From Saprospiraceae bacterium (GTDB taxonomy: Bacteria; Bacteroidota; Bacteroidia; Chitinophagales; Saprospiraceae), in contig JANWXM010000008.1 in NCBI GenBank assembly GCA_025055285.1, positions 1 to 64,000 of the forward strand: a stretch of 64,000 bases of DNA, in the 5' to 3' direction. Both the position numbers and the translations under genes were made by a program. The notes under the pieces were generated by a model. It did not search any database and was not told the DNA's origin. It worked only from the letters and a program-made list of their open reading frames with translations. Shown here in pieces: positions 1 to 64,000 of this stretch (its first letter is position 1; every line of letters begins with the position of its first letter).

Positions 1-704
1 GCATTCGCGGCGTGGTGGAAGGGCGGGAAGTGCGCATTGGCTCCGCAGCGTTTATCTTGGGAAAAAAACAAGGCGCTACCGGCACGTTTGTTGAAATCGG
101 CGGTGTCGTGCGCGGCTATTTTACGGCGCAAAGCCGCTACCGCGAGGGCTTGCGCGACGTTGTCGGCTTTTTCAAAAAACAAAACAGCCAGGCGTGGCTG
201 CTCTCCGGCGACAACGAGCGCGAGGCCGCCGAACTGGCGCCACTATTTGATAACCCTGAACGCCTGCGCTTCCACCAAAGCCCACACGACAAGCTGGCTT
301 TCGTACAACACCTGCAACAACAGGGCCAGCGCGTCCTCATGATCGGCGACGGGCTCAACGACGCCGGCGCCCTCCAGCGCAGCGATGTAGGCATTGCGGT
401 GGCCGAAAACACCAACACCTTCACGCCGGCCTGTGACGCCATTTTAGACGCCAGCCGGTTCAACCAGTTGCCGCAATTCCTCACCCTGGCCCGCTGGGGC
501 ATCCAGACGGTCAACCGCGCCTACCTGCTGGCTGCGGCCTACAACGCAGTGGGCCTTAGCTACGCTGTCAGCGGCACGCTTTCGCCCGTGGTAGCCGCTA
601 TCCTCATGCCGCTCAGCTCCGTCACCATCGTGCTCTTTGGCTTTGGCATGACGTATGCTAAGGCCCGACAACTGGGGCTTCAGAAAGACTTAATTAAAAT
701 TTGA
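1..704 (+). CDS. Copper/cation P1B-type ATPase (CcoI-like), C-terminal part, cut by the window start
   Basis: The reading frame is open from base 3 with no stop, so the GTG at 12 is internal and the gene starts outside the window. What remains is the end of the ATP-binding domain, the P-domain hinge GDGLNDAGAL (about residues 112-121 counted from the GTG), and two last membrane segments ending at the TGA at 702-704. P1B ATPases pump Cu or other soft metals across the inner membrane. The hinge has Gly where most P1B ATPases have Pro (GDGxNDxP). I recall this variant from the Bacteroidota CcoI/FixI-like pumps that supply copper to cbb3 oxidases, so that role is an inference. The next gene, an OmpA protein, is unrelated. 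Family assignment is firm; the metal is not. Confidence 0.85.
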   Translation, partial: IRGVVEGREVRIGSAAFILGKKQGATGTFVEIGGVVRGYFTAQSRYREGLRDVVGFFKKQNSQAWLLSGDNEREAAELAPLFDNPERLRFHQSPHDKLAFVQHLQQQGQRVLMIGDGLNDAGALQRSDVGIAVAENTNTFTPACDAILDASRFNQLPQFLTLARWGIQTVNRAYLLAAAYNAVGLSYAVSGTLSPVVAAILMPLSSVTIVLFGFGMTYAKARQLGLQKDLIKI

Positions 705-782
705 AGCGAAAAAGGCGGTTGAGCTGGGCTACAATCTAACTTTTTACAGATGTTTGCAGAGGTGCAACAACTGTATTGCTTT

Positions 783-1988
783 ATGCGAACTCTTCGAAGG
801 GTGCTTCAGATAGGAATTTTGCTCTTATGGTGCTATCCCTTAACTGCACAGCCTATCCACAGCCTAGCCTTCCGCCTAACAGGATACAATCATCGCGCAC
901 CCTTGCGCGATAACAGCCCTACCCTCTCCGAGATCTTCGGAAAAAATAATGGTTTCGGCGCTGAATTAACCTATTTTCGCCGGATGCTCCCTAATTTCTT
1001 CCTAGGGCTTCCTGTGCGCGTTGGTTCGGCTAACGTCGAGCCAGTAGGCGGAACAACAGCGCAACAAACTTGGCTATTACACGCAGACATCTTAGCCCAA
1101 CAGCACTTCTTGAAGCCATCTGCTATAGTTCAACCCTATTTACATGCTGGCGTTGGTGGCGCGTATGATTTCGAACAGCGAAGTTTGGCCATGCACTTTC
1201 CCGTTGGTATCGGACTAAACATACGCCTATCAAAGAGTTTCTGCCTCTCTGTCCAAACTCAGCATCGCTTTTCGGACGACGACCGCGATACATGGCATCA
1301 TGCATTAGGCTTTCAATTTTACTTCGGACGGGAATTATCGCCGCGTCAAAAGACGCAAGTGCCCGAAAAACCCGCTGATCGCGATGGCGATGGCGTTGCC
1401 GACGCTGAGGACCGCTGCCCTGAACAGCCAGGCTCGGCAATAACTTTCGGTTGCCCAGACCGCGATGGCGACAACATCGCCGACAACGAAGATCGTTGCC
1501 CAAATGAAGCTGGCCCTGCAATTTATCAGGGCTGCCCTGACCGCGATGGCGACGGCATACCCGACCGCGACGACCGCTGTCCAGACAAACCAGGTTCAGT
1601 TGCGAACGCCGGCTGTCCTGAAGTCAGCCCAGCAGACCGGGAGATCCTTGCCGCAGCCACGCGCAATGTTCAATTCGCCACAAACAGCGCAAACCTGCTT
1701 TCTTCCTCTTATGCCGTGCTTGACCAGATAGCCGCTCTTATGGCGCGCTATCCAGAGTACCATCTCTTCATTAGCGGGCACACAGACAGCGTAGGCGACG
1801 ATAAATTTAATCTCCAACTTTCAAAACGCCGCGCTAAGGCTTGCTACGATTACTTAGTGAGAAAGGGTGTTGATCCTCAACGCATGAGCCACGAAGGATA
1901 CGGCGAAACCCGACCCATTGCCGACAACGATACCGAAGCAGGCCGCGCTAAGAACCGACGCGTTGAATTTGAACTGCGCTTGCGTTAA
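783..1988 (+). CDS. OmpA-family outer-membrane protein with three TSP3 calcium repeats
   Basis: A 401-residue protein. ATG 783 is chosen over the upstream ATG 750 because it opens directly on a signal peptide (MRTLRRVLQIGILLLW, cleavage near LTAQ). The order is signal peptide, an N-terminal beta-barrel-like region of about 170 residues, three thrombospondin type-3 repeats of exactly 27 residues with DxDGDGxxD calcium loops and paired Cys, then a C-terminal OmpA/MotB peptidoglycan-binding domain (ISGHTDSVGD, then the NRRVEFEL end). Such proteins tether the outer membrane to peptidoglycan. A near-consensus -7 box (TAACTTTT, 735-742) lies ahead. Its stop is 3 bp from the stop of the convergent gene at 1992. 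A larger paralogue lies at 2508-4010. Confidence 0.9.
   Translation: MRTLRRVLQIGILLLWCYPLTAQPIHSLAFRLTGYNHRAPLRDNSPTLSEIFGKNNGFGAELTYFRRMLPNFFLGLPVRVGSANVEPVGGTTAQQTWLLHADILAQQHFLKPSAIVQPYLHAGVGGAYDFEQRSLAMHFPVGIGLNIRLSKSFCLSVQTQHRFSDDDRDTWHHALGFQFYFGRELSPRQKTQVPEKPADRDGDGVADAEDRCPEQPGSAITFGCPDRDGDNIADNEDRCPNEAGPAIYQGCPDRDGDGIPDRDDRCPDKPGSVANAGCPEVSPADREILAAATRNVQFATNSANLLSSSYAVLDQIAALMARYPEYHLFISGHTDSVGDDKFNLQLSKRRAKACYDYLVRKGVDPQRMSHEGYGETRPIADNDTEAGRAKNRRVEFELRLR
1377..1619 (+). repeat. Three in-frame 81-bp TSP3 repeats
   Basis: Three tandem coding units of 81 bp (27 residues), each starting D-R-D-G-D and ending G-C-P. They encode Ca2+-binding thrombospondin type-3 loops. The units have diverged in sequence but keep identical length, so they are an old duplication held in frame. 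Confidence 0.9.
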
Positions 1989-1991
1989 AGT

Positions 1992-2375
1992 TTAGCACTT
2001 TACAGGCGCTTCTTCAGCCAATTCGCTGAAGAAATCTGTTTTGTCTTCCTCAGGTCGATCCTTGCAGGGGAAGTCCTTTTCAATGAGCAAGTGCAGCGAC
2101 CCGCCTTTAGGCAAGGGCACAAACTGTTCCATGCCTACGGCATTTGTGTCCATCCACTCCTGCGCCTGTTGAGCAGGTACGAGCACAGAAATGCGCCCCT
2201 CCTTGAAGCAAGCGCTAATTTCGGAGAGGTTTTCTTGAAGAACGAATTCCCACGCAAACACTTGCCCGTCGGGAAAGTGAACTGCCGTTTCCAACCACCG
2301 CTCTGCTCGTAATTGTGCCAACTCAGACTTCCGCAAGCGCAGGCGTATGCTATTGTGTTCGCAGCGAATTTTCAT
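1992..2375 (-). CDS. Small conserved hypothetical protein (possible DUF7009-type)
   Basis: A 127-residue soluble protein starting MKIRCEHNSIRLRLRKSELA. The frame is open for 34 more codons upstream, but that stretch has no similarity to a start region, whereas MKIR is the typical opening of a short family I recall from Bacteroidota (tentatively DUF7009, function unknown). No membrane segment or signal peptide is visible; it is rich in acidic and aromatic residues. It ends with an acidic stretch and Cys. It is convergent with the OmpA gene on its left and reads the same way as the larger OmpA gene on its right, 132 bp away, so it could be co-transcribed with that gene. No function can be assigned. 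Confidence 0.7.
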   Translation of the reverse strand: MKIRCEHNSIRLRLRKSELAQLRAERWLETAVHFPDGQVFAWEFVLQENLSEISACFKEGRISVLVPAQQAQEWMDTNAVGMEQFVPLPKGGSLHLLIEKDFPCKDRPEEDKTDFFSELAEEAPVKC

Positions 2376-2507
2376 GTTGAACTTCTCTTCTTGCTTGAGC
2401 AAAAATCGCTCTAAATATCGAAACGAACAAGAGCGGAGGCCAAATAAAAGCAGGGCCGTCGCGCAGTTTGATTGCACAACGGCCCTTAAAACACATTACA
2501 TATCCAT

Positions 2508-4010
2508 TTATTGTTTCTCGTTAAAATCGAGAACGAGTTTGAACTCCACGCGGCGGTTGAGCGCCCGTCCAGCCGAGCGTCGGTTATCGGCAATTGGACG
2601 CGTATCGCCAAAACCTTCAGTCTTAAGACGGTCGGGAGAAATACCCTTGAAAACAAGATAATCGTAACAAGCTTGCGCCCGCCCTTGAGAGAGGATCAAG
2701 TTTCGCTCAGGGTCGCCTACGTTGTCGGTATGCCCGTGGATGAGCAATTTGTAATCCGGATAGCGCTGCATAATTTTAGCAATACCATCCAAAATCTTAA
2801 GAGACGGAGGTGTTAGCTCTGTTTTTCCCGTTTTAAATTGAACATTTCTCGTGGCGAACTCTAGGCGTTTCTTGTCCTCTTTCCTCACCTCTGGGCAACC
2901 AAAATTAGCTTTTAAACCCGGTGTTTTCGGGCACTTATCCAAATTATCTGCCACACCATCGCGGTCCGTGTCTGGACAGCCGTTGTAAGGGCCAGCGGCA
3001 TCTGGGCAGGGATCCTTGTCGTCGAAGACCCCGTCGCCATCGCTATCGCGAACTGGCGGACAGCCATTCGTGGCAGCACTACCTGCTTGGTCAGGGCAAA
3101 GATCATCTTTGTCGGGAACGCCATCGCTATCGCGGTCGGGACAGCCCCGAGCAGTGCCGGGCTGATCAGGGCAGCCATCGTCCTTGTCAGAGACGCCGTC
3201 GCCATCGCGGTCGGGACACCCACGTAATTCGCCAGCTACGGTAGGGCAGTCATCTTCCTTGTCGGTGAAGCCATCGCCGTCTTTGTCCGGGCAGCCTTTG
3301 GCAGAAGCCTTACCGGCTTGGGTTGGACAGTCGTCTTCTTTGTCGGGTACACCGTCGCGGTCGTAGTCTGGGCATCCTCGTGCAGTAGAAAGGCCAGGTT
3401 GGTCTGGACACATGTCGGTCACATCGGGCACACCATCGCCATCGCGGTCCGGCTGAGGCTTGTTGGGAGACTCATGCAATAAGTAGACGAAACCTAGGCC
3501 GACCTGAGCGTTGTCGCGCAAATCGCTAAAGGCTTTGCGGTATTCTGCTTGAACATTTATGAAGGCGTACTTCGACAGACGAACGTTGGCACCCACTCCA
3601 AAAGGTATTTGAAAATGAGTCTTTTTAAATTCCTCCAAAAAAGCGCCTCCTCCGGCAAACAAATAGGGCGATAGGCGGGCGTCACTGCTGATTTTGCCCA
3701 ATTGGGCAATTACATCAATACTGCTAACGATGCTGCGCCCGACAATAACGGGTTCTTCACTGCGCTGAGGCAAATGAACTAATCCCATCTTGAGTGGAAT
3801 GCCGACGTTCAAAAAGGGCGCAACATTGCGCACATAACCTAACTCAAAACCTTCGCCTAACTTTAAATCGGCTCCATTAGCCAACCCGAAGTCGAGAAAG
3901 GTCAACTTAGCATGCACGGCATTGGGATAATCCCGGTTTTGGGCCGTCGCAATATTCGTGTGCAACCACGCACACCACAGGATCAGGAATAAAGAAAAAA
4001 ACTTGTTCAT
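2508..4010 (-). CDS. OmpA-family outer-membrane protein with seven TSP3 calcium repeats
   Basis: A 500-residue protein. ATG 4010 (MNKFFSLFLILWCAW) is preferred over the upstream ATG 4154 because it begins the signal peptide, with cleavage near IATAQ. The order is a barrel-like N-terminal domain of about 190 residues, seven thrombospondin type-3 repeats (DxDxDGxxDxxDxCP...GCP), and an OmpA peptidoglycan-binding domain (LIHGHTDNVGD, then NRRVEFKL). Expected role: a calcium-stabilised link between outer membrane and cell wall. It is a paralogue of the three-repeat protein at 783-1988; the OmpA domains share long identical blocks such as ATRNVQF and ACYDYLV. No clear -7 box is seen upstream. Confidence 0.9.
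   Translation of the reverse strand: MNKFFSLFLILWCAWLHTNIATAQNRDYPNAVHAKLTFLDFGLANGADLKLGEGFELGYVRNVAPFLNVGIPLKMGLVHLPQRSEEPVIVGRSIVSSIDVIAQLGKISSDARLSPYLFAGGGAFLEEFKKTHFQIPFGVGANVRLSKYAFINVQAEYRKAFSDLRDNAQVGLGFVYLLHESPNKPQPDRDGDGVPDVTDMCPDQPGLSTARGCPDYDRDGVPDKEDDCPTQAGKASAKGCPDKDGDGFTDKEDDCPTVAGELRGCPDRDGDGVSDKDDGCPDQPGTARGCPDRDSDGVPDKDDLCPDQAGSAATNGCPPVRDSDGDGVFDDKDPCPDAAGPYNGCPDTDRDGVADNLDKCPKTPGLKANFGCPEVRKEDKKRLEFATRNVQFKTGKTELTPPSLKILDGIAKIMQRYPDYKLLIHGHTDNVGDPERNLILSQGRAQACYDYLVFKGISPDRLKTEGFGDTRPIADNRRSAGRALNRRVEFKLVLDFNEKQ
2892..3449 (-). repeat. Seven in-frame TSP3 repeats
   Basis: Seven consecutive coding units of about 25-28 residues with Asp-rich calcium loops and two Cys each. 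Unlike the equal 27-residue units of the paralogue, the lengths vary, because the linker between CP and GCP is shortened in units 3, 4 and 6. Confidence 0.88.
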
Positions 4011-4175
4011 CTTAAAACCGATTTTTGAGGCCGCCAGGACAAAAAGAGTACCAACTAACCTACTGCAGGTAACTCTAGAACACTCTTTCGTCCGCTGGGC
4101 GACAAAAACAGGTTTAAACGCCTCAAAAGGCGAGAAAATCCCGGTCAACAACAAGTCCGAGGGCAGTTGCTCTCA

Positions 4176-4475
4176 TCAAATCAGCAGACGCCCAAACCAT
4201 AGCAGCCAGGCAAAAGCCAACAAACCTGTAGCAATAGCTACGCCGCGCATGGCAAAGTCCCAGCGCCGCCGTCGGTATATGTGCATGGGTATAAGGTTGA
4301 GTGTCAGAGCAATCAAACTTAATGTTCGCTCGCGAAAAGAAGCCGAAAAACCTTCGCCACTGGCTATGCCGACTTTTTCAAATAAGCCAAATAAGTGATA
4401 GAGAAACACAAAACTGACTGCCGGCAGTAACAAGGCAAATAGAAGCCCAGCCCATATCTCGTTGCGGTTAAACAT
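4176..4475 (-). CDS. Small inner-membrane protein, function unknown
   Basis: A 99-residue protein with three probable membrane helices (about residues 8-32, 51-66 and 77-98) separated by a polar loop with the basic stretch YRRRRWDF. I recognise the general pattern from small membrane proteins common in Bacteroidota, but no function is known to me. It reads the same way as the OmpA gene downstream with about 165 bp between them. Start ATG 4475 is the only reasonable one. Confidence 0.65.
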   Translation of the reverse strand: MFNRNEIWAGLLFALLLPAVSFVFLYHLFGLFEKVGIASGEGFSASFRERTLSLIALTLNLIPMHIYRRRRWDFAMRGVAIATGLLAFAWLLWFGRLLI

Positions 4476-4738
4476 ACGCTATAGTGTGTAGCCTAAATAA
4501 AAAGGACGAAACGCCGCCTAAACTCCTTGACCGCAAACATCTCACAAAAATTTTACATCGGCTCCGGACATATGCTCTCTGTTCTATTTCGCCCAAAAAC
4601 CAACGCTCTTATCATTGCAGCGCAAGACCTCAATAGTCATTCACCTACTTTGAGGCTGTTGGATACCTTCGTGTTTTTCCATAGTTGGGTTGCTGTTGTC
4701 AGATAACTTTGGCGCGCTCTTTTAGAGGTGGTTCTTGC

Positions 4739-5749
4739 ATGAAAATTGCGCTTCTTTCTCCTAATTTTTATCCACTCATTGGAGGGCTAGAGCGAATGGT
4801 TGCCTATATGGCTCAATTATTTGTCGAGCAAGGGCATAAAGTTGTTGTTCTGTGCCGAACGCCGACCGAGGAGCCAGACATGTTTCCCTTTCGCGTTGTG
4901 CGCAAGCCAAGTTTTTGGCAGGCTTGGGCAACGTGTAGGTCGGCAGAGGTCATCCTCTCGTTTAATGTTAGCTTAAAGGAAATGCCCGCCATTCTCCTCT
5001 CGGGGCGGACATTTGCCGTTTCTCATCAAACGCCGTATTCTCAAGACAATCTCGGGCGCGTAAAAACATGGGTAGCGCGATATTTAGCGAAGCAAAACAT
5101 CTACTGTAGCGCCTACTTGGCTGCACATACCGCTGCTCCAGGCACGGTGATTCCAAACGCTTACGATGAACAGACTTTCTACTGTGGACAGCCATGGATT
5201 TTTCGCACGCGCGACTTAGTATTTGTCGGACGTTTGGTCTCGGACAAGGGAGCAGATGTCTTACTGCGCGCCTTAGCACGCCTCCATGCCGCCGGTTTAC
5301 CGCTGAAACTTACTCTAGTTGGACAAGGCCCTGAGGAAGAGACCCTACGTCAATTGGCTGCCGAGTTATGTCTGCGCGAGTGGGTTGCCTTCGAGGGACT
5401 GAAACAAGGAACTGAATTAGCTGCCTTGCTCAACGAACACCGCGTGCTTGTGGTTCCATCCGTTTGGCCCGAGCCATTTGGCATTGTTGCTCTAGAGGGT
5501 TTGGCTTGTGGATGTATTGTAGTGGCCTCTAACACGGGTGGCTTACCCGAAGCATTAGGCGGTCTTGGCGTGCTTTTTCCACCTGGCGATGAAATAGCAT
5601 TAGCCGACGCGATTGCGCACGTCTGGAAACGACCCCTTAACTTTTTACCGCCCGCTGAAAAGGTGGCTGCTCATTTGCGCGCCCATACGCGTCAAACCAT
5701 AGCAGAACGTTATCTTGATGTCTTGACTAAAATTGTCCGCAAAAAATGA
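4739..5749 (+). CDS. GT4-family glycosyltransferase, first gene of polysaccharide operon
   Basis: A 336-residue GT-B glycosyltransferase. ATG 4739 is preferred over ATG 4685: it follows a purine-rich AGAGGTGG stretch and starts the N-terminal Rossmann fold (MKIALLSPNFYPLIGGLERM with the Gly-Gly acceptor loop). The C-terminal domain carries FVGRLVSDKGADVLL, the nucleotide-sugar ExxxxxxxE motif in EPFGIVALEG, and a GG-LPE end. It transfers a sugar from a nucleotide donor at the cytoplasmic face of the membrane. Its stop overlaps the next start (ATGA at 5746-5749), so it is translationally coupled to the Wzy-like gene. Donor and acceptor cannot be read from sequence. Confidence 0.88.
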   Translation: MKIALLSPNFYPLIGGLERMVAYMAQLFVEQGHKVVVLCRTPTEEPDMFPFRVVRKPSFWQAWATCRSAEVILSFNVSLKEMPAILLSGRTFAVSHQTPYSQDNLGRVKTWVARYLAKQNIYCSAYLAAHTAAPGTVIPNAYDEQTFYCGQPWIFRTRDLVFVGRLVSDKGADVLLRALARLHAAGLPLKLTLVGQGPEEETLRQLAAELCLREWVAFEGLKQGTELAALLNEHRVLVVPSVWPEPFGIVALEGLACGCIVVASNTGGLPEALGGLGVLFPPGDEIALADAIAHVWKRPLNFLPPAEKVAAHLRAHTRQTIAERYLDVLTKIVRKK

Positions 5750-7029
5750 TGGCTGACCCATCTGTAGCGATACTCTCAGAAGGCACTCCAGCTATCCAGC
5801 TGGAGCCTCAGCGCCGTCGCCTAACCAGTCTTTTGTTGTTCATATTGCTCTACACTATTCTCGCAGGAGCCGTGCGCAAGTGGATTTTGTTGGGCGGGCC
5901 AGCCAGCAATATCTTGCTTTTAGGTCAGTTACTTTTGCCGTGGCTGTTCTATTTGACAGCTCCTGGGCAGCGAAGGCGGTATTTTCCCATCTTATTAATT
6001 TTCGGTGTTTTGCTGCTTTTTATGGCCTTAAACCCTCTCAACCATACCCTTTATCATGGCATCTTCGGCGTTTTGTTGCACATGGGGTGGTGGCTGATGG
6101 GATTTCATTATTTAGAAAACCGAAGTTTATATTGCTGGAATAGGTTGTACAAACTTATTGGCATTCTTCTCATTCTTGAGACAATATTATCGATAATTCA
6201 ATACAACCTCCCTAGAATGCACTTTATCAATCGCTATGCCACAGAAGGCCCTGTAAGTATTGCCTTTGTGGGAGAGGCAGCTCGCGTTACGGGCACCTTT
6301 AGCTTCGTATCAGGCTATGCAGCCTGGCTACTGTTTATCAATTTGTGGACGTGGAGTGTAGCTGTATGGAAACAGAACATATGGTTACTTACTGGCCTTA
6401 CAACAATAGGCGTTGCAGACAGCCTCCTCTCAGGAAGTCGTATGAGCTTGGTCATCACCCTCCTTTTGGCTGTTTTTGCCTACGCGAACCTTGTCAAGCG
6501 GATACCCTTTCACCGAGTATTTGCCGTGCTGATCATAGGACTGATTGTAGGTGCATGGGCTTTTCGGAACAGCGCATTCTTGCAGTTGTCGTGGTCTAAT
6601 TTTGCATCGCGCATTCAGGACGGTTTTCGCGATGAAGAATATGGCCGCCGCACCATTGGCGTCCTGAATGAAGTAATTAATTTTAAAGGCGATTACGCCC
6701 TTCTAGGTACAGGTCTGGGCGGTACGTATCAGGGTGCAAGAGCTATATGGGGCGAATCTTACTACCTGCAAAAATACGGCGGTTACGAAGAGGAGCCTGA
6801 ACGCATTATGTTAGAGGGCGGTTATGTTCTGTTTTTAGGACGCGCACTGTTGCTCTGGTTCTTTTTGCGAGGGCTCTACATGCCCTTGACGGCGAAAGTG
6901 CTGTTCTTTGTACTCATCACCTTCTTCGCTCCTATCGTTTTCAACGTCTATAACCTCATATTTCTAGCCCTAGGGCTCAGTGCTGTAGATTGGAGTTATC
7001 GCTGTCGAGCCCGTTCCCAACACCCATGA
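5746..7029 (+). CDS. O-antigen ligase/polymerase-like integral membrane protein
   Basis: A 427-residue protein with about ten to eleven hydrophobic helices and one large external loop (about residues 280-360) containing charged residues and the segment GTGLGGTYQGARAIWGE. This matches the Wzy/WaaL topology. Such proteins polymerise or ligate lipid-linked oligosaccharide at the periplasmic face. It sits between three glycosyltransferases with ATGA overlaps at both ends (5746 and 7026), which supports a polysaccharide role. Polymerase and ligase cannot be told apart from sequence alone. No flippase is present in this operon. Confidence 0.75.
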   Translation: MMADPSVAILSEGTPAIQLEPQRRRLTSLLLFILLYTILAGAVRKWILLGGPASNILLLGQLLLPWLFYLTAPGQRRRYFPILLIFGVLLLFMALNPLNHTLYHGIFGVLLHMGWWLMGFHYLENRSLYCWNRLYKLIGILLILETILSIIQYNLPRMHFINRYATEGPVSIAFVGEAARVTGTFSFVSGYAAWLLFINLWTWSVAVWKQNIWLLTGLTTIGVADSLLSGSRMSLVITLLLAVFAYANLVKRIPFHRVFAVLIIGLIVGAWAFRNSAFLQLSWSNFASRIQDGFRDEEYGRRTIGVLNEVINFKGDYALLGTGLGGTYQGARAIWGESYYLQKYGGYEEEPERIMLEGGYVLFLGRALLLWFFLRGLYMPLTAKVLFFVLITFFAPIVFNVYNLIFLALGLSAVDWSYRCRARSQHP

Positions 7030-8213
7030 AGCGACTCGTTTTCTTATATTCACACCCTATACAGTATTTATCGCCTCTAAGTCGCTTAGCTCACGAGGAA
7101 GGCACCTTCGATGTCTGGACTATTTACTGCTCGCCTCAGGGCGTGCAACCGGTTTTGGACAAGGAATTTACACAGATCATTAAGTGGGACATTCCTATCT
7201 TAGAGGGCTATCGGAGCGTTTTTTTAAAAAACTGGCGTGGCTCGCGCCGAGGATTAAGCGGCTTTTGGAGCTTAGTAAATCCATCCATTGTAGGATGGCT
7301 GTGGAGTGCACCAAGGGGGATCCTCGTTGTCCACGGATGGGCATATTTCACCCATGTGTTGGCCATCGTATGCGGAAAGATAATGGGCTATCGAGTGGTT
7401 CTTCGAGGCGAAAGCAACTGGCGACACGAACGATTGCTCCCATGGTGGAAACGCCAGCTTAAACGCCTCGTCTTAGGAAAGGGACTCTTTCAGTTTGTAG
7501 ATTACTTTCTCTTTATCGGAATCGAAAATCGCCGCTTCTACGAGCAGATCGGGGTCCCTCCGCATCGCCTTCTCTTTGCGCCTTACGGCGTTGATAACAG
7601 CCGTTTTTCGGCCCAATGGATGGCGCTGAGGGAAAAAAAGGCCGACCTAAGACGGCAGCTTGGGCTGCCCGAGCGCGCCCAAGTAGTTTTATTCTCTGGG
7701 AAGCTCATTCCCAAAAAAAGGCCGCTTGACCTCCTAGAGGCCTTTGCTCTACTGAAAACGTTCAATGTCTTTCTAGTGTATGTTGGCGATGGCCCTTTGC
7801 GCCCGGCGCTCGAGGTGCGCGCTCGAGCCCTGGGCCTTGCCGAGAGCATGCGCATTGAAGGATTTGTCAATCAGAGCGCTATTGGCCTGTATTACGCCGC
7901 GGCTGATGTCTTCGTTATGTGTTCGGGGGTGGGCGAAACTTGGGGCCTCTCGACCAATGAAGCAATGAACTTTGCCCTGCCTATCGTTCTGTCCGACCTA
8001 ACCGGTTGTGCTGCCGACCTTTGCCGCTTTGGCGTAAACGGCTTCGTCTTTCCAACAGGCGACGTAGAAGCTTTAGCAGCCCATCTGCGGTATCTTCTCG
8101 CCTTGCCATCTGAACTGCGCCAGGCTATGGGCGAAGCATCGCGCACTCTAGTGGCAGCCTATAATTATCAGGAAGTTTTAGCCAGCTTGAAAAAAATAAG
8201 CCAACACACATGA
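7026..8213 (+). CDS. GT4-family glycosyltransferase
   Basis: A 395-residue GT-B enzyme. ATG 7026 overlaps the previous stop in ATGA and starts MKRLVFLYSHPIQYLSPL; the in-frame ATG at 6990 lies deep inside the previous gene and is rejected. The acceptor domain includes the N-terminal HPIQY motif seen in several capsule and O-antigen transferases. The donor domain has FSGKLIPKKRPLDLLEAF and the ExxxxxxxE element in ETWGLSTNEAM. Third gene of the operon at 4739-9388, coupled on both sides. The sugar is unknown. Confidence 0.87.
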   Translation: MKRLVFLYSHPIQYLSPLSRLAHEEGTFDVWTIYCSPQGVQPVLDKEFTQIIKWDIPILEGYRSVFLKNWRGSRRGLSGFWSLVNPSIVGWLWSAPRGILVVHGWAYFTHVLAIVCGKIMGYRVVLRGESNWRHERLLPWWKRQLKRLVLGKGLFQFVDYFLFIGIENRRFYEQIGVPPHRLLFAPYGVDNSRFSAQWMALREKKADLRRQLGLPERAQVVLFSGKLIPKKRPLDLLEAFALLKTFNVFLVYVGDGPLRPALEVRARALGLAESMRIEGFVNQSAIGLYYAAADVFVMCSGVGETWGLSTNEAMNFALPIVLSDLTGCAADLCRFGVNGFVFPTGDVEALAAHLRYLLALPSELRQAMGEASRTLVAAYNYQEVLASLKKISQHT

Positions 8214-9388
8214 GGGTCGTTGTAGCGCATTCTGACCGCCAACACTGCAATCAATTGCTGCTTGCCCTAGCCCAAAAGGGATGGTTAGAGCGGTTCTATA
8301 CGCTCTTCTCTGGAAATAAATTTGCTAGATGGCAATACCTCTTTCCGGAAAGTCTTCGCAAACAACTAAATAAGCGCACAATAGATGCCTCGTTAAGCCC
8401 ATACATTGAGCATTTTCCCTTGCTTTTTCTCACTGATAGGCTGATAAATAGGGACCTTTTGGCACGCATACGCTCGAGTTATGAATGGTTTGACCGCGCC
8501 GTTGCAAAGCGCTTACCTCGCTGCAATTTTCAGCTCATCATAACGTATGAAAACGCCAACCGCCATACAATGCGCGCCGCAAAGGCGCTAAACAAGACTA
8601 CTGTACTCGACTTGGCTCAAATCCACCCTTATGACATCGCGACCTATGGGCTCGACTATATGACGGAAAAAGAGTGGCGCTTCGAAGTAACATTTGTCAA
8701 CCCTCGTAAAGAGGAAGCTCTAGCTCACACGGATTACGTCCTTGCGCTCTCTAAGTTTGCTGCCGACTCGATGTTGCGCCACGGCTGGCCGGCTAAGCGC
8801 CTATTTACCGTGCCTTTAGGAGTAGATCTTGGGCGTTTTTGGGCTAAAACTGATTACCGCCCTCGAAAACCGCTGCGCCTGTTGTTCGTTGGCACTGTGC
8901 TTCGCCGAAAGGGTATTGGAATTCTGCTGGAAGCAATGCGCCGCCTCCCTCCTGGCATGGCTGAATTAACCATCATTGGCCCAATGGCCGACGCGCGCGA
9001 ACTGTTGCACAAACAAAGCAGATATTGCCGCTATATCTCCTTTACGCCTCACGAAGCCTTGGCCAACCATTATCGCCAAGCAGACCTATTTGTCTTTCCA
9101 TCGTTGCTCGACTCTTGGGCTCAAACGGTCTTGGAAGCCATGGCCTGTGGTACTCCCGCTATTGTCAGCGAACGCACGGGCGCTCGCGACGCCGTCGAAC
9201 AAGGTGGTGGCTGGGTTATCCCTGCCAACGACCCGCAAGCCCTGACGCAGGTCATACTGCAATGCGCTGAAAAACCTGAAATGATCGCTGCCGTCGGGCG
9301 GCGTGCTGCACTCATTGCCCAGCAATACTCATGGGCTACCTATCAAACACGCCTCTTAGCAGCGTTGCAGAGTATGATACCTCTTTAG
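8210..9388 (+). CDS. GT4-family glycosyltransferase, last gene of polysaccharide operon
   Basis: A 392-residue GT-B protein. It begins MRVVVAHSDRQHCNQLLLAL at an ATGA overlap with the preceding gene. The donor-site half carries LLFVGTVLRRKGIGILLEAM and LDSWAQTVLEAMACGTP; Asp replaces the first Glu of the ExxxxxxxE motif. Residues 50-170 are lineage-specific in character and may set the acceptor. The operon ends here; the next gene is convergent, with an 10-bp gap and no terminator hairpin that I can see. Confidence 0.85.
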   Translation: MRVVVAHSDRQHCNQLLLALAQKGWLERFYTLFSGNKFARWQYLFPESLRKQLNKRTIDASLSPYIEHFPLLFLTDRLINRDLLARIRSSYEWFDRAVAKRLPRCNFQLIITYENANRHTMRAAKALNKTTVLDLAQIHPYDIATYGLDYMTEKEWRFEVTFVNPRKEEALAHTDYVLALSKFAADSMLRHGWPAKRLFTVPLGVDLGRFWAKTDYRPRKPLRLLFVGTVLRRKGIGILLEAMRRLPPGMAELTIIGPMADARELLHKQSRYCRYISFTPHEALANHYRQADLFVFPSLLDSWAQTVLEAMACGTPAIVSERTGARDAVEQGGGWVIPANDPQALTQVILQCAEKPEMIAAVGRRAALIAQQYSWATYQTRLLAALQSMIPL

Positions 9389-9398
9389 CCGCATCTGG

Positions 9399-10178
9399 CT
9401 ATTCTCCTTTGAACACCGGCTTCCTCTTCTCTAAAAACGCAGACACGCCCTCGCGATAATCTTGAGTTTGGCCAGCTTGAACCTGTAAATCGTCTTCCAA
9501 GGCCAGTTGAGCGTTAAAATCGTTGCTAAATGTGCGGTTAAGCGCGCGTTTAGTAAGGCCTAAGGCTCGCGTAGGTAGTTGCGCCAATGTCTGGGCTAAG
9601 CGCATACTCTCCGCAGCAAAGGAATCATCGGGATAAACTTTCCAAATCATGCCCATGGCTGCTGCCTCTTCCGCACTTATTTTGTCTGAGAGCATCATGA
9701 GGGCTGCAGCGCGCTGTAAACCCACGAGGCGAGGTAGAGTCCATGTACCGCCGCTATCGGGAATAAGGCCAATTTTGGAAAACGCCTGGGTGAAAAAGGC
9801 CGACGCCGCCGCTACTGTAATGTCGCAAGCTAGCGCAAGATTAGCGCCAGCACCCGCGGCTGCTCCATTGACAGCACAAACGACAGGCTTTTCTAAATTG
9901 CGGATAGCCCTCACGATAGGGTTATATCCAGAAGATAGAATGTCGTGTAGGGCTGGACCATTTGGATCAACTACCTCTTGAAGATCTTGCCCTGCGCAGA
10001 ATGCGCGGCCTGCTCCTGTGAGATAGACCGCTCGAATAGCATCTTCGTTGCGACACAGGTCAAGCGCGGCGAGCAACTCTTGCCGCATGGAATGGTGCAT
10101 CGCATTGAAAACCGAAGGGCGGTTAAGGGTAATGCATGCCACGCCTTCTTCGACATGCCAGAGGATATGTTCAAACAT
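9399..10178 (-). CDS. Enoyl-CoA hydratase/isomerase, PaaG-like
   Basis: A 259-residue crotonase-fold protein. It shows the oxyanion-hole segments FCAGQDLQEV (about residues 62-71) and AVNGAAAGAGANLALACD (about 105-122), and GLIPDSGGTWTLPRLVG with the Asp used by isomerases of this family. The pattern is closest to PaaG, the ring-1,2-epoxyphenylacetyl-CoA isomerase, or to general short-chain enoyl-CoA hydratases. No other paa genes lie nearby, so a role in fatty-acid or amino-acid degradation is equally possible. It stands alone; the next minus-strand gene upstream is formate dehydrogenase, 48 bp away. Confidence 0.85.
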   Translation of the reverse strand: MFEHILWHVEEGVACITLNRPSVFNAMHHSMRQELLAALDLCRNEDAIRAVYLTGAGRAFCAGQDLQEVVDPNGPALHDILSSGYNPIVRAIRNLEKPVVCAVNGAAAGAGANLALACDITVAAASAFFTQAFSKIGLIPDSGGTWTLPRLVGLQRAAALMMLSDKISAEEAAAMGMIWKVYPDDSFAAESMRLAQTLAQLPTRALGLTKRALNRTFSNDFNAQLALEDDLQVQAGQTQDYREGVSAFLEKRKPVFKGE

Positions 10179-10226
10179 AGCAGACTAAGGTATCTCTGAA
10201 ACTGGACGGTTTCTTCGTTTGAACTC

Positions 10227-12977
10227 CTAAACGTGCTGCTCTGTAGCTTCGAGCATGGCTCGACGTGCTCCCCTTGACCGCCGGATGCGTACCGCTACTA
10301 CCTTATATTCCGGGCAGAGGGCGTCGGTATCGCGCTCGTCAGAAGTTACCAGATTTAACATCAGCTCCGGAAAATGGAAAGTAGTACTTAAGACTCCTGG
10401 CCTCACTTCATCCGTTATGCGCGCTTTGATGTCTACCTTTCCACGCGGCGACTCTACACAAACCCAGTCTCCTTCGGCGATGTTGTGACGCGCAGCATCG
10501 TCAGGATGAATCAAAAGCACGTCTTCTCGCAGAAGTTCGATGTTGCGCGTGCGGCGCGTCATAGTGCCACAGTTATAGTGCTCTAGTTCGCGGTTGGTCG
10601 TCAGGATGTAAGGATACTCTTTAGCGTACTGCTCTAGCTCGCGAGTTTCCTGAAAATCGGAGAAGTGAAAAGCCCCTAGACCTCGTTTAAAAGTATCTAC
10701 GTGAAGCACTTTACTGTCGCTACCGTCGGGTTTGACAGGCCATTGCTTGCCATTAGGACCGAGGTCGTCCCATCGCACGCCAGCAAAGAAGGGCACAATT
10801 TGGGCAATTTCCTCCAATACGGTTTTGGGGTCATAATCCGGTTGCGGATAGCCAAGGCGGTTCATTATGTCTACCACAATTTGCCCGTCAGGTTTTGTAC
10901 CTGGCAACGGGGGCACAACCTGATTGACGCGCTGAATCCGGCGCTCGCCGTTGGTAAAAGTACCACTCTTTTCTAAGAAAGAGGCTCCAGGCAACACAAC
11001 CGTAGCGTATTTGCACGTTTCGCTGAAAAAGATTTCTTGAACCACCAAGAGGTCGAGCTTCTGAAGGGCAGCGATAACCTTCTTCGTATTGGGATCAGTT
11101 TGCACCAGGTCTTCGCCCATGACCCACAGTGCTTTGAGTTTACCCTCTAGGGCCGCCTCGTACATCTGCGGAATTTTATAGCCGACGTGGAGAGGGAGTT
11201 TAGCGCGATAAAATTGCTCATAGCGGGCGCGTATTTCTGGGTTTGTCACGTCTAAATAGCCTGCTCCCTGATGGGGCTGACAGCCCATGTCTGCAGCACC
11301 CTGCACGTTATTCTGACCGCGCAGCGGGTTCACTCCTACGCCGCGCCGCCCTACGTTACCCGTGACCATCGCCAGATCTGCAATAAGCATTACTGCTAGC
11401 GTACCTTGCGAATGCTCCGTAACACCCAGACCGTGGAAACACATGGCTGCTTCCGCTGTAGCATAAGTAATAGCAGCAGCGCGCACTTGCTCGCGAGGTA
11501 CGCCACATGCCGCTTCTAGGCGGTCGAGGTCTAAACCTAAAATTTGCTGGCGAAAACCTTCGTAGCCTTCCGTGCGCGTGGCAATGAACTCGCGGTCTTC
11601 TAATCCCTCCGCAAGGATGTAGTACAACATCATTTGTAATAGCGCTACGTTGGAGCCTGGCCGAAGTTGCAAATGGTGTGTAGCGTAGCGCGCAATTTCA
11701 GTGCGCCGCGGATCCACTACAATAGTAGGGATGCCTTTCATCGCGGCCTGTTTAATTTTCGCTCCCGTGACGGGATGGGCTTCCGTAGGATTGGCGCCGA
11801 TGATTAGGATGCACTTCGTATATTTCAAGTCTTCAATAGAATTCGTGGCCGCACCCGTGCCAAAGGTACGTTGCATACCGAGGGCAGTGGGCGAATGGCA
11901 TACGCGGGCACAGCTGTCTATGTTGTTGGTGCCAATGACGGCGCGAATAAATTTCTGCATTAAATAATTTTCTTCATTGGTGCACCGGGCCGAAGAGATG
12001 CCAGCGATGGCATCTGGGCCATATTGAGCGCGAATAGAAAGCAGTTTTTCTGCAATGAAATCATAAGCTTCGTCCCAACTAGCAGGCATGAGTTCGCCGT
12101 TTCGCCGAATGAGCGGCGTACGCAAGCGGTCAGGGTGGTTGTAAAACGAAAAGGCGAAGCGCCCTTTAAGGCACGTATGGCCTTGATTTACCTCTGCATC
12201 ATAAGGAGCTTGGATGGACTTAACTTGTCCATTCACCACGGCCACTTCCAAGTTGCAACCCACACCGCAGTAGGTACATACAGTGCGTACTTTTTTATCG
12301 GCAATTACCGACTTAGACTCAAATACATCAGAAATGGCCGAGGTCGGGCAGGCTTGCGCGCATGCACCGCAACTGACGCAGTCGGATTCGAGAAAACTAA
12401 CGTTTACTCCTTTAGCGATATAGCTATCGAACCCGCGTCCGGCCATTGTCAGGACAAACTGGCCCTGCACTTCATCGCAGGCGCGTACGCAGCGGCCACA
12501 ATTGATGCACTTCGACAAGTCCGAGCGCATATAGGGATGGCTCAGGTCCTTCGGCCGGTCTAGGTGATTTTTCCCTTCCGGATAACGCACCTTGCGAATG
12601 CCTACCTGAGCTGCTACACTCTGCAGCTCGCAATTGCCGTTAACTTCGCACGTTAAACAATCTAGAGGATGGTCGGTGAGAACCAATTCAATAATGTTTC
12701 GCCGAAGTTTTTGGATGCGGGGGCTGTCCGGAAAGACGTAGTAGTTCTCTTGCATCGGCGTATGACACGAAGCCACCACACGGCGCGGACCGTCGGGCGA
12801 GAGCGCTACTTCTACTGAACAGACTCGACACGCACCATAAGGCTCCAAATTGGGTGCGTCGCACAAGGTAGGCACGTGATTCTTGCCCAAATGGCGGCGC
12901 AAAAAAGACAATATCGTTTCGCCATCGCGCATCTCGCATGGCTTGTGGTTGATGTAGGCAATTTTTCCAGCACCCAT
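10227..12977 (-). CDS. Formate dehydrogenase, catalytic molybdopterin subunit (Cys type)
   Basis: A 916-residue protein. In order it has a [2Fe-2S] ferredoxin-like domain (Cys 14, 39, 50, 53, 71), a NuoG-type His/Cys cluster (DHPLDCLTCEVNGNCELQ, about 102-119), two [4Fe-4S] motifs (CINCGRCVRAC and CVSCGACAQAC, about 157-210), the FdhF-type [4Fe-4S] site (CTYCGVGC, 234-241), and the bis-MGD catalytic domain. The active-site residue is Cys 360 in CARVCHSP, encoded by TGC at 11898-11900, so it is not a selenoprotein. It oxidises formate and passes electrons along the clusters to the NuoEF-like partner encoded 60 bp upstream. The domain set matches cytosolic NAD-dependent enzymes (FdsA type). No fdhD or other accessory gene is in the window. 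Confidence 0.92.
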   Translation of the reverse strand: MGAGKIAYINHKPCEMRDGETILSFLRRHLGKNHVPTLCDAPNLEPYGACRVCSVEVALSPDGPRRVVASCHTPMQENYYVFPDSPRIQKLRRNIIELVLTDHPLDCLTCEVNGNCELQSVAAQVGIRKVRYPEGKNHLDRPKDLSHPYMRSDLSKCINCGRCVRACDEVQGQFVLTMAGRGFDSYIAKGVNVSFLESDCVSCGACAQACPTSAISDVFESKSVIADKKVRTVCTYCGVGCNLEVAVVNGQVKSIQAPYDAEVNQGHTCLKGRFAFSFYNHPDRLRTPLIRRNGELMPASWDEAYDFIAEKLLSIRAQYGPDAIAGISSARCTNEENYLMQKFIRAVIGTNNIDSCARVCHSPTALGMQRTFGTGAATNSIEDLKYTKCILIIGANPTEAHPVTGAKIKQAAMKGIPTIVVDPRRTEIARYATHHLQLRPGSNVALLQMMLYYILAEGLEDREFIATRTEGYEGFRQQILGLDLDRLEAACGVPREQVRAAAITYATAEAAMCFHGLGVTEHSQGTLAVMLIADLAMVTGNVGRRGVGVNPLRGQNNVQGAADMGCQPHQGAGYLDVTNPEIRARYEQFYRAKLPLHVGYKIPQMYEAALEGKLKALWVMGEDLVQTDPNTKKVIAALQKLDLLVVQEIFFSETCKYATVVLPGASFLEKSGTFTNGERRIQRVNQVVPPLPGTKPDGQIVVDIMNRLGYPQPDYDPKTVLEEIAQIVPFFAGVRWDDLGPNGKQWPVKPDGSDSKVLHVDTFKRGLGAFHFSDFQETRELEQYAKEYPYILTTNRELEHYNCGTMTRRTRNIELLREDVLLIHPDDAARHNIAEGDWVCVESPRGKVDIKARITDEVRPGVLSTTFHFPELMLNLVTSDERDTDALCPEYKVVAVRIRRSRGARRAMLEATEQHV

Positions 12978-13037
12978 AGTTCAAGCAGCCGTTTAAGCAG
13001 GATGAAGGTGTAAAAATTTAAGCCCTTGCCTTCTTTT

Positions 13038-14690
13038 TTAGGCAAAGTAGGGCCGAAGTTCGTCCTCAAAGTACTTAAGAGCATTTTTAACGGGTAAGGG
13101 CAAGCCACCGCCTAAGGCACACAACGAACCGAGCTCAAGCGTTTCTACGAGGTCGTTGAATAATGCCCGGTCAATCCGATACTGTTGTGTGCGCGCCTTA
13201 TGAAGAAGCTCTTTCCCCCGCGTAGAACCAAGTCGGCAAGGAAAGCACTTGCCGCAACTTTCGTGAGCCGTAAACTCAAAGAGATGTTCTAGATACTCTA
13301 TCATGGGAAAATCCTCTGGGATGCACACAATTGAGGCATGGCCCAACAGAAAGCCGTTTTGAGCAAAGGATTCGAAGTCTACAGTCAGGTCAGGAATCTT
13401 GTGAACAGGTACTAGCCCTCCCAGCGGTCCGCCAATGTGCATGGCTTTTACAGGGTGGCGAAAACCACCGCCCATTTCGTATACTACAGTAGACAGCGGT
13501 GTACCCATGTCTACCTCACACAGCCCAGGGCGCTGGAAATGTCCGTCTAAGCAAACAAGTTTTGTCCCTGTGGAACGGCCACGCCCGATGGCTGCGTAGG
13601 CTGCTCCTCCATGTCGAAGGATGAAGGGCACAGCAGCCAGCGTTTCTACATTGTTGACTACAGTGGGCCGATTAAACAACCCTTGTTGAGTAGGATAAGG
13701 CGGTCGAACCCGCACCTCAGGCCGCTGACCTTCAATAGACGACAAGAGGGCGGTTTCCTCCCCGCAGATATACGCTCCTTGCGCTTCAATAACCTTAAAT
13801 TCAAACGAAAATCCCGAACCCTGGATATTTTTGCCTATATACCCTGCCTGACGAGCCTCCTCAATAGCCGCCCGCATGCTGCGAATAGACTCTGGATATT
13901 CGCCTCGAATGTACAGCACGCCTCGCTGCGCACCAACGATGTACCCAGCAATCAACATGCCCAATAGCAGGCTGTGCGGCCTTTCTTCCATAATGTATCG
14001 GTCTGAGTAAGCGCCTGGATCGCCTTCGTCAGCGTTGCAGACAATAAACTTCTGATCACCTGGCGTGTTTCTGCAAGACTCCCATTTGATAGCAGTAGGA
14101 AACCCAGCACCGCCGCGACCGCGCAAACCAGAAGCTTTTATCTCCGCTAACAACTCATCGGCAGGCCGGTGGAGGCATTCCTCCCAAAGCCGGTAGTACT
14201 CTGAGACGCCAGGAAACTCGGCGGTTAATACAGGAGTGCCATAAACTCGAACAGCATAAGCGTCGGGCCGAGGTTTTCGGTCTTCGCGAATAGCCGCTAT
14301 CTCGCGAATAGCGGCTCCAGAGTAATTGTTGCCTGCATAGTGAAAGGCATGATTCTCGTAGCAACGCCCCAAACAGCACATTGTTCCAATTTCCTCCGGC
14401 GAAAAGTGGGCTTTCAAAGCCTCAATGAGCGCCGGCTGTGTACCTGCCGTTAAACAGGCGCTGCCGTTGCAGACGTATACCTTCTTACCCCGGTTTTCCG
14501 GCCGCAAAAAGTCGTAAAACGTTACACTACCATATATATTGGCCTCGCCAATGAGGTACTCCTCTGCTAATTGGCGCATTGCCTCCGGAGGCACCGTACC
14601 GTCGTGCTCATCAGCCAGTTGCCCTATCTTTTCAAATAAATTCTCCTCTAGCCCTTTACGCCCTGAGAGATACCCTAGATTCTTTGACAT
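13038..14690 (-). CDS. NAD-linked formate dehydrogenase electron-transfer subunit, NuoE-NuoF fusion
   Basis: A 550-residue fusion. ATG 14690 (MSKNLGYLSGR) is chosen over 14798 because a perfect -7 box (14712-14719) lies between them. Residues 1-145 are NuoE-like with the [2Fe-2S] ligands in CNGSAC and CCLGRC. Residues 160-550 are NuoF-like with the NADH/FMN motifs RGRGGAGFPTAIKWE and NADEGDPGAYSDR and the [4Fe-4S] site ESCGKCFPCR plus a later Cys. It accepts electrons from the catalytic subunit and reduces NAD+ through FMN. The same fusion occurs in HoxF/FdsB-type subunits. It is the first gene of a two-gene operon. Confidence 0.9.
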   Translation of the reverse strand: MSKNLGYLSGRKGLEENLFEKIGQLADEHDGTVPPEAMRQLAEEYLIGEANIYGSVTFYDFLRPENRGKKVYVCNGSACLTAGTQPALIEALKAHFSPEEIGTMCCLGRCYENHAFHYAGNNYSGAAIREIAAIREDRKPRPDAYAVRVYGTPVLTAEFPGVSEYYRLWEECLHRPADELLAEIKASGLRGRGGAGFPTAIKWESCRNTPGDQKFIVCNADEGDPGAYSDRYIMEERPHSLLLGMLIAGYIVGAQRGVLYIRGEYPESIRSMRAAIEEARQAGYIGKNIQGSGFSFEFKVIEAQGAYICGEETALLSSIEGQRPEVRVRPPYPTQQGLFNRPTVVNNVETLAAVPFILRHGGAAYAAIGRGRSTGTKLVCLDGHFQRPGLCEVDMGTPLSTVVYEMGGGFRHPVKAMHIGGPLGGLVPVHKIPDLTVDFESFAQNGFLLGHASIVCIPEDFPMIEYLEHLFEFTAHESCGKCFPCRLGSTRGKELLHKARTQQYRIDRALFNDLVETLELGSLCALGGGLPLPVKNALKYFEDELRPYFA

Positions 14691-14711
14691 GACCGTCGCT
14701 GTTTGACAGAA

Positions 14712-14719
14712 CAAATATA
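14712..14719 (-). promoter_or_regulatory. Bacteroidota -7 box for the formate dehydrogenase operon
   Basis: TATATTTG on the minus strand fits TAnnTTTG. The expected transcription start (about 14705) lies 15 nt before the ATG at 14690, which excludes the upstream start at 14798. No convincing -33 element was found. Confidence 0.55.
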
Positions 14720-14885
14720 GGGCGTTTCTGCAATCTTTCTTTTGTCTAAATTGGCAAAAGTGCCTCCTTTCCCTAAAATCATCCGTAAGGGCATTCAACA
14801 GTAACGTACTCCTGCAACCAGGCGAGCTTGATGTCGCAATTCGGCCTCGAGATACACGGCAATTCTACGTAGGAGACCGGTCTTC

Positions 14886-15764
14886 TCAAGGGGCTAAAGC
14901 TATTTTTATGCTGTGAGGATCTTCATAGGCTTCTACGATGTTTATGGCCTCGATGGCCTCGCGTACATCATGAACACGCAGGATACGCACACCTTGCAAC
15001 AGCGCTAACACGTGCAGAGCAGTCGTGCCGTTCAGAGCAGCCTCTGGCCTTACTCCTAGCAACCGACACACCATAGATTTCCGAGAGACGCCTACGAGGA
15101 GAGGTAAATCCAATACTGCTTCTATAGTTGCTAGGTGCTGTAAAAGCGTATAATTATGCTCTAAAGTCTTGCCGAAGCCGAAACCGGGGTCAACAGCAAT
15201 ATCGCAAATCCCGAGGCGGCGCAACTCCTTTAATTGTTGGATAAAAAAGTCTAGCACCTCTCGGACGACATCTGAATAAAAAGGCGCCTGCTGCATGGTC
15301 TTAGGTGTGCCGCGAGCATGCATGAGAATGTAAGGACAGCGATATCGAGCGACGACTTCTAGCAATCCCGCATCCCAGCGCCCAGCAGATACATCGTTTA
15401 CTAGAGAAGCCCCCACATCCAAGGCTTCCTGTGCCACTCGAGCACGCCAAGTGTCTATAGACAAAATAGCTTCAGGAAAGTATTTGCGCACAGCCTCGAG
15501 GACGGGAAGCACGCGCCGAAGCTCCTCCTCTTCAGGGACCTCTTCGGCTCCAGGGCGAGTAGAGGCACCCCCGATATCGAGAATAGCTGCCCCCTCTGCA
15601 AGCATTTGCTCAGCACTTCTTAATGCAGCATCTACAGAGAGCACTCGACTGCCCGCGTAGAATGAATCGGGTGTGGTATTTAATACCCCCATGACTACTG
15701 GCCGGGATAGATCGAGCAACCGATTCCCGCAACAGAAGGAATATGCCCGCCTACGCTTAATCAT
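14886..15764 (-). CDS. folP: Dihydropteroate synthase
   Basis: A 292-residue TIM-barrel enzyme that condenses p-aminobenzoate with dihydropterin pyrophosphate in folate synthesis, in the cytoplasm. Diagnostic motifs are MGVLNTTPDSFYAGSR, ILDIGGASTRPGA, LSIDTWRA, LVNDVSAG, AVDPGFGFGKT, LLVGVSRKSM and the C-terminal LRVHDVREA. The frame stays open upstream to 15914, but that extension is a translation of the tRNA-Ser gene (15816-15902), so ATG 15764 is the true start. The gene lies just downstream of the tRNA on the same strand and may share its transcript. Confidence 0.95.
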   Translation of the reverse strand: MIKRRRAYSFCCGNRLLDLSRPVVMGVLNTTPDSFYAGSRVLSVDAALRSAEQMLAEGAAILDIGGASTRPGAEEVPEEEELRRVLPVLEAVRKYFPEAILSIDTWRARVAQEALDVGASLVNDVSAGRWDAGLLEVVARYRCPYILMHARGTPKTMQQAPFYSDVVREVLDFFIQQLKELRRLGICDIAVDPGFGFGKTLEHNYTLLQHLATIEAVLDLPLLVGVSRKSMVCRLLGVRPEAALNGTTALHVLALLQGVRILRVHDVREAIEAINIVEAYEDPHSIKIALAP

Positions 15765-15815
15765 AGCGTAAAAAAAGCTCTCAGCAATTTCAGCTTTCTT
15801 TGAGCCTTCTTTGCG

Positions 15816-15902
15816 CGGAGGAGGAGGGATTCGAACCCCCGGTACCCTTGCGGGTACGCCGGTTTTCAAGACCAGTGCATTCAACCACTCTGCCACTCCT
15901 CC
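15816..15902 (-). tRNA. tRNA-Ser (anticodon UGA)
   Basis: An 87-nt class II tRNA. The acceptor stem GGAGGAG/CTCCTCC is perfect, the discriminator is G (15816), the anticodon loop CTTGAAA gives UGA, the long variable arm CGTACCCGCAAGGGTAC is typical of tRNA-Ser, and the T loop is TTCGAAT. CCA is not encoded. It reads UCA and other UCN codons. Confidence 0.97.
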
Positions 15903-15911
15903 ATGGATAAG

Positions 15912-15919
15912 CAAAAATA
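15912..15919 (-). promoter_or_regulatory. -7 box for tRNA-Ser
   Basis: TATTTTTG on the minus strand matches TAnnTTTG and ends 10 nt before the tRNA 5' end, so transcription would begin only a few bases ahead of the mature tRNA. Confidence 0.5.
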
Positions 15920-15975
15920 AGCACTTCGTCCAAGCTTTCTAAGATTCGTTTGCTAGCTAACAAGCAAAACTGCGC

Positions 15976-15991
15976 AACTTGTCCTCAAGTT
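15976..15991 (-). terminator. Weak candidate terminator after the ribosomal cluster
   Basis: A 6-bp perfect stem with a 4-base loop (AACTTG-AGGA-CAAGTT, minus strand) lies 15 bp after the rplQ stop. Only a short TTTT follows, five bases later. It is a weak candidate for the end of the ribosomal transcript. Confidence 0.3.
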
Positions 15992-16005
15992 CAGCAACGC
16001 TTGGC

Positions 16006-16536
16006 TTATTCCTTTGAATCTACCTCCTGCGAGGGAGAAGCAGCTTCTTGATCAAGCCCCTCAACGGATTGCTCAGCAGTTGCGGCTGTCTCGGCTGCTG
16101 CGGAGCGACTCTTTCGACCACCTCGACGTGTTTTCTTCACTTTTTTGCGTTCTTTATTCGCGTTGGGGGCATACGTTTTGTTGAAGTCGACTAATTCAAT
16201 AAGTGCTGTTTGGGCGCCATCGCCTCGGCGAAACCCTAGGCGGATAACGCGCACATACCCCCCTGGACGATCCCCTACCGCTGCCGCTATAGGGCCAAAG
16301 AGCTCTTTGATGGCGTGTTTATTCTGCAAATAGCTAAAAACGACGCGGCGATTGTGCGTGTCATTGGTTTTTGCTCGCGTAATGAGCGGCTCAATAAAGC
16401 GCCTCAGGGCTTTTGCTTTGGCTAACGTAGTGACGATGCGCTTGTGCTGAATTAAGGCATTGGCTAGGTTAGCCAACAGGGCGCGCCGATGCTCGGCCGT
16501 ACGACCGAGGTTATTCACTTTATCTCCGTGACGCAT
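16006..16536 (-). CDS. rplQ: 50S ribosomal protein L17
   Basis: Large-subunit protein near the exit tunnel; last gene of the cluster, 98 bp after rpoA. The core (residues 1-120) is standard: [20 protein letters not shown], then the [13 protein letters not shown] region. At 176 residues it is about 50 longer than the E. coli protein. The extra tail is first basic ([17 protein letters not shown]) and then acidic and Ala-rich. Such tails are common in Bacteroidota L17. Confidence 0.97.
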
Positions 16537-16634
16537 GGCAAAAGATACCGTTTTTTGCGTGGTAGCACCGGGGCTGAAGAAAACTTCGCTCTACGGTTAC
16601 TACACTTTTCTGTTTTTTTACTTTAAAACGCTGT

Positions 16635-17639
16635 TTACTCTGTTGCTTCTTCTAATCGGTATTTGGAGAGGTCCATGCCAAAAGTTAGACCTTTCTCTTG
16701 TAACAACTCTTCTATCTCAACTAATGATTTTTTACCGAAGTTCCTGAATTTGAGCAATTCTTGCGTATCATATCGAACAAGGTCGGCCAGCGTGTTAATC
16801 TTTGCCGCTTTCAGACAGTTGTAGGCGCGTACGCTGAGGTCGAGGTCTTCCAACGAGGTTTTGAGCAACCGGCGCATCTGCAAAATATGTTCATCTACAT
16901 CGGGCGCTTTATCCTGAACGGGTGTATCGAAGGTGATGTTGTCGTCTGTAATGATCATCAGGTGTTGAATGAGAATACGACTCGCTTCTCGCAAGGCAAC
17001 CTCCGGATGGATAGTACCATCCGTTTTAATCTCGATGGTAAGTTTTTCGTAATCAGTGCGCTGACCTACGCGAGTATTTTCTACGCGATAGGCGACATTC
17101 TTAATAGGAGTGTAAATGGCATCAATAGGGATTACGCCAATGATTGCATCTTTTGGCGAAACGTCTTCCGCGGGTTGATAGCCTCGCCCTTTCGTAATGG
17201 TGAGCTCCATCTCCAAGGTTACGAAAGGCTCCATGCGGCAAATAAGCAAGTCGGGGTTGAGTACGCGAAAGACATTATTGAATTCTTCGATATGCCCTGC
17301 GCGAAACTCTTCGCGACCGCTGATGGTCAGATAGATCTTTTCCGATTGGAACTTGTCATCAGGAGAGATCGGTTTTATGCGTACTTGCTTCAGGTTTAGC
17401 ACGATATCTACAACATCTTCCACCACACCTTTAATCGTAGAAAATTCGTGGTCAACACCGCCGATACGTACGGCGCTAATAGCGTAGCCTTCCAGAGAGG
17501 AAAGGAGCACGCGCCGGAGGGAGTTGCCAATGGTTTGGCCGAAACCTGGTTCTAGTGGTTTGAATTCAAAGACGCCTTCAAATTCGCTAACTTTTTGAAG
17601 GAGAATTTTATCAGGCTTTTGAAACGAAAGAATGCTCAT
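16635..17639 (-). CDS. rpoA: RNA polymerase alpha subunit
   Basis: A 334-residue protein. The N-terminal dimerisation domain (residues 1-235, with the early motif PGFGQTIGNSLRRVLLSSLEG) starts enzyme assembly. The C-terminal domain (about 255-325, LEDLDLSVRAYNCLKAAKI and FRNFGKKSLVEIEELL) contacts DNA and activators. Length and order match the family. It lies between rpsD (50 bp upstream) and rplQ, as in most bacterial alpha operons. Confidence 0.98.
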   Translation of the reverse strand: MSILSFQKPDKILLQKVSEFEGVFEFKPLEPGFGQTIGNSLRRVLLSSLEGYAISAVRIGGVDHEFSTIKGVVEDVVDIVLNLKQVRIKPISPDDKFQSEKIYLTISGREEFRAGHIEEFNNVFRVLNPDLLICRMEPFVTLEMELTITKGRGYQPAEDVSPKDAIIGVIPIDAIYTPIKNVAYRVENTRVGQRTDYEKLTIEIKTDGTIHPEVALREASRILIQHLMIITDDNITFDTPVQDKAPDVDEHILQMRRLLKTSLEDLDLSVRAYNCLKAAKINTLADLVRYDTQELLKFRNFGKKSLVEIEELLQEKGLTFGMDLSKYRLEEATE

Positions 17640-17689
17640 ATACCACTGGAAAAGGGCTGATAGGGTTAGAAAAACGAAACAGAATATGG

Positions 17690-18304
17690 TTACTTCGAGT
17701 ACAATTCAACGATAAGCTGTTCGTTGATTTTTTCTGGTATCTGGTCGCGCTGAGGGAAGGTCAAGAATACCCCTTCCATCTTGTCAGGATTCCACTCTAG
17801 CCACGGATAGCGGCGTACATCATTGGTTTTTGCCCCTACGTGGGTTGTAATCACCTCCAAATTTTTCGAACGTGAGCGCACCGCCACTACGTCGCCAGGT
17901 TTCAAGGTGTAGGAGGGTATGTTTACAACGCGACCATTGACGGTGATATGGCGATGACTAACTAGCTGACGAGCACTGCGGCGCGTTGGAGCGATACCCA
18001 AGCGATAGACGGTATTGTCTAAACGAGCCTCCAATAGCTGCAAGAGGACTTCGCCCGTCACGCCGTGGCGACGCGTAGCATTGTAGAAAATGCGGCGAAA
18101 CTGGCGCTCCAGAATACCATATGTGTACTTCGCCTTTTGTTTTTCTGCTAACTGAAGCGCGTAATCCGAGCGCGCTTTGCGTCGCCTATTTAGGCCGTGT
18201 TGGCCAGGCGGATATTTGCGGCGCTCAAAATACTTATCGTATCCGAATATAGGATCACCAAAGGCACGTGCCTTCTTTGTAAGAGGTCCAGTATAACGAG
18301 CCAT
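17690..18304 (-). CDS. rpsD: 30S ribosomal protein S4
   Basis: A 204-residue primary 16S rRNA binder that nucleates small-subunit assembly. Motifs: an N-terminal [17 protein letters not shown]-type start, [10 protein letters not shown], and an S4 RNA-binding domain ([20 protein letters not shown]). The N-terminal zinc Cys found in some bacteria are absent. In many bacteria S4 represses the alpha operon; no pseudoknot leader could be identified by eye here. Confidence 0.98.
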
Positions 18305-18352
18305 TTTGAGAGAGTGTTAACGGCGATGTGTAGGAATGAGAAATACTATTAT

Positions 18353-18748
18353 TTAGACCCGACGGCGTTTTGGAGGGCGGCAGCCATTGTGCGGCAGTGG
18401 AGTGATGTCCTTTATGACAGTGACCTTCAAACCCGCTTGGTCTAGGGCGCGTATCGCAGCTTCACGTCCAGAGCCCGGGCCCTTCACGCGCACTTCTACG
18501 CTGCGTACACCAGCGTCGTAGGCTGCTTTGGCCGCCTCCGTAGCCGAAACCTGGGCAGCATAAGGCGTATTCTTCTTCGATCCGCGAAAGCCTGCTTTAC
18601 CAGCCGACGACCAGGTAATTACCTCACCTTGTTTGTTTGCAATAGTGATGATAATGTTGTTAAAACTGGAGTGGATATGTGCTATGCCTTCCGGTGTAAC
18701 TTTGACTTTCCGTTTTACGGCCTTTTTGCTTGCTGCACTTTTTGCCAT
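18353..18748 (-). CDS. rpsK: 30S ribosomal protein S11
   Basis: A 131-residue protein of the 30S platform near the mRNA exit. Typical segments are [31 protein letters not shown] and the C-terminal [15 protein letters not shown]. It lies 57 bp after rpsM and 48 bp before rpsD. The N-terminus is short and Lys-rich. Confidence 0.98.
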
Positions 18749-18805
18749 CGAGGATATAGTTTAGATAACTTATAACAGCGTGAGGGTAGAGCAACGCGTC
18801 AATTA

Positions 18806-19186
18806 TTACTTCTTCGTTGCCTTCTTCTTGTTTGCTACCGTTTTGCGCTTGCCCTTGCGCGTGCGCGCGTTTGTGCGCGTCCGTTGGCCTCGAACGGGCA
18901 ATCCTTTGCGATGTCGCAAGCCGCGGTAACATCCGATGTCCATCAAGCGCTTGATATTCATCTGAACTTCCGCGCGCAATTGACCCTCTGTCTTGTATTC
19001 TTCACTGATGATTCGTGAAATGGCCTTGATGTTCTCGTCCGTCCACTGCTCTACTTTCGTATTGATGTCAATACCCGCCTTTTCTAAAATCGCTTTGGCC
19101 GCAGAGCGACCTATCCCATAGATGTAGGTCAAACCAATTACTCCGCGCTTGTTTCGAGGCAAATCCACACCAACAATACGTGCCAT
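18806..19186 (-). CDS. rpsM: 30S ribosomal protein S13
   Basis: A 126-residue 30S-head protein that contacts tRNA and the 50S subunit. It starts [20 protein letters not shown] with the helix-two-turn-helix [12 protein letters not shown], and ends in a basic tail with [18 protein letters not shown]. It lies 49 bp after rpmJ in the standard order. Confidence 0.98.
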
Positions 19187-19235
19187 ATCCGTCAGCGTTG
19201 TTTTGTTCTTAAAAAATGTCTATCTCCAGCAGAAA

Positions 19236-19352
19236 CTATCCCTGGCGCTGCTTAAACTTTGGATTCTTTTTGTTGATTACATAGATGCGACCTTTGCGGC
19301 GTACGATCTTGCAATCAGGGCTGCGTTTCTTAACAGAGGGCCTAACTTTCAT
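19236..19352 (-). CDS. rpmJ: 50S ribosomal protein L36
   Basis: A 38-residue protein read directly from the minus strand: ATG at 19350-19352, TAG at 19236-19238. It begins [20 protein letters not shown] and ends KFKQRQG. Only one of the usual zinc-binding Cys remains (Cys 14), the pattern I associate with Bacteroidota L36. It sits between infA and rpsM. It is too short for ordinary ORF cut-offs and easily missed. Confidence 0.96.
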
Positions 19353-19390
19353 ATGAAGATGCGATGTTTCAACTGCTCGTTAGGTAAAAA

Positions 19391-19609
19391 CTACTTGTAT
19401 CGGTAAACAATTCGTCCTCTCGTCAAGTCGTACGGAGACATCTCGACCGAAACCTTATCTCCCGGGAGAATGCGAATGTAATTCATCCGCATTTTACCTG
19501 AGATGGTTGCCAATATGACGTGGTCGTTTTCCAAGCGCACGCGAAAGGATGCGTTGGCGAGCGCTTCCGTAACCACCCCATCCTGGCGGATCAAATCCTC
19601 TTTAGGCAT
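19391..19609 (-). CDS. infA: Translation initiation factor IF-1
   Basis: A 72-residue S1-type OB fold that binds the A site of the 30S subunit during initiation. ATG 19609 ([11 protein letters not shown]) is chosen over 19639 because it gives the usual 72 residues and avoids overlap with map. Motifs [21 protein letters not shown] and the C-terminal [11 protein letters not shown] are diagnostic. It starts 10 bp after the map stop. Confidence 0.96.
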
Positions 19610-19619
19610 ATCGGTAACG

Positions 19620-20492
19620 CTAATTTTTTTGGGCTGCAAAGTTCTTACTTTTTGGCGAAATTTTTTTCAAGTATGGATTATTTTTTATTGCCTCATGGAT
19701 AAGGCTGTGGTCAGAGAGGATTTCCGCTCTTTCTTTGCGCACGGCGATGGAATGCTCGTAGTGCGCGCTGGGCTTACCGTCTCGAGTATGGATAGTCCAA
19801 CCATCTTCGTGCTGATAAACTTCCCGACGCCCCATGTTTACCATGGGTTCAATGGCAAGTGTTAGCCCGCTTTGCAACAGTAAGCCCTGACCACGCTTGC
19901 CGTAGTTAGGCACTTCAGGTTCTTCGTGCAACGACCGACCAATGCCGTGGCCAACTAGTTCGCGAACTACTGCATATGGATGCTCGCGTTCACAAAAGTG
20001 CTGAATAGCAAAAGCAATATCTCCTACTCGCTTACCTGCAACTGCTTGTTCAATACCCTGATATAGAGCGCCGTAGGTGACTTCCAATAATTCCATGACG
20101 GGTGCAGGTGTTCCCATGAAAGCAAAGGTGAAAGCAGCATCGCCATAATACCCTTGCCACTCCACACCGCAGTCTATGGAGACGATATCGTCTTCTTCAA
20201 AAGGGCGGTCGTCTGGAATACCGTGTACTACGATATCGTTATGCGAGATACAAAGCGAGGCAGGAAAGCCATTGTATCCCTTGAAAGCGGGACGGCCACC
20301 GAGATCTCGAATAAAAGTCTCAGCCTCTCGGTCTAAAACTTTGCCACTTATACCGGGCCTCAGCAGCGTTGCCACGTGCGCCAAGGTCTTAGACACGATG
20401 AGGTTTGCCATACGCATAAGTTCAATCTCCTCATCGGTCTTATAAAAAACCTTTTTGCCTTGCGCGATGCTGCTAAAAAAGCCCATGAACAA
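19620..20492 (-). CDS. map: Type I methionine aminopeptidase
   Basis: A 290-residue enzyme that removes the initiator Met from new proteins. The metal ligands are visible in [20 protein letters not shown] (two Asp), [15 protein letters not shown] (His), [11 protein letters not shown] (Glu) and HYEHSIAV (Glu). The start could be M1 or M3 (20486). It lies 11 bp after secY, in the usual secY-map-infA order. The final codons include TTTGCAGCCC, a partial match to the promoter-leader motif discussed in the findings. Confidence 0.96.
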
Positions 20493-20503
20493 CGTCTATT
20501 CGA

Positions 20504-21868
20504 TTATTGCGGTTGACCAAGTTGGATACCTTGAGCTAAGCGGCCCTGGATGCGGCCCGACTTTATGAGGCCATCGTATTTCTTTGTAAGTAGATAACTT
20601 TCTACTACCTGAAGGGTGTCCAGCGCCACACCAATCATGATGAGCAGAGTTGTACCGCCGAAAAAGAGAGCGAATTGTTGGTTAACTCCCAGCGACGCAG
20701 CAATTGAAGGCAAGATGCCAATTGTTCCTAGAAAAATAGCGCCCGGGAGCGTGATGCGTGTCATAATAGTATCAATATATGCTGCCGTTGGCTCGCCTGG
20801 CTTTACCCCTGGGATAAAGCCATTGCTCCGCTTTAGGTAATCGGCATAGTTCGTGGGGTTGATCATTAGGGCGGTATACACGTAAGTGAATACGACTATC
20901 AGGATGAAGAACACGACGTTGTAGCCGACGGAGTAGATGTCGTTGAAGGTGCGCAACACTGCGCTTTGAGCGTCAGCTCCTGCAAAATATTGCAACGCAG
21001 TAGCAGGTAGGAACATGAGCGCCTGCGCGAAGATAATGGGCATAACGCCTGCAGAATTTACCTTTAGAGGTAAATAATCGCGCGCAGTGGCTTGCGGCAG
21101 ACCACCACCCGTTCGGCCGACCATGCGCTTGGCAAATTGAATTGGAATACGGCGAACGCCCTGAATGACCAGCACTGTCAGCATTACTACAGCAAAGAAA
21201 AACGCCAATTCGACGAAAAACAGGAGCAATTGGTTGTCGCCGAACAGCTTTTGAAATTCAAACACAAAAGCTTGCGGCAAGCGAGCGATAATGCCCACCA
21301 TGATGATGAGCGATATACCGTTGCCGATGCCTTTGTCAGTAATGCGCTCTCCTAACCACATGCAGAAAATCGTGCCTGCTGTTAAGATGATAATGTTCGA
21401 AAACCAGAAAATTCCTTGTGGTATATCTGGTGAAACAGCCCCTGGGATGCTCGAAACCAATTGGAGGTATCCTCCTCCTTGTACTAGGGTGATAGCCACT
21501 GTTAGCAGGCGCGTAATCTGATTGAGTCGCTTGCGACCACTTTCCCCTTCGCGCGTTTGAAGACGCTGGAAGTATGGAACGGCAAAACCTAACAATTGAA
21601 CAATAATAGACGCCGTGATGTAGGGCATTACCCCAAGGGCAAAAATGGCAGCATTGTCGAAGGCTCCGCCCGTGAAAACGTTGATTAGCCCCAACAGGTC
21701 GTTAGCGCTCCGATTAGTGGCTGCGCGCTCCAAGGCAGCAGGCACTACGCCGGGCAGGATGATGAAAGTGCCTACGCGATAAACAAATACCAGCAAAAGC
21801 GTGAACAGCAGTCGTTCGCGCAGTTCCTGGATGCTCCAGATATTTTTCAAAACTGTGATGAGTTTCAT
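20504..21868 (-). CDS. secY: Preprotein translocase subunit SecY
   Basis: A 454-residue channel subunit of the Sec translocon with ten membrane helices. Clear family segments are RVGTFIILPGV, GVMPYITASIIVQLL, RLQTREGESGRKRLNQITR, GERITDKGIGNGISLII and the C-terminal loop NGFIPGVKPGEPTAAYI. It lies 18 bp after rplO. Signal peptides elsewhere in the window depend on this channel, and T9SS cargo crosses it first. Confidence 0.98.
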   Translation of the reverse strand: MKLITVLKNIWSIQELRERLLFTLLLVFVYRVGTFIILPGVVPAALERAATNRSANDLLGLINVFTGGAFDNAAIFALGVMPYITASIIVQLLGFAVPYFQRLQTREGESGRKRLNQITRLLTVAITLVQGGGYLQLVSSIPGAVSPDIPQGIFWFSNIIILTAGTIFCMWLGERITDKGIGNGISLIIMVGIIARLPQAFVFEFQKLFGDNQLLLFFVELAFFFAVVMLTVLVIQGVRRIPIQFAKRMVGRTGGGLPQATARDYLPLKVNSAGVMPIIFAQALMFLPATALQYFAGADAQSAVLRTFNDIYSVGYNVVFFILIVVFTYVYTALMINPTNYADYLKRSNGFIPGVKPGEPTAAYIDTIMTRITLPGAIFLGTIGILPSIAASLGVNQQFALFFGGTTLLIMIGVALDTLQVVESYLLTKKYDGLIKSGRIQGRLAQGIQLGQPQ

Positions 21869-21886
21869 GGCGAGCAGCCCAATTTA

Positions 21887-22333
21887 TTAGACGATTTGAA
21901 CAGAACCCCCTACAGCCTCAATGGCGTTCTTTGCCGAGGCCGAGATAGCGTGAACACTCAGGTGAACAGGAGTCGATAGATTGCCTCGGCCTAGTATTTT
22001 AACCTTGTCTGTCTTCCGCGCCAAACCTAGGGCAACAAAACTAGAGACGTCGAATGTCGTTTGGCCCGTTTTATCTATTAACTTTTGCAGAGCGTCCAGA
22101 TTAATGGCTACGTATTCTACGCGATGGATATTTTTAAAACCGCGTTTGGGCAAGCGCCGTTGCAAAGGCGTTTGACCTCCCTCAAAGTTGCGCTTTAACC
22201 GCGCGCCACTTCGCGACTTGTCGCCCTTGTGACCACGTGTGCAGGTACCGCCTAAGCCCGACCCTTGGCCTCGGCCAACTCGTTTGCGCGTCTTAACTGA
22301 CCCGGGTGCCGGGCGTAGATTACCGAGTTCCAT
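21887..22333 (-). CDS. rplO: 50S ribosomal protein L15
   Basis: A 148-residue late-assembly large-subunit protein. N-terminal LRPAPGSVKTRKRVGRGQGS and GTCTRGHKGDKSRSG, then FEGGQTPLQRRLPKRGFKN, are standard. It follows rpmD by 12 bp and precedes secY by 18 bp. Confidence 0.98.
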   Translation of the reverse strand: MELGNLRPAPGSVKTRKRVGRGQGSGLGGTCTRGHKGDKSRSGARLKRNFEGGQTPLQRRLPKRGFKNIHRVEYVAINLDALQKLIDKTGQTTFDVSSFVALGLARKTDKVKILGRGNLSTPVHLSVHAISASAKNAIEAVGGSVQIV

Positions 22334-22345
22334 GTTGCGCTAACA

Positions 22346-22537
22346 TTAAGTGGTGGATGAATTAAATTGTACTTGTACTAAATGCTGAACCTTGCGAATC
22401 ATGCCTCGTATCTGCGGGGTATCGTTATGCTCCACAGTCTGGTGCATCTTGCGAAGGCCGAGTGCTTCCACAGTTGCTTTCTGCCGTTTAGAGCAGTCTA
22501 TTGGGCTTCTTACCAATGTAATTCTTAGCTTGCTCAT
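22346..22537 (-). CDS. rpmD: 50S ribosomal protein L30
   Basis: A 63-residue protein with [20 protein letters not shown] at the start and the family segment [19 protein letters not shown]. Normal length. It follows rpsE after 3 bp, so the two are probably translationally coupled. Confidence 0.97.
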
Positions 22538-22540
22538 GGT

Positions 22541-23062
22541 TCAACCGTTGAACAATTTTTCCATCGAAATACCGCGTTGGCGAGCAATTTCAGCTGGGCT
22601 GCGCAGGCTTCGCAAGGCTGCGATGGTTGCCTTCACTACATTATGCGGGTTGGAAGAACCGATCGCTTTGGCCAATACGTCTTGTATACCTGCCATCTCG
22701 AGAACGGCGCGCATAGCACCACCTGCAATAACGCCCGTACCGTGAGCAGCAGGTTTAATAAACACGCGGCCTGCGCCGTATTTGCCGTAGGCCTCATGCG
22801 GGATAGTACCGTTAATGACTGGGACGCGAATGAGGTTTTTCTCTGCGTCTTTTATGGCCTTGTTGATTGCTTCTTGAACCTCACGAGCTTTGCCCAGGCC
22901 ATGCCCTACTGTCCCTTTTCCGTCACCTAACACCACAACGGCAGAAAAACTGAAGGTCCGACCTCCTTTGGTCACTTTCGCCACTCGATTGAGGGATACT
23001 AACTTTTCCTTTAGGTCGGAAACCTCAGAAACTTTTACTTTTTCTCCTTCCTGTTTGGCCAT
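22541..23062 (-). CDS. rpsE: 30S ribosomal protein S5
   Basis: A 173-residue protein of the mRNA-entry region that affects decoding accuracy. The N-terminal double-stranded RNA-binding domain includes [20 protein letters not shown]. The C-terminal domain includes [19 protein letters not shown] and [15 protein letters not shown]. It lies 29 bp after rplR. Confidence 0.98.
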
Positions 23063-23091
23063 TTTTATCTAAAACATTGAAAATGTTTAAT

Positions 23092-23442
23092 TTAAAACTT
23101 TAATCCTCCCTCGCGCGCGCCTTCAGCGAGCGCCTTGACTCGCCCGTGATAAAGGTAGCCGCCGCGGTCGAAGACGACGGCTTCGATGCCACAGGCTCGC
23201 GCTTTTTCTGCAATGAGTTTGCCTACTTGCAGCGCTTTTTCTGTCTTAGTAGCTTTCATCCCCTGAAGTTCGCGCGATGAGGCTGCTACCAAAGTGTGTC
23301 CTTTAGTGTCGTCAATGATCTGGCAATAGATCTCCTTGTTGGAGCGATAGACGCTCAATCTCGGGCGCTGGGGTGTGCCCGATATCTTTTTGCGAATGCG
23401 CAGGTGGATGCGCTTTCTTCTTTCTTCTCTCGTGCGTTTCAT
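23092..23442 (-). CDS. rplR: 50S ribosomal protein L18
   Basis: A 116-residue 5S rRNA-binding protein. It has the basic N-terminus, then [20 protein letters not shown], and ends [20 protein letters not shown]. It lies 42 bp after rplF, in the standard spc order. Confidence 0.98.
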
Positions 23443-23484
23443 CGTTCGTTCTTTTTTCCCGATTGCCGACCGGGAGGTTAATTG

Positions 23485-24045
23485 TTATTTTTTACCGCCT
23501 GCTGTCTTACCTGGTTTACGGCGTATGATTTCGCCTTTGAACATGATGCCTTTGCCTTTGTAGGGCTCGGGCTTGCGGAAGGAACGAATCTTGGCGCATA
23601 CTTGGCCGAGCAATTCATTGTCGTGACACTCTAAGCGGATAAACGGAGGAGCGCCCTTTTCCATGCCTGTAGTCACCTTCACCTCTGGTGGGACAGCAAA
23701 CACAATCGGGTGAGAGTAGCCAAGGGAGAAAGTGACGAGGTTTCCGGTGTTCTCTACGCGAAAGCCTACGCCCACGATCTGCATTTCTTTTTGAAAGCCC
23801 TCGCTTACGCCCTTGACCATGTTGTTAAGTAAGGCGCGATAGAGGCCGTGAAGTGCCCGATGACGCTTCTGATCTGTCGGACGCCGGACAAGGATTTTGC
23901 CATCTTCTACCTTGACCTCGATATCTGGGTCTATCTTCCTCGTCAAGGAGCCCTTGGGGCCCTTCACAGTGACAGTATTGTCGGAAGCAATGTGAACTTC
24001 CACTTTCGGAGGTATAGGTATAGGTAATTTGCCTATTCGAGACAT
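23485..24045 (-). CDS. rplF: 50S ribosomal protein L6
   Basis: A 186-residue two-domain protein near the factor-binding site. It begins MSRIGKLPIPIPPKVEVHI and ends with the family signature PEPYKGKGIMFKGEIIRRKPGK (shown split in sequence at about residues 155-178), followed by a short Lys tail. It lies 39 bp after rpsH. Confidence 0.98.
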   Translation of the reverse strand: MSRIGKLPIPIPPKVEVHIASDNTVTVKGPKGSLTRKIDPDIEVKVEDGKILVRRPTDQKRHRALHGLYRALLNNMVKGVSEGFQKEMQIVGVGFRVENTGNLVTFSLGYSHPIVFAVPPEVKVTTGMEKGAPPFIRLECHDNELLGQVCAKIRSFRKPEPYKGKGIMFKGEIIRRKPGKTAGGKK

Positions 24046-24084
24046 GGCGAAACAAACAATTCAGTTCGAAGAATGAGAAGCAAG

Positions 24085-24495
24085 TCAATATACATAGCAA
24101 AGCAATTCGCCACCTACATTGAGTGCGCGCGCCTGTTTGTCAGTCATTACTCCCTTCGACGTAGAAAGGATCATAATGCCCAAGCCATTGATGATTCGGG
24201 GAATTTCAGCAGCACCCGCAAATTTGCGCAACCCTGGACGGCTGACACGCACTAACTCGCGAATGACGGGTTTCTTAGTAATAGGATCGTATTTGAGGGC
24301 AATTTTGATTACTCCTTGCTTATATTTTGGATGCTGATCTTCGAAGGCGTATTTGAGAATGTATCCTTGATCGTATAAGATCTCGGTAATGCGTTTTTTC
24401 AGCTTCGAGGCGGGTATTTCCACGATGCGATGCCCCGCCATTTGCGCGTTGCGAATGCGGGTGAGGTAATCTGCTATCGGATCGGTAACATGCAT
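24085..24495 (-). CDS. rpsH: 30S ribosomal protein S8
   Basis: A 136-residue 16S rRNA binder of the central domain; in E. coli it represses the spc operon. ATG 24495 (MHVTDPIADYLTRIRNA) is the true start; the frame runs back to 24651 only by overlapping rpsN. The C-terminal signature is LGIMILSTSKGVMTDKQAR. It lies 38 bp after rpsN. Confidence 0.97.
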   Translation of the reverse strand: MHVTDPIADYLTRIRNAQMAGHRIVEIPASKLKKRITEILYDQGYILKYAFEDQHPKYKQGVIKIALKYDPITKKPVIRELVRVSRPGLRKFAGAAEIPRIINGLGIMILSTSKGVMTDKQARALNVGGELLCYVY

Positions 24496-24533
24496 AGGGC
24501 AGACAATTGAATAATTGCAGACGTAAGCAAATT

Positions 24534-24803
24534 TTACCAAGAGGCTTTTGTTATCCCTGGAATCTTTCCTTGGAGGGCCATTTCCCGAAACTTTACCCGG
24601 CAAAGGCCGAAGCGACGCATATAACCTCTTGGCCGGCCGGTGAGCATGCATCGGTTGCGCAGCCGCACTGGACTAGAGTTGCGCGGCAGTTTGTCTAAGG
24701 CCTCGTAATCGCCGGCCTCTTTGAGGCGTTTGCGCAGCTCGGCGTACTTTGCTACTAGGCGAGCCCGCTTTTGCTCTCGAGCGATGACCGATTTTTTTGC
24801 CAT
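24534..24803 (-). CDS. rpsN: 30S ribosomal protein S14 (zinc-free type)
   Basis: An 89-residue S14 of the long, zinc-independent class, with no CxxC pairs. It has [19 protein letters not shown] near the start and [19 protein letters not shown] in the C-terminal half. It lies 34 bp after rplE. Confidence 0.97.
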
Positions 24804-24837
24804 AATGTAATTTAGGTATATTTTTACGAGTGGAAAC

Positions 24838-25386
24838 TCATTTTCTAAAGGGCATGCCTAATTCCTTAAGCAAGGCGTAAGCTTCTGCGTCTGTCTTTGC
24901 AGTGGTTACAATGGTAATGTCCATGCCCGTGACGCGCGATATTTTATCTATGTCTATTTCAGGGAAGACGATTTGTTCCGACAGGCCCATGTTGTAGTTG
25001 CCTCGGCCGTCGAAAGATTTGTCATTAACGCCGCGAAAGTCGCGTACTCGTGGCAAAGCCACATAGATGAGGCGGTCGAGAAATTCATACATGCGGTCGC
25101 CGCGCAGAGTAACGCGCACACCGATGGGCATTCCTTCGCGCAGTTTGAAATTCGACACGGAGCGACGCGCTCGTGTGGGCACGGCCTTTTGGCCAGCGAT
25201 AAGGCTCATCTCTGCCACTGCGTTGTCAATCAATTTTTTGTCAGCAGTTGCTTCGCCTATGCCTTGGTTTAGGCATATCTTGACCAATCGAGGTACCTGC
25301 AGCGGGTTCTTGTAGTTGAACTGCTGCATCAGAGCAGGCACCACTTCCTTGTGGTATTTCTCTTTAAGACGGACTTTGTACGTCAT
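24838..25386 (-). CDS. rplE: 50S ribosomal protein L5
   Basis: A 182-residue protein that binds 5S rRNA and touches P-site tRNA. Segments [20 protein letters not shown] and [12 protein letters not shown]-like (here [20 protein letters not shown]) and the FPEIDIDKI end region are diagnostic. It starts 2 bp after the rplX stop, so it is probably coupled to it. Confidence 0.98.
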
Positions 25387-25388
25387 TT

Positions 25389-25733
25389 CTAGATGCGGTT
25401 TCCTGTAGCTTTAGAATAGCGAACCCACTTGCCATTTTCCAGACGACGTCCAATGCGCGTGGGCTCACCCGTTTGAGGGTCGAGAAGCATAAGGTTTGAT
25501 ACGTGTATTGGTGCAGGCATTTCTTGGATGCCTCCTTCTTGATCAGCTGTAGCTTTCACATGCTTGTAAACGATGTTGACGTCTTCGACAATGGCGCGCA
25601 TTTTGTCGGGAAAAACCCGAAGAACGGTTCCGGTTTTTCCTTTATCGTCGCCCGCGATAACCATTACTTTATCTCCTGTGCGAATGTGCAACTTTGGCTT
25701 GTGGCGCTTAATGCCTGCGCGTTTTTTCGTCAT
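25389..25733 (-). CDS. rplX: 50S ribosomal protein L24
   Basis: A 114-residue assembly initiator with a KOW motif ([20 protein letters not shown]) and a C-terminal half with [20 protein letters not shown]. Somewhat longer than the E. coli protein (104). It lies 23 bp after rplN. Confidence 0.98.
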
Positions 25734-25756
25734 TTTTCACCGTATTTTTAGTGGGT

Positions 25757-26122
25757 TTAAAGAACTTCGGGAGCCAATGAGATGATACGGCTGTAGTCTT
25801 TGTCGCGTAGCTCGCGTGCAACGGGGCCTAGAATGCGCGTTCCACGCAAGTCATCGGTGTTGGTTAGTAGGACGACAGCGTTGTCATCAAAGCGAATATA
25901 GGAGCCATCTTTGCGGCGGACTTCCTTGCGCGTCCGAACGATGACAGCTTTCGAGACGGTGCCTTTTTTGATACCACCCGGTGTGGCCTCTTTGACCGTC
26001 ACTACGATTTTATCGCCTAAACTAGCATACCGTTGTCCGCTGCTACCGAGCACGCGAATGCAGAGCACCTCTTTAGCACCGGAATTATCGGCTACGTTCA
26101 GACGAGACTCTTGTTGAATCAT
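25757..26122 (-). CDS. rplN: 50S ribosomal protein L14
   Basis: A 121-residue highly conserved interface protein. ATG 26122 ([19 protein letters not shown]) is the true start; the frame upstream to 26170 has no family similarity and nearly reaches rpsQ. The C-terminal part [20 protein letters not shown] is typical. Confidence 0.98.
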
Positions 26123-26173
26123 GGCGTAGAAGTTTTTAACGTAAATAAGGAAATCTGGCTGGTTTACCAAAAA

Positions 26174-26437
26174 TTATTTTGCACGTTCTATAATTTCCAC
26201 TAAGCGCCAGCGCTTGCGCTTGCTGAGTGGACGAGTTTCCATGATGCGGACTTTATCTCCTACATTGCACGTATTTGTCTCATCATGGGCTAAGAATTTT
26301 TTCGAGCGTTTGACGAATTTGCCGTAAAGAGGATGCTTTAGGCGACGTTCGACCAACACAGAGATGGTCTTGTCCATTTTATTGGACACGACGATGCCTA
26401 TTTTTTGTTTGCGAAGGTTTCTGACAGTTCCTTCCAT
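26174..26437 (-). CDS. rpsQ: 30S ribosomal protein S17
   Basis: An 87-residue OB-fold 16S rRNA binder. It shows [20 protein letters not shown], a RHPLYGKF-like element ([12 protein letters not shown]) and the C-terminal signature [16 protein letters not shown]. It lies 42 bp after rpmC. Confidence 0.98.
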
Positions 26438-26479
26438 AGATGAGGTGATAAGGGTAAGAAAAGTAAGGATAAGAAGGTT

Positions 26480-26740
26480 TTATCGCTGACGGCGCCGACG
26501 CGCAACTATCTTAGTGCGCAAGGCATGCTCTTCGGGAGACATAGCTTCCAGTTCGCGCCGACGCATTTCTGTATGGTATCGGGCGATAGTACGGCGCAGC
26601 TGGCGCAACTCCATTGGGTTGGCCAGTCCGCGAGCGGCGTGTTCAAACTTCAAGCGGTGGTATTCTTCCTGCAAGGACCGAATTTGGTCGTGCAAGTCAC
26701 TTGTATCTAATTTCGTTAGATCTATTTTTTCTTTAGCCAT
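26480..26740 (-). CDS. rpmC: 50S ribosomal protein L29
   Basis: An 86-residue protein at the tunnel exit. The two-helix core (LHDQIRSLQEEYHRLKFEHA, then NPMELRQLRRTIARYHTEM) is normal, but there are about 20 extra C-terminal residues ending KIVARRRRQR compared with the 63-residue E. coli protein. It lies 41 bp after rplP. Confidence 0.96.
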   Translation of the reverse strand: MAKEKIDLTKLDTSDLHDQIRSLQEEYHRLKFEHAARGLANPMELRQLRRTIARYHTEMRRRELEAMSPEEHALRTKIVARRRRQR

Positions 26741-26781
26741 ATTTCAGTTGCCGTGACTACACTTGTAGGAGTAATTCGGTG

Positions 26782-27201
26782 TTAGCCCTCGTAATCGTAA
26801 CGGGTTACTGTTTTGCAAACGATGGGAAGCTTTTGCGCAGCTTTCCGCAGGGAGTCATAGGCCAATTCTTGGCTCACTCCTTCTACTTCAAAGAGGACGC
26901 GGCCGGGTTGGACTTCGCACACATAGTGGTCTAAGGCACCCTTACCCTTACCCATCCGCACCTCAGCAGGCTTCGCAGTAACGGGCTTATCCGGGAAGAT
27001 GCGAATCCATACCTTGCCTTCCCGTTTCATGTTGCGGGTAAGGGCTACCCGTGCTGCTTCAATTTGCCGGCTGGTAAGACGGGAGCGCTCCATCGCTTTT
27101 AAGGCGAAGGTGCCAAATGCGATTGTTGAACCTTTATAGGCGAGGCCTTTGTTGCGGCCTTTTTGTTGCTTTCGATATTTCTGACGCTTAGGCTGAAGCA
27201 T
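26782..27201 (-). CDS. rplP: 50S ribosomal protein L16
   Basis: A 139-residue protein that shapes the A-site tRNA elbow pocket. Motifs: [27 protein letters not shown]-like [29 protein letters not shown]. It is separated from rpsC by an unusually long 89-bp gap containing a perfect -7 box (27253-27260), so a second transcript may begin here. Confidence 0.98.
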
Positions 27202-27252
27202 AGAGAGGTTTTTTTATTCCGTAATTGCGAGTGCCTCTTTTCAAAAGGGCTG

Positions 27253-27260
27253 CAAAGATA
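27253..27260 (-). promoter_or_regulatory. Internal -7 box ahead of rplP
   Basis: TATCTTTG on the minus strand matches TAnnTTTG and lies 51 nt before the rplP start, in the longest gap of this half of the cluster. It is followed by GCAGCCCTTTTGAAAA, closely resembling the start of the rpsJ leader. No -33 element at the right distance was seen. Confidence 0.5.
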
Positions 27261-27290
27261 ATGGTTTTGCAGTCATTTCTTTTCGATGGA

Positions 27291-28118
27291 TTAGCGGCGA
27301 CGGCGTTCGGTATTTTTTTCACCACGGCGATCACCACCTCTGCGGTCACCTCGGCTGCCGCGTTCGCCACGCCCCCCACGACGCTCGCCTCCGCGTTCGC
27401 CTCGACGCGATTCTTGGCTCTCGGTAGCAGCAAAAGGAGTTAGTTCGCGTTTCTGGAGCACTTCTCCTCGGAAAATCCACACTTTAATGCCAATTTTGCC
27501 GTACACCGTCAGCGCTTCGGCTAGCGCGTAGTCAATGTCCGCTCGAAAAGTATGGAGTGGTGTACGTCCTTCCTTGTATTCCTCGCTTCGGGCAATTTCC
27601 GCTCCTGCTAGGCGGCCGCTGATGCGGACTTTTATGCCCTCGGCGCCGGCGCGCATGGTGCTTTGAATCGCCGTTTTGATGGCTCGGCGAAAGTTGACGC
27701 GCGCTTCGATTTGTTTAGCTATCTGTTCGGCAACGATGTTGGCATCTAACTCAGGCTTGCGGACTTCCGCGATGTTGATCTGGACGTCTTTGCCTGTCAG
27801 GAGTTTGAGCTCTTCTTTGATAAGGTCTACCTCTTGGCCGCCTTTTCCGATGATGATGCCCGGGCGGCTTGTATGTACGGTAACGGTTACGCGGCGTAGT
27901 GTCCGCTCTATGACGATGCGGCTAATACCGTGCTGGAGAGGTCTATTGCGTTCGCGCACATCCATAGTGACCGTTTTCGGACGGCGCGCCCGCAAGTAGG
28001 CGCGGATCTTTTCATCCTCAACAACTTTGAGCGCATAATCCTTGTCTGCGAACCAGTTGGAGTCCCAGCCGCGGATGATGCCTAGGCGATTGCCGATTGG
28101 ATTTGTTTTTTGACCCAT
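27291..28118 (-). CDS. rpsC: 30S ribosomal protein S3 with Arg/Gly-rich tail
   Basis: A 275-residue mRNA-entry protein. The KH domain ([20 protein letters not shown]) and the C-terminal domain ([30 protein letters not shown]) are standard up to about residue 225. The last 40 or so residues are a low-complexity run of Arg, Gly and Glu (such as [20 protein letters not shown]), which E. coli lacks. It lies 47 bp after rplV. Confidence 0.97.
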
Positions 28119-28165
28119 TTGTTTTTAAATATCGAGCGTTGGTTATTGCTGATGTGGCTACTTTT

Positions 28166-28561
28166 TTATTCTTCGTTGTCTGGATTTTGTTGATTTTCTT
28201 CTGCTTCCGTTTCTAACTTTACTAAATTTTCTATGACGAGCGTGACGTGGTTGCGCCGCTTGCGCACCCGATATGCGCGACCCTGAGGAGCGGGCAGGAA
28301 GCGATAAATGATGCCGCCCGAGTCTACATAAATGGTTTTGATGTAGAGGTCATACTCATCTGAGCTCTCCACCTCTGCTTTCTGTTGCCAGTTGTTTACT
28401 GCCGACAGGAGCAATTTCTCCAGCCAGATAGCAGCTTCTTTGTTGGTATAACGCAAAATGGAAAAGGCTTCTGTGACCCGTTTTCCTCGAATGTTGTCCG
28501 CTACTAACCGCATTTTTCGCGGTGACATGGGACAATTTCGCAATCTTGCTACAGCTTCCAT
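28166..28561 (-). CDS. rplV: 50S ribosomal protein L22
   Basis: A 131-residue tunnel protein. RNCPMSPRKMRLVADNIRGK begins the core; the beta-hairpin that lines the exit tunnel ends with FLPAPQGRAYRVRKRRNHVT. A short acidic C-terminal tail follows. It starts 20 bp after rpsS. Confidence 0.97.
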   Translation of the reverse strand: MEAVARLRNCPMSPRKMRLVADNIRGKRVTEAFSILRYTNKEAAIWLEKLLLSAVNNWQQKAEVESSDEYDLYIKTIYVDSGGIIYRFLPAPQGRAYRVRKRRNHVTLVIENLVKLETEAEENQQNPDNEE

Positions 28562-28581
28562 AGTACAGTAGACAGGGTGTG

Positions 28582-28848
28582 CTATTTTCTGTTTCCGGAA
28601 TGGCCGCGGAAGTTACGCGTAGGAGCGAACTCCCCAAGTTTATGGCCGACCATGTTTTCTGTGATCAGGATGGGTACGAAGGTTTTTCCGTTGTGAACAG
28701 CAATAGTTTCGCCTACCATGTCGGGAACAATCATGGAGGCGCGGCTCCACGTCTTAATGACTTGGCGCTTATTACTTTGCTTTGCCTTTAGAATTTTTTC
28801 CATCAGTGCATGATGGACATATGGACCTTTCTTTAGCGAACGAGGCAT
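28582..28848 (-). CDS. rpsS: 30S ribosomal protein S19
   Basis: An 88-residue 30S-head protein. It starts [19 protein letters not shown] and has [20 protein letters not shown] and [17 protein letters not shown], all standard. It lies 38 bp after rplB. Confidence 0.98.
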
Positions 28849-28886
28849 AGGTTCGTATGCTTTTTTATCGAGAAAAGATTCTAGGT

Positions 28887-29723
28887 TTATTTATTGACCG
28901 TTTTTCTACGGCTAATAATGAGTGCATTGGACTGTTTTTTGCGATTGCGCGTCTTTGCTCCTTTAGCCTTTAGGCCTTTACGACTACGCGGATGACCACC
29001 AGAGGCGCGTCCTTCGCCACCGCCCATCGGATGGTCAATCGGGTTCATGGCTACCGCACGCGTACGTGGACGACGCCCGCGCCAGCGACTGCGCCCTGCC
29101 TTTCCTAACACCTCGAGGTTGTGGTCAGGATTGCTAACGGAGCCCATAGTAGCCTTACAAGTCAACAAAATTCGGCGTACTTCGCCGGAGGGCATTTTTA
29201 ACACGGCATAGCGCTCTTCGCGGCCCAGCATGATGGCTGCCGTACCTGCGCTGCGCACTAGAGCACCTCCTGCTCCGGGGTGGAGTTCTATGTTGTGAAC
29301 AAACGCACCCAGGGGAACTTCCGACAGATACAGGCAATTGCCGGTTTCGGGAGGAACGCCGCGACCAGAAAGCAACTGCTGCCCTACTTTTATGCCTTGA
29401 GGTGCGAGGATATAGCGCTTCTCTCCGTCCGGATAAGACACGAGCGCAATAAAGGCCGAGCGATAGGGGTCGTATTGGATAGACTCGACCGTAGCTGGTT
29501 CGTTTTCGCGATCGCGCTTGAAATCAATTATGCGATAGCGGCGCTTGTGCCCACCTCCGCGGTAGCGCATCGTGCGACGCCCATCGTTGTTGCGCCCACC
29601 TGTGCTGCCCAAGGTAATAAGCAAGGACTTCTCTGGCTTAGCGCCTTTTGTTAGTTCGGTCTTGGCCACATCTACCCGAAAACGCAAGCCGGGTGTAAGC
29701 GGATTGTATTTTTTGACTGCCAT
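28887..29723 (-). CDS. rplB: 50S ribosomal protein L2
   Basis: A 278-residue protein needed for peptidyl transfer and subunit joining. Segments [31 protein letters not shown] and the functional C-terminal loop [20 protein letters not shown] with the conserved His are intact. It lies 30 bp after rplW. Confidence 0.98.
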
Positions 29724-29753
29724 GATGTTTTACTGATGGTGATAGAGACCACT

Positions 29754-30053
29754 TCAAGATGTTGAACCGAAAATATCTAAACTTTCGCCGGGAGCCAGGG
29801 TCACGTACGCTTTCTTATACGGCGACTTGCGTCCTCGGATGATGGTCGTACGGCTACTGCGCGTTTTCGGCTTTCCTGGCATGATGGCTGTATTAACGCG
29901 CTCTACGGCAACGTTGAACATATCCTCTACCGCCTTCTTTATTTCTAGTTTGTTGGCACCGCGGTCCACGACAAACACGTACGTGTTGCGCTTATCGGCT
30001 AATCTAGTAGATTTTTCGGTAAGGACGGGCTTTATTAAAATTCGCTTGGCCAT
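29754..30053 (-). CDS. rplW: 50S ribosomal protein L23
   Basis: A 99-residue tunnel-exit protein that docks trigger factor and SRP. It shows ILIKPVLTEKSTRLADKRNT and ANKLEIKKAVEDMFNVAVER. It starts 2 bp after the rplD stop, so coupling is likely. Confidence 0.98.
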   Translation of the reverse strand: MAKRILIKPVLTEKSTRLADKRNTYVFVVDRGANKLEIKKAVEDMFNVAVERVNTAIMPGKPKTRSSRTTIIRGRKSPYKKAYVTLAPGESLDIFGSTS

Positions 30054-30055
30054 AC

Positions 30056-30682
30056 TTACTCACAAATGATTTTGAGTTTTTCAATCGCGCTTTCCATCAG
30101 TACCAAAGTGCCTGCACGCAGAATGCGGTAGGTGTTCAACTCATGTGCCGGAGCAATATCTGCTTTAGGAATATTGCGACAAGAAAGGTATAGGATTTTG
30201 TTATAGTCGGGCAGCACGGTAAGCGGCTTTTTTTGGTCTACTTGGAGGGCTTTCAAAATAGCGAGAAATGCTTTTGTCTTAGGTTTTTCGAGGGTAAAGT
30301 CCTCCACGACTACAATGTTGCCGCTTTTTGCCTTGGCAGATAGGGCACTGCGGCGCGCCAGACGCTTGACTTTAGCATTTACGTGAATGTCGTAGTCGCG
30401 CGGGCGCGGCCCAAAGACGCGGCCTCCGCCGCGGAACAAGGGGTTGTTAATATCGCCCTTGCGCGAGCCCCCTGTGCCTTTTTGGCGATGGAGTTTGCGG
30501 GTAGAACCACTGACTTCACTGCGCTCCTTGGCTTTGTGGGTTCCTTGGCGCTGCGCGTTGAGGTATCGCTTGACATCGAGCCATACGCTATGTTCGTGAG
30601 GCTCAATGGCGAAAATTTCGTCTGGAAGCTCTACTGTTCGACCAGTGCTTTCTCCTTGTATGTTATACACTTCAAGTGTCAT
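30056..30682 (-). CDS. rplD: 50S ribosomal protein L4
   Basis: A 208-residue tunnel-wall protein; in E. coli it represses the S10 operon through a leader hairpin. The extended loop is visible in [20 protein letters not shown] and [12 protein letters not shown]. It lies 14 bp after rplC. A hairpin in the rpsJ leader (31854-31890) is a possible target of such feedback; this is inference. Confidence 0.98.
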
Positions 30683-30696
30683 GTGTCGAGGCTTTT

Positions 30697-31317
30697 TTAC
30701 TTTTCAATGATTACGAAAGCGCCTTTGTGACCAGGGACTGCGCCTTTCACGAGCAGCAAGTTATGCTCTGGGAGGACTTTAAGCACTTCTAGGCGACGCA
30801 CCTTAACTCGTTGATTTCCCATATGACCTGCCATGCGCATGCCTTTTACTACTTTAGAGGCGAATGAAGAGTTACCAAGTGAACCGGGTGCGCGCACGCG
30901 GTTATGTTGACCGTGAGTTTGCTGCATGACACCGCCAAAACCGTGGCGCTTTACTACGCCTTGAAAGCCTTTTCCCTTAGAGGTGCCTATGACGTTTACC
31001 TTGTCGCCTTCTTTAAACACTTCGGCCACGGTAACTTCATCACCCAGCGACTTGGCCAAGGTCATGTCGCGAAATTCGCGTAAGATGCGCTTTGGTTCGG
31101 TGCCTGCTTTTGCAAAATGGCCAAGCATTGGCTTGGGTGTTCTCGATTCTTTGCGCTCTCCGAAGGCCAGCTGCAGGGCATAGTAACCATCGGTTTGCTC
31201 GTCCCGGATCTGGGTGACTACGCACGGCCCTGCCTCGATAATGGTGCAGGCGACATTCCTGCCCTTATTATCGTAGATGCTGGTCATGCCTATTTTCCTT
31301 CCAATCAGACCGTTCAC
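30697..31317 (-). CDS. rplC: 50S ribosomal protein L3
   Basis: A 206-residue early-assembly protein. Signatures are [36 protein letters not shown] and the loop near the catalytic centre, [20 protein letters not shown]. It is separated from rpsJ by 200 bp, far more than the few bases usual between these two genes. Confidence 0.98.
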
Positions 31318-31517
31318 GATAGTCTATTTTAAAGGTTGAGTAATTGGCGTACACTTGCTCAAGGGTTGAAGGTAGTCGCTAAGAGGAGAAAAAAGCATCG
31401 CTCCTTGCGCTGGAACCGCTTTCGGCTGCATCAGTTGCCCTTATCTATCGTACAGAAGGGTACTTTGAGGCCCACCGGAAAGACCCGCCTTGATGGTTGA
31501 ACGATTGACGCGCCTTG
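31318..31517 (-). other. Unusual 200-bp gap between rpsJ and rplC
   Basis: No gene is visible. On the transcribed (minus) strand it contains short potential stems, for example CCGAAAGCGG, and a purine-poor stretch CTTTTTTCTCCTC, but no TAnnTTTG box and no clear terminator. It may hold an internal RNA regulatory element; this is a guess based only on its size and position. Confidence 0.3.
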
Positions 31518-31826
31518 TTAAATTAGCTTGACTTGGATATCAACACCGCTCGGGAGCTCTAACTTAGAAAGCGCGTCTACCGTCTTTTGTGTAGGTGAGT
31601 AAATTTCGATGAGGCGCTTGTGGGTGCGTAGCTGGAACTGCTCCCGAGATTTTTTATTCACGTGTGGTGAACGCAACACCGTAAATACTTCTTTCTCGGT
31701 AGGCAGAGGAATCGGCCCAGCGACAACGGCCCCGCTCGCACGCACCGTCTTAACGATCCGTTCCGTGGACTTGTCCACGAGGTTGTAATCGTAAGAGCGA
31801 AGCTTGATGCGAATTTTTTGATTCAT
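31518..31826 (-). CDS. rpsJ: 30S ribosomal protein S10
   Basis: A 102-residue 30S-head protein, also the NusE transcription factor. It begins [20 protein letters not shown] and has [20 protein letters not shown] and the [10 protein letters not shown] segment. It is the first gene of the cluster, preceded by a promoter (31896-31903) and a leader hairpin (31854-31890). The fusA, rpsG and rpsL genes that often precede it are not here. Confidence 0.98.
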
Positions 31827-31853
31827 GACCTTTTAAACCCTTGAAAATGAACT

Positions 31854-31890
31854 GCTTTTGAAAACAAGTTAATCTTTCCCTTTCAAAAGC
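31854..31890 (-). promoter_or_regulatory. Leader hairpin in the rpsJ 5' untranslated region
   Basis: A perfect 10-bp stem (arms 31854-31863 and 31881-31890) with a 17-nt loop. On the RNA it reads GCTTTTGAAA ... TTTCAAAAGC. It begins within a base or two of the expected transcription start and ends 27 nt before the rpsJ ATG. It could be the target of autogenous control of the S10 cluster or could stabilise the mRNA. Confidence 0.5.
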
Positions 31891-31895
31891 GGCTG

Positions 31896-31927
31896 CAAAG
31901 GTACGAACCCTTTTTGGTTCAACCAAA
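31896..31927 (-). promoter_or_regulatory. Promoter of the ribosomal protein cluster
   Basis: On the minus strand, -7 box TACCTTTG (31896-31903) and TTTG (31924-31927) as a -33 element, with 20 bp between them. This fits the Bacteroidota sigma-A consensus (TTTG, about 19-20 bp, TAnnTTTG) better than any other site in the window. Confidence 0.65.
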
Positions 31928-31930
31928 GGG
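31908..31930. repeat. Inverted repeat overlapping the rpsJ promoter -33 region
   Basis: Arms CCCTTTTTGGTT (31908-31919) and AACCAAAGGG (31921-31930) are complementary apart from two extra T. It overlaps the TTTG at 31924-31927. It could be an operator or a weak terminator stem for the fur-like gene; no T-run follows on the minus strand. Confidence 0.4.
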
Positions 31931-31963
31931 ATTTGGAGTATTTTTTAGAAATATTTTTTGCCT

Positions 31964-32488
31964 TCAGTCTCCCCACCCTGGTTCGTCGTCGAGGCGGCCC
32001 GAATGCTGCCGAATGACTCCCTGTTCGATTTCCTTTTGGCAGGTTTTGCAAATGCCGTAAAGGTTGAGGGAGTGGTGGGTTATTTGGAAGTCGAGGATTT
32101 CACCCACCATATCTTTGATTTGTTGAATGCGCGGGTCGCAGAATTCAACGACTCGGCCGCAATGGACGCATATAGCGTGGTCGTGTTGTTTGTATCCGTA
32201 TGATTTTTCGTATTGAGCTAAGTTCTTGCCGAATTGGTGTTTCTTAACTAGGTCGCACGCCGTGAGGAGTTCGAGGGTATTGTACACAGTAGCCCTGCTA
32301 ACGCGGTAATTGCTATTTTTCATGTGAATGTAAAGGGCCTCCGCATCAAAATGGTCGGACCGCTTGTAAATTTCCTCCAAGATGGCAAAGCGCTCTGGTG
32401 TTCGGCGCAGGCCATGGCTTGCTAGGTGAGCGGCGAAGATGTTTCGAACCTCTTTCAGGATGCTCTCTTGATCGCGTAATGCAGGCAT
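31964..32488 (-). CDS. Fur-family metal-dependent transcriptional regulator
   Basis: A 174-residue regulator. ATG 32488 (MPALRDQESILKEV) is preferred over 32563 because a perfect -7 box (32508-32515) lies between the two. The winged-helix part includes LRRTPERFAILEEIYKRSDH and RVSRATVYNTLELL. The dimerisation part has the metal site HDHAICVHCG and a second pair CKTCQ, i.e. a structural Cys4 zinc site. Fur, Zur and PerR cannot be separated with certainty. It lies just downstream of the sigma-factor operon and upstream of rpsJ on the same strand, with its own promoter. Confidence 0.88.
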   Translation of the reverse strand: MPALRDQESILKEVRNIFAAHLASHGLRRTPERFAILEEIYKRSDHFDAEALYIHMKNSNYRVSRATVYNTLELLTACDLVKKHQFGKNLAQYEKSYGYKQHDHAICVHCGRVVEFCDPRIQQIKDMVGEILDFQITHHSLNLYGICKTCQKEIEQGVIRQHSGRLDDEPGWGD

Positions 32489-32507
32489 GTAATCGACAAC
32501 TGCTGGG

Positions 32508-32515
32508 CAAAGATA
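32508..32515 (-). promoter_or_regulatory. -7 box for the Fur-family gene
   Basis: TATCTTTG on the minus strand, 19 nt ahead of ATG 32488. It fixes the start codon, since the longer frame would begin upstream of the promoter. Confidence 0.55.
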
Positions 32516-32573
32516 GAACATTGTCCCAACATTGTGCTTATTCTCATTGTGGTCGATAGGCAAAGGAGAGGCT

Positions 32574-33932
32574 TTAGGGTGCTATTCGCACACCCACTTG
32601 GAGTACCCATGTGTGCTGACGCCCTCCTTGGGCGTCTGGAGCGGGTGTGACACCTCGGCGGTATATGGGAGCGATGTAAAGGCTGTATTTTCCCTCGAGC
32701 CATTCGTATTCTCCGCGAAGACCTAGGTCTGCAGAGAGGTATATGTTAGACGACCTGTTGCCGCCTTCGAGCAGCCCGCGTCCTCGTTGAGTCTGGTGCG
32801 ATTTGGTGGAGGGATCGAGCTGTTTTATGGGTAAGTGGCCTGGTGGGTAGTAATTATAGTCGTAGTCATAGGCTTTGAACAGGGCCAAGTGACCCGTAAG
32901 CCCACCAATGGCCCACAATTGCGCTCTTTCCCTCTTAAATAGCTGGCGCAACACGCCTACGGGAAGCAAGAGCATGTCAGTGCGCACTTGCGATAGTTTG
33001 ATGCTATAGTAACCCGTCTGAGGCGTCCCTGAGTAAACGTACTCCCGCGCATGCGGAGTGAATGCTAAGGAAGTATATTCTATGCCTGCATTCCAAGCCC
33101 AACGGTGTCTTCTCCGCTCGGCGCGACACGCTAGGCCGTAACTGTGTACCATGAGGGTCTGGGTAGGCAACTGGATCTGATGGTAATGCACAGCAGCACC
33201 AGCAAACAGGAAAAGAGACGATTGTGCACGAGTAGATTTGCGCTTATTTGTTTCTGCTGGGATCTGAAAGGTTGGCAAGAGATTTATTGAACAAGTGGGC
33301 AACGGAGCAAGCACAGGTTGGAGCAACGAGGGTAACAGGGTGCTTTGAGGGAGTGCAAGCGCTGTTTCGGATGCTCGATAGGTTTGCAGCAAGTCTTGAG
33401 TAACCGTATCGCTGTTGTCCAGAGGTTGTGCTGAGGAGAACTCAGCCGACATGCCTGAAGGTTGAAGCTTGACGCAAGCTCTTTTTTTTGAGGAAATGGG
33501 AGCACTTGCTTGAAAAGGTGAAGCTAACGGTGCTACGTGTCGGGCCAATGGTGTAGCAGAAGGTTTTGGACATTGCTCTGGAGTGGGAGGTTTTCCTTCA
33601 AAAACATTCGACACCCTCAAGCTCCAAATGAAGACTAGGATAGCAGCAATCTCTATGAGCTTCATCCCTAGAACGAACCTTTGACGCTGAGCGCGCAAGT
33701 GCATTTTGGCGGTTAAGAGCTGCCAACTTTCCGGTTCATAAGGCACCTTCAAAGCAGCGATCTTTTGTCGGGCGGCAGCGTCCCACGCGGTTGGATCGGC
33801 AGCATCTGAGTCTCCAGTGGCCATCTGGCTATCTAGGCGGCGTTCAAGCGATTGCCAACTAAGTGGGTCGTAAGGCGGTGTGAGATTTTCTAACACCTTT
33901 CGAAGCTGCTGATCAAAGTGTTGCTCTGTCAT
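32574..33932 (-). CDS. Sigma-factor partner: anti-sigma-like N-terminus, one membrane helix, barrel-like C-terminus
   Basis: A 452-residue protein whose start overlaps the stop of the sigma gene (ATGA, 33929-33932). The cytoplasmic N-terminus contains two related motifs, PPYDPLSWQSLERRLD (about 18-34) and VPYEPESWQLLTAKM (about 58-72). One hydrophobic helix follows (about 87-107), then a Ser/Pro/Thr-rich linker to about residue 230, then alternating aromatic/polar strands typical of Bacteroidota outer-membrane beta-barrel domains, ending with the aromatic-poor WVLQVGVRIAP. I infer it holds the sigma factor at the membrane. The pairing of an inner-membrane helix with a barrel-like domain is topologically odd. 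No catalytic motif is seen. Confidence 0.7.
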   Translation of the reverse strand: MTEQHFDQQLRKVLENLTPPYDPLSWQSLERRLDSQMATGDSDAADPTAWDAAARQKIAALKVPYEPESWQLLTAKMHLRAQRQRFVLGMKLIEIAAILVFIWSLRVSNVFEGKPPTPEQCPKPSATPLARHVAPLASPFQASAPISSKKRACVKLQPSGMSAEFSSAQPLDNSDTVTQDLLQTYRASETALALPQSTLLPSLLQPVLAPLPTCSINLLPTFQIPAETNKRKSTRAQSSLFLFAGAAVHYHQIQLPTQTLMVHSYGLACRAERRRHRWAWNAGIEYTSLAFTPHAREYVYSGTPQTGYYSIKLSQVRTDMLLLPVGVLRQLFKRERAQLWAIGGLTGHLALFKAYDYDYNYYPPGHLPIKQLDPSTKSHQTQRGRGLLEGGNRSSNIYLSADLGLRGEYEWLEGKYSLYIAPIYRRGVTPAPDAQGGRQHTWVLQVGVRIAP

Positions 33933-34525
33933 GGGTCGGGCAAGAGTGAGTCTTCAATACGCTGGGCTTGTTTCAGTTCTAGGCGCTTAATTAAGAAGGC
34001 TTGCAACTTATTGCGTGCTTTTAGGAGGTTGCTTCGAGAAGTGCTTTCTGTAATTTGAAGTGCTTCTGCGATTTCTCGATGAGAGTAGCCTTCTACGACG
34101 TAGAGATTGAAAACGGCTCGATAGGCGGGAGGTAATTGCTGGACTGCTTCGAGGATTTCTTTTTCGCTTAGGTGGCTAAAGATGTCGGGGTCTTGGGTAG
34201 GGAGAGCGTAGGTTTCTTCCAAATCTTCGGTGCGGCGGCGGAGATTTTTTCGATGATGGTCAATGCAAGTGTTGACGACGATGGTGCGCATCCAGCCCAC
34301 AAGAGAGGTCTGAGTTTGATAGCGATGAATGTTTTGGAAGATTTTTATGAAGCTCTCGTGCAACAAGTCCATCGCCTCGTCGCGCGAGCTAGCGTAACGA
34401 AGGCAGATACCCATCATTTTGCTGTAGTGCTGTTCATATAGGGCCTGTTGGGCCCATCGCTCTTTTCGCTTGAGGGCATCTAAAAACTCAACTTCTGAAA
34501 GGTCCAAAGCCCAGGCAATGTTCAT
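33929..34525 (-). CDS. ECF RNA polymerase sigma factor
   Basis: A 198-residue extracytoplasmic-function sigma factor. Region 2 includes YEQHYSKMMGICLRYASSRD and the DNA-melting part GWMRTIVVNTCIDHHRKNLR. Region 4 is the helix-turn-helix LPPAYRAVFNLYVVEGYSHR then EIAEALQITESTSRSNLLKA. It would redirect polymerase to a small regulon in response to a signal relayed by the co-encoded membrane protein, which overlaps it by 4 bp. No TAnnTTTG box is visible upstream, in line with autoregulation by its own promoter type, but this is inference. Confidence 0.92.
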   Translation of the reverse strand: MNIAWALDLSEVEFLDALKRKERWAQQALYEQHYSKMMGICLRYASSRDEAMDLLHESFIKIFQNIHRYQTQTSLVGWMRTIVVNTCIDHHRKNLRRRTEDLEETYALPTQDPDIFSHLSEKEILEAVQQLPPAYRAVFNLYVVEGYSHREIAEALQITESTSRSNLLKARNKLQAFLIKRLELKQAQRIEDSLLPDP

Positions 34526-34725
34526 TCCCTTTGCACACCTACATGTGCTTGCTCAAAGAACGATAAAAGGCTTCTATCCGCTGCTTTTTTGCGCAGAAAA
34601 ATATTCCGTGAGCTGATTTGTTTTTCAAGGACTGGGCAAAACGCGCGCCCCAAAAACATGCGCTAGTGCCCCTCTTTCTTACGCAGAAAGACGGACACTA
34701 GGCTATAAGGCGAACGAGAACTTAC

Positions 34726-35058
34726 CTACACGGCAAAGCTTTCACCGCATCCGCAAGTGCGCGTGGCGTTCGGATTATGGAAGTGAAAACCTTTTCCGTT
34801 GAGGCCACCGGAGAAATCTAACGTGGTGTTGAACAGGTAAAGGAAGCTTTTCAGGTCTGTAACCACCTTGACACCGTTGTCTTCGAAGACCTGGTCGTTG
34901 GGTCTGAGCTCGTTGTCAAAATCGAGCTTATACGACAGACCGGAACAACCGCCCGATACGACGCTCACGCGGAGGAAATAGTCATCGCTCACGCCATTCG
35001 CAGCACGGATTTCGGCGATTTTCTGCTTCGCACTATCCGATACGAAGATCATATGCAA
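34726..35058 (-). CDS. HesB/IscA-type Fe-S cluster assembly protein
   Basis: A 110-residue A-type carrier. The three cluster-binding Cys are in SGGCSGLSYKLDF (Cys at about 38) and the C-terminal TCGCGESFAV (Cys 102 and 104). It receives clusters from IscU and delivers them to apo-enzymes. M1 or M3 may be the start. It begins 2 bp after iscU ends, so it is the third gene of iscS-iscU-iscA. The formate dehydrogenase subunits and other Fe-S proteins in the window are possible clients. Confidence 0.92.
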   Translation of the reverse strand: MHMIFVSDSAKQKIAEIRAANGVSDDYFLRVSVVSGGCSGLSYKLDFDNELRPNDQVFEDNGVKVVTDLKSFLYLFNTTLDFSGGLNGKGFHFHNPNATRTCGCGESFAV

Positions 35059-35060
35059 GC

Positions 35061-35486
35061 TTATCCATGTTGTTCTGCCGGAGTTTGGCTGGTTTCTTCT
35101 AGCAGGCCGTTCTTGCGCTTATAATCCGCAATAGCAGCCTTGATAGCGTCCTCGGCCAACACAGAGCAGTGGATTTTAACCGGCGGCAAGGCCAGTTCTT
35201 CCACGATGTCCATGTTGTTAATCTTGAGGGCTTCCTCTATAGTTTTTCCTTTGAGCCACTCGGTGGCCAGCGATGAAGAAGCGATGGCAGAACCGCAACC
35301 AAAGGTTTTGAACTTCGCGTCGCGGATAATACCGGTCTCTTCATCTACTTCGATTTGGAGACGCATGACGTCGCCACACTCGGGTGCACCGACCAGACCT
35401 GTGCCTACATTTTTTTTGTTTTTATCCAATACGCCTACGTTGCGTGGATTTTGAAAGTGGTCTAAAACTTTGCTGCTGTATGCCAT
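35061..35486 (-). CDS. iscU: Fe-S cluster scaffold protein IscU
   Basis: A 141-residue scaffold. ATG 35486 (MAYSSKVLDHFQNPRNVGVL) is the family start; the frame extends only three codons upstream. The three ligand Cys lie in GAPECGDVM, FKTFGCGSAIASSS and LPPVKIHCSVLAEDAIKAA; LPPVK is the HscA-recognition motif, although hscA is not in this window. It lies 168 bp after iscS and 2 bp before iscA. Confidence 0.96.
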   Translation of the reverse strand: MAYSSKVLDHFQNPRNVGVLDKNKKNVGTGLVGAPECGDVMRLQIEVDEETGIIRDAKFKTFGCGSAIASSSLATEWLKGKTIEEALKINNMDIVEELALPPVKIHCSVLAEDAIKAAIADYKRKNGLLEETSQTPAEQHG

Positions 35487-35654
35487 AGCACACAATGTTT
35501 TGAATGACAGGGTATAGAAAAATTGACGAACGTTTTTTACTTCTTTCTTTTGGTAAGCCTATACCAAAGCCCTCGAGCGAAATAGACAATGCGATACAGA
35601 AGTGCAGTTATAGGGTCAGGAGGAGCTTCCAACGGCATAGCATTTGACGTTTAG

Positions 35655-36875
35655 TTAATGAGCGGCCCATTCAATTTTGCTCAGGTCAACGCCTTCTTTA
35701 TACATTTCCCATATTGGGCTGATTTCACGCATGTGGTTGACGCCTTTTTTCACCTCTTCGATGGTGATATCTATATCCTCCTCTGTAGTGAAACGACCGA
35801 GAGAGAAGCGAATAGACGAATGAGCAAGATCATCGCCCAATCCCATGGCTACTAGCACGTAAGAAGGCTCCAAAGAGGCAGAAGTACATGCCGAACCTGA
35901 AGAGACGGCGATGCGCTGGTTGAAAGTCATCATCAATCCTTCGCCTTCAACATGTTTGAAGGAGATGTTAGTTACGTGAGGCATCCGACTTTCGCGCGAA
36001 CCATTGACCTGAGTTTCTTCCAACTCGAGCAAGGCATTTTCTAGTTTATCGCGCAGCCGACGCAAGCGCTCGGCCTCTTCAGCCATGCATCCGCGGGCAA
36101 TTTCCGCCGCCTTGCCGAAGCCTACGATACCCGGCACGTTGAGCGTGCCCGAACGCATGCCGCGCTCGTGACCACCGCCATCTATCTGGGCCGTCACCTT
36201 GACGCGCGGATTTTTGCGACTCACATAAAGGGCGCCTATGCCTTTTGGCCCATACATCTTATGCGCCGTGAACGACATCAGGTGAATGCCTATTTCTTTT
36301 GGATAGGTAGGTATTTTACCTACCGCCTGCGTAGCATCGCTATGGAAAAGTACGCCATGTTTCTCGCAAATGGCCGCGATTTCACGCATCGGCTGAATGA
36401 CACCTGTTTCGTTGTTCGCCCACATGACGCTGACCAAAATAGTCGTGGGACGAATAGCAGCTTCTAGCGCTTCGAGGTCGATGAGCCCTTTCTCGTTTAC
36501 CTTCAAGTAAGTTACTTCTGCTCCCATTTTTTCCAAATGGCGACAGGTATCCAAAATGGCCTTGTGCTCCGTTTCTACCGTGATGATGTGATTGCCCTTG
36601 CGCGCATACATTTCGAAGACGCCTTTCAGTGCTAAGTTATTGCTTTCCGTAGCGCCAGAAGTAAAGATAATTTCCTTGTCTTCAACACCAATAAGCTGGG
36701 CAATTTGCTCACGAGCATAATCAACTGCCTCCTCTGCTTCCCAGCCAAAGGGATGGCTGCGGCTAGCAGCATTGCCCGGATGATCATAAAAATACGGAAG
36801 CATAGCTTCTACCACCCGCGGATCACAGGGCGTAGTAGCGTTGTTATCGAGATAGATTCGTCCGAATTTGTCCAT
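35655..36875 (-). CDS. iscS: Cysteine desulfurase IscS
   Basis: A 406-residue PLP enzyme that takes sulfur from cysteine for Fe-S clusters and tRNA thiolation. Visible are the N-terminal [19 protein letters not shown], the PLP-Lys motif [17 protein letters not shown], and the active Cys in [17 protein letters not shown]. Length is normal for group I desulfurases. It leads a short ISC operon lacking iscR, hscA, hscB and fdx. A -7 box lies at 36929-36936. Confidence 0.96.
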
Positions 36876-36928
36876 AGATTGAAAGTGTGATTTTAATTTA
36901 GATTGATTCTACTTCGTCTTTTAGACTG

Positions 36929-36936
36929 CAAAATTA
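36929..36936 (-). promoter_or_regulatory. -7 box for iscS
   Basis: TAATTTTG on the minus strand fits TAnnTTTG, 53 nt before the iscS ATG. Confidence 0.45.
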
Positions 36937-37476
36937 ACAAGGACGGGAAGGATATTGTTTAGAAAAAATCTGCTTAAATTTTAGATAGAAGATCTGAGAT
37001 GCGCTCTATAGTCTTTACCTTTATGGCGAGCATAGGATGGAAGCGCTTTTTCGGCATCTAACACCGTGGACAGAGCCCTCGTTGCGGGTATACCTGCATA
37101 CCTCCAAAACCTGCCGCACGATACTAGGAATTCCTCTGCACAGCGATTGCTGTAAAAGTGTTCAATCAAGGTGAAGGGGTTATTCTCTTCTGGCCGCCTG
37201 CACTTAGAAAATCTACTTTCTAGTAGATATTGGATATGGAAGAAGGTTCTTGTGCTCATCCACCTAATAGATTAGGCGGTTACGGAGTATTCGACGTACT
37301 AGCTGCGACTGCACAAAATGGTCTAGCGAAAGCAGCATTCTTCCTTGCCTGCGCAAGATCTTGTCGGACTCTACTCGAAGAGAAGCATCGGTTTAGTCGC
37401 CAAATTAGGGCGGTTTTCTTCGTAAAAAGAGTACCAGCGTAAATTCCTCAGTTATCAGTAGTAAGCAAAGTCGCCT

Positions 37477-37484
37477 ATCTTTGC
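37477..37484 (+). promoter_or_regulatory. -7 box for the DPP-IV peptidase gene
   Basis: TATCTTTG followed by CC, 46 nt ahead of ATG 37531. It favours ATG 37531 over the TTG at 37504, though both lie downstream. Confidence 0.5.
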
Positions 37485-37530
37485 CGAGTTTACCGGGCAT
37501 GTATTGCGTCGACGTACAACCTTTTTTCTT

Positions 37531-39702
37531 ATGCAAAAGATTTTTGGCATTTGTCTTTTTTGGTCGTTAGCTGTTGTTTTAGTTGCGCAGAACATACGCT
37601 GGACGCCTGAGGGAGACAGCTATTGGGAATATGAGGAAGAGCGTGGTCAAATCGTGAAGGTTACGCTGCCCGAGCGGAAGCGCGAAGTGGTTGTTACCTC
37701 GCAGCAGTTGACCCAGCCCGGCGCTTTAGCTCCTATGTCCATACGCGACTTCTCTTTCTCAGAGGATGGAACTAAGGTGCTTTTGTATACAAATGCCAAA
37801 CGCGTGTGGCGCTACGATACTCGAGGCGATTACTGGGTTTTTGACATAAAAAAAGGAGAGTTACGCCAGTTAGGTAAAGACCGCCCATCTTCCTCGCTTA
37901 TGTTTGCCAAGTTCTCTCCAGACGGCCAGAAGGTTGCGTATGTGAGCGAGCGTAACATATATGTGGAGGATCTCAACACGGGTAAGGTAACTCAGTTGAC
38001 GCAAAGTGATGCGCGCAGTAAGCTGATTAACGGCACCTTTGACTGGGTGTACGAAGAAGAGTTCGATTGTCGCGATGGTTTTCGCTGGAGCCCCGATAGT
38101 CGGAAAATTGCTTACTGGCAGATTGACGCCAACCGAGTACGCGAGTTCTATCTAATAAACAATATAGACTCTGTGTATTCTATCATCATCCCTATTGAGT
38201 ACCCCAAAGTAGGTGAACCGCCCTCGCCATATCGAATCGGCGTGGTGGACGTTGCTACAGCGCAGACGCGTTGGATGGATATACCAGGCGATCCGACGAA
38301 TACGTATTTGCCTCGCATGGAATGGGCTGCAAACTCGTCAGAGCTATTGCTCCAGCAGCTCAACCGAAAACAAAATACCTCTCAATTACTGCTGTGTTCA
38401 GTAGTCACGGGAAAAGCTCAGGTGATTTACACAGAAACTGATGAGGCCTGGATCGACTTAAAGGCGAGTGGAGAGAAAGGTTATTGGGATTGGCTGGAAG
38501 GAGGTCGTTCTTTTTTGTGGATTTCAGAAAAGGACGGCTGGCGCCATGCCTATCGAGTCAGTCGAGATGGCAAATCAGAAACCCTCCTCACACCAGGTAA
38601 TTACGATATTCTTCGCATTACGCGCATAGATGAAAAAGGTGGTTATCTATATTTTACAGCCTCTCCTTATAATGCTACGCAGGAATACCTTTATCGTATT
38701 CGAATGGACGGCAAAAGTCAACCTGAGCGACTTTCGCCCAGTGGTCAGGTAGGCACGCATCATTACGCCATCTCACCCAACGCGCGCTATGCGTTGCACA
38801 TCTTTTCCAACCATTACACGCCTCGAATGGAGGAATGGATCACTCTACCTGAGCACAAGCCTCTTGATCCGAAAGAGGCCATTCCTCTAGAGATTCATCC
38901 GCCTAGCGATAAGAAGATGGATTTTTTCCAGGTGACCACCGAAGACAGTGTTGTGCTAGACGGTTGGATGATCAAACCTGCCGACTTTGACTCCACAAAA
39001 CGCTATCCTATCGTTTTTTATGTTTACACTGAGCCAGCGGGAACGACAGTGCGCGACCAATTCGGAGTGGGCCGAAATCGCTTATATCTCGGAGACATGA
39101 GTAAAGACGGCTACATCTATGCTTCACTCGATGGCCGGGGTACCCCAGCTCCGAAAGGCCGCGCCTGGCGCAAGGCGATTTACCGCAAAATCGGTATACT
39201 GAACATTCGCGATCAGGCTATGGGAGCTAAGGCCATGTTTCGGCGCTGGCCTTGGATCGATACTTCTCGCGTTGCTGTACATGGGTGGAGCGGCGGTGGC
39301 GCTGCTACCCTTAACCTTTTGTTTCAATATCCCGATATTTATCACACAGGCATAGCTATAGCGGCGATTACCAATCAACTCACTTACGACAACATTTACC
39401 AGGAGCGATACATGGGCTTGCCGCAGGAGAACCGCGAAGACTTCATTGCGGGCTCGCCCGTCACATACGCCAAGAACCTGCGGGGAAACCTACTCTACAT
39501 TCATGGAACAGCCGACGACAACGTGCATTATCAGAACGCTGAAATTCTTATCAATGAATTAATTAAACACAACAAACAATTTCAGTTCATGGCCTATCCC
39601 AATCGTTCGCATAGCCTATCAGAAGGCGAAGGCACTAGTCGGCACCTGGCTACGCTGTTTACCAACTTTTTAAGAACACATTGCCCACCAGGCGGTCGAT
39701 AA
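37531..39702 (+). CDS. Secreted dipeptidyl peptidase IV-type S9 peptidase
   Basis: A 723-residue prolyl-peptidase-family protein. ATG 37531 opens a signal peptide (MQKIFGICLFWSLAVVLVAQ); TTG 37504 is the alternative. The N-terminal beta-propeller (about residues 60-450) includes KFSPDGQKVAYVSERNIYVE and the Glu pair in DWVYEEEF that binds the substrate N-terminus in DPP-IV. The alpha/beta-hydrolase half has the nucleophile GWSGGG, the Asp in HGTADDNVHYQN and the His in PNRSHSLSEGEG. It cleaves X-Pro dipeptides from peptides, probably in the periplasm. Single-gene unit with its own promoter. Confidence 0.93.
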   Translation: MQKIFGICLFWSLAVVLVAQNIRWTPEGDSYWEYEEERGQIVKVTLPERKREVVVTSQQLTQPGALAPMSIRDFSFSEDGTKVLLYTNAKRVWRYDTRGDYWVFDIKKGELRQLGKDRPSSSLMFAKFSPDGQKVAYVSERNIYVEDLNTGKVTQLTQSDARSKLINGTFDWVYEEEFDCRDGFRWSPDSRKIAYWQIDANRVREFYLINNIDSVYSIIIPIEYPKVGEPPSPYRIGVVDVATAQTRWMDIPGDPTNTYLPRMEWAANSSELLLQQLNRKQNTSQLLLCSVVTGKAQVIYTETDEAWIDLKASGEKGYWDWLEGGRSFLWISEKDGWRHAYRVSRDGKSETLLTPGNYDILRITRIDEKGGYLYFTASPYNATQEYLYRIRMDGKSQPERLSPSGQVGTHHYAISPNARYALHIFSNHYTPRMEEWITLPEHKPLDPKEAIPLEIHPPSDKKMDFFQVTTEDSVVLDGWMIKPADFDSTKRYPIVFYVYTEPAGTTVRDQFGVGRNRLYLGDMSKDGYIYASLDGRGTPAPKGRAWRKAIYRKIGILNIRDQAMGAKAMFRRWPWIDTSRVAVHGWSGGGAATLNLLFQYPDIYHTGIAIAAITNQLTYDNIYQERYMGLPQENREDFIAGSPVTYAKNLRGNLLYIHGTADDNVHYQNAEILINELIKHNKQFQFMAYPNRSHSLSEGEGTSRHLATLFTNFLRTHCPPGGR

Positions 39703-39860
39703 GTCCTGACTGAAAGATGGCCACAAGAATATCACGCCGAGCAGCTACTGGCGTTGCCTTCCCTCACTCAGCGCCAAAGAAGCCAACCACGCACCTCCAC
39801 ATGGACAACACCCTGAATGTGAATAACGAACATAACTCGCTTTGTAAAATCTTTTACTGT

Positions 39861-40751
39861 ATGAAGCGCTTGATTTTGACTCTATTCTTAACTTTATTAG
39901 GAGTACTGCCAGTAATGGCTCAAAAGAAGAAAAAATTAGCCGCCGATTTTTCCTTTCCCGATAGCCTATCGGCGCCTGCTAAGGTGACCTTCACCAACCG
40001 CTCCTCAGGAGGAGAGATTTATGAGTGGGACTTTGGCGATGGTACCACCTCAAGTGAGGTTAGCCCAACCCATATTTATAAGCGGTCGGGCAATTACGTA
40101 GTTAAGCTCACTATTCGCCAAGGGAAGAAAAGCAAGAGCGTAGAGAAAGTTGTTCCCATCAAGGCTCCAGATCGATGCCTCATTGAGATTGAAACAGAAT
40201 ATGGCACGATGCTCGCTGAGCTGTTTTCCAGTACGCCCAAACACCGCGATAATTTTGTGAAGCTGGCGGAGGAGGGCTTCTACGATGGGCTGCTTTTTCA
40301 CCGCGTCATAAAGGGATTTATGATTCAGGGCGGCGATCCGCTATCGCGCAATGCTTCACCTGAACAAATGTTAGGCATGGGTGGGCCGGGTTACCAAATT
40401 CCAGCCGAATTTGTGGACTCACTCATCCATACAAAGGGTGCTATTGCGGCAGCGCGCACCAACAATCCGAAAAAAGAATCGAGTGGTTCCCAATTTTATA
40501 TTGTCCAAGGAGCGCCTGTGGGAGAGGAACAGCTCAATCAAATTGAATTAATGCGCAACTTTCGCTATACGGCGCAACAGCGCGAAGCGTATCGCAAATG
40601 GGGTGGTGCACCGCACTTAGACCGAGAGTACACAGTTTTCGGACGCGTCATTGAAGGTCTAGATGTAATTGACCGCATTGCTGCCGTAGAGACGGGTTTC
40701 GCCGACCGCCCAAAAAAGGATGTATGGATGAAAGTGCGCGTCATCAAATAG
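39861..40751 (+). CDS. Secreted PKD-domain/cyclophilin peptidyl-prolyl isomerase fusion
   Basis: A 296-residue protein. ATG 39861 (MKRLILTLFLTLLGVLPVMA) starts a clear signal peptide; the frame open upstream to 39717 has no such feature. Residues about 27-100 form a PKD immunoglobulin-like domain with the hallmark YEWDFGDGTTSSEVSPTHIY. Residues about 105-296 form a cyclophilin domain with GLLFHRVIKGFMIQGGDPLS (catalytic Arg, Phe, Met, Gln) and SGSQFYIV. It would speed proline isomerisation in exported proteins. PKD fused to a cyclophilin is an unusual arrangement. It lies 11 bp before recJ, probably co-transcribed. Confidence 0.9.
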   Translation: MKRLILTLFLTLLGVLPVMAQKKKKLAADFSFPDSLSAPAKVTFTNRSSGGEIYEWDFGDGTTSSEVSPTHIYKRSGNYVVKLTIRQGKKSKSVEKVVPIKAPDRCLIEIETEYGTMLAELFSSTPKHRDNFVKLAEEGFYDGLLFHRVIKGFMIQGGDPLSRNASPEQMLGMGGPGYQIPAEFVDSLIHTKGAIAAARTNNPKKESSGSQFYIVQGAPVGEEQLNQIELMRNFRYTAQQREAYRKWGGAPHLDREYTVFGRVIEGLDVIDRIAAVETGFADRPKKDVWMKVRVIK

Positions 40752-40762
40752 CGGGGTAAGTT

Positions 40763-42490
40763 ATGGGTGTCGTAGAGCCTCGATGGCGGCTAATAGAGAC
40801 CGACGAAGGAGTAGTGGAGCGGTTGCGTCAGATGCTAGGGATACATCCGGCGCTGTGTCGGATACTGGCTCAACGCGGTATTCACACGTTTGACGATGCC
40901 AAACGCTTCTTTCGCCCTTCGCTAAGCCATTTACACTCGCCTTTTCAGCTTCGAGACATGGAGCGAGCGGTTGAGCGCGTGTTGCGCGCAGTTAGAAATG
41001 GCGAACGCATTTTGCTCTATGGCGATTACGATGCAGATGGCATAACGGGAGTGGCCCTGTTGTATGCCTTCCTGTCACGCTTTCACCCTCTTTTAGACTA
41101 CTACTTACCCGATCGAGAGCGAGAAGGCTACGGTATCAGCCTCGCCGGAATTGAGTATGCTTGCCAGACGAATACTTCATTGCTTATTACTGTAGACTGT
41201 GGCACACACGCTCATCGGCCTATAGCGCTTGCCAAGGAATACGGCATAGATGTGATCGTATGCGACCATCATTTGCCCGAAGAGGAGGGCTGGCCACCGG
41301 CATATGCTACGCTCAATCCCAAGCGGCCCGATTGCCCATATCCGAACAAACACCTAAGCGGATGCGGCGTCGCGTTCAAATTAGCTCAAGGTCTATGCCA
41401 AGCAAGGAACGCTGCACCAGAGGAATGGGAAGACTTACTGGACTTAGTAGCCTTAAGCACGTGTTGCGACTTGGTAGCGCTAGTTGGCGAAAATCGCACG
41501 CTGACCCACTTTGGCCTGGAGCGCCTTGGCCATCAAGCGCGAATTGGTGTGTGGGCTCTTGTGCAGAAGAGCGGCTGTTCGCCGCCGCTAAAGGTGCGCG
41601 ATGTTGTCTTCGGGTTAGGGCCTTTGGTCAATGCAGCGGGCCGGATGGGCGATGCTCGCGACGCTGTGCGCCTCCTGTTATCGAATGACCGGCGCAATGC
41701 TCTCCAGCAAGCAGCCGTACTGGTGGCTAAAAACCGCAGGCGGCAGCAAATCGAACGCACTGCTACGGCACGGGCAATTAGGCAGCTCACTCAGCAAAGA
41801 GGTTTCAAACAACGAAAGAGCATCGTTTGGTTCGAATCTAGCCTTCCTAGAGGTATCGCAGGCATAGTAGCAAGTCGCTTGGCTGAGCACTTTCACCGCC
41901 CTACCCTAGTGCTTACTCAAAGCGGCGAAATGGCAACGGGTTCTGGTCGGTCGGTGCCTGGCTTTGACCTGTATGCTGCGCTCAAGCACTGCCAGCATTT
42001 GCTCACTTCTTTTGGCGGGCACACTCATGCTGCCGGGATGGAACTCGCTGTGACACAGGTGCCAGCCTTAATCGAGCAGTTTGAGGCGGTTGTTCAAGAA
42101 CGATTGCCTCCAGAAGCTGAACAGCCTGAAATCCCGTTGTGTAGTGTGCTCGAATTGGCCGATGTGACACCTGCCTTTTGGCGGACGCTAAAACAATTTG
42201 CACCCTTTGGGCCGGGAAATATGACACCTATTTTCTTAGCGAGAGGAGTGCGAGACTCTGGCTATAGTCGTTGCCTCCACTCTGGGCACGTCCAATTCTC
42301 CGTTCGGCAGGGAGACGGCCCGATCTTTACAGGCGTCGGATACAACATGGCCAAGCACTTTCAACAAATTCGACATGAACCTTTTGATTTGGCCTTTAGC
42401 CTACAGGAAGATATGTTTCAGGGAACGGCATCTCTCTGCTTGCGGGCGCGTGCATTGCGTCCTGCCTCTAGAGAATTACCAGATGAGTGA
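40763..42490 (+). CDS. recJ: Single-stranded-DNA exonuclease RecJ
   Basis: A 575-residue DHH-family 5'-3' exonuclease of recombination and repair. Motifs I-III are YGDYDADGITGVALL, the VDCGTHA region and the CDHH element (VIVCDHHLPEE); the DHHA1 domain shows SGRSVPGFDLYAAL and FGGHTHAAGMELA. The C-terminal OB domain follows. Length is normal. It follows the PKD-cyclophilin gene by 11 bp. Confidence 0.95.
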   Translation: MGVVEPRWRLIETDEGVVERLRQMLGIHPALCRILAQRGIHTFDDAKRFFRPSLSHLHSPFQLRDMERAVERVLRAVRNGERILLYGDYDADGITGVALLYAFLSRFHPLLDYYLPDREREGYGISLAGIEYACQTNTSLLITVDCGTHAHRPIALAKEYGIDVIVCDHHLPEEEGWPPAYATLNPKRPDCPYPNKHLSGCGVAFKLAQGLCQARNAAPEEWEDLLDLVALSTCCDLVALVGENRTLTHFGLERLGHQARIGVWALVQKSGCSPPLKVRDVVFGLGPLVNAAGRMGDARDAVRLLLSNDRRNALQQAAVLVAKNRRRQQIERTATARAIRQLTQQRGFKQRKSIVWFESSLPRGIAGIVASRLAEHFHRPTLVLTQSGEMATGSGRSVPGFDLYAALKHCQHLLTSFGGHTHAAGMELAVTQVPALIEQFEAVVQERLPPEAEQPEIPLCSVLELADVTPAFWRTLKQFAPFGPGNMTPIFLARGVRDSGYSRCLHSGHVQFSVRQGDGPIFTGVGYNMAKHFQQIRHEPFDLAFSLQEDMFQGTASLCLRARALRPASRELPDE

Positions 42491-42543
42491 AGGGATGAAA
42501 TGGCTTAACCGAAAGATAATATTTTCTTAGGGAACGCCATTCT

Positions 42544-42551
42544 TACCTTTG
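42544..42551 (+). promoter_or_regulatory. -7 box for the betaine-lipid gene pair
   Basis: TACCTTTG followed by C. It overlaps the TTG at 42549, so that codon cannot start translation of this transcript; ATG 42576 lies 24 nt downstream. Confidence 0.5.
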
Positions 42552-42575
42552 CTTAGAGATGATCCCTACCCTGTC

Positions 42576-43745
42576 ATGGGCTTGATACACTCGCTGAACG
42601 AGCGCATCTTTCACCATATACACAACAAGAGTTTGGTATATAACGCTTGTTGGGAGGATCCTAGGTGCGATCGGCAGCTGCTTCAATTGACACCCATGAG
42701 TCGAGTAGTAGTGCTCACTAGTGCTGGGTGTAATGCGCTAGATTATCTACTCGACGACGTCGCTCATATTTCCTGCGTAGACGTCAATCCGCGCCAAAAT
42801 GCATTGCTGCAATTTAAGGTTGCCTTGTTTGAAGGAAGCGATTACGACACGCTTTTTCGCTTCTTTGGAGACGGGAAATTCGACAGGGCGCGCGAAGTAT
42901 TCTACGACTGTGTTTTTCCGCGTTTGCACGATGCCTTTTCTCGTCGGTGGTGGGAATACTTTATCGATGCCTTCTCAGGTCGAGGCCTTCGGCCCTCGTT
43001 CTACTGGCACGGCAGCAGTGGTGTAGCCGCCTGGCTGATTCGGCAGTGGTTGCGCGTTCGTCCATCCGCTTGGAAAATGGCTCAGGCCCTTTTCGCTGCC
43101 AAAGACATGGAAGAACAGGCTTACTACTACGATAAACTAGAGCCTTGCTTTTTTACGCCTTTGTTCACATGGGCGCTGCGTCAGCATGCATTTCAGAGTA
43201 TGTTGGGCGTGCCTACGAGCCAGCAGAAACTTGCCGCTGCACCTTACTCTAGTGGTCTAGTCGGCTATTTCGTTGATTGTTTGCGCAGAGTGCTTCGCAA
43301 CTTACCCCTTCAGGACAACTACTTTTGGAAACTTTATTTTTATGGGCACTACACTTCTGCGTGTTGCCCAAACTATCTGAAGAGCGAGTACTTCAGCGTA
43401 ATTCGACAACGCGTATCGCGCATAAGCACGCATACCTCGACGTTGAGCGAATTTCTAAAGCAGCACCCCGGTCAATATACGCACTTTGTGCTGCTTGACC
43501 ATCAAGATTGGATGGCAAGAGAACCTGCTATGGGTTCTGCCCTGGAAGAAGAATGGCGCCTTATTTTGGACAACGCTGCTCCAGGAGCCTATGTGTTGAT
43601 GCGGTCGGCTGCACGCGAACTCGACTTCTTACCTAACTTTATCCAGCGACGAGTTGTTTTCGACATCGAGACAGCGGAGCGCGTCCACCGCCAGGATCGC
43701 GTAGGTACTTATGCCAGCACGTGGATTGGTCAAATCGTCCTGTGA
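42576..43745 (+). CDS. BtaA-like S-adenosylmethionine:diacylglycerol 3-amino-3-carboxypropyltransferase (DUF3419)
   Basis: A 389-residue protein. It shows the family opening LVYNACWEDPRCDRQLLQL (WEDP motif), an AdoMet-binding region VVLTSAGCNALDYLLDD followed by VDVNPRQNALLQFK, and the late FVLLDHQDWM motif. BtaA moves the aminocarboxypropyl group of AdoMet to diacylglycerol, making DGHS, the first step of betaine lipid (DGTS) synthesis at the membrane. Length fits bacterial BtaA (about 400). The next gene, directly abutting, is a BtaB-like N-methyltransferase, which strongly supports the assignment. Betaine lipids are best known from alphaproteobacteria, algae and fungi. ATG 42576 is chosen because the promoter covers the upstream TTG 42549. 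Confidence 0.82.
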   Translation: MGLIHSLNERIFHHIHNKSLVYNACWEDPRCDRQLLQLTPMSRVVVLTSAGCNALDYLLDDVAHISCVDVNPRQNALLQFKVALFEGSDYDTLFRFFGDGKFDRAREVFYDCVFPRLHDAFSRRWWEYFIDAFSGRGLRPSFYWHGSSGVAAWLIRQWLRVRPSAWKMAQALFAAKDMEEQAYYYDKLEPCFFTPLFTWALRQHAFQSMLGVPTSQQKLAAAPYSSGLVGYFVDCLRRVLRNLPLQDNYFWKLYFYGHYTSACCPNYLKSEYFSVIRQRVSRISTHTSTLSEFLKQHPGQYTHFVLLDHQDWMAREPAMGSALEEEWRLILDNAAPGAYVLMRSAARELDFLPNFIQRRVVFDIETAERVHRQDRVGTYASTWIGQIVL

Positions 43746-44399
43746 ATGAATCCTCCACAAGAACATACGCCCTCCCAGCCACAAATTATTCAACAATATT
43801 ACCGGTGGCATGCGCGGATTTACGACGCTACGCGATGGTGCTTCTTGTTCGGCCGACGCCGCTTACTTTCCCTATTGCCTCAACGACCGGCGCTTCGCGT
43901 CGTCGAAATCGGTTGTGGCACAGGCGTCAATCTCAGGCGCTTAGCTCGCCAACACCCGGACTGGCAACTCACAGGCATCGACGTATCGCGACATATGCTC
44001 GACCGAGCGTTCAAAGCTCTAAAGCCCTACACTATGCGCGTCTTTTTGTTGGAGAAAAGCTACGGTAAAGGGCATTTTCACTTAAAGGAAAAAGCCGATG
44101 TTATTCTGTTTTCGTATTCTTTGACGATGATCAATCCAGGCTTTGAAGCGGCCATTGAACAAGCTCACGACGATTTAAAGCCGGGCGGCTGTATTGCAGT
44201 TGTGGATTTTCACGATACGCTTTTTTCGTGGTTTCGTCAGTGGATGCGCCTCAATCATGTGCGCATGGAAGGACATCTTTTGCCTGTATTGAAACAACAT
44301 TTTGAAACGGAGCGATGTGAAATACGCCGCGCCTTTGGCGGGTTGTGGCGATACATGATTTTCGTTGGGTCAAAACCGAGATCGTCGGCAGATGCATGA
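43746..44399 (+). CDS. BtaB-like AdoMet N-methyltransferase
   Basis: A 217-residue class I methyltransferase starting immediately after the btaA-like stop. Residues 18-36 hold the BtaB-type YRWHARIYDATRWCFLFGRR; the AdoMet site is VVEIGCGTGVNL (about 53-64), followed by the acidic LTGIDVSRHMLDRA and the post-I motif VILFSYSLTMI. BtaB trimethylates DGHS to the betaine lipid DGTS. Size and neighbour match the Rhodobacter pair. Another lipid or quinone methyltransferase role cannot be excluded from the methyltransferase alone. Confidence 0.8.
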   Translation: MNPPQEHTPSQPQIIQQYYRWHARIYDATRWCFLFGRRRLLSLLPQRPALRVVEIGCGTGVNLRRLARQHPDWQLTGIDVSRHMLDRAFKALKPYTMRVFLLEKSYGKGHFHLKEKADVILFSYSLTMINPGFEAAIEQAHDDLKPGGCIAVVDFHDTLFSWFRQWMRLNHVRMEGHLLPVLKQHFETERCEIRRAFGGLWRYMIFVGSKPRSSADA

Positions 44400-44766
44400 G
44401 CACCTCTCCTCTGATTAAGATGTCTATTCGAAGACCTGATTTGCACTGGCTTTTGAGGTAGCTAGCCTACAATGACGAATGCTCCTTACGACCTCGACGG
44501 AGCGCGTCAGACCATCGGCTATGTCTTTGATAAGCGACCGATAAAGCGAGGAAAGACTCAGGGAAATGCCTTTATAATGTATCGCACCCTTGGCGCAAAA
44601 AGCATTTCGTCGCAGCATTAGTAACTTAGTAATGTACCTGACGTTATCCACTTTTGGGCTGAGGAAGGTAGTTTTCCGCTGCGCACGTGACTATCGGTCT
44701 TAAGTCTGCAGAAAATCACTTACCTTTGCGCGGCTCGTTGATAGAATCCTATTGAAGAAGACTACC
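44400..44766. other. Intergenic region before the YqeY gene
   Basis: A 367-bp stretch. It contains the YqeY promoter box at 44721-44728. No gene, strong hairpin or repeat is visible; the open frame on the minus strand at 44424-44651 looks random. Confidence 0.5.
44721..44728 (+). promoter_or_regulatory. -7 box for the YqeY-lptB operon
   Basis: TACCTTTG followed by C, 38 nt before ATG 44767. Confidence 0.5.
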
Positions 44767-45219
44767 ATGCCTACGCTGGAGGAGAGAGTAAATCGAGATT
44801 TGGCAGCGGCCATGAAGGCAAAGGACGAAGCAGCCTTGCGCGGCATCCGCGCCATCAAGAGTGCTATTTTGTTGGCTAAAACGGATGGTTCGGGCCAGCC
44901 CATAGACGAGGCACGAGAAGTCCAAATTCTACAGAAACTTATAAAGAGTCGTCAAGACTCCTATGAAATTTATGTGAACAACAATCGGCCAGATTTAGCC
45001 CAAAAGGAAATGGAAGAAATAGAGGTAATCAAGCGCTACCTGCCAGCCATGCTCGAAGGAGCAGAGCTGGAAGGCGCTGTGCGTGAAATCATTAGTGAAG
45101 TAGGTGCGACATCGCTCAAAGACATGGGGAAAGTCATGGCCGTGGCCACAAAGAAGTTGGCGGGCAAGGCAGAGCCGCGTCTTATCTCGGAGGCGGTGAA
45201 AAAATTGCTCGGAGTATGA
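44767..45219 (+). CDS. GatB/YqeY domain protein
   Basis: A 150-residue protein of the YqeY family, related to the tail domain of the tRNA amidotransferase subunit GatB. It begins [20 protein letters not shown] (ATG 44767; TTG 44752 is the alternative) and ends with a GatB-like helical tail, [21 protein letters not shown] tRNA-binding function is supposed but unproven. Its stop overlaps the start of lptB (ATGA, 45216-45219), so the two are coupled. Confidence 0.9.
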
Positions 45220-45995
45220 TCTTGCGCGCCGAACATTTGGTGAAAATTTATGGCAAGCGCACAGTGGTGCGCGATGTTTCCTTTGACGTCAAACAGGGCG
45301 AAATTGTAGGACTGCTGGGCCCAAATGGCGCTGGAAAGACTACTTCGTTTTATATGGTAGTGGGTTTCATTCGCCCTACTGCGGGAAAGGTATTTTTAGA
45401 CAATGAGGAAATCACTCACCTTCCCATGTATCGGCGGGCGCAAAAAGGCATTGGCTACCTTCCTCAAGAGCCGAGCGTGTTTCGGAAGCTTAGCGTAGAG
45501 GACAACATCCGCGCTGTATTAGAAGTAGGCCCACTTTCTCCTAAAGAACAGGAGGAGAAACTAGAGGAACTGATTGCTGAATTCAACCTACATAAAGTTC
45601 GTCGAAACAACGGCGATACGCTCTCGGGCGGTGAGCGACGCCGCACGGAAATCGCTCGTGCCTTAGCGAGCAACCCAAAGTTTATTCTCTTAGATGAGCC
45701 TTTTGCAGGCATTGACCCTATTGCGGTAGAGGATATTCAATATATTGTGGCTAAATTAAAAACAAAAAACATCGGTATTCTCATCACCGACCACAACGTG
45801 CAAGAAACCCTGAGCATTACAGATCGGGCATACCTGATGTTTGAGGGATCTATCCTGCGCGCCGGCACAGCTGAGGAACTAGCAGATGATGAAATGGTGC
45901 GGAAGGTATATCTGGGTCGTCATTTCGTTTTGCGCCGCAAAGTATTGGATTTCAACGCTCCAACGAATGCTTTGGTGAGTGATGGAAACAACTAA
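45216..45995 (+). CDS. lptB: LPS export ABC transporter ATP-binding protein LptB
   Basis: A 259-residue ATPase that powers extraction of lipopolysaccharide by LptFG. Walker A is GPNGAGKTT (about 35-43), the signature is [10 protein letters not shown], Walker B is [15 protein letters not shown], and the switch His is in LITDHNV. The LptB-specific stretch [18 protein letters not shown] is present. It begins [20 protein letters not shown] and overlaps YqeY by 4 bp. Confidence 0.95.
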
Positions 45996-46368
45996 TTTTC
46001 TTGGTAATAGAGGTTCTTCGAGGTGAAGGCTATGTGTCAATCTTCTGAAGATGAGGAAAAAGCACATTTTTAGCATTTCCCGAAAAAACAAGATGAATCA
46101 TTAGAAACGCTTACATGATTTAAAGCTCTGGAAAGACCGCTGCGCCGAACAACAAGGAAGGCCAGTGAAGATGAAGGCTTTGCCTTATCGAGAACTGAAC
46201 TTTTGACGTTGAGAAAATACGGGATTCTCTTCGCCTCCTTTGGGTCGTTGAAGAGAAGGAGAATTCTCGTCGACAAACCCTACCTATTCCAGAGGACGCA
46301 AGTAATCTACAAAGAGCGCAAGATCGAAGCACCTAGGCGGTATCTAAGGTCTTTGCCTGCAGTAGAGC

Positions 46369-46384
46369 ACAGCATCGATGCTGT
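46369..46384. repeat. 16-bp perfect palindrome upstream of arcA
   Basis: ACAGCATCGATGCTGT reads the same on both strands and lies about 80 bp upstream of the arcA -7 box. A dimeric activator or repressor could bind here. It could also be chance. Confidence 0.35.
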
Positions 46385-46464
46385 AGTACTAGGGTTTTAC
46401 ATCCTAGCTTAACTTTTTTAGAAGGGTTTTCTCAGCTGACGAGTAGTCTCCCTTGGTTAGGCCA

Positions 46465-46472
46465 TACTTTTG
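46465..46472 (+). promoter_or_regulatory. -7 box for arcA
   Basis: TACTTTTG followed by C, 42 nt ahead of ATG 46515. Confidence 0.45.
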
Positions 46473-46514
46473 CAGCAGTACTTTATTGCTTAGATAGACG
46501 AAAACTTCAAGCAT

Positions 46515-47783
46515 ATGGATATTAATAGCCGTATATACGTAGATTCTGAAATTGGTCGCCTGAAAAAGGTTATCGTTCATCGACCTGACGAAGGCATTGC
46601 GCGGATTACGCCCAAACGCGCTGGTGAATTGCTCTTCGACGATATTGTGCACTTGCCTAACATGCAGGAAGAGCACGATATCTTCACGAATGTGCTGCGT
46701 GCCTTCTTGGGCAAAGAAAATGTATTTGAAGTGGGAGATTTAGTAGCAGAGAGCACCCGCGATGAGGAAAGCAAGTACGAAGTAATCAACAAAATTATTG
46801 ATTTTGAGGAACTTCCCTACTCGTTCATTCCAAGATTGGCTGGCCTCTCGCCCGAACAATTAGCAGATACGCTTATCACTGGGTATTTGGAACCCGAAGA
46901 CCGCATCCTTTTTGACCCGATACCGAACTTGATCTTTACGCGCGACATTGCCGTTACTGTCAAAGACTACGTGATCATTACTAAAGCGAATAAATCGGCT
47001 CGCTTTCGGGAAAACTTCCTTACTCGCCTTATTTTTAGCAGCCACCCTGTCTTCCGACGCTTAAAAGCCGATGGAAAAACCATCAACCTCAATCGAGTAG
47101 ATAAGTTTCCACCCTCAAAGAAAGGCGAAACCGTCAGCATTGAGGGCGGCGACGTCATGATCCTTAACAAGGACTACTTGCTTATAGGCTGCTCGGAACG
47201 CACCAATAACTATGCTTTTCAACTGCTGAAAGAGACACTCTTTGACCGGGGTATCATAAAGAACGTCGTCCAGGTGAATATCCCGGCTGAGCGCACATAC
47301 ATGCACATTGACACTGTTTTCACTCAGATTAATTACAATCACATAGTCGCTTACAAACCCATCGTACAGGATGGCCTTGGCTCGTACGTAGATGTGCACC
47401 GACACACGGGAGAAGAGATTGAATATCCGAGTTTAAAGGATTTCTTGCTGGCAGAAATAAACCCGAAGATGGAATTTATCTGGGTCGGTCAGGGCGAAAG
47501 CCCTTATCAAGAGCGCGAACAGTGGACCGATGGGTGCAATTTGGTCGCGCTAAAGCCTGGAGTAGCCATCACTTACGATAGAAACCCAATCACTGAACGA
47601 GCATTTAAATCCTTTGGTTATAAAGTCATCGGCGCTGAAAAGCTCTTGCGTGATATCGACAACGGCAAAATCCATCCCGACCAAGTGGAAAACACGATCA
47701 TCACTATCCCTTCCTACGAGCTATCTCGCGCCCGCGGCGGCAGTCACTGCATGACTTGTCCGATAGAGCGCGAAGAAATTTAA
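46515..47783 (+). CDS. arcA: Arginine deiminase
   Basis: A 422-residue guanidino-modifying enzyme that hydrolyses arginine to citrulline and ammonia. The family motifs are SEIGRLKKVIVHRPDEG at the N-terminus, PNLIFTRDIAV, SIEGGDVMIL, MHIDTVFTQI and REQWTDGCNLVALKPG. The catalytic Cys is 412 in GGSHCMTCPI. Length is typical. ArcB and ArcC of the energy-yielding pathway are not in the window, so it may serve nitrogen or pH balance, or the other genes are elsewhere. Confidence 0.94.
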   Translation: MDINSRIYVDSEIGRLKKVIVHRPDEGIARITPKRAGELLFDDIVHLPNMQEEHDIFTNVLRAFLGKENVFEVGDLVAESTRDEESKYEVINKIIDFEELPYSFIPRLAGLSPEQLADTLITGYLEPEDRILFDPIPNLIFTRDIAVTVKDYVIITKANKSARFRENFLTRLIFSSHPVFRRLKADGKTINLNRVDKFPPSKKGETVSIEGGDVMILNKDYLLIGCSERTNNYAFQLLKETLFDRGIIKNVVQVNIPAERTYMHIDTVFTQINYNHIVAYKPIVQDGLGSYVDVHRHTGEEIEYPSLKDFLLAEINPKMEFIWVGQGESPYQEREQWTDGCNLVALKPGVAITYDRNPITERAFKSFGYKVIGAEKLLRDIDNGKIHPDQVENTIITIPSYELSRARGGSHCMTCPIEREEI

Positions 47784-47806
47784 ATGACTTAATTTCTCGC
47801 TCTTCC

Positions 47807-48214
47807 GTGTATAGTTTTGACTTTTCGATTCGCGTTCGCTACGGCGAAACAGACCAAATGGGCTACCTTTACTATGGCCGTTATGCCGAGTATTATGAGG
47901 TAGGGAGGGTAGAAACCATCCGCTCCTTAGGGTTGCGCTACAAAGAATTGGAACAAGTACACGGCATCTGGCTGCCTGTTGTAAGTTTGCAGATGCGCTT
48001 TGTGCGCCCGGCGTATTACGATGACTTGCTAACTATTCATACCGAGATTCGCCAATTACCCGATACGCACATCACGTTTTACACCGACATTCTCAACGAA
48101 CAAGGTGAGCTGGTCAATGCCGGATCGGTACGCCTTTGTTTTTTCAAGGCCGATGAGAAAAGGGTCGTTCCAGCACCGGAGTTATTGCTAGAAAAACTGC
48201 GCCCATACTTTTAA
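47807..48214 (+). CDS. YbgC/FadM-like acyl-CoA thioesterase (hot-dog fold)
   Basis: A 135-residue 4-hydroxybenzoyl-CoA-thioesterase-type protein. It has the active-site element VRYGETDQMGYLYYGRYAEY with the Asp nucleophile. Start choice is uncertain: GTG 47807 gives MYSFDFSIRVRYGETDQ and the usual length, just after arcA ends (47783); TTG 47756 would add 17 residues overlapping arcA. It hydrolyses acyl-CoA in the cytoplasm; the chain length cannot be read. It lies 7 bp before the membrane glycosyltransferase gene. Confidence 0.85.
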   Translation: MYSFDFSIRVRYGETDQMGYLYYGRYAEYYEVGRVETIRSLGLRYKELEQVHGIWLPVVSLQMRFVRPAYYDDLLTIHTEIRQLPDTHITFYTDILNEQGELVNAGSVRLCFFKADEKRVVPAPELLLEKLRPYF

Positions 48215-48221
48215 ACAGCCT

Positions 48222-49397
48222 ATGCTTTTTCGCCGCTTATGGCAACATCCTTCGACGCTTTGGGCGGCTTACACTGCAGCAGCCCTAGCAGCGAGCGCTC
48301 AAAGTCTTTGGCTGCGCACAGGAAAGAACGGTTATACGCCCTACGAAAACTACGTCATTTTTCGAAATGCCTATGGTCATTTGGTTCAAGGATTGAACCC
48401 TTATGCGCCCTTTCCAGAGCAACAATGGGATTTGTTTAAGTACAGCCCAACTTTTGCCTTGGGAATGTGGCCTTTCCACTTTCTACCCGATGCCATAGGA
48501 TTAACCTTGTGGAATTTACTGAATGCCCTGCCTTTGCTGTGGGCAATATTGCATTTACCCGGGTTTGACGGGCTTCAGCGACAAAAGATTGGGTGGTTTG
48601 TGTGGTTAGAGCTGCTCATCTCTCTTCAGAACAGCCAGAGCAACGGCCTGTTGGCTGCTTTTGTTTTGCTCGCTTGGATAGCCTTAGAACGCGGAAGCCT
48701 AAAAATAGCGGCCGGATGGATAGCCGGAGGCTTTTTTCTGAAGCTCTTTGGCTTTCTGGCAATTCTACCTGGGCTTGTTTACCCTCGGCGCTGGGTTCTG
48801 CTCAGTTGGAGTGCGGCGTGGATAGCATTCATGGCTGCACTACCTTTGTTAGTGCTTACACCAGACCAATTGATTCAGGTATATAGCTGGTGGTTGGAGC
48901 TGCTACGTGCTGACCATACTGCTTCGCTAGGATTATCAGTAATGGGTTGGCTTGACGCTTGGTTTGGCTGGCAACCGCCTAAAATGGTTGTCCTCTTGGC
49001 AGGCGCTGTGCTTTTGATTTTAAGCGTATGGTCTGTGGGACGCCGCCGCACTGCTTTTGGGCTCCCTGAACAGCGAGAACGCGCTTATCTATGGGCTTCC
49101 GTGCTGCTCTGGATGGTGCTCTTCAACCATAAAGCGGAATCGCCCACCTTTATCATCGCCCTGTGCGGAGTAGCCATTTGGTATTGGAGTACGTCACGTC
49201 CAACAGCCTGGATGTGGATCCTCCTGTGGCTCGCCTTCGTGTTATCCTCCCTCTCTCCTTCCGACCTCTTTCCGGCGCATCTTCGAACCAATGTCGTGCA
49301 GCCCTATGTTCTCAAAGTAGTGCCCTGTATCTTCATTTGGTTGACCATCACTGGGCAACTGTGCATACCTTTCCGGCCTAATCCGCAACGGGACTAG
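48222..49397 (+). CDS. GT87-type (DUF2029-like) integral membrane glycosyltransferase
   Basis: A 391-residue protein with about nine to ten membrane helices. Near the N-terminus is the family-like NAYGHLVQGLNPYAPFPEQQ and WDLFKYSP, an external loop with an acidic residue after the first helix as in GT-C enzymes. Such enzymes use polyprenyl-phosphate sugars at the outer face of the inner membrane. It is followed 6 bp later by a GtrA-family gene, a common partner in moving polyprenyl-linked sugars. The product glycan is unknown. Confidence 0.75.
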   Translation: MLFRRLWQHPSTLWAAYTAAALAASAQSLWLRTGKNGYTPYENYVIFRNAYGHLVQGLNPYAPFPEQQWDLFKYSPTFALGMWPFHFLPDAIGLTLWNLLNALPLLWAILHLPGFDGLQRQKIGWFVWLELLISLQNSQSNGLLAAFVLLAWIALERGSLKIAAGWIAGGFFLKLFGFLAILPGLVYPRRWVLLSWSAAWIAFMAALPLLVLTPDQLIQVYSWWLELLRADHTASLGLSVMGWLDAWFGWQPPKMVVLLAGAVLLILSVWSVGRRRTAFGLPEQRERAYLWASVLLWMVLFNHKAESPTFIIALCGVAIWYWSTSRPTAWMWILLWLAFVLSSLSPSDLFPAHLRTNVVQPYVLKVVPCIFIWLTITGQLCIPFRPNPQRD

Positions 49398-49403
49398 CAT
49401 CTC

Positions 49404-49796
49404 ATGAAGAGGGAATTCTTTTATAAATTTATAAAATTCGGTCTGGTCGGCTTCTCTGGAGTCTTTGTTGACTTCGGAACGACAGCTCTGCTCCGAGAAA
49501 TAGCCGGATTTAACCAATATGTTGCCAACAGCACGGGTTTTCTATGCGCGGTCATAAGCAACTACACCCTCAATCGGGTGTGGACGTTTCGCAGCCGAGA
49601 CCCACGAGTAGTTGCTCAATTTTCAAAATTTTTCCTGGCCTCGCTCATCGGTCTTGGATTAAACAACTCCCTTGTCTATCTTCTCTATGAAAAAGCTGTT
49701 GTGCCTTTCTACATAGCAAAGGCCATAGCTACCGGCGTTGTGATGGTTTGGAATTTTTGGGCAAACTATACGTTTACCTTCCAGCAAAAGGGGTAG
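49404..49796 (+). CDS. GtrA-family membrane protein
   Basis: A 130-residue protein with four membrane helices. It opens FYKFIKFGLVGFSGVFVDFG and carries the family segment NYTLNRVWTFRSR and the ending FWANYTFTFQ. GtrA proteins are thought to flip or present polyprenyl-phosphate-linked sugars. Placement 6 bp after the GT87-type gene suggests they act together. Confidence 0.9.
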   Translation: MKREFFYKFIKFGLVGFSGVFVDFGTTALLREIAGFNQYVANSTGFLCAVISNYTLNRVWTFRSRDPRVVAQFSKFFLASLIGLGLNNSLVYLLYEKAVVPFYIAKAIATGVVMVWNFWANYTFTFQQKG

Positions 49797-49814
49797 GACA
49801 TGGCTCTAATGTTG

Positions 49815-49822
49815 TATCTTTG
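49815..49822 (+). promoter_or_regulatory. -7 box for the gene at 49860
   Basis: TATCTTTG followed by C, 37 nt ahead of ATG 49860. Confidence 0.5.
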
Positions 49823-49859
49823 CTATGTCCACGTCTTCCTTATAAAGTAGCCTTGTTGA

Positions 49860-50420
49860 ATGAGCATAGGAATCCTTTTCAGCCTATTAATTTTGGTCTT
49901 GATTGTCGTTGCTTTGTGGCGACGCAGGCAGGATACTGAAGCATGGTTACGCGAGGAGCGCTATGAAGAAAGTGGTTCGTGGATAGAGAAGCGCTCGGGA
50001 GAACGCGGTACATATGGTCGTCTCGATGCTAAACGCGAAGCTGAGCGCCTTGCTTTATCTCGAAAAGGGCGTATTGCTGACCTTGCTCTTGAAATTCGGA
50101 ACTACTGCTTGGAGCATCTGCCCGCCTTCCAAGCCCAGAGCGACGCTGTTGTTTTAGCCTTCAGCCAGCGAGCTCGCCGGAAAATAGAACATCTTTTCGA
50201 TCTAATTGAAGAAACGCGCCAGGGAAAGGAGCTCCCTTCTCCTTCTCATAAACCCGACACTCCTCATGCTGTTGCGCTTAAAAAACAAATCTTGACAAGG
50301 ATATTTGAACAGTATCCTTGGCTGCTCGACTGGGAAATTCCAAAACTCAAGCAACTAGACGCCCACGTCTTGGCGCTTGCCCATGAACTTGTCGAACAAG
50401 CTACTGTGCCCAACCCTTAG
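49860..50420 (+). CDS. Hypothetical protein with one N-terminal membrane helix
   Basis: A 186-residue protein I do not recognise. Residues 3-20 form a membrane helix followed by Arg-rich WRRRQDTEAW, so the bulk is probably cytoplasmic. The rest is helical and charged, with a central ALEIRNYCLEHLPAFQAQ and a second half rich in Leu and Glu. No catalytic motif is visible. It has its own promoter box and is followed by the structured region at 50473-50646. Confidence 0.6.
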   Translation: MSIGILFSLLILVLIVVALWRRRQDTEAWLREERYEESGSWIEKRSGERGTYGRLDAKREAERLALSRKGRIADLALEIRNYCLEHLPAFQAQSDAVVLAFSQRARRKIEHLFDLIEETRQGKELPSPSHKPDTPHAVALKKQILTRIFEQYPWLLDWEIPKLKQLDAHVLALAHELVEQATVPNP

Positions 50421-50472
50421 CGGTAAGGAAGATACACTCGCAATATCCGTAGGCTCTCCTACCCAGGCAAAA

Positions 50473-50503
50473 GAGCCGGCCCTGCGAGCAGCATGGCCGG
50501 CTC
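50473..50503 (+). repeat. 9-bp perfect inverted repeat
   Basis: GAGCCGGCC (50473-50481) and GGCCGGCTC (50495-50503) with a 13-nt loop. On the plus strand no T-run follows. On the minus strand the stem is followed by TTTT, so it could also be a weak minus-strand terminator. Confidence 0.6.
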
Positions 50504-50586
50504 AGCGCCTTCTAACAGTATGTCCGTATGTATGCAAAAAGGACTTGTTTCAAAAATAGCCCTCCTCCCTTTCTCATTTGAAAAGG

Positions 50587-50615
50587 CCGGAGGGCCCCCG
50601 CCTTCGGTTTTATTC
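50587..50615 (+). terminator. Rho-independent terminator candidate, with possible antiterminator
   Basis: Stem CCGGAGG (50587-50593) / CCTTCGG (50601-50607), one G-U pair, 7-nt loop, followed by TTTTATTCTT. The bases GGAGGGC at 50589-50595 can instead pair with GCCCTCC at 50559-50565, which would break this stem. Confidence 0.6.
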
Positions 50616-50620
50616 TTACA

Positions 50621-50646
50621 GGCCGCCTTTGCGGCCTTTCTTTTTC
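50621..50646 (+). terminator. Rho-independent terminator
   Basis: Perfect 6-bp GC stem GGCCGC-CTTT-GCGGCC (50621-50636) followed by TTTCTTTTT. It is the clearest terminator in the window. Confidence 0.75.
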
Positions 50647-50844
50647 GCTTATACGAGACTTCTCGCCTTGGGTAACACACCTGCTTGAGCGAGGTATGAT
50701 TCCAGGCACAAATATAAGCAGTTTTTCCGAAAAAAAATTTTTTAAGCCTTTTTCTAAGAAAAAACTACCGCTTCTTAAAGGAATCGGTTGTGCCCCTCGC
50801 ATAAAGAGTAAAATATCTCGAGGAGATTCCCTGAGTATTTGCCT

Positions 50845-50852
50845 TACTTTTG
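50845..50852 (+). promoter_or_regulatory. -7 box for the propeller gene
   Basis: TACTTTTG followed by C, 20 nt ahead of ATG 50873. It lies inside the long upstream frame and so rules out the ATG at 50696. Confidence 0.5.
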
Positions 50853-50872
50853 CTCAAAACAGGCAAAGGGGA

Positions 50873-52147
50873 ATGAGAGGGTGGATAATCTTTGTGCTAG
50901 GCGTATTTGCTGCAGAAAAATTTGAAGCCCAGAATCCATGGAGAGGCCTACAACAGCTAGTAGGGACGTGGAAAAATCTTCATCGCGGAATAGTTGAATA
51001 CTGGACCTTTGCCTCGCCCGATACGCTCAGAGGAACAGGATACGCGCTGACAGCCGGTGAACCCATTCTACAGGAGACAATGATGCTCTTTCGCCGTGCC
51101 GATGGCCAGGTGATTTATCGCCTCGTAGAAACTAGACCGCACGCAGAGCAAGCAGTAGATTTCCCACTGACGTTTTTTACCAGCTCCTCATGGACGTTTG
51201 AAAACCCAGAGCATAGCTTTCCACAGACTATTGAATATTGGCTGGCCGACAGTTCTTCACTGCGAGTAACGCGCAGTGCGCTAGACGGAGATACTCGAGA
51301 GTTTTGGTTTGGCCGCGCAGATGAGGCAGTGTTGCGTTTGCGCTCTTCGTTGAGCAGTTACGAAGTGTGGGTGTGCAATCGCAAAGGAAGCTCTGTGGAA
51401 CGCTTCGACGCGCATACTGGTAAGTGGCTAGGCCGTTTGTTCGAGGGAACTAGTTCCGTGCGAAGTTTTTGTTTGGATTCCGAAGGAAGGCTTTACCTGC
51501 TCATAGGGGGTGCTGTACCCACTGTGCTTCGCGTGAACCCTCTGACTGCCCGAGTTGACACGTTCGTCCAAATTGGCGCTTTGAAAGCACCAACCTGTTT
51601 GGCCTTTGGGCCGGATAGAAACTTATACGTTGGCGAGCACGTCGGCGATGTGCTTTGTTTTGACGGTGATAAAGGACATTTTGTAAAGAAAGTTGCTGAG
51701 GGCTTAGCGCTTCCTGCGGCACTAGCTTGGGATAGCCGCAATCGGCTGCTCATTGCTTGCACAGGTGGTCGCGGCATTTGGAGGGTGTCCAACGACGGAA
51801 CATCAACCTCCCGAGTAACCCCCGAATATAGCTTGAAAGCTCCAACTTCGCTATGTTTGGCCTCTGATGGTAAGATCTTTGTAGCTGATGCCGATGAGAC
51901 CGCTAGCATTAAATGTTTTCAAATAACTTCGGACGATGTTTGGCAGTACGTTGGGCCTGTAGCAGCGGGTTTTGGGTGGCCAGAAGGCCTGACGGTTGGC
52001 CCTGATGGTTACTTATACGCTTGCGATAGCCGAATTCACGTGGTACGTAAAATTGACCCTATTACCCACGCTGAGTTGGGTATTTACCTGGAAGGGAGTG
52101 CGCTAAATGGACCTGGCGGGTTAATTTTTAGGAAGAAATCGCCGTAG
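50873..52147 (+). CDS. Secreted DUF6265-like plus NHL/SMP-30-type beta-propeller protein
   Basis: A 424-residue exported protein. ATG 50873 (MRGWIIFVLGVFAAEKFEAQ) gives a short signal peptide. Residues about 30-155 resemble the DUF6265 lipocalin-like domain (LVGTWKNLHRGIVEYWTFAS, SSWTFENPEHSFPQTIEYW). Residues about 165-424 are a propeller of roughly 40-residue blades of NHL or Vgb-lyase type (FDAHTGKWLGRLF, AFGPDRNLYVGEHVGDVL, TVGPDGYLYACDSRIHVV). Both parts usually bind ligands; no catalytic residues are obvious. The combination is unusual. Function unknown. Confidence 0.7.
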   Translation: MRGWIIFVLGVFAAEKFEAQNPWRGLQQLVGTWKNLHRGIVEYWTFASPDTLRGTGYALTAGEPILQETMMLFRRADGQVIYRLVETRPHAEQAVDFPLTFFTSSSWTFENPEHSFPQTIEYWLADSSSLRVTRSALDGDTREFWFGRADEAVLRLRSSLSSYEVWVCNRKGSSVERFDAHTGKWLGRLFEGTSSVRSFCLDSEGRLYLLIGGAVPTVLRVNPLTARVDTFVQIGALKAPTCLAFGPDRNLYVGEHVGDVLCFDGDKGHFVKKVAEGLALPAALAWDSRNRLLIACTGGRGIWRVSNDGTSTSRVTPEYSLKAPTSLCLASDGKIFVADADETASIKCFQITSDDVWQYVGPVAAGFGWPEGLTVGPDGYLYACDSRIHVVRKIDPITHAELGIYLEGSALNGPGGLIFRKKSP

Positions 52148-52214
52148 AACCCTTATGCTCACCCGCCATTTTACTTACAGCAAGCAGAGAGGACACCATC
52201 GAATTTTGCTTCAC

Positions 52215-53453
52215 TCATTCGTACCGAAGCGCTTCAATTGGGTCGAGCCGAGCAGCCCTGAGAGCAGGGTAAAAGCCCGAAGCAATGCCAACTACCATAC
52301 ACAACACAAAGCCGAGAATTATCCAAGGCCAGGGCACAAGAAAATTACCCCCTACAAAAAGCGTGACGATATTACCCACCAAGATACCCATGAGGATGCC
52401 CACTGCTCCACCCATTTGGCAGATGAGTACTGCTTCCGTTAAAAACTGGTTGAGAATATCGCGACGTGTAGCTCCTATGGCCTTGTAGATACCAATCTCG
52501 CGAGTGCGCTCAGTGACGCTAACGAGCATGATGTTCATAAGACCAATAGCGGCACCTAAAAGCGTCATCAGGCCGATTGCTATGGTCGCTAAACGCAATT
52601 TAGTTGTATTTTCCTTGAAAATAGCGATTAGGCTGTCGCTAGCGAAAACTTCGAAATCATCCTCTTGTCCTGGGCGCAGGCCGCGAATCTGCCGAAATAG
52701 CCCTATCGCTTCAGATTTAGCTTCTTCCAAGTCAGGCGCATGATGAACGGCCACTACTAGGTCGTAGTTTGTCTCCGCTGTCCCATATAGCGCGCGCACG
52801 CGCTCTAAGGGAGCATAGACAGCGCGATCGGCCTGGCTATTCATCGCAGCACCTTTAGACTTGAGCACACCGACGACGCGATAGCGTTGACTGCCCACCA
52901 GCACGATCTGATCTAGCGCGCGTTCGGGCTCATCGTTAAAGAGCAGTTCGACAATTGCCCGCCCTAGGATAATTTTGCTATGGCCATCTTCTACTTCAGT
53001 TTTGGAAAAATTGCGCCCATGTTCAATATCTAAACCTTTGGCGGAAAAATAGTTTTCGTCGACGCCGACAAAACTGACGTTTGGGTTAGTTTTTTTGTCG
53101 TAAAATTTTACCGTAGCTAAGTTGGTTGCCTGCAAGGAGACAGACACCGCAGCCGGGAAGTTAAAGCGCTCTTTAAACTGAATCGCTTGCTCGTATGAGA
53201 TAGGATCAGACTTCTTTTGACGAATGCCTCGGCGGCTGCCCCTTATATCACCCCATTTTTGTTCAATAATAAAAGAATTGGCGCCCAGACCAGAGAAACT
53301 GTCGTTGAGAGAATTGGCTATGGCGTCTATGGCAGTAAGGATGCCAACTAACGCCGTAATGCCAAAAGCAATAATAGACAGTGTAAGCACGGCGCGCAAC
53401 ATGTTCGCTCGGATGTTGCGCCAAGCCAAGAGAAGAATCTCTGAAAACGGCAT
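52215..53453 (-). CDS. MacB/FtsX-type ABC transporter permease
   Basis: A 412-residue inner-membrane permease. ATG 53453 (MPFSEILLLAWRNIRANMLR) is supported by a -7 box at 53485-53492; the frame upstream to 53699 is dismissed. It has one N-terminal helix, a large periplasmic MacB-PCD domain (about 50-270), and three C-terminal helices with the FtsX signature VTERTREIGIYKAIGATRRD. It ends RAARLDPIEALRYE. It normally works with a MacA adaptor and an ATPase, neither of which is adjacent, so it is an orphan. Confidence 0.92.
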   Translation of the reverse strand: MPFSEILLLAWRNIRANMLRAVLTLSIIAFGITALVGILTAIDAIANSLNDSFSGLGANSFIIEQKWGDIRGSRRGIRQKKSDPISYEQAIQFKERFNFPAAVSVSLQATNLATVKFYDKKTNPNVSFVGVDENYFSAKGLDIEHGRNFSKTEVEDGHSKIILGRAIVELLFNDEPERALDQIVLVGSQRYRVVGVLKSKGAAMNSQADRAVYAPLERVRALYGTAETNYDLVVAVHHAPDLEEAKSEAIGLFRQIRGLRPGQEDDFEVFASDSLIAIFKENTTKLRLATIAIGLMTLLGAAIGLMNIMLVSVTERTREIGIYKAIGATRRDILNQFLTEAVLICQMGGAVGILMGILVGNIVTLFVGGNFLVPWPWIILGFVLCMVVGIASGFYPALRAARLDPIEALRYE

Positions 53454-53484
53454 ATAAATTCTGCACAATTTAACTGAGTGCTGC

Positions 53485-53492
53485 CAAAGGTA
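53485..53492 (-). promoter_or_regulatory. -7 box for the MacB-type permease
   Basis: TACCTTTG on the minus strand, 31 nt before ATG 53453. Confidence 0.5.
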
Positions 53493-53599
53493 AGGCGGTT
53501 GAACGTCTAGAGAGCGTTCTTTTTGAGCAGAGGCGAGTTTTTTTCGATAAAAAAGCGTTGTAGTTCGGATGTGGATTCGACAAGGAAAGGTGTCTTGCG

Positions 53600-53607
53600 T
53601 ATCTTTG
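53600..53607 (+). promoter_or_regulatory. -7 box for the Trp-repeat protein
   Basis: TATCTTTG, 32 nt ahead of ATG 53640. Confidence 0.5.
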
Positions 53608-53639
53608 ACTAAGCTTATCGAGGTCTTTTTGAATGGAAG

Positions 53640-54239
53640 ATGGTAGTCTTTCGTCTTTTTGTTCTGCTTTGGGCGGCGGCTGCGTGGGTGCGCGGTCAAT
53701 CGCTATCGAGTGCGCACACGCGCTGGCTCAATTCATTCGTTGAATGGGAGTTGTATGCCTTTGCTCCAGACACTAGTATTTCTGAGGAAGAAGAGGAGGT
53801 CGAGGCACCGCGCGAAGTCATCTTCGGTGACCTTAAGTTGCGCTGGCTTGTGCTGCGCGAAGACTGGACAGAGTGGGAGTTTACTACTCCTGACGATCGA
53901 GGAATCATTCGCATGAAATGGAAAGGCGACCCTACCCAGTGGGAACTCCGCACGTATACAGGTGCTGTGGTTACCATGCGCGCCTTGTGGCCTGAAGACC
54001 TCACAGAATGGCGCGTCACCGACAATGAGGTGACCCTTACCCTTCGCAGCCGTTGGAAAAATATGTTCGACGAGTGGCGTGTAGAAGATCCAGCACAGGG
54101 TACCTTTTATATGCAAACCTTCTACGAAGGCGATCCGCGCGATTGGGCCATTGACGATCGACTTCACCCGTCTGTTTCCATACCTGTAAAAGTTGCTCTG
54201 ACTTTTTTAGTCCTCTTTCATTCCTCGCCGCGCATTTAA
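53640..54239 (+). CDS. Exported protein made of 22-23-residue Trp repeats, function unknown
   Basis: A 199-residue protein I do not recognise. Residues 1-19 form a signal peptide (VVFRLFVLLWAAAAWVRG). An acidic run (SISEEEEEVEAP) sits at about 46-57. Trp residues recur at 79, 101, 124, 146 and 169, spaced 22, 23, 22 and 23, each inside a motif like (E/G)D-x-T-x-W-E/R (DWTEWEF, DPTQWEL, DLTEWRV, MFDEWRV, DPRDWAI); a sixth, FVEWELY, lies at 36. Between them are alternating hydrophobic/charged strands. This suggests a small beta-repeat domain. A hydrophobic C-terminus (VKVALTFLVLFH) could anchor it. It has its own promoter. Confidence 0.7.
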   Translation: MVVFRLFVLLWAAAAWVRGQSLSSAHTRWLNSFVEWELYAFAPDTSISEEEEEVEAPREVIFGDLKLRWLVLREDWTEWEFTTPDDRGIIRMKWKGDPTQWELRTYTGAVVTMRALWPEDLTEWRVTDNEVTLTLRSRWKNMFDEWRVEDPAQGTFYMQTFYEGDPRDWAIDDRLHPSVSIPVKVALTFLVLFHSSPRI

Positions 54240-54337
54240 GCCAATTTTAGCACAAATTGTTATTGTCTGTTAGCAAAGCAAACAATTTTACACGGGTTTG
54301 CGTCTATCTGTTGGCTTGACAACGTTTGACTGAGAAT

Positions 54338-57079
54338 ATGAATAAATTTATCCCAATAGCAGCGGCTTTACTCTTCTGCGGCAGTTTTGCTGGGGCCCAG
54401 CCATCAAACGACAATTGCACGAATCCAATCGTAATTTCTAATGTAACAAATTACTGCAGTGCTCCAGCGGCATTCACGAACGTCGGCGCCACGCCATCGG
54501 GTTATGGGCCGGCAACGTGTTTTGGCACAGCTTCTAATGACGTTTGGTTTGCCTTTGTAGCTCAGGCCACTGATGTTACGATTGTCGTGCGCGGTGCGAC
54601 TCAGCAAGCGGCAGGAGGAACCTTGCGCAATCCTCAAGTCTCTCTGTATGCAGGTTTGTGCGGCGGTACGATTAGCCAACTGGCGTGCCAGAGTTCGACT
54701 AACAACACCCACATTGCTGAACTGAGCAAGAGCGGTCTGTTCGTCGGCACGACCTATCTCATTCGCGTGCAGGGCGCGAATAATGCCACAGGAACCTTCC
54801 AATTGTGCCTTAATAATTTCAATCCTCCGGCTGTACCAACCTCAGACTGCCCGACAGCGGCCTTGCTATGCGATAAGTCGCCTTTTGTTGTCAAAAGCGT
54901 GACTGGAGCTGGAAGCAACATTACAGAATTAAATGACGCTGCCTGCTTTTCTGGTGGTGCACCTACAAACTACGAGAGCAATTCCACTTGGTTTGTGTGG
55001 ATTTGTGACCAACCGGGGACTTTGACGTTCACGCTGACGCCGCTGAGCCCGCCAGATGATTTGGACTTTGTCGTCTACCGCTTACCTAATGGTGTAGGTA
55101 ACTGTCAGGGCAAACAAGTGGTGCGTTGCGTAGCCAGTGGAGATTTTTCCTATCCAAGCCCGTGCATGGGACCGACGGGTCTGCGAGCAGGCGAAACGCG
55201 CACAAGCATACCTGCCGGGTGTAACTTCTCCAACCCTACCACTTGGGCAGCACCAATTAACATGCAATCGGGTGAAGTGTATGCTCTATGTGTTAATAAC
55301 TTTACTAGTAGTGGCAATGGTTTCTCAATTGAGTTTGGCGGCACGGGTACTTTTCTAGGGCCTAAAGCCGACTTCGCATTGAAGCCCTCGGCAGTATGTC
55401 TGGGAGCGCCCGTAGAATTTACCGATGCTTCCTCTTTTGCCCTAGGCTCTATCACGAAATATACCTGGAGTTTTGGCCCGAATGCGAAACCCACTGTCGC
55501 TACGGGGCGCGGGCCGCATTCTGTTATCTTTTCCGAGCCTGGCCTACATTCTGTTGTTCTGCAGATAGAAACCAACTTAGGTTGTAAGGTAACTACCATC
55601 AAAACCGTTCAGGTATACCCACAGGTTGAGGTAGACACTTTTATTGCTGCTCCTGACTGCAACGGAGGCACTAACGGCGAAATCATCATCACGAATATTG
55701 AAAAAGGCACACCGCCGTACCTATTTAGTTGGCGAGGCGGTCCGTTCACGTCGAGCAACAGTCTCTCAGGTTTGGCGGTGGGCACTTACAACGTGGTTAT
55801 TCGAGATGCAAACAATTGTGAGACGTCGCTCAACATCGAGGTGCGCGAGAAGGAGTTAACAGTGGTGCCTGAGGTTCGAAAGCCGCTTTGTACAGGCGAT
55901 GCTAATGGCGTCATCACGCTTAATGTGACCAACGGCACACCGCCCTATCTCTTCAACTGGGGCAACGGTTTCGTGCCCAGCAACACACAAGGTGGTTTTG
56001 CGGCGGGCGTGTACACCATTTTAGGAATAGACGCAGAACTATGCAAGGGCACGTTCAAGGTGACAGTTACCGACAATCCACCTCTTTCCCTTCAGCTGGA
56101 TACTACGGATATCAGTTGCTACGGAGCTAATGATGGTATGGGCATCGTTGTTGCCAGTGGAGGAGTAGGGAATTATACCTATCGGTGGAGTCAAAATAGC
56201 ACGAACAACGTAGCAGATCGGCTAGGTCCGGGCCAATATTTTGTTACTGTTACAGACAATAACGGTTGCACGATTGTAGGCGGTATTTTTATCAGCGAGC
56301 CGGAACGCATAAGCATTCGAGTGGTTGACAAGAAGGACTTGCGCTGCAATGGTTTGCCAGAGGGCGCTGTTACTCTCTCTGCCGAAGGCGGGAGAAAACC
56401 TTATTTCTACTGGGTAGATAGCCGCCGACCTACTTCCTCTCCACGCATAGAGAACCTGCCGGCTGGCAACTACTGGATAAAAATGCGCGATGCCAACGGA
56501 TGTGTAGACTCTACTTTCATAACCCTTAACCAGCCGCCTCCACTCGCCATTTTTGCTAACCCCAAAGAAATTACTTTAGACCTTGGCTACACTGAGCAGC
56601 TTCGAACTACTACCAGTCCTCCTGTCGGAGTGAAAAAGTTCGTATGGACACCACCGTTGGGCCTCAGCTGTGTCGACTGTCCAGAGCCAGTCCTCACTGC
56701 TATTCGGAACGCTCTTTACATCGTCCAGGTTACCGATGAGAATGGTTGCGTGGCGTACGATTCCGTACGCTTAATTGTGCGCGATGAGCGACCAATCTAT
56801 GTGCCTAACGTGTTTGCGCCCGACAAGCCATATCCAAACAACTACTTTACTCTGTTTGGAGGACCAGCGGCGTTGCGCATAGAGTTGCTGCGCATCTACG
56901 ATCGGTGGGGAAGCCTTGTCTTCGAAGCGCGCGACATTCCCCTTAACGAGCCTGCTCTTGGCTGGGACGGACGTTTCCGTGGAAAACCCGTAGACGGGGT
57001 TTTTACTTTCTATGCGCTGGTGCGTTTTGCCGACGACCGTCAATCGCAATACGAAGGCAGTGTAACCGTAGTGCGATGA
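54338..57079 (+). CDS. T9SS cargo protein with PKD and SprB-type repeats and gliding-type C-terminal sorting domain
   Basis: A 913-residue secreted protein. ATG 54338 (MNKFIPIAAALLFCGSFAGA) starts the signal peptide; TTG 54326 is the weaker option. Two Cys-rich jelly-roll-like domains occupy about 25-340, a PKD-like domain 345-430 (FTDASSFALGSITKYTWSFG), then about four SprB repeats (such as GTPPYLFSWRGG and GTPPYLFNWGNG, each ending with a YxVxxxDxxxC strand), then the type B (gliding motility-associated) C-terminal domain from about 830 (VPNVFAPDKPYPNNYF, IYDRWGSLVFE, WDGRFRGKPVDGVFTFY). It should cross the outer membrane by the type IX system and sit on the surface as an adhesin or matrix protein. 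Confidence 0.9.
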   Translation: MNKFIPIAAALLFCGSFAGAQPSNDNCTNPIVISNVTNYCSAPAAFTNVGATPSGYGPATCFGTASNDVWFAFVAQATDVTIVVRGATQQAAGGTLRNPQVSLYAGLCGGTISQLACQSSTNNTHIAELSKSGLFVGTTYLIRVQGANNATGTFQLCLNNFNPPAVPTSDCPTAALLCDKSPFVVKSVTGAGSNITELNDAACFSGGAPTNYESNSTWFVWICDQPGTLTFTLTPLSPPDDLDFVVYRLPNGVGNCQGKQVVRCVASGDFSYPSPCMGPTGLRAGETRTSIPAGCNFSNPTTWAAPINMQSGEVYALCVNNFTSSGNGFSIEFGGTGTFLGPKADFALKPSAVCLGAPVEFTDASSFALGSITKYTWSFGPNAKPTVATGRGPHSVIFSEPGLHSVVLQIETNLGCKVTTIKTVQVYPQVEVDTFIAAPDCNGGTNGEIIITNIEKGTPPYLFSWRGGPFTSSNSLSGLAVGTYNVVIRDANNCETSLNIEVREKELTVVPEVRKPLCTGDANGVITLNVTNGTPPYLFNWGNGFVPSNTQGGFAAGVYTILGIDAELCKGTFKVTVTDNPPLSLQLDTTDISCYGANDGMGIVVASGGVGNYTYRWSQNSTNNVADRLGPGQYFVTVTDNNGCTIVGGIFISEPERISIRVVDKKDLRCNGLPEGAVTLSAEGGRKPYFYWVDSRRPTSSPRIENLPAGNYWIKMRDANGCVDSTFITLNQPPPLAIFANPKEITLDLGYTEQLRTTTSPPVGVKKFVWTPPLGLSCVDCPEPVLTAIRNALYIVQVTDENGCVAYDSVRLIVRDERPIYVPNVFAPDKPYPNNYFTLFGGPAALRIELLRIYDRWGSLVFEARDIPLNEPALGWDGRFRGKPVDGVFTFYALVRFADDRQSQYEGSVTVVR

Positions 57080-57317
57080 CTCGAACTTTTTGAGGAAGAA
57101 AATTGCCTTTAGGATTTAAGTATTGTCGTTCAGTCTCTATTCAAAAATTTCAACGGTGCTGGAAATTTTAGGAAACTCTACTGCTCGGGAACGGCAGAAT
57201 TTGACGCGTATTCTCTATCGACTGGTTATGTGTAAAAGCATGAAAGTTAATGGCCGGTGCGGCCTGCTTGGCCAACGAAACAGATAGGCCTAGAAATTTG
57301 TCGACCTTAGAAATAGT

Positions 57318-58478
57318 TCAGAGCACTTCCATTGCTTGCTCAAGGTCTTCCCACAACCATTCAGGGTCCTCTAGACCGACGTAGAAGCGACAAAGTGACC
57401 ACGGCAAATGCGGCTCGGGCCTGCCAGGAATACCGTAAAAGCCTACCATGGGAACAACCAGTGACTCATAACCGCCCCACGACACAGCCAAGAGAAAGCG
57501 CTTGAGGCGGTGTACAAAAGCCTCCATGCGCTCCATTGAGGCGGTACGGAATTGGACGGAGAAGAGCCCTCCGCAACCGCGCATTTGGCGCAAGGCTAAC
57601 TCGCGCTGAGGAAAAGTAGAATGGAAAGGATACCACAGGCGCTCTACCTTAGGATGCCCTTCTAACTTTTCTACCAGAAATCGGGCGCTAGCGTCGCTAC
57701 GCGCTAGGCGCAGCGGCAGTGTCCGCAACCCGCGCAACACCAACGCTGCATCGTGTGGCCCTAGAATGCCACCCAGGGTCATCAGTTCTGACTCAAAAAT
57801 GCGTCGCACCATTGCTCTACTGGCACACAGCACACCTACAACTACATCGGAATGGCCATTGAGGTACTTTGTGCCAGAATGCACCACAATATCAATACCG
57901 AACGCTGCTGGGTTTTGGTAGATAGGCGAGCAGTACGAGTTGTCGGCGATAGTTACTATTCCGCGCGAACGCGCTAGTTCAGCGCAAGCCGCTAGATCTT
58001 GGCATTCGAAAGTCATCGTGTTAGGGCTTTCAAGATATAGCACTCGCGTGTTTGGCCGCAAGGCAGCGCGAATGTTTGCTATGTCTGTCCCATCCACGAA
58101 GGTGTAAGCCACTCCGAAGCGCGGTAAAAACTTTCGCACTAGAGTACTCGTCCACGAATAGGGATGCTGCTGACATATTATATGGTCACCCGCCTGAACG
58201 TTGCCCAAGATGGCAGCGGCAATGGCACCTACACCACTGCCAAAAACTAAACAGTCCTCTGTGCCCTCTAAAGCGGCTAATTTTTGACGCAAAATTTCTA
58301 CCGTAGGATTGTTTCCTCGCGTGTATACATGGTGAGTTAGCTCATCAGCAAATGCCGCTCGCCACGACGTCAAATCGCTGAAAGCGAAATTACTGCTTTG
58401 AATAACGGGCGGCGCTATTGCACCGAAATACGCCTCCCGCGTTTCGCCCAAATGGGTTAAGATTTCGCTAAGAGTCAT
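57318..58478 (-). CDS. Cys/Met-metabolism PLP-dependent enzyme (cystathionine gamma-synthase/lyase family)
   Basis: A 386-residue fold-type I PLP enzyme. The PLP Lys lies in VVHSGTKYLNGHSDVVVG; other hallmarks are the YTRGNNPTVEILRQKLAALE block, LESPNTMTFE and IADNSYCSPIYQNP. The C-terminal VSWGGYESLVVPM is the substrate-specificity loop. Lyase, synthase and methionine-gamma-lyase activities cannot be told apart from these motifs. It is a single gene, convergent with the T9SS protein. Confidence 0.9.
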   Translation of the reverse strand: MTLSEILTHLGETREAYFGAIAPPVIQSSNFAFSDLTSWRAAFADELTHHVYTRGNNPTVEILRQKLAALEGTEDCLVFGSGVGAIAAAILGNVQAGDHIICQQHPYSWTSTLVRKFLPRFGVAYTFVDGTDIANIRAALRPNTRVLYLESPNTMTFECQDLAACAELARSRGIVTIADNSYCSPIYQNPAAFGIDIVVHSGTKYLNGHSDVVVGVLCASRAMVRRIFESELMTLGGILGPHDAALVLRGLRTLPLRLARSDASARFLVEKLEGHPKVERLWYPFHSTFPQRELALRQMRGCGGLFSVQFRTASMERMEAFVHRLKRFLLAVSWGGYESLVVPMVGFYGIPGRPEPHLPWSLCRFYVGLEDPEWLWEDLEQAMEVL

Positions 58479-58598
58479 GAATAAAATCGAGGAGATAATT
58501 TAGCATACTTTTTGTTTCAATGCGCTTCCAGATCGGCCAGAAACGCGACCGCGCGCTAGCCCTCTGGCGCAAAGGGTTTAGAGCCACATGCTGTGTTT

Positions 58599-59396
58599 TC
58601 ACTTGTTTGCTTCGTACCAGACGCCCAACTGCTCGAAATCGGTCCAGGAGAGCATCTCCGGACGCTTTTCGAAAAAAGCATCGCGGTAGAGCTGCTCGGC
58701 TGGAAAAAATTCTTTAAGGGTGTTTCGCAGCATTTTGCGCCGCTGGTTGAAGGCTGTCTTCACCAGCCGCCGGAATGTTTCCTCGCGGCATTGGAGTTCA
58801 AATCCATCTTTGCGCGTTAGGCGGATGACTGCAGAGCGCACTGTAGGCGGCGGTTCGAAGGCGCCGCGCTCAAGGGTGAAGAGCATCTCTACGTTGTAAT
58901 AAGCTTGGACTAGAACGCTAGTGATGCCATAGATGCGGGTGCCCGGCGTTGCTGCGATGCGATCTGCTACTTCCTTTTGAAACATGCCTACTACTTCAGG
59001 TATAGATCCACGGAAATTCAGCACCCAAAAGAGAATTTGAGTGCTGATATTATAGGGAAAGTTCCCTATGAGGCAAAAAGGCTGATCGCCCCAAATCGCT
59101 GTAGGATTGAAGGCTAAAAAGTCGCCTCGGATAAGGCGCGTACCAAGCTGAGGCAGGTGTTTGCGCAAATAGTCTACCATGTCTGCGTCGGCCTCTACAG
59201 CGTATGTGACGTACTGCTCACTACGCGCTAACAGGTGGCGTGTCAAAATGCCCATGCCAGGGCCTACCTCCAGCACGTGCCCAACTTCGATAGCTCGCTG
59301 CAGGGCTGCTACTATGCGCGCAGCCGTGTGGTCATTTTTCAAGAAGTGCTGGCCGTATGACTTCTTTGGACGCAAGATGTGTTTTCGTAAATGCAA
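58599..59396 (-). CDS. rsmA: 16S rRNA dimethyladenosine transferase RsmA (KsgA)
   Basis: A 265-residue methyltransferase that dimethylates two adenosines near the 16S 3' end in late 30S assembly. It starts MHLRKHILRPKKSYGQHFLK; motif I is VLEVGPGMGILTRHLL, the catalytic element is IGNFPYNIS (N-x-P-Y), and the C-terminal RNA-contact region has TAFNQRRKMLRNTLK. A near-consensus -7 box, CATCTTTG, lies at 59429-59436 on the minus strand. Confidence 0.96.
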   Translation of the reverse strand: MHLRKHILRPKKSYGQHFLKNDHTAARIVAALQRAIEVGHVLEVGPGMGILTRHLLARSEQYVTYAVEADADMVDYLRKHLPQLGTRLIRGDFLAFNPTAIWGDQPFCLIGNFPYNISTQILFWVLNFRGSIPEVVGMFQKEVADRIAATPGTRIYGITSVLVQAYYNVEMLFTLERGAFEPPPTVRSAVIRLTRKDGFELQCREETFRRLVKTAFNQRRKMLRNTLKEFFPAEQLYRDAFFEKRPEMLSWTDFEQLGVWYEANK

Positions 59397-59935
59397 AGTT
59401 TTACAATACTCCTTCCTCTCTGCAGATGCAAAGATGACGACAAGTGATAGAATAGAAGAATAACCTATACGCTGATATTACCCACAAGTAGTGCAGAGCA
59501 TCTTGTCGAAGTCTAACCTGGCTGAGGAAAAACTCTTGCTACTAGTGTCTAAATTCCTCTAGGTTTATTGTGCGGCACTAGAGAATATTTCTCTAAGAGG
59601 TGCTGCTTTTCACATGGCTAAGTGTGAATGAAGGCAATTTTTCTTCCTCTCTCCTCTGCTCAATCAGGCGGTTTCAGAAGGCTCAATATGCCTGTCTTAG
59701 CGGAACAACGTGACCCGACGAAGTATGGCTTCCCCCTTGTTTGCACGAGGTCTGGCATGAAGAGTCTTCAAAAGTCCGAGCCTTGCATCGTTTTCTATTG
59801 GTAATCATAAGTAAGTTTTGATTTAGCATTAGGCTATTTCGACGAAGCTCGGCATTGGCAAGCCCTTCGTGATTTGTGTCACATGAGGACTACCTCTCCT
59901 CTGACGATCTTTGTGGGCAAAATTGTACCCTTCTT
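59397..59935. other. Intergenic region between divergent rsmA and rhodanese genes
   Basis: A 539-bp stretch without a supported gene. It has a 7-bp inverted repeat TAGAGAA-TAT-TTCTCTA (59579-59595) and near-consensus -7 boxes for both neighbours (59429-59436 minus, GATCTTTG 59906-59913 plus). Nothing else stands out. Confidence 0.5.
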
Positions 59936-60349
59936 ATGCGCAAAAAACTGTTTCGGCCTGCTGCTTCTGTAGGAGCTTTTATTCTGTTCAGTGTTCTACT
60001 TAAGGGTCAAAGCAATCTTAATATCAATCAGTTAGAAAGCTTGTTGGCCTCTGACAAAACCGTACAAGTAGTTGATGTGCGTACACCGGGCGAAATCCAG
60101 CAAACGGGTAAAATTGCCGGTGCCTGGGAAATCAACTATGCCGCACCCGATTTTGCAGAGAAAATTAGACACCTCGATCGCAAGCGCCCGGTTGTGCTTT
60201 ACTGCGCTTCTGGTGGCCGTAGTACTCGGGCAGCTGCTCAATTAGTCCAGATGGGCTTTGCCAAAGTCTATAATTACACAGGCGGCATGTACGAATGGAA
60301 AGCTTTGCGAAAGCCTACTGTACCTGCTGGTGACAAAACTAAACCATAA
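59936..60349 (+). CDS. Exported single-domain rhodanese
   Basis: A 137-residue protein. ATG 59936 (MRKKLFRPAASVGAFILFSV) gives a signal peptide; the longer frame to 59876 has none. The rhodanese domain shows VVDVRTPGEIQQTGKIAGAW and the active loop CASGGRSTRAA with catalytic Cys in the C-x-G-G-R-S motif. It would carry sulfane sulfur in the periplasm. Substrates are unknown. It lies 22 bp before the hydroxylase gene, so they may be co-transcribed. Confidence 0.88.
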   Translation: MRKKLFRPAASVGAFILFSVLLKGQSNLNINQLESLLASDKTVQVVDVRTPGEIQQTGKIAGAWEINYAAPDFAEKIRHLDRKRPVVLYCASGGRSTRAAAQLVQMGFAKVYNYTGGMYEWKALRKPTVPAGDKTKP

Positions 60350-60371
60350 CAGTCAATCCTGTTATAATATA

Positions 60372-61253
60372 ATGATGAGTAAGTACTGGGACATTTTCAT
60401 CAGTAGTGCTGAGGGCTATGCCCGCTATTTCCTACATGAAGTACTCACGCCGCATTGGGGCAATTATTTCTATTGGCTCATCGCCATCTCACTAGCTGTC
60501 TATGTTTTAGAGTTACTCTTCCCTTGGCGCAAGAACCAGCGCGCTATCCGGGAAGACTTTTGGCTAGACACCTTCTACATGTTTTTCAACTTTTTCCTGT
60601 TCAGTCTAGTGGGTTATGCGGCCATTTCTAACGTAGTGGTGCAGGCATTCAACGATTTTCTGGCTTGGGCCTTTGGCATCCGCAATTTAGTGGCTGTTGA
60701 AATTAGTGATTGGCCCTACTGGGCGCAATTCCTGACGCTCTTCGTAGTGCGCGACTTCATTCAGTGGAACGTACACCGACTCTTACATCGCGTGCCTTGG
60801 TTATGGGAGTTCCACAAAGTGCATCATTCTGTGCGCGAGATGGGCTTCGCTGCGCATCTGCGCTACCACTTCATGGAAACTATTGTGTACCGCAGTGTTG
60901 AATACCTACCATTAGCTATGATTGGCTTTGGTATTCAGGATTTTTTGCTTGTGCACTTGTTTACGCTAACAGTTGGACACCTCAACCACGCCAACATCTA
61001 CCTACCAATAGGCCCACTCAAATATATCTTTAACAGCCCGCAGATGCACATCTGGCACCACGCGAAGCACTTACCTGAAGGCTGCTATGGCGTCAATTTT
61101 GGCCTCACACTCTCCGTGTGGGACTACCTATTTGGCACTGCACACATCCCACACGATGGGCGTGACATTCCTTTAGGTTTCGAAGATGTAGACGAGTATC
61201 CACATAATTTTTTCCAACAGCTAGTAGCGCCCTTCCGAGCATGGAAAGCCTGA
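60372..61253 (+). CDS. Sterol desaturase/fatty-acid hydroxylase superfamily membrane protein
   Basis: A 293-residue di-iron membrane oxygenase. ATG 60372 or 60375 is the start (MMSKYWDIF); the frame further upstream overlaps the rhodanese gene and is ignored. There are about five membrane helices and the histidine boxes HRLLH (HxxxH), HKVHH (HxxHH), HLNH and HIWHH (HxxHH). Members hydroxylate or desaturate lipids, sterols or carotenoids at the inner membrane. It reads in the same direction as the rhodanese gene. Confidence 0.9.
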   Translation: MMSKYWDIFISSAEGYARYFLHEVLTPHWGNYFYWLIAISLAVYVLELLFPWRKNQRAIREDFWLDTFYMFFNFFLFSLVGYAAISNVVVQAFNDFLAWAFGIRNLVAVEISDWPYWAQFLTLFVVRDFIQWNVHRLLHRVPWLWEFHKVHHSVREMGFAAHLRYHFMETIVYRSVEYLPLAMIGFGIQDFLLVHLFTLTVGHLNHANIYLPIGPLKYIFNSPQMHIWHHAKHLPEGCYGVNFGLTLSVWDYLFGTAHIPHDGRDIPLGFEDVDEYPHNFFQQLVAPFRAWKA

Positions 61254-61541
61254 CACTTACCGCTTTCAACGCTATGGATGTGCATATGCTTTTTTTTCTA
61301 AATGTTTGGGATAGGTTATCTCTTTTGGGTTGCAATTCCTTAAAGACTTTTTGCACTAATAAGTAGGCGAGCTGCAACTAAAAAGCGCAAAGTGTATTGC
61401 AATAAGGTGAAAAATAATCTGTGAGGCAACTTTTGAGTTCAACGCCCGCTTTTCCGTGGCTGCGAAAGGTTAGGCAAAGCGGTGGAGTGAAGGGTGTATA
61501 AATTCACTAGAACTTACTCCTACGTGCCCAGATACCGCTTC
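61254..61541. other. Gene-poor stretch downstream of the hydroxylase gene
   Basis: A 288-bp stretch between the hydroxylase stop and the end of the lipase pseudogene. No gene or terminator with a convincing T-run is visible; a T-run at 61288-61294 lacks a clear stem. Confidence 0.4.
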
Positions 61542-62983
61542 CTAACGCCTCACCACTACCCTGGCCTGCCCTAACTGCCTCTTACCTAAGAACGCTGACC
61601 AAAGTGGAGAGATCGAGCATATAATCGCCAGGCTCCTTCATTAGCGCTGTGTGGTAGCAGCGTCCATCAAGTCCGATAACTTCGAAGTGTCCGGCGCCAG
61701 GCAGTGCATACACCCACAGAGTGCCATCATTTGGATTCGGGTACAATTCAAGCGGCCAATAGACAGCATTGTCTCGAGTGTTAGTCGCGAAGCCGATGTA
61801 GCGATACATGAGGAAGAAGGCTAGAGCACTATCTACTGCAGGCTGAACGCATTGGCTATGGTTAGCGTTGGATTTTACGTCTTGGGCGCGCACGTTTTTG
61901 GCGCCGCGAGCCTGCATGGTATCCCGAGCCAAGAGGCTGTTCTGATATGGCACTTGATTGTCGTCAGCGCAATAATACAAGCGCATAGAGGCTTTAGGCA
62001 CCCACGCATAGACATTATTATCGCGCAGAGCCACGTTGAGCGGATGGTTAAGGTTACTTATTACTGCCTGTAGGTACTCGTCTTTGAACAAACGACGTGG
62101 GCGGCATGCCAATTCGTGCCAGATGAGTTTGGCCACTAGGCGCACCTGCAATTCTGAAAGCGTGATTTTGTCATTTTTGAACTCAATAATGTCGGCGAGG
62201 TACGGATCTCGAAAAACCTCTTGAAGGGAAGCATATAGGTTTCCGTAAACGCCCTGGTAGCCGATAAGCGTTTAGGGATATAGCCGGGTACATGTAAACT
62301 TTATCGGACAGTATTAGTTCGCGCATGACCTCGCCGGTGCTATAATAAGGACCGGAAAGCGGAGCAGAAGCTACTATGGGAAATTCCTGGCTCCATAGGG
62401 CCTCAGCGTCGCGATGGAAGGCCATAGCAGCGTGGCCACCTTGGGAGTACCCGGTTACAAACAGTTGGTCGTGAGTATGGACGTCATACAGCTGGGCGAA
62501 AACTGGCAGTGCGCGCAACATGTCAGCGGCTACCCATGCCTCGGAAGCAGCATGGACGTAAGGGTGGAAGCCTTTAGATACACCCAAACCTAGGTAGTCG
62601 GGCATAAGTGTGACGAAACCCAAACTGGCAAAAAGTAAGGCCTGCTCTCCTTCGCCTCCTGTAAAAACGTTGAATGAGGGTACTTCAAAGCGCGACGAGG
62701 CTGTGCCGTGTTGATATAGTAAACGCGGGAATCGCCGCGTAGGGTCCAAGGGCACAGCTACTAGACCCGACACCGTATCGAGTTGGCCCGCTGTGTTCTT
62801 CGTAATGTAAATTAGGCGAAAGCATTGCACATCGTAGGCAGCTAAGGGCTGCTTAAATCGGTCAGCGATTTGGGAGCGCGTGCGACTGCCCAAGGGCTGG
62901 ATGCTGACGACTTTTTGGGCGCAAAGCAAAGAAGCGAACCCAAAGGTGCATACAACGAGGAAAGTGCGCACAAGCATGAACAT
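61542..62983 (-). pseudogene. Secreted alpha/beta-hydrolase (lipase-like) with T9SS sorting domain, frameshifted
   Basis: One coding sequence read in two main frames. The first part (62983 to about 62287) has a signal peptide (LVRTFLVVCTFGFASLLCAQ), the VSGLVAVPLD strand, the nucleophile elbow GYSQGGHAAM, and reads to SDKVYMYP. The second part resumes in another frame at about 62271 as TLIGYQGVYGNLYASLQEV and continues through YYCADDNQVPYQNS and a second His-bearing region to ELYPNPNDGTLWVYALPG, a type A T9SS C-terminal domain. A further shift near 61600 would give the usual basic end VVVRR. The gene is therefore broken, unless the shifts are sequencing errors. It cannot make an active, sorted enzyme as it stands. 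Confidence 0.82.
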
Positions 62984-63263
62984 AAGAAATCTTTGATGTT
63001 ATGAACGCATTGCTTGTAGGACAAAACGCCGCTTCTGCCTGAGGTAGGATTTATATCTTGCCCAAAGCACCTGACCGAGAAAAGAAACGATGTTCTCTTT
63101 TAGCAACTCCCTAGCGCTGCGCAACGGCGCTCTGTGCATTCTTTTTTCCACAGACAAAAACTGTGAAAACAGTCATAATTCGGCATCGGGTGTTGAATCC
63201 CGTCGTTTAATTAATTAAACAGATCAAGCTCAAGCAGCTTTGGAATTTTTTTCAAGAGGCAAT
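62984..63263. other. Intergenic region with a 16-bp palindrome
   Basis: A 280-bp stretch without a gene. It holds GTTTAATTAATTAAAC, a perfect 16-bp palindrome (63205-63220), and a 5-bp stem CACAG/CTGTG around position 63150-63170. Role unknown. Confidence 0.4.
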
Positions 63264-64000
63264 TCATTTAGCCAGGTTAATGGCGTTTCCTTTATTTCGC
63301 GATAGATTCATTCGCAACTGCTTAAAATACGCAGGTGCTTCTAGCAAGCGACTACCATACCAGGAAAACATCTGCCCATCGACCAAAAGGATTTGAGCGT
63401 GTGAGCAGGCCTCCTGAAATTCGGCGAAGTGCTTTTGGGAAAACGGATAGGGCTCTGATGACAACAGCAATACCTCAGGATCATAACGAGGCAGATCAAC
63501 AAGGTGCACTTCTGGATATCGCCGTGCAGAGGCGAACACGTTGTCAAAGCCCGCTGCCGTTAGCATGGCATGAATAAAAGTGTCACTGCCAGCAACCATC
63601 CAGGGCTTGCGCCAAATAAAATATGCCGCTCGGCGCGGCCGCCAGCCCAAGTCAGCGCTCAAGCTAGCAAAAGCGCTTTCGATGCGCTCAATAAGCGTTT
63701 TAGCCTCAACCTCCCGGTGGGTCAAAATGCCCACCTGAGCAATCATGGCCAATCCACTAGGCAAATCGTTTACATTGCTAACCCAAACGGGATAATGCTC
63801 TGCTAGTGCTTCCACTTGTTCGCGCACATTTTCTTCGTAATTGGCCAAAATGAGATCGGGCTGCAATGTGTGTACTCGATCTAGATGAATGGTTTTCGTC
63901 CCACCTACGCGGGTTTTCTGCCGAAACCAGGCCTCCGGACGCACGCAGAACTTGGTAATGCCGACTACTTCTTGTTCTAAACCTAGCGACCAGAGCAGCT
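63264..64000 (-). CDS. Periplasmic helical-backbone metal/cobalamin receptor (BtuF-like), cut by the window end
   Basis: The frame is open past the right edge, and the GTG at 63944 is internal (upstream codons read LGLEQEVVGITKF). The visible part covers PDLILANYEENVREQVEAL, the long bridging helix (EAKTLIERIESAFASLSA) and the second lobe (MLTAAGFDNVFA, YDPEVLLLSSEPYPF). This is the class III binding-protein fold that takes cobalamin, siderophores or haem to an ABC importer. The ligand is not readable. Any signal peptide lies outside the window. Confidence 0.85.
   Translation of the reverse strand, partial: LLWSLGLEQEVVGITKFCVRPEAWFRQKTRVGGTKTIHLDRVHTLQPDLILANYEENVREQVEALAEHYPVWVSNVNDLPSGLAMIAQVGILTHREVEAKTLIERIESAFASLSADLGWRPRRAAYFIWRKPWMVAGSDTFIHAMLTAAGFDNVFASARRYPEVHLVDLPRYDPEVLLLSSEPYPFSQKHFAEFQEACSHAQILLVDGQMFSWYGSRLLEAPAYFKQLRMNLSRNKGNAINLAK

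Follow-up and report, generated by a model that had tools for sequence, protein, structure and literature searches.

A very probable betaine-lipid synthesis gene pair in Saprospiraceae, preceded by a promoter repeat shared with phosphate genes

The window, the whole 64,000-nt stretch of DNA analysed here, was contig C88 of the 3.6-Mb genome of an uncultured Saprospiraceae bacterium (93 contigs, completeness 100). The following features were located in the window:

42504..42530, plus strand, Pho-box-like direct repeat with an 11-bp period (CTTAACC GAAAG ATAATA TTTTC TTAGGG), conserved before btaA in related loci
42544..42551, plus strand, TACCTTTG, a -7-type promoter element (TAnnTTTG), from the upstream alignment of the window with L002, L003 and L006
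42576..43745, plus strand, btaA-like gene (DUF3419) of 389 aa, assigned by PF11899, BLASTP, tree and AlphaFold2 model
43746..44399, plus strand, btaB-like gene of 217 aa, assigned by class I methyltransferase profiles and identity to rhizobial methyltransferases

The btaA-like frame closed with a TGA stop at 43743-43745 and could start at ATG 42576 or at an alternative TTG (42549). ATG 42576 was the better start, since the promoter box at 42544-42551 overlapped TTG 42549; it also agreed with the ORF length of 389 aa in L002 and L003, both close relatives. The ATG of the btaB-like gene (43746) lay directly 3' of this TGA, with 0 nt between the genes. A first-pass annotation of this DNA had described a DUF3419 gene abutting a methyltransferase gene under one promoter box. 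Both ORFs were found at that place, together with the motifs it had named, WEDP (in YNACWEDPR), DHQDWM and YDATRWCFLFGRR, and the box TACCTTTG at 42544-42551. The source genome had a single DUF3419 match and a single BtaB match (cut-off 1e-15). The closest named relatives were the Saprospiraceae MAGs L002, L003 and L006, with 73-76% identity. A foreign island was considered and rejected: the GC/GC3 values of the two genes (0.507/0.544 and 0.498/0.509) were similar to those of three neighbour genes and of the window (0.500/0.504), and the window protein stayed among the Saprospiraceae in the tree described below.

Profile search showed that PF11899 (DUF3419) matched the window BtaA at profile positions 4-382 of 385 (1.3e-100; 337.7 bits, cut-off 28.2), and the protein has a full-length DUF3419 domain; no NCBIfam model fired on it. 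The reference loci were those of R. leguminosarum (L113), Sinorhizobium sp. M103 (L116), Shinella (L112) and Sinorhizobium sp. RAC02 (L115), with the methyltransferase of S. meliloti Ak57 in L111 as the fifth; these rhizobial references are relatives by sequence and gene order, distinct from the assayed BtaA/BtaB proteins. The S. meliloti Ak57 record is labelled pSymB yet is 3.7 Mb long, and its btaA frame looks interrupted (L111:4911-5651). BLASTP of the window BtaA against the R. leguminosarum DUF3419 protein, encoded upstream of a BtaB-like gene, gave 30% identity over 360 columns (6e-40). Alignment showed that WEDP, GCN, D-x-NP, DNYF and D-x-QDWM were common to the window BtaA and the proteins of L113 and L116.

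The AlphaFold2 model of the window BtaA was confident (pLDDT 93.5, pTM 0.92; 34 sequences). The invariant residues G51, N53, D69 and N71 were located in the strand-helix-strand that starts the core, an arrangement that would fit a SAM-binding Rossmann-like core. A Foldseek search of the PDB with the model had no hit at E <= 0.001; among the 50 matches listed, an uncharacterised Leptospira protein (6ulo, 1.1e-3) ranked first, and the others were mostly methyltransferases with low TM-scores. Single-sequence and profile searches of the PDB returned no credible solved relative of BtaA, the one match being at chance level (E 0.45).

The window BtaB matched generic class I methyltransferase models, with Methyltransf_25 on top (2.1e-15), while NCBIfam gave, among the 25 matches listed, only other families below their cut-offs. 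BLASTP showed 31% identity to the methyltransferase of L113 (8e-23) and 33% to that of L111 (2e-27). Among 11 aligned BtaB proteins, two of them rhizobial, the invariant positions were Y26-D27, R30, G36-R37, E54, G56, G58-T59-G60, N62 and D154-F155. By sequence, the protein is a class I SAM methyltransferase whose homology to rhizobial BtaB covers most of its length.

The comparison set of 146 entries consisted of 80 of 86 named loci from a scan of bacterial and archaeal genomes, 59 further loci (several of which duplicate named ones), six rhizobial records and the window. After removal of the window copy of L001, of L110, of the broken L111 and of identical proteins, 128 proteins remained. 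The tree was a quick IQ-TREE run with SH-aLRT support only, its root unknown, and its divergent part is uncertain because of long branches among the divergent DUF3419 proteins. These proteins (L107-L109, L114 and L144) were split from the rhizobial and other BtaA proteins with an SH-aLRT of 99 on the separating branches. PF11899 scores were 146 and 212 bits for the two divergent proteins that were scanned and 338-381 bits for the window protein and two from rhizobia. The BtaA group had two branches, one with the rhizobial BtaA proteins, L127 and L129, the other with the remainder, including the window; L127 and L129 belong to the same phylum as the window. Saprospiraceae BtaA enzymes made a branch of their own. 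The window enzyme was off the rhizobial branch, and its own branch held no assayed member among those examined.

Desulfobacteraceae BtaA proteins (L020, L034, L039 and L046) shared the large branch of the window. Betaine lipids rise under phosphate limitation in Desulfatibacillum alkenivorans, as cited in the available text of PMC12927429; that species' own protein was outside the tree. At the level of profile and tree, the window BtaA grouped with pathway BtaA, stood for by rhizobial orthologues only. The refuting case named in the first-pass annotation, a place in a DUF3419 clade without aminocarboxypropyl activity, was not what the sequences gave, since the window protein grouped with BtaB-linked enzymes, off the divergent branch; the tree rejected the divergent clade as its home.

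Of the 128 distinct DUF3419 proteins, 113, spread over several phyla, had a BtaB-like match on the same strand that started no more than 260 nt downstream; this count includes three BtaB matches cut short near a contig or stretch end (L044, L048 and L098). BtaB is genetically linked to BtaA, and chance adjacency of the two genes was rejected on this count. The first-pass annotation had rested its case on exact abutment, which did not hold as a general trait: 0 nt recurred in L002, L006, L068 and L069, and in most other relatives the genes overlapped by a few bases or had short gaps. The conserved trait is adjacency of btaA and btaB. The MAG record of L068 is titled Klebsiella pneumoniae; its btaAB groups with uncultured Gammaproteobacteria, and the title is probably wrong.

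The 15 proteins outside the 113 were L017, L018, L050-L052, L063, L078-L080, L107-L109, L114, L139 and L144. L063 and L080 are from planctomycetes, the contig of L063 ending inside an open frame, and in L139 the methyltransferase match was present but displaced. The Flammeovirgaceae loci L017 and L018 had a BtaB match elsewhere in the genome (G454 and G453, respectively), so the enzyme pair was retained there without linkage. Among 36 genomes labelled as same-genus, a DUF3419 match over the full length and with 329 bits or more was present in 25; 7 had none, and the remaining 4 had no more than a weak or fragmentary match or a divergent DUF3419 protein. In a phylum-wide draw, some DUF3419 match was found in 46 of 395 genomes.

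According to the available text of PMC3972451, R. sphaeroides and S. meliloti make DGTS via BtaA and BtaB. Judged on the rhizobial orthologues, the window pair has the same two families, gene order and adjacency as the Sinorhizobium meliloti/Rhodobacter sphaeroides system, and the proteins align over most of their length with core motifs in common; however, identity is only about 30% and the tree branch is separate. BTA1 of algae and fungi has the same two activities in the description accessible in PMC10685587, by which alone it was compared, but is a fused bifunctional protein in eukaryotes, whereas the window pair is two separate genes. Profile, pairwise, synteny and tree tests all agreed with the BtaA/BtaB reading, by which the window pair very probably makes DGTS and adds a new case to a known kind of system. 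The first gene is predicted to encode an S-adenosylmethionine:diacylglycerol 3-amino-3-carboxypropyltransferase, and the second a SAM-dependent N-methyltransferase of diacylglyceryl-homoserine.

When the upstream DNA of the window, L002, L003 and L006 was aligned, a conserved block emerged that lay outside the coding start and had the promoter box after it. The box has the form TAnnTTTG, which we take to be the Bacteroidota -7 element consensus; it was also seen upstream in several other Saprospiraceae loci, and L003 had TACCTTTA where the window had TACCTTTG. It started 39-40 nt after the repeat start in the window, L002 and L006. A wider comparison split the conserved block into half-sites with an 11-bp period, clearest in L084 (TTAACC, ATAACC and TTAACC at 11-bp steps). 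In the window repeat, half-site 1 was perfect, while half-sites 2 and 3 each matched TTAACC at 3 of 6 positions. No good repeat was found before btaA in L009, L010, L011 and L106. The extended pattern YTTAAYYNNNNNWTAAYNNNNNNYTWR occurred twice in the 3.6-Mb source genome, once at 42504 and once between genes that resembled, by eye, hutH and a gene for an OmpH-like protein; the reversed control occurred once. A first, narrow repeat pattern also matched, with one mismatch, before a 342-aa gene in the source genome.

A matrix was built from 14 btaA sites only, chosen by eye after the upstream regions of 24 loci had been viewed; L007-L011, L083, L090, L098, L102 and L106 were left out, L008 having just 20 nt upstream. 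The window score of 26.3 (next in the window 7.3) is no test, because the window site was in the training set. The 14 pst loci were kept out of the training. For these, 21 of 25 strong same-genus genomes were asked for PstB, of which 13 were positive at a strict cut-off, and the source genome was added. Some of the 14 are near relatives, so an author-chosen, less redundant subset of 10 loci was also used.

With the 30-position matrix, the top-scoring place was the pstS promoter in 6 of the 14 pst loci, and in the pst locus of the source genome the pstS site ranked third. The matrix was shortened to 19 positions after this outcome had been seen. With 19 positions and 300 bp, the pstS site was unmatched by any control window in 9 of 14 loci; L157, L158, L159, L164 and L165 fell short, the last of them because its site is at -323, and the later scan took 350 bp. 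When 350 bp before pstS were scanned, between 0 and 77 of 1000 dinucleotide shuffles reached the best site in 11 of 14 loci; the repeats of the other three were weak (L158, 115; L157, 119; L159, 501 of 1000 dinucleotide shuffles). Fisher's combined p for the pstS repeat was 1.1e-10 (14 loci) and 5.4e-9 (10 less redundant loci). The true matrix passed a 1-in-60 cut in 6 of 10 loci, compared with at most 2 of 10 for each of 60 column-permuted matrices. The promoter repeat is common to btaA and pst genes.

The two-half-site pattern YTTAAYNNNNNYTTAAYM gave five matches in the source genome, against five in the reversed control. One lay 286 nt before the pstS ORF start (pstSCAB) and one 100 nt before a PhoX-family gene (PF05787, 3e-23), which is a candidate member of the Pho regulon:

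L170:1-1419 (source genome C11), minus strand, PhoX-family gene (PF05787) with a CTTAAC repeat upstream

The other three matches lay inside an ORF, 80 nt before a MORN/caspase-domain gene, and at a place beyond which the fetched stretch had no same-strand ORF of more than 90 aa.

These results are good evidence that btaAB has a promoter element in common with phosphate genes, and the shared repeat suggests that btaAB may be switched on by phosphate shortage. What is new here is the btaA control region with an 11-bp-period repeat common to phosphate genes. The phosphate link had merely been assumed in the first-pass annotation; the repeat common to btaA, pstS and the PhoX-family gene now lends it cis-regulatory support. 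The likeness to the PhoB-controlled Pho regulon is the 11-bp-period direct repeat before pst genes, the PhoX-family gene and btaA, but the half-site here is CTTAAYC, whereas the enterobacterial Pho-box half-site is CTGTCAT. Putative Pho boxes are described in the available text of PMC4796936 for plcP gene clusters, one cluster type of which has btaA and btaB. No description of a Bacteroidota Pho box was found in the accessible part of the open literature.

We consider it highly likely, from the sequence evidence, that the pair is an operon for betaine-lipid synthesis under phosphate regulation. When phosphate runs short, a PhoB-type regulator would bind the repeat at 42504-42530, and binding would raise transcription from the box at 42544-42551. 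By homology, BtaA would transfer the 3-amino-3-carboxypropyl group of S-adenosylmethionine to diacylglycerol, giving diacylglyceryl-homoserine, and BtaB would methylate its amino group three times, giving DGTS. The zwitterionic, phosphorus-free DGTS would then take the place of phospholipid.

The alternative that survives best, although unlikely, is that a real btaAB pair serves constitutive membrane make-up (for example, temperature or the balance of zwitterionic lipids) and that the repeat belongs to another regulator. OmpR-type regulators generally bind direct repeats of 10-11 bp, and the two-half-site pattern was no commoner in the source genome than its reversed control; however, a matrix from btaA promoters finds pstS promoters, and the repeat also precedes the PhoX-family gene, both of which argue against it. 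Quite improbable is an aminocarboxypropyltransferase and N-methyltransferase pair that uses another acceptor, such as an ether- or sphingoid-type lipid of Bacteroidota, or that methylates incompletely, so that a homoserine lipid other than DGTS is made. The separate branch of the Saprospiraceae enzymes and the roughly 30% identity of the window to rhizobial BtaA would allow for this, as would the unusual membrane lipids of Bacteroidota, but BtaA and BtaB stay together across many phyla with diverse membranes, and the core motifs are common to the window and rhizobial proteins. That the first gene encodes a DUF3419 protein of other function, accidentally beside a methyltransferase, is very improbable: divergent DUF3419 proteins with other neighbours are known (L107-L109 and L114), but they stand on a separate branch with lower PF11899 scores, and the pairing is kept in 113 of 128.

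Besides the phosphate-regulated pair of the window, other partners of BtaA were observed. A gene for a protein of about 385 aa lay directly after btaA in two loci labelled delta proteobacterium (L050 and L051) and two from Verrucomicrobia (L078 and L079), and in L144 a different arrangement was found:

L050:4327-5490, L051:5114-6277, L078:7166-8320 and L079 near 7004-8320 (longer ORF), after btaA, unannotated protein of about 385 aa
L144:1432-3294, minus strand, PEMT-type methyltransferase domain (PF04191, 2.5e-6) fused in front of DUF3419, in a genome of the phylum Bacteroidota

The contig of L052 ended before the partner gene, and this locus was grouped with L050, L051, L078 and L079 by its near-identical BtaA. 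The proteins of about 385 aa of L050 and L078 were 40% identical and had no Pfam match at E <= 0.01; the AlphaFold2 model of this partner was poor (pLDDT 46.6; 3 sequences). By eye it looks like a GNAT or acyltransferase protein, possibly a new head-group step. No BtaB match at 1e-15 was found in the genomes of L050-L052, L078, L079 and L144, assemblies that may be incomplete, while the source genome and three other pair-carrying genomes gave one match each in the same search. BtaB has apparently been replaced in the L144 fusion.

Tentatively, BtaA might serve as a head-group platform, with its second step replaced on more than one occasion, between BtaB, a fused membrane PEMT-type methyltransferase and the protein of about 385 aa. 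In this scheme, BtaA would work with BtaB under a Bacteroidota Pho box in Saprospiraceae, and with the partner of about 385 aa in Myxococcota-like and Verrucomicrobiota lineages with no BtaB match. If the scheme is true, that partner would yield an N-acylated or otherwise modified homoserine lipid, new to description.

A calcineurin-like metallophosphoesterase adjoined btaA in the Flammeovirgaceae loci (L017:7236-8399 and L018:7238-8410; Pfam on L017) and might release diacylglycerol. The metallophosphoesterase adjoining btaA in Flexithrix, used as the single candidate query for a diacylglycerol-releasing phospholipase C (PlcP), had no match in the source genome, which is a weak test. Flexithrix dorotheae DSM 6795 has btaA and a btaB match that is not linked to it. 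Divergent DUF3419 proteins lay beside a CTP_transf_1-like protein (L107:1471-3200; under the Pfam cut-off) and beside ketoacyl-ACP synthase III and CoF synthetase (L114:814-6062), and probably perform other chemistry.

The first-pass annotation had called the pathway little explored in Bacteroidota, which stands only in part. PMC10667739 reports betaine lipids, to its authors' knowledge, in five groups that include Bacteroidetes, and its accessible text cites Sebastian et al. 2016 and Yao et al. 2016, among others, for the groups. In the available text of Sebastian et al. 2016 (PMC4796936), different aminolipids are described for the flavobacterium Dokdonia sp. MED134, and the legend of one figure includes an uncharacterised betaine lipid. 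For the family the claim kept its ground, as no paper on a btaAB pair in Saprospiraceae was found in the accessible open literature, a scope with most subscription journals outside it.

These results describe an ordinary btaAB pair in a group where little has been described, with evidence for phosphate control that is new and testable. Algae or alphaproteobacteria are often named as the makers of DGTS in the environment; the DUF3419 match in 25 of 36 same-genus genomes makes Saprospiraceae plausible sources as well. A textbook phosphate-saving lipid route would be extended to Saprospiraceae by a concrete gene pair and a promoter repeat, and the shared repeat may offer a testable Pho box for this bacterial group.
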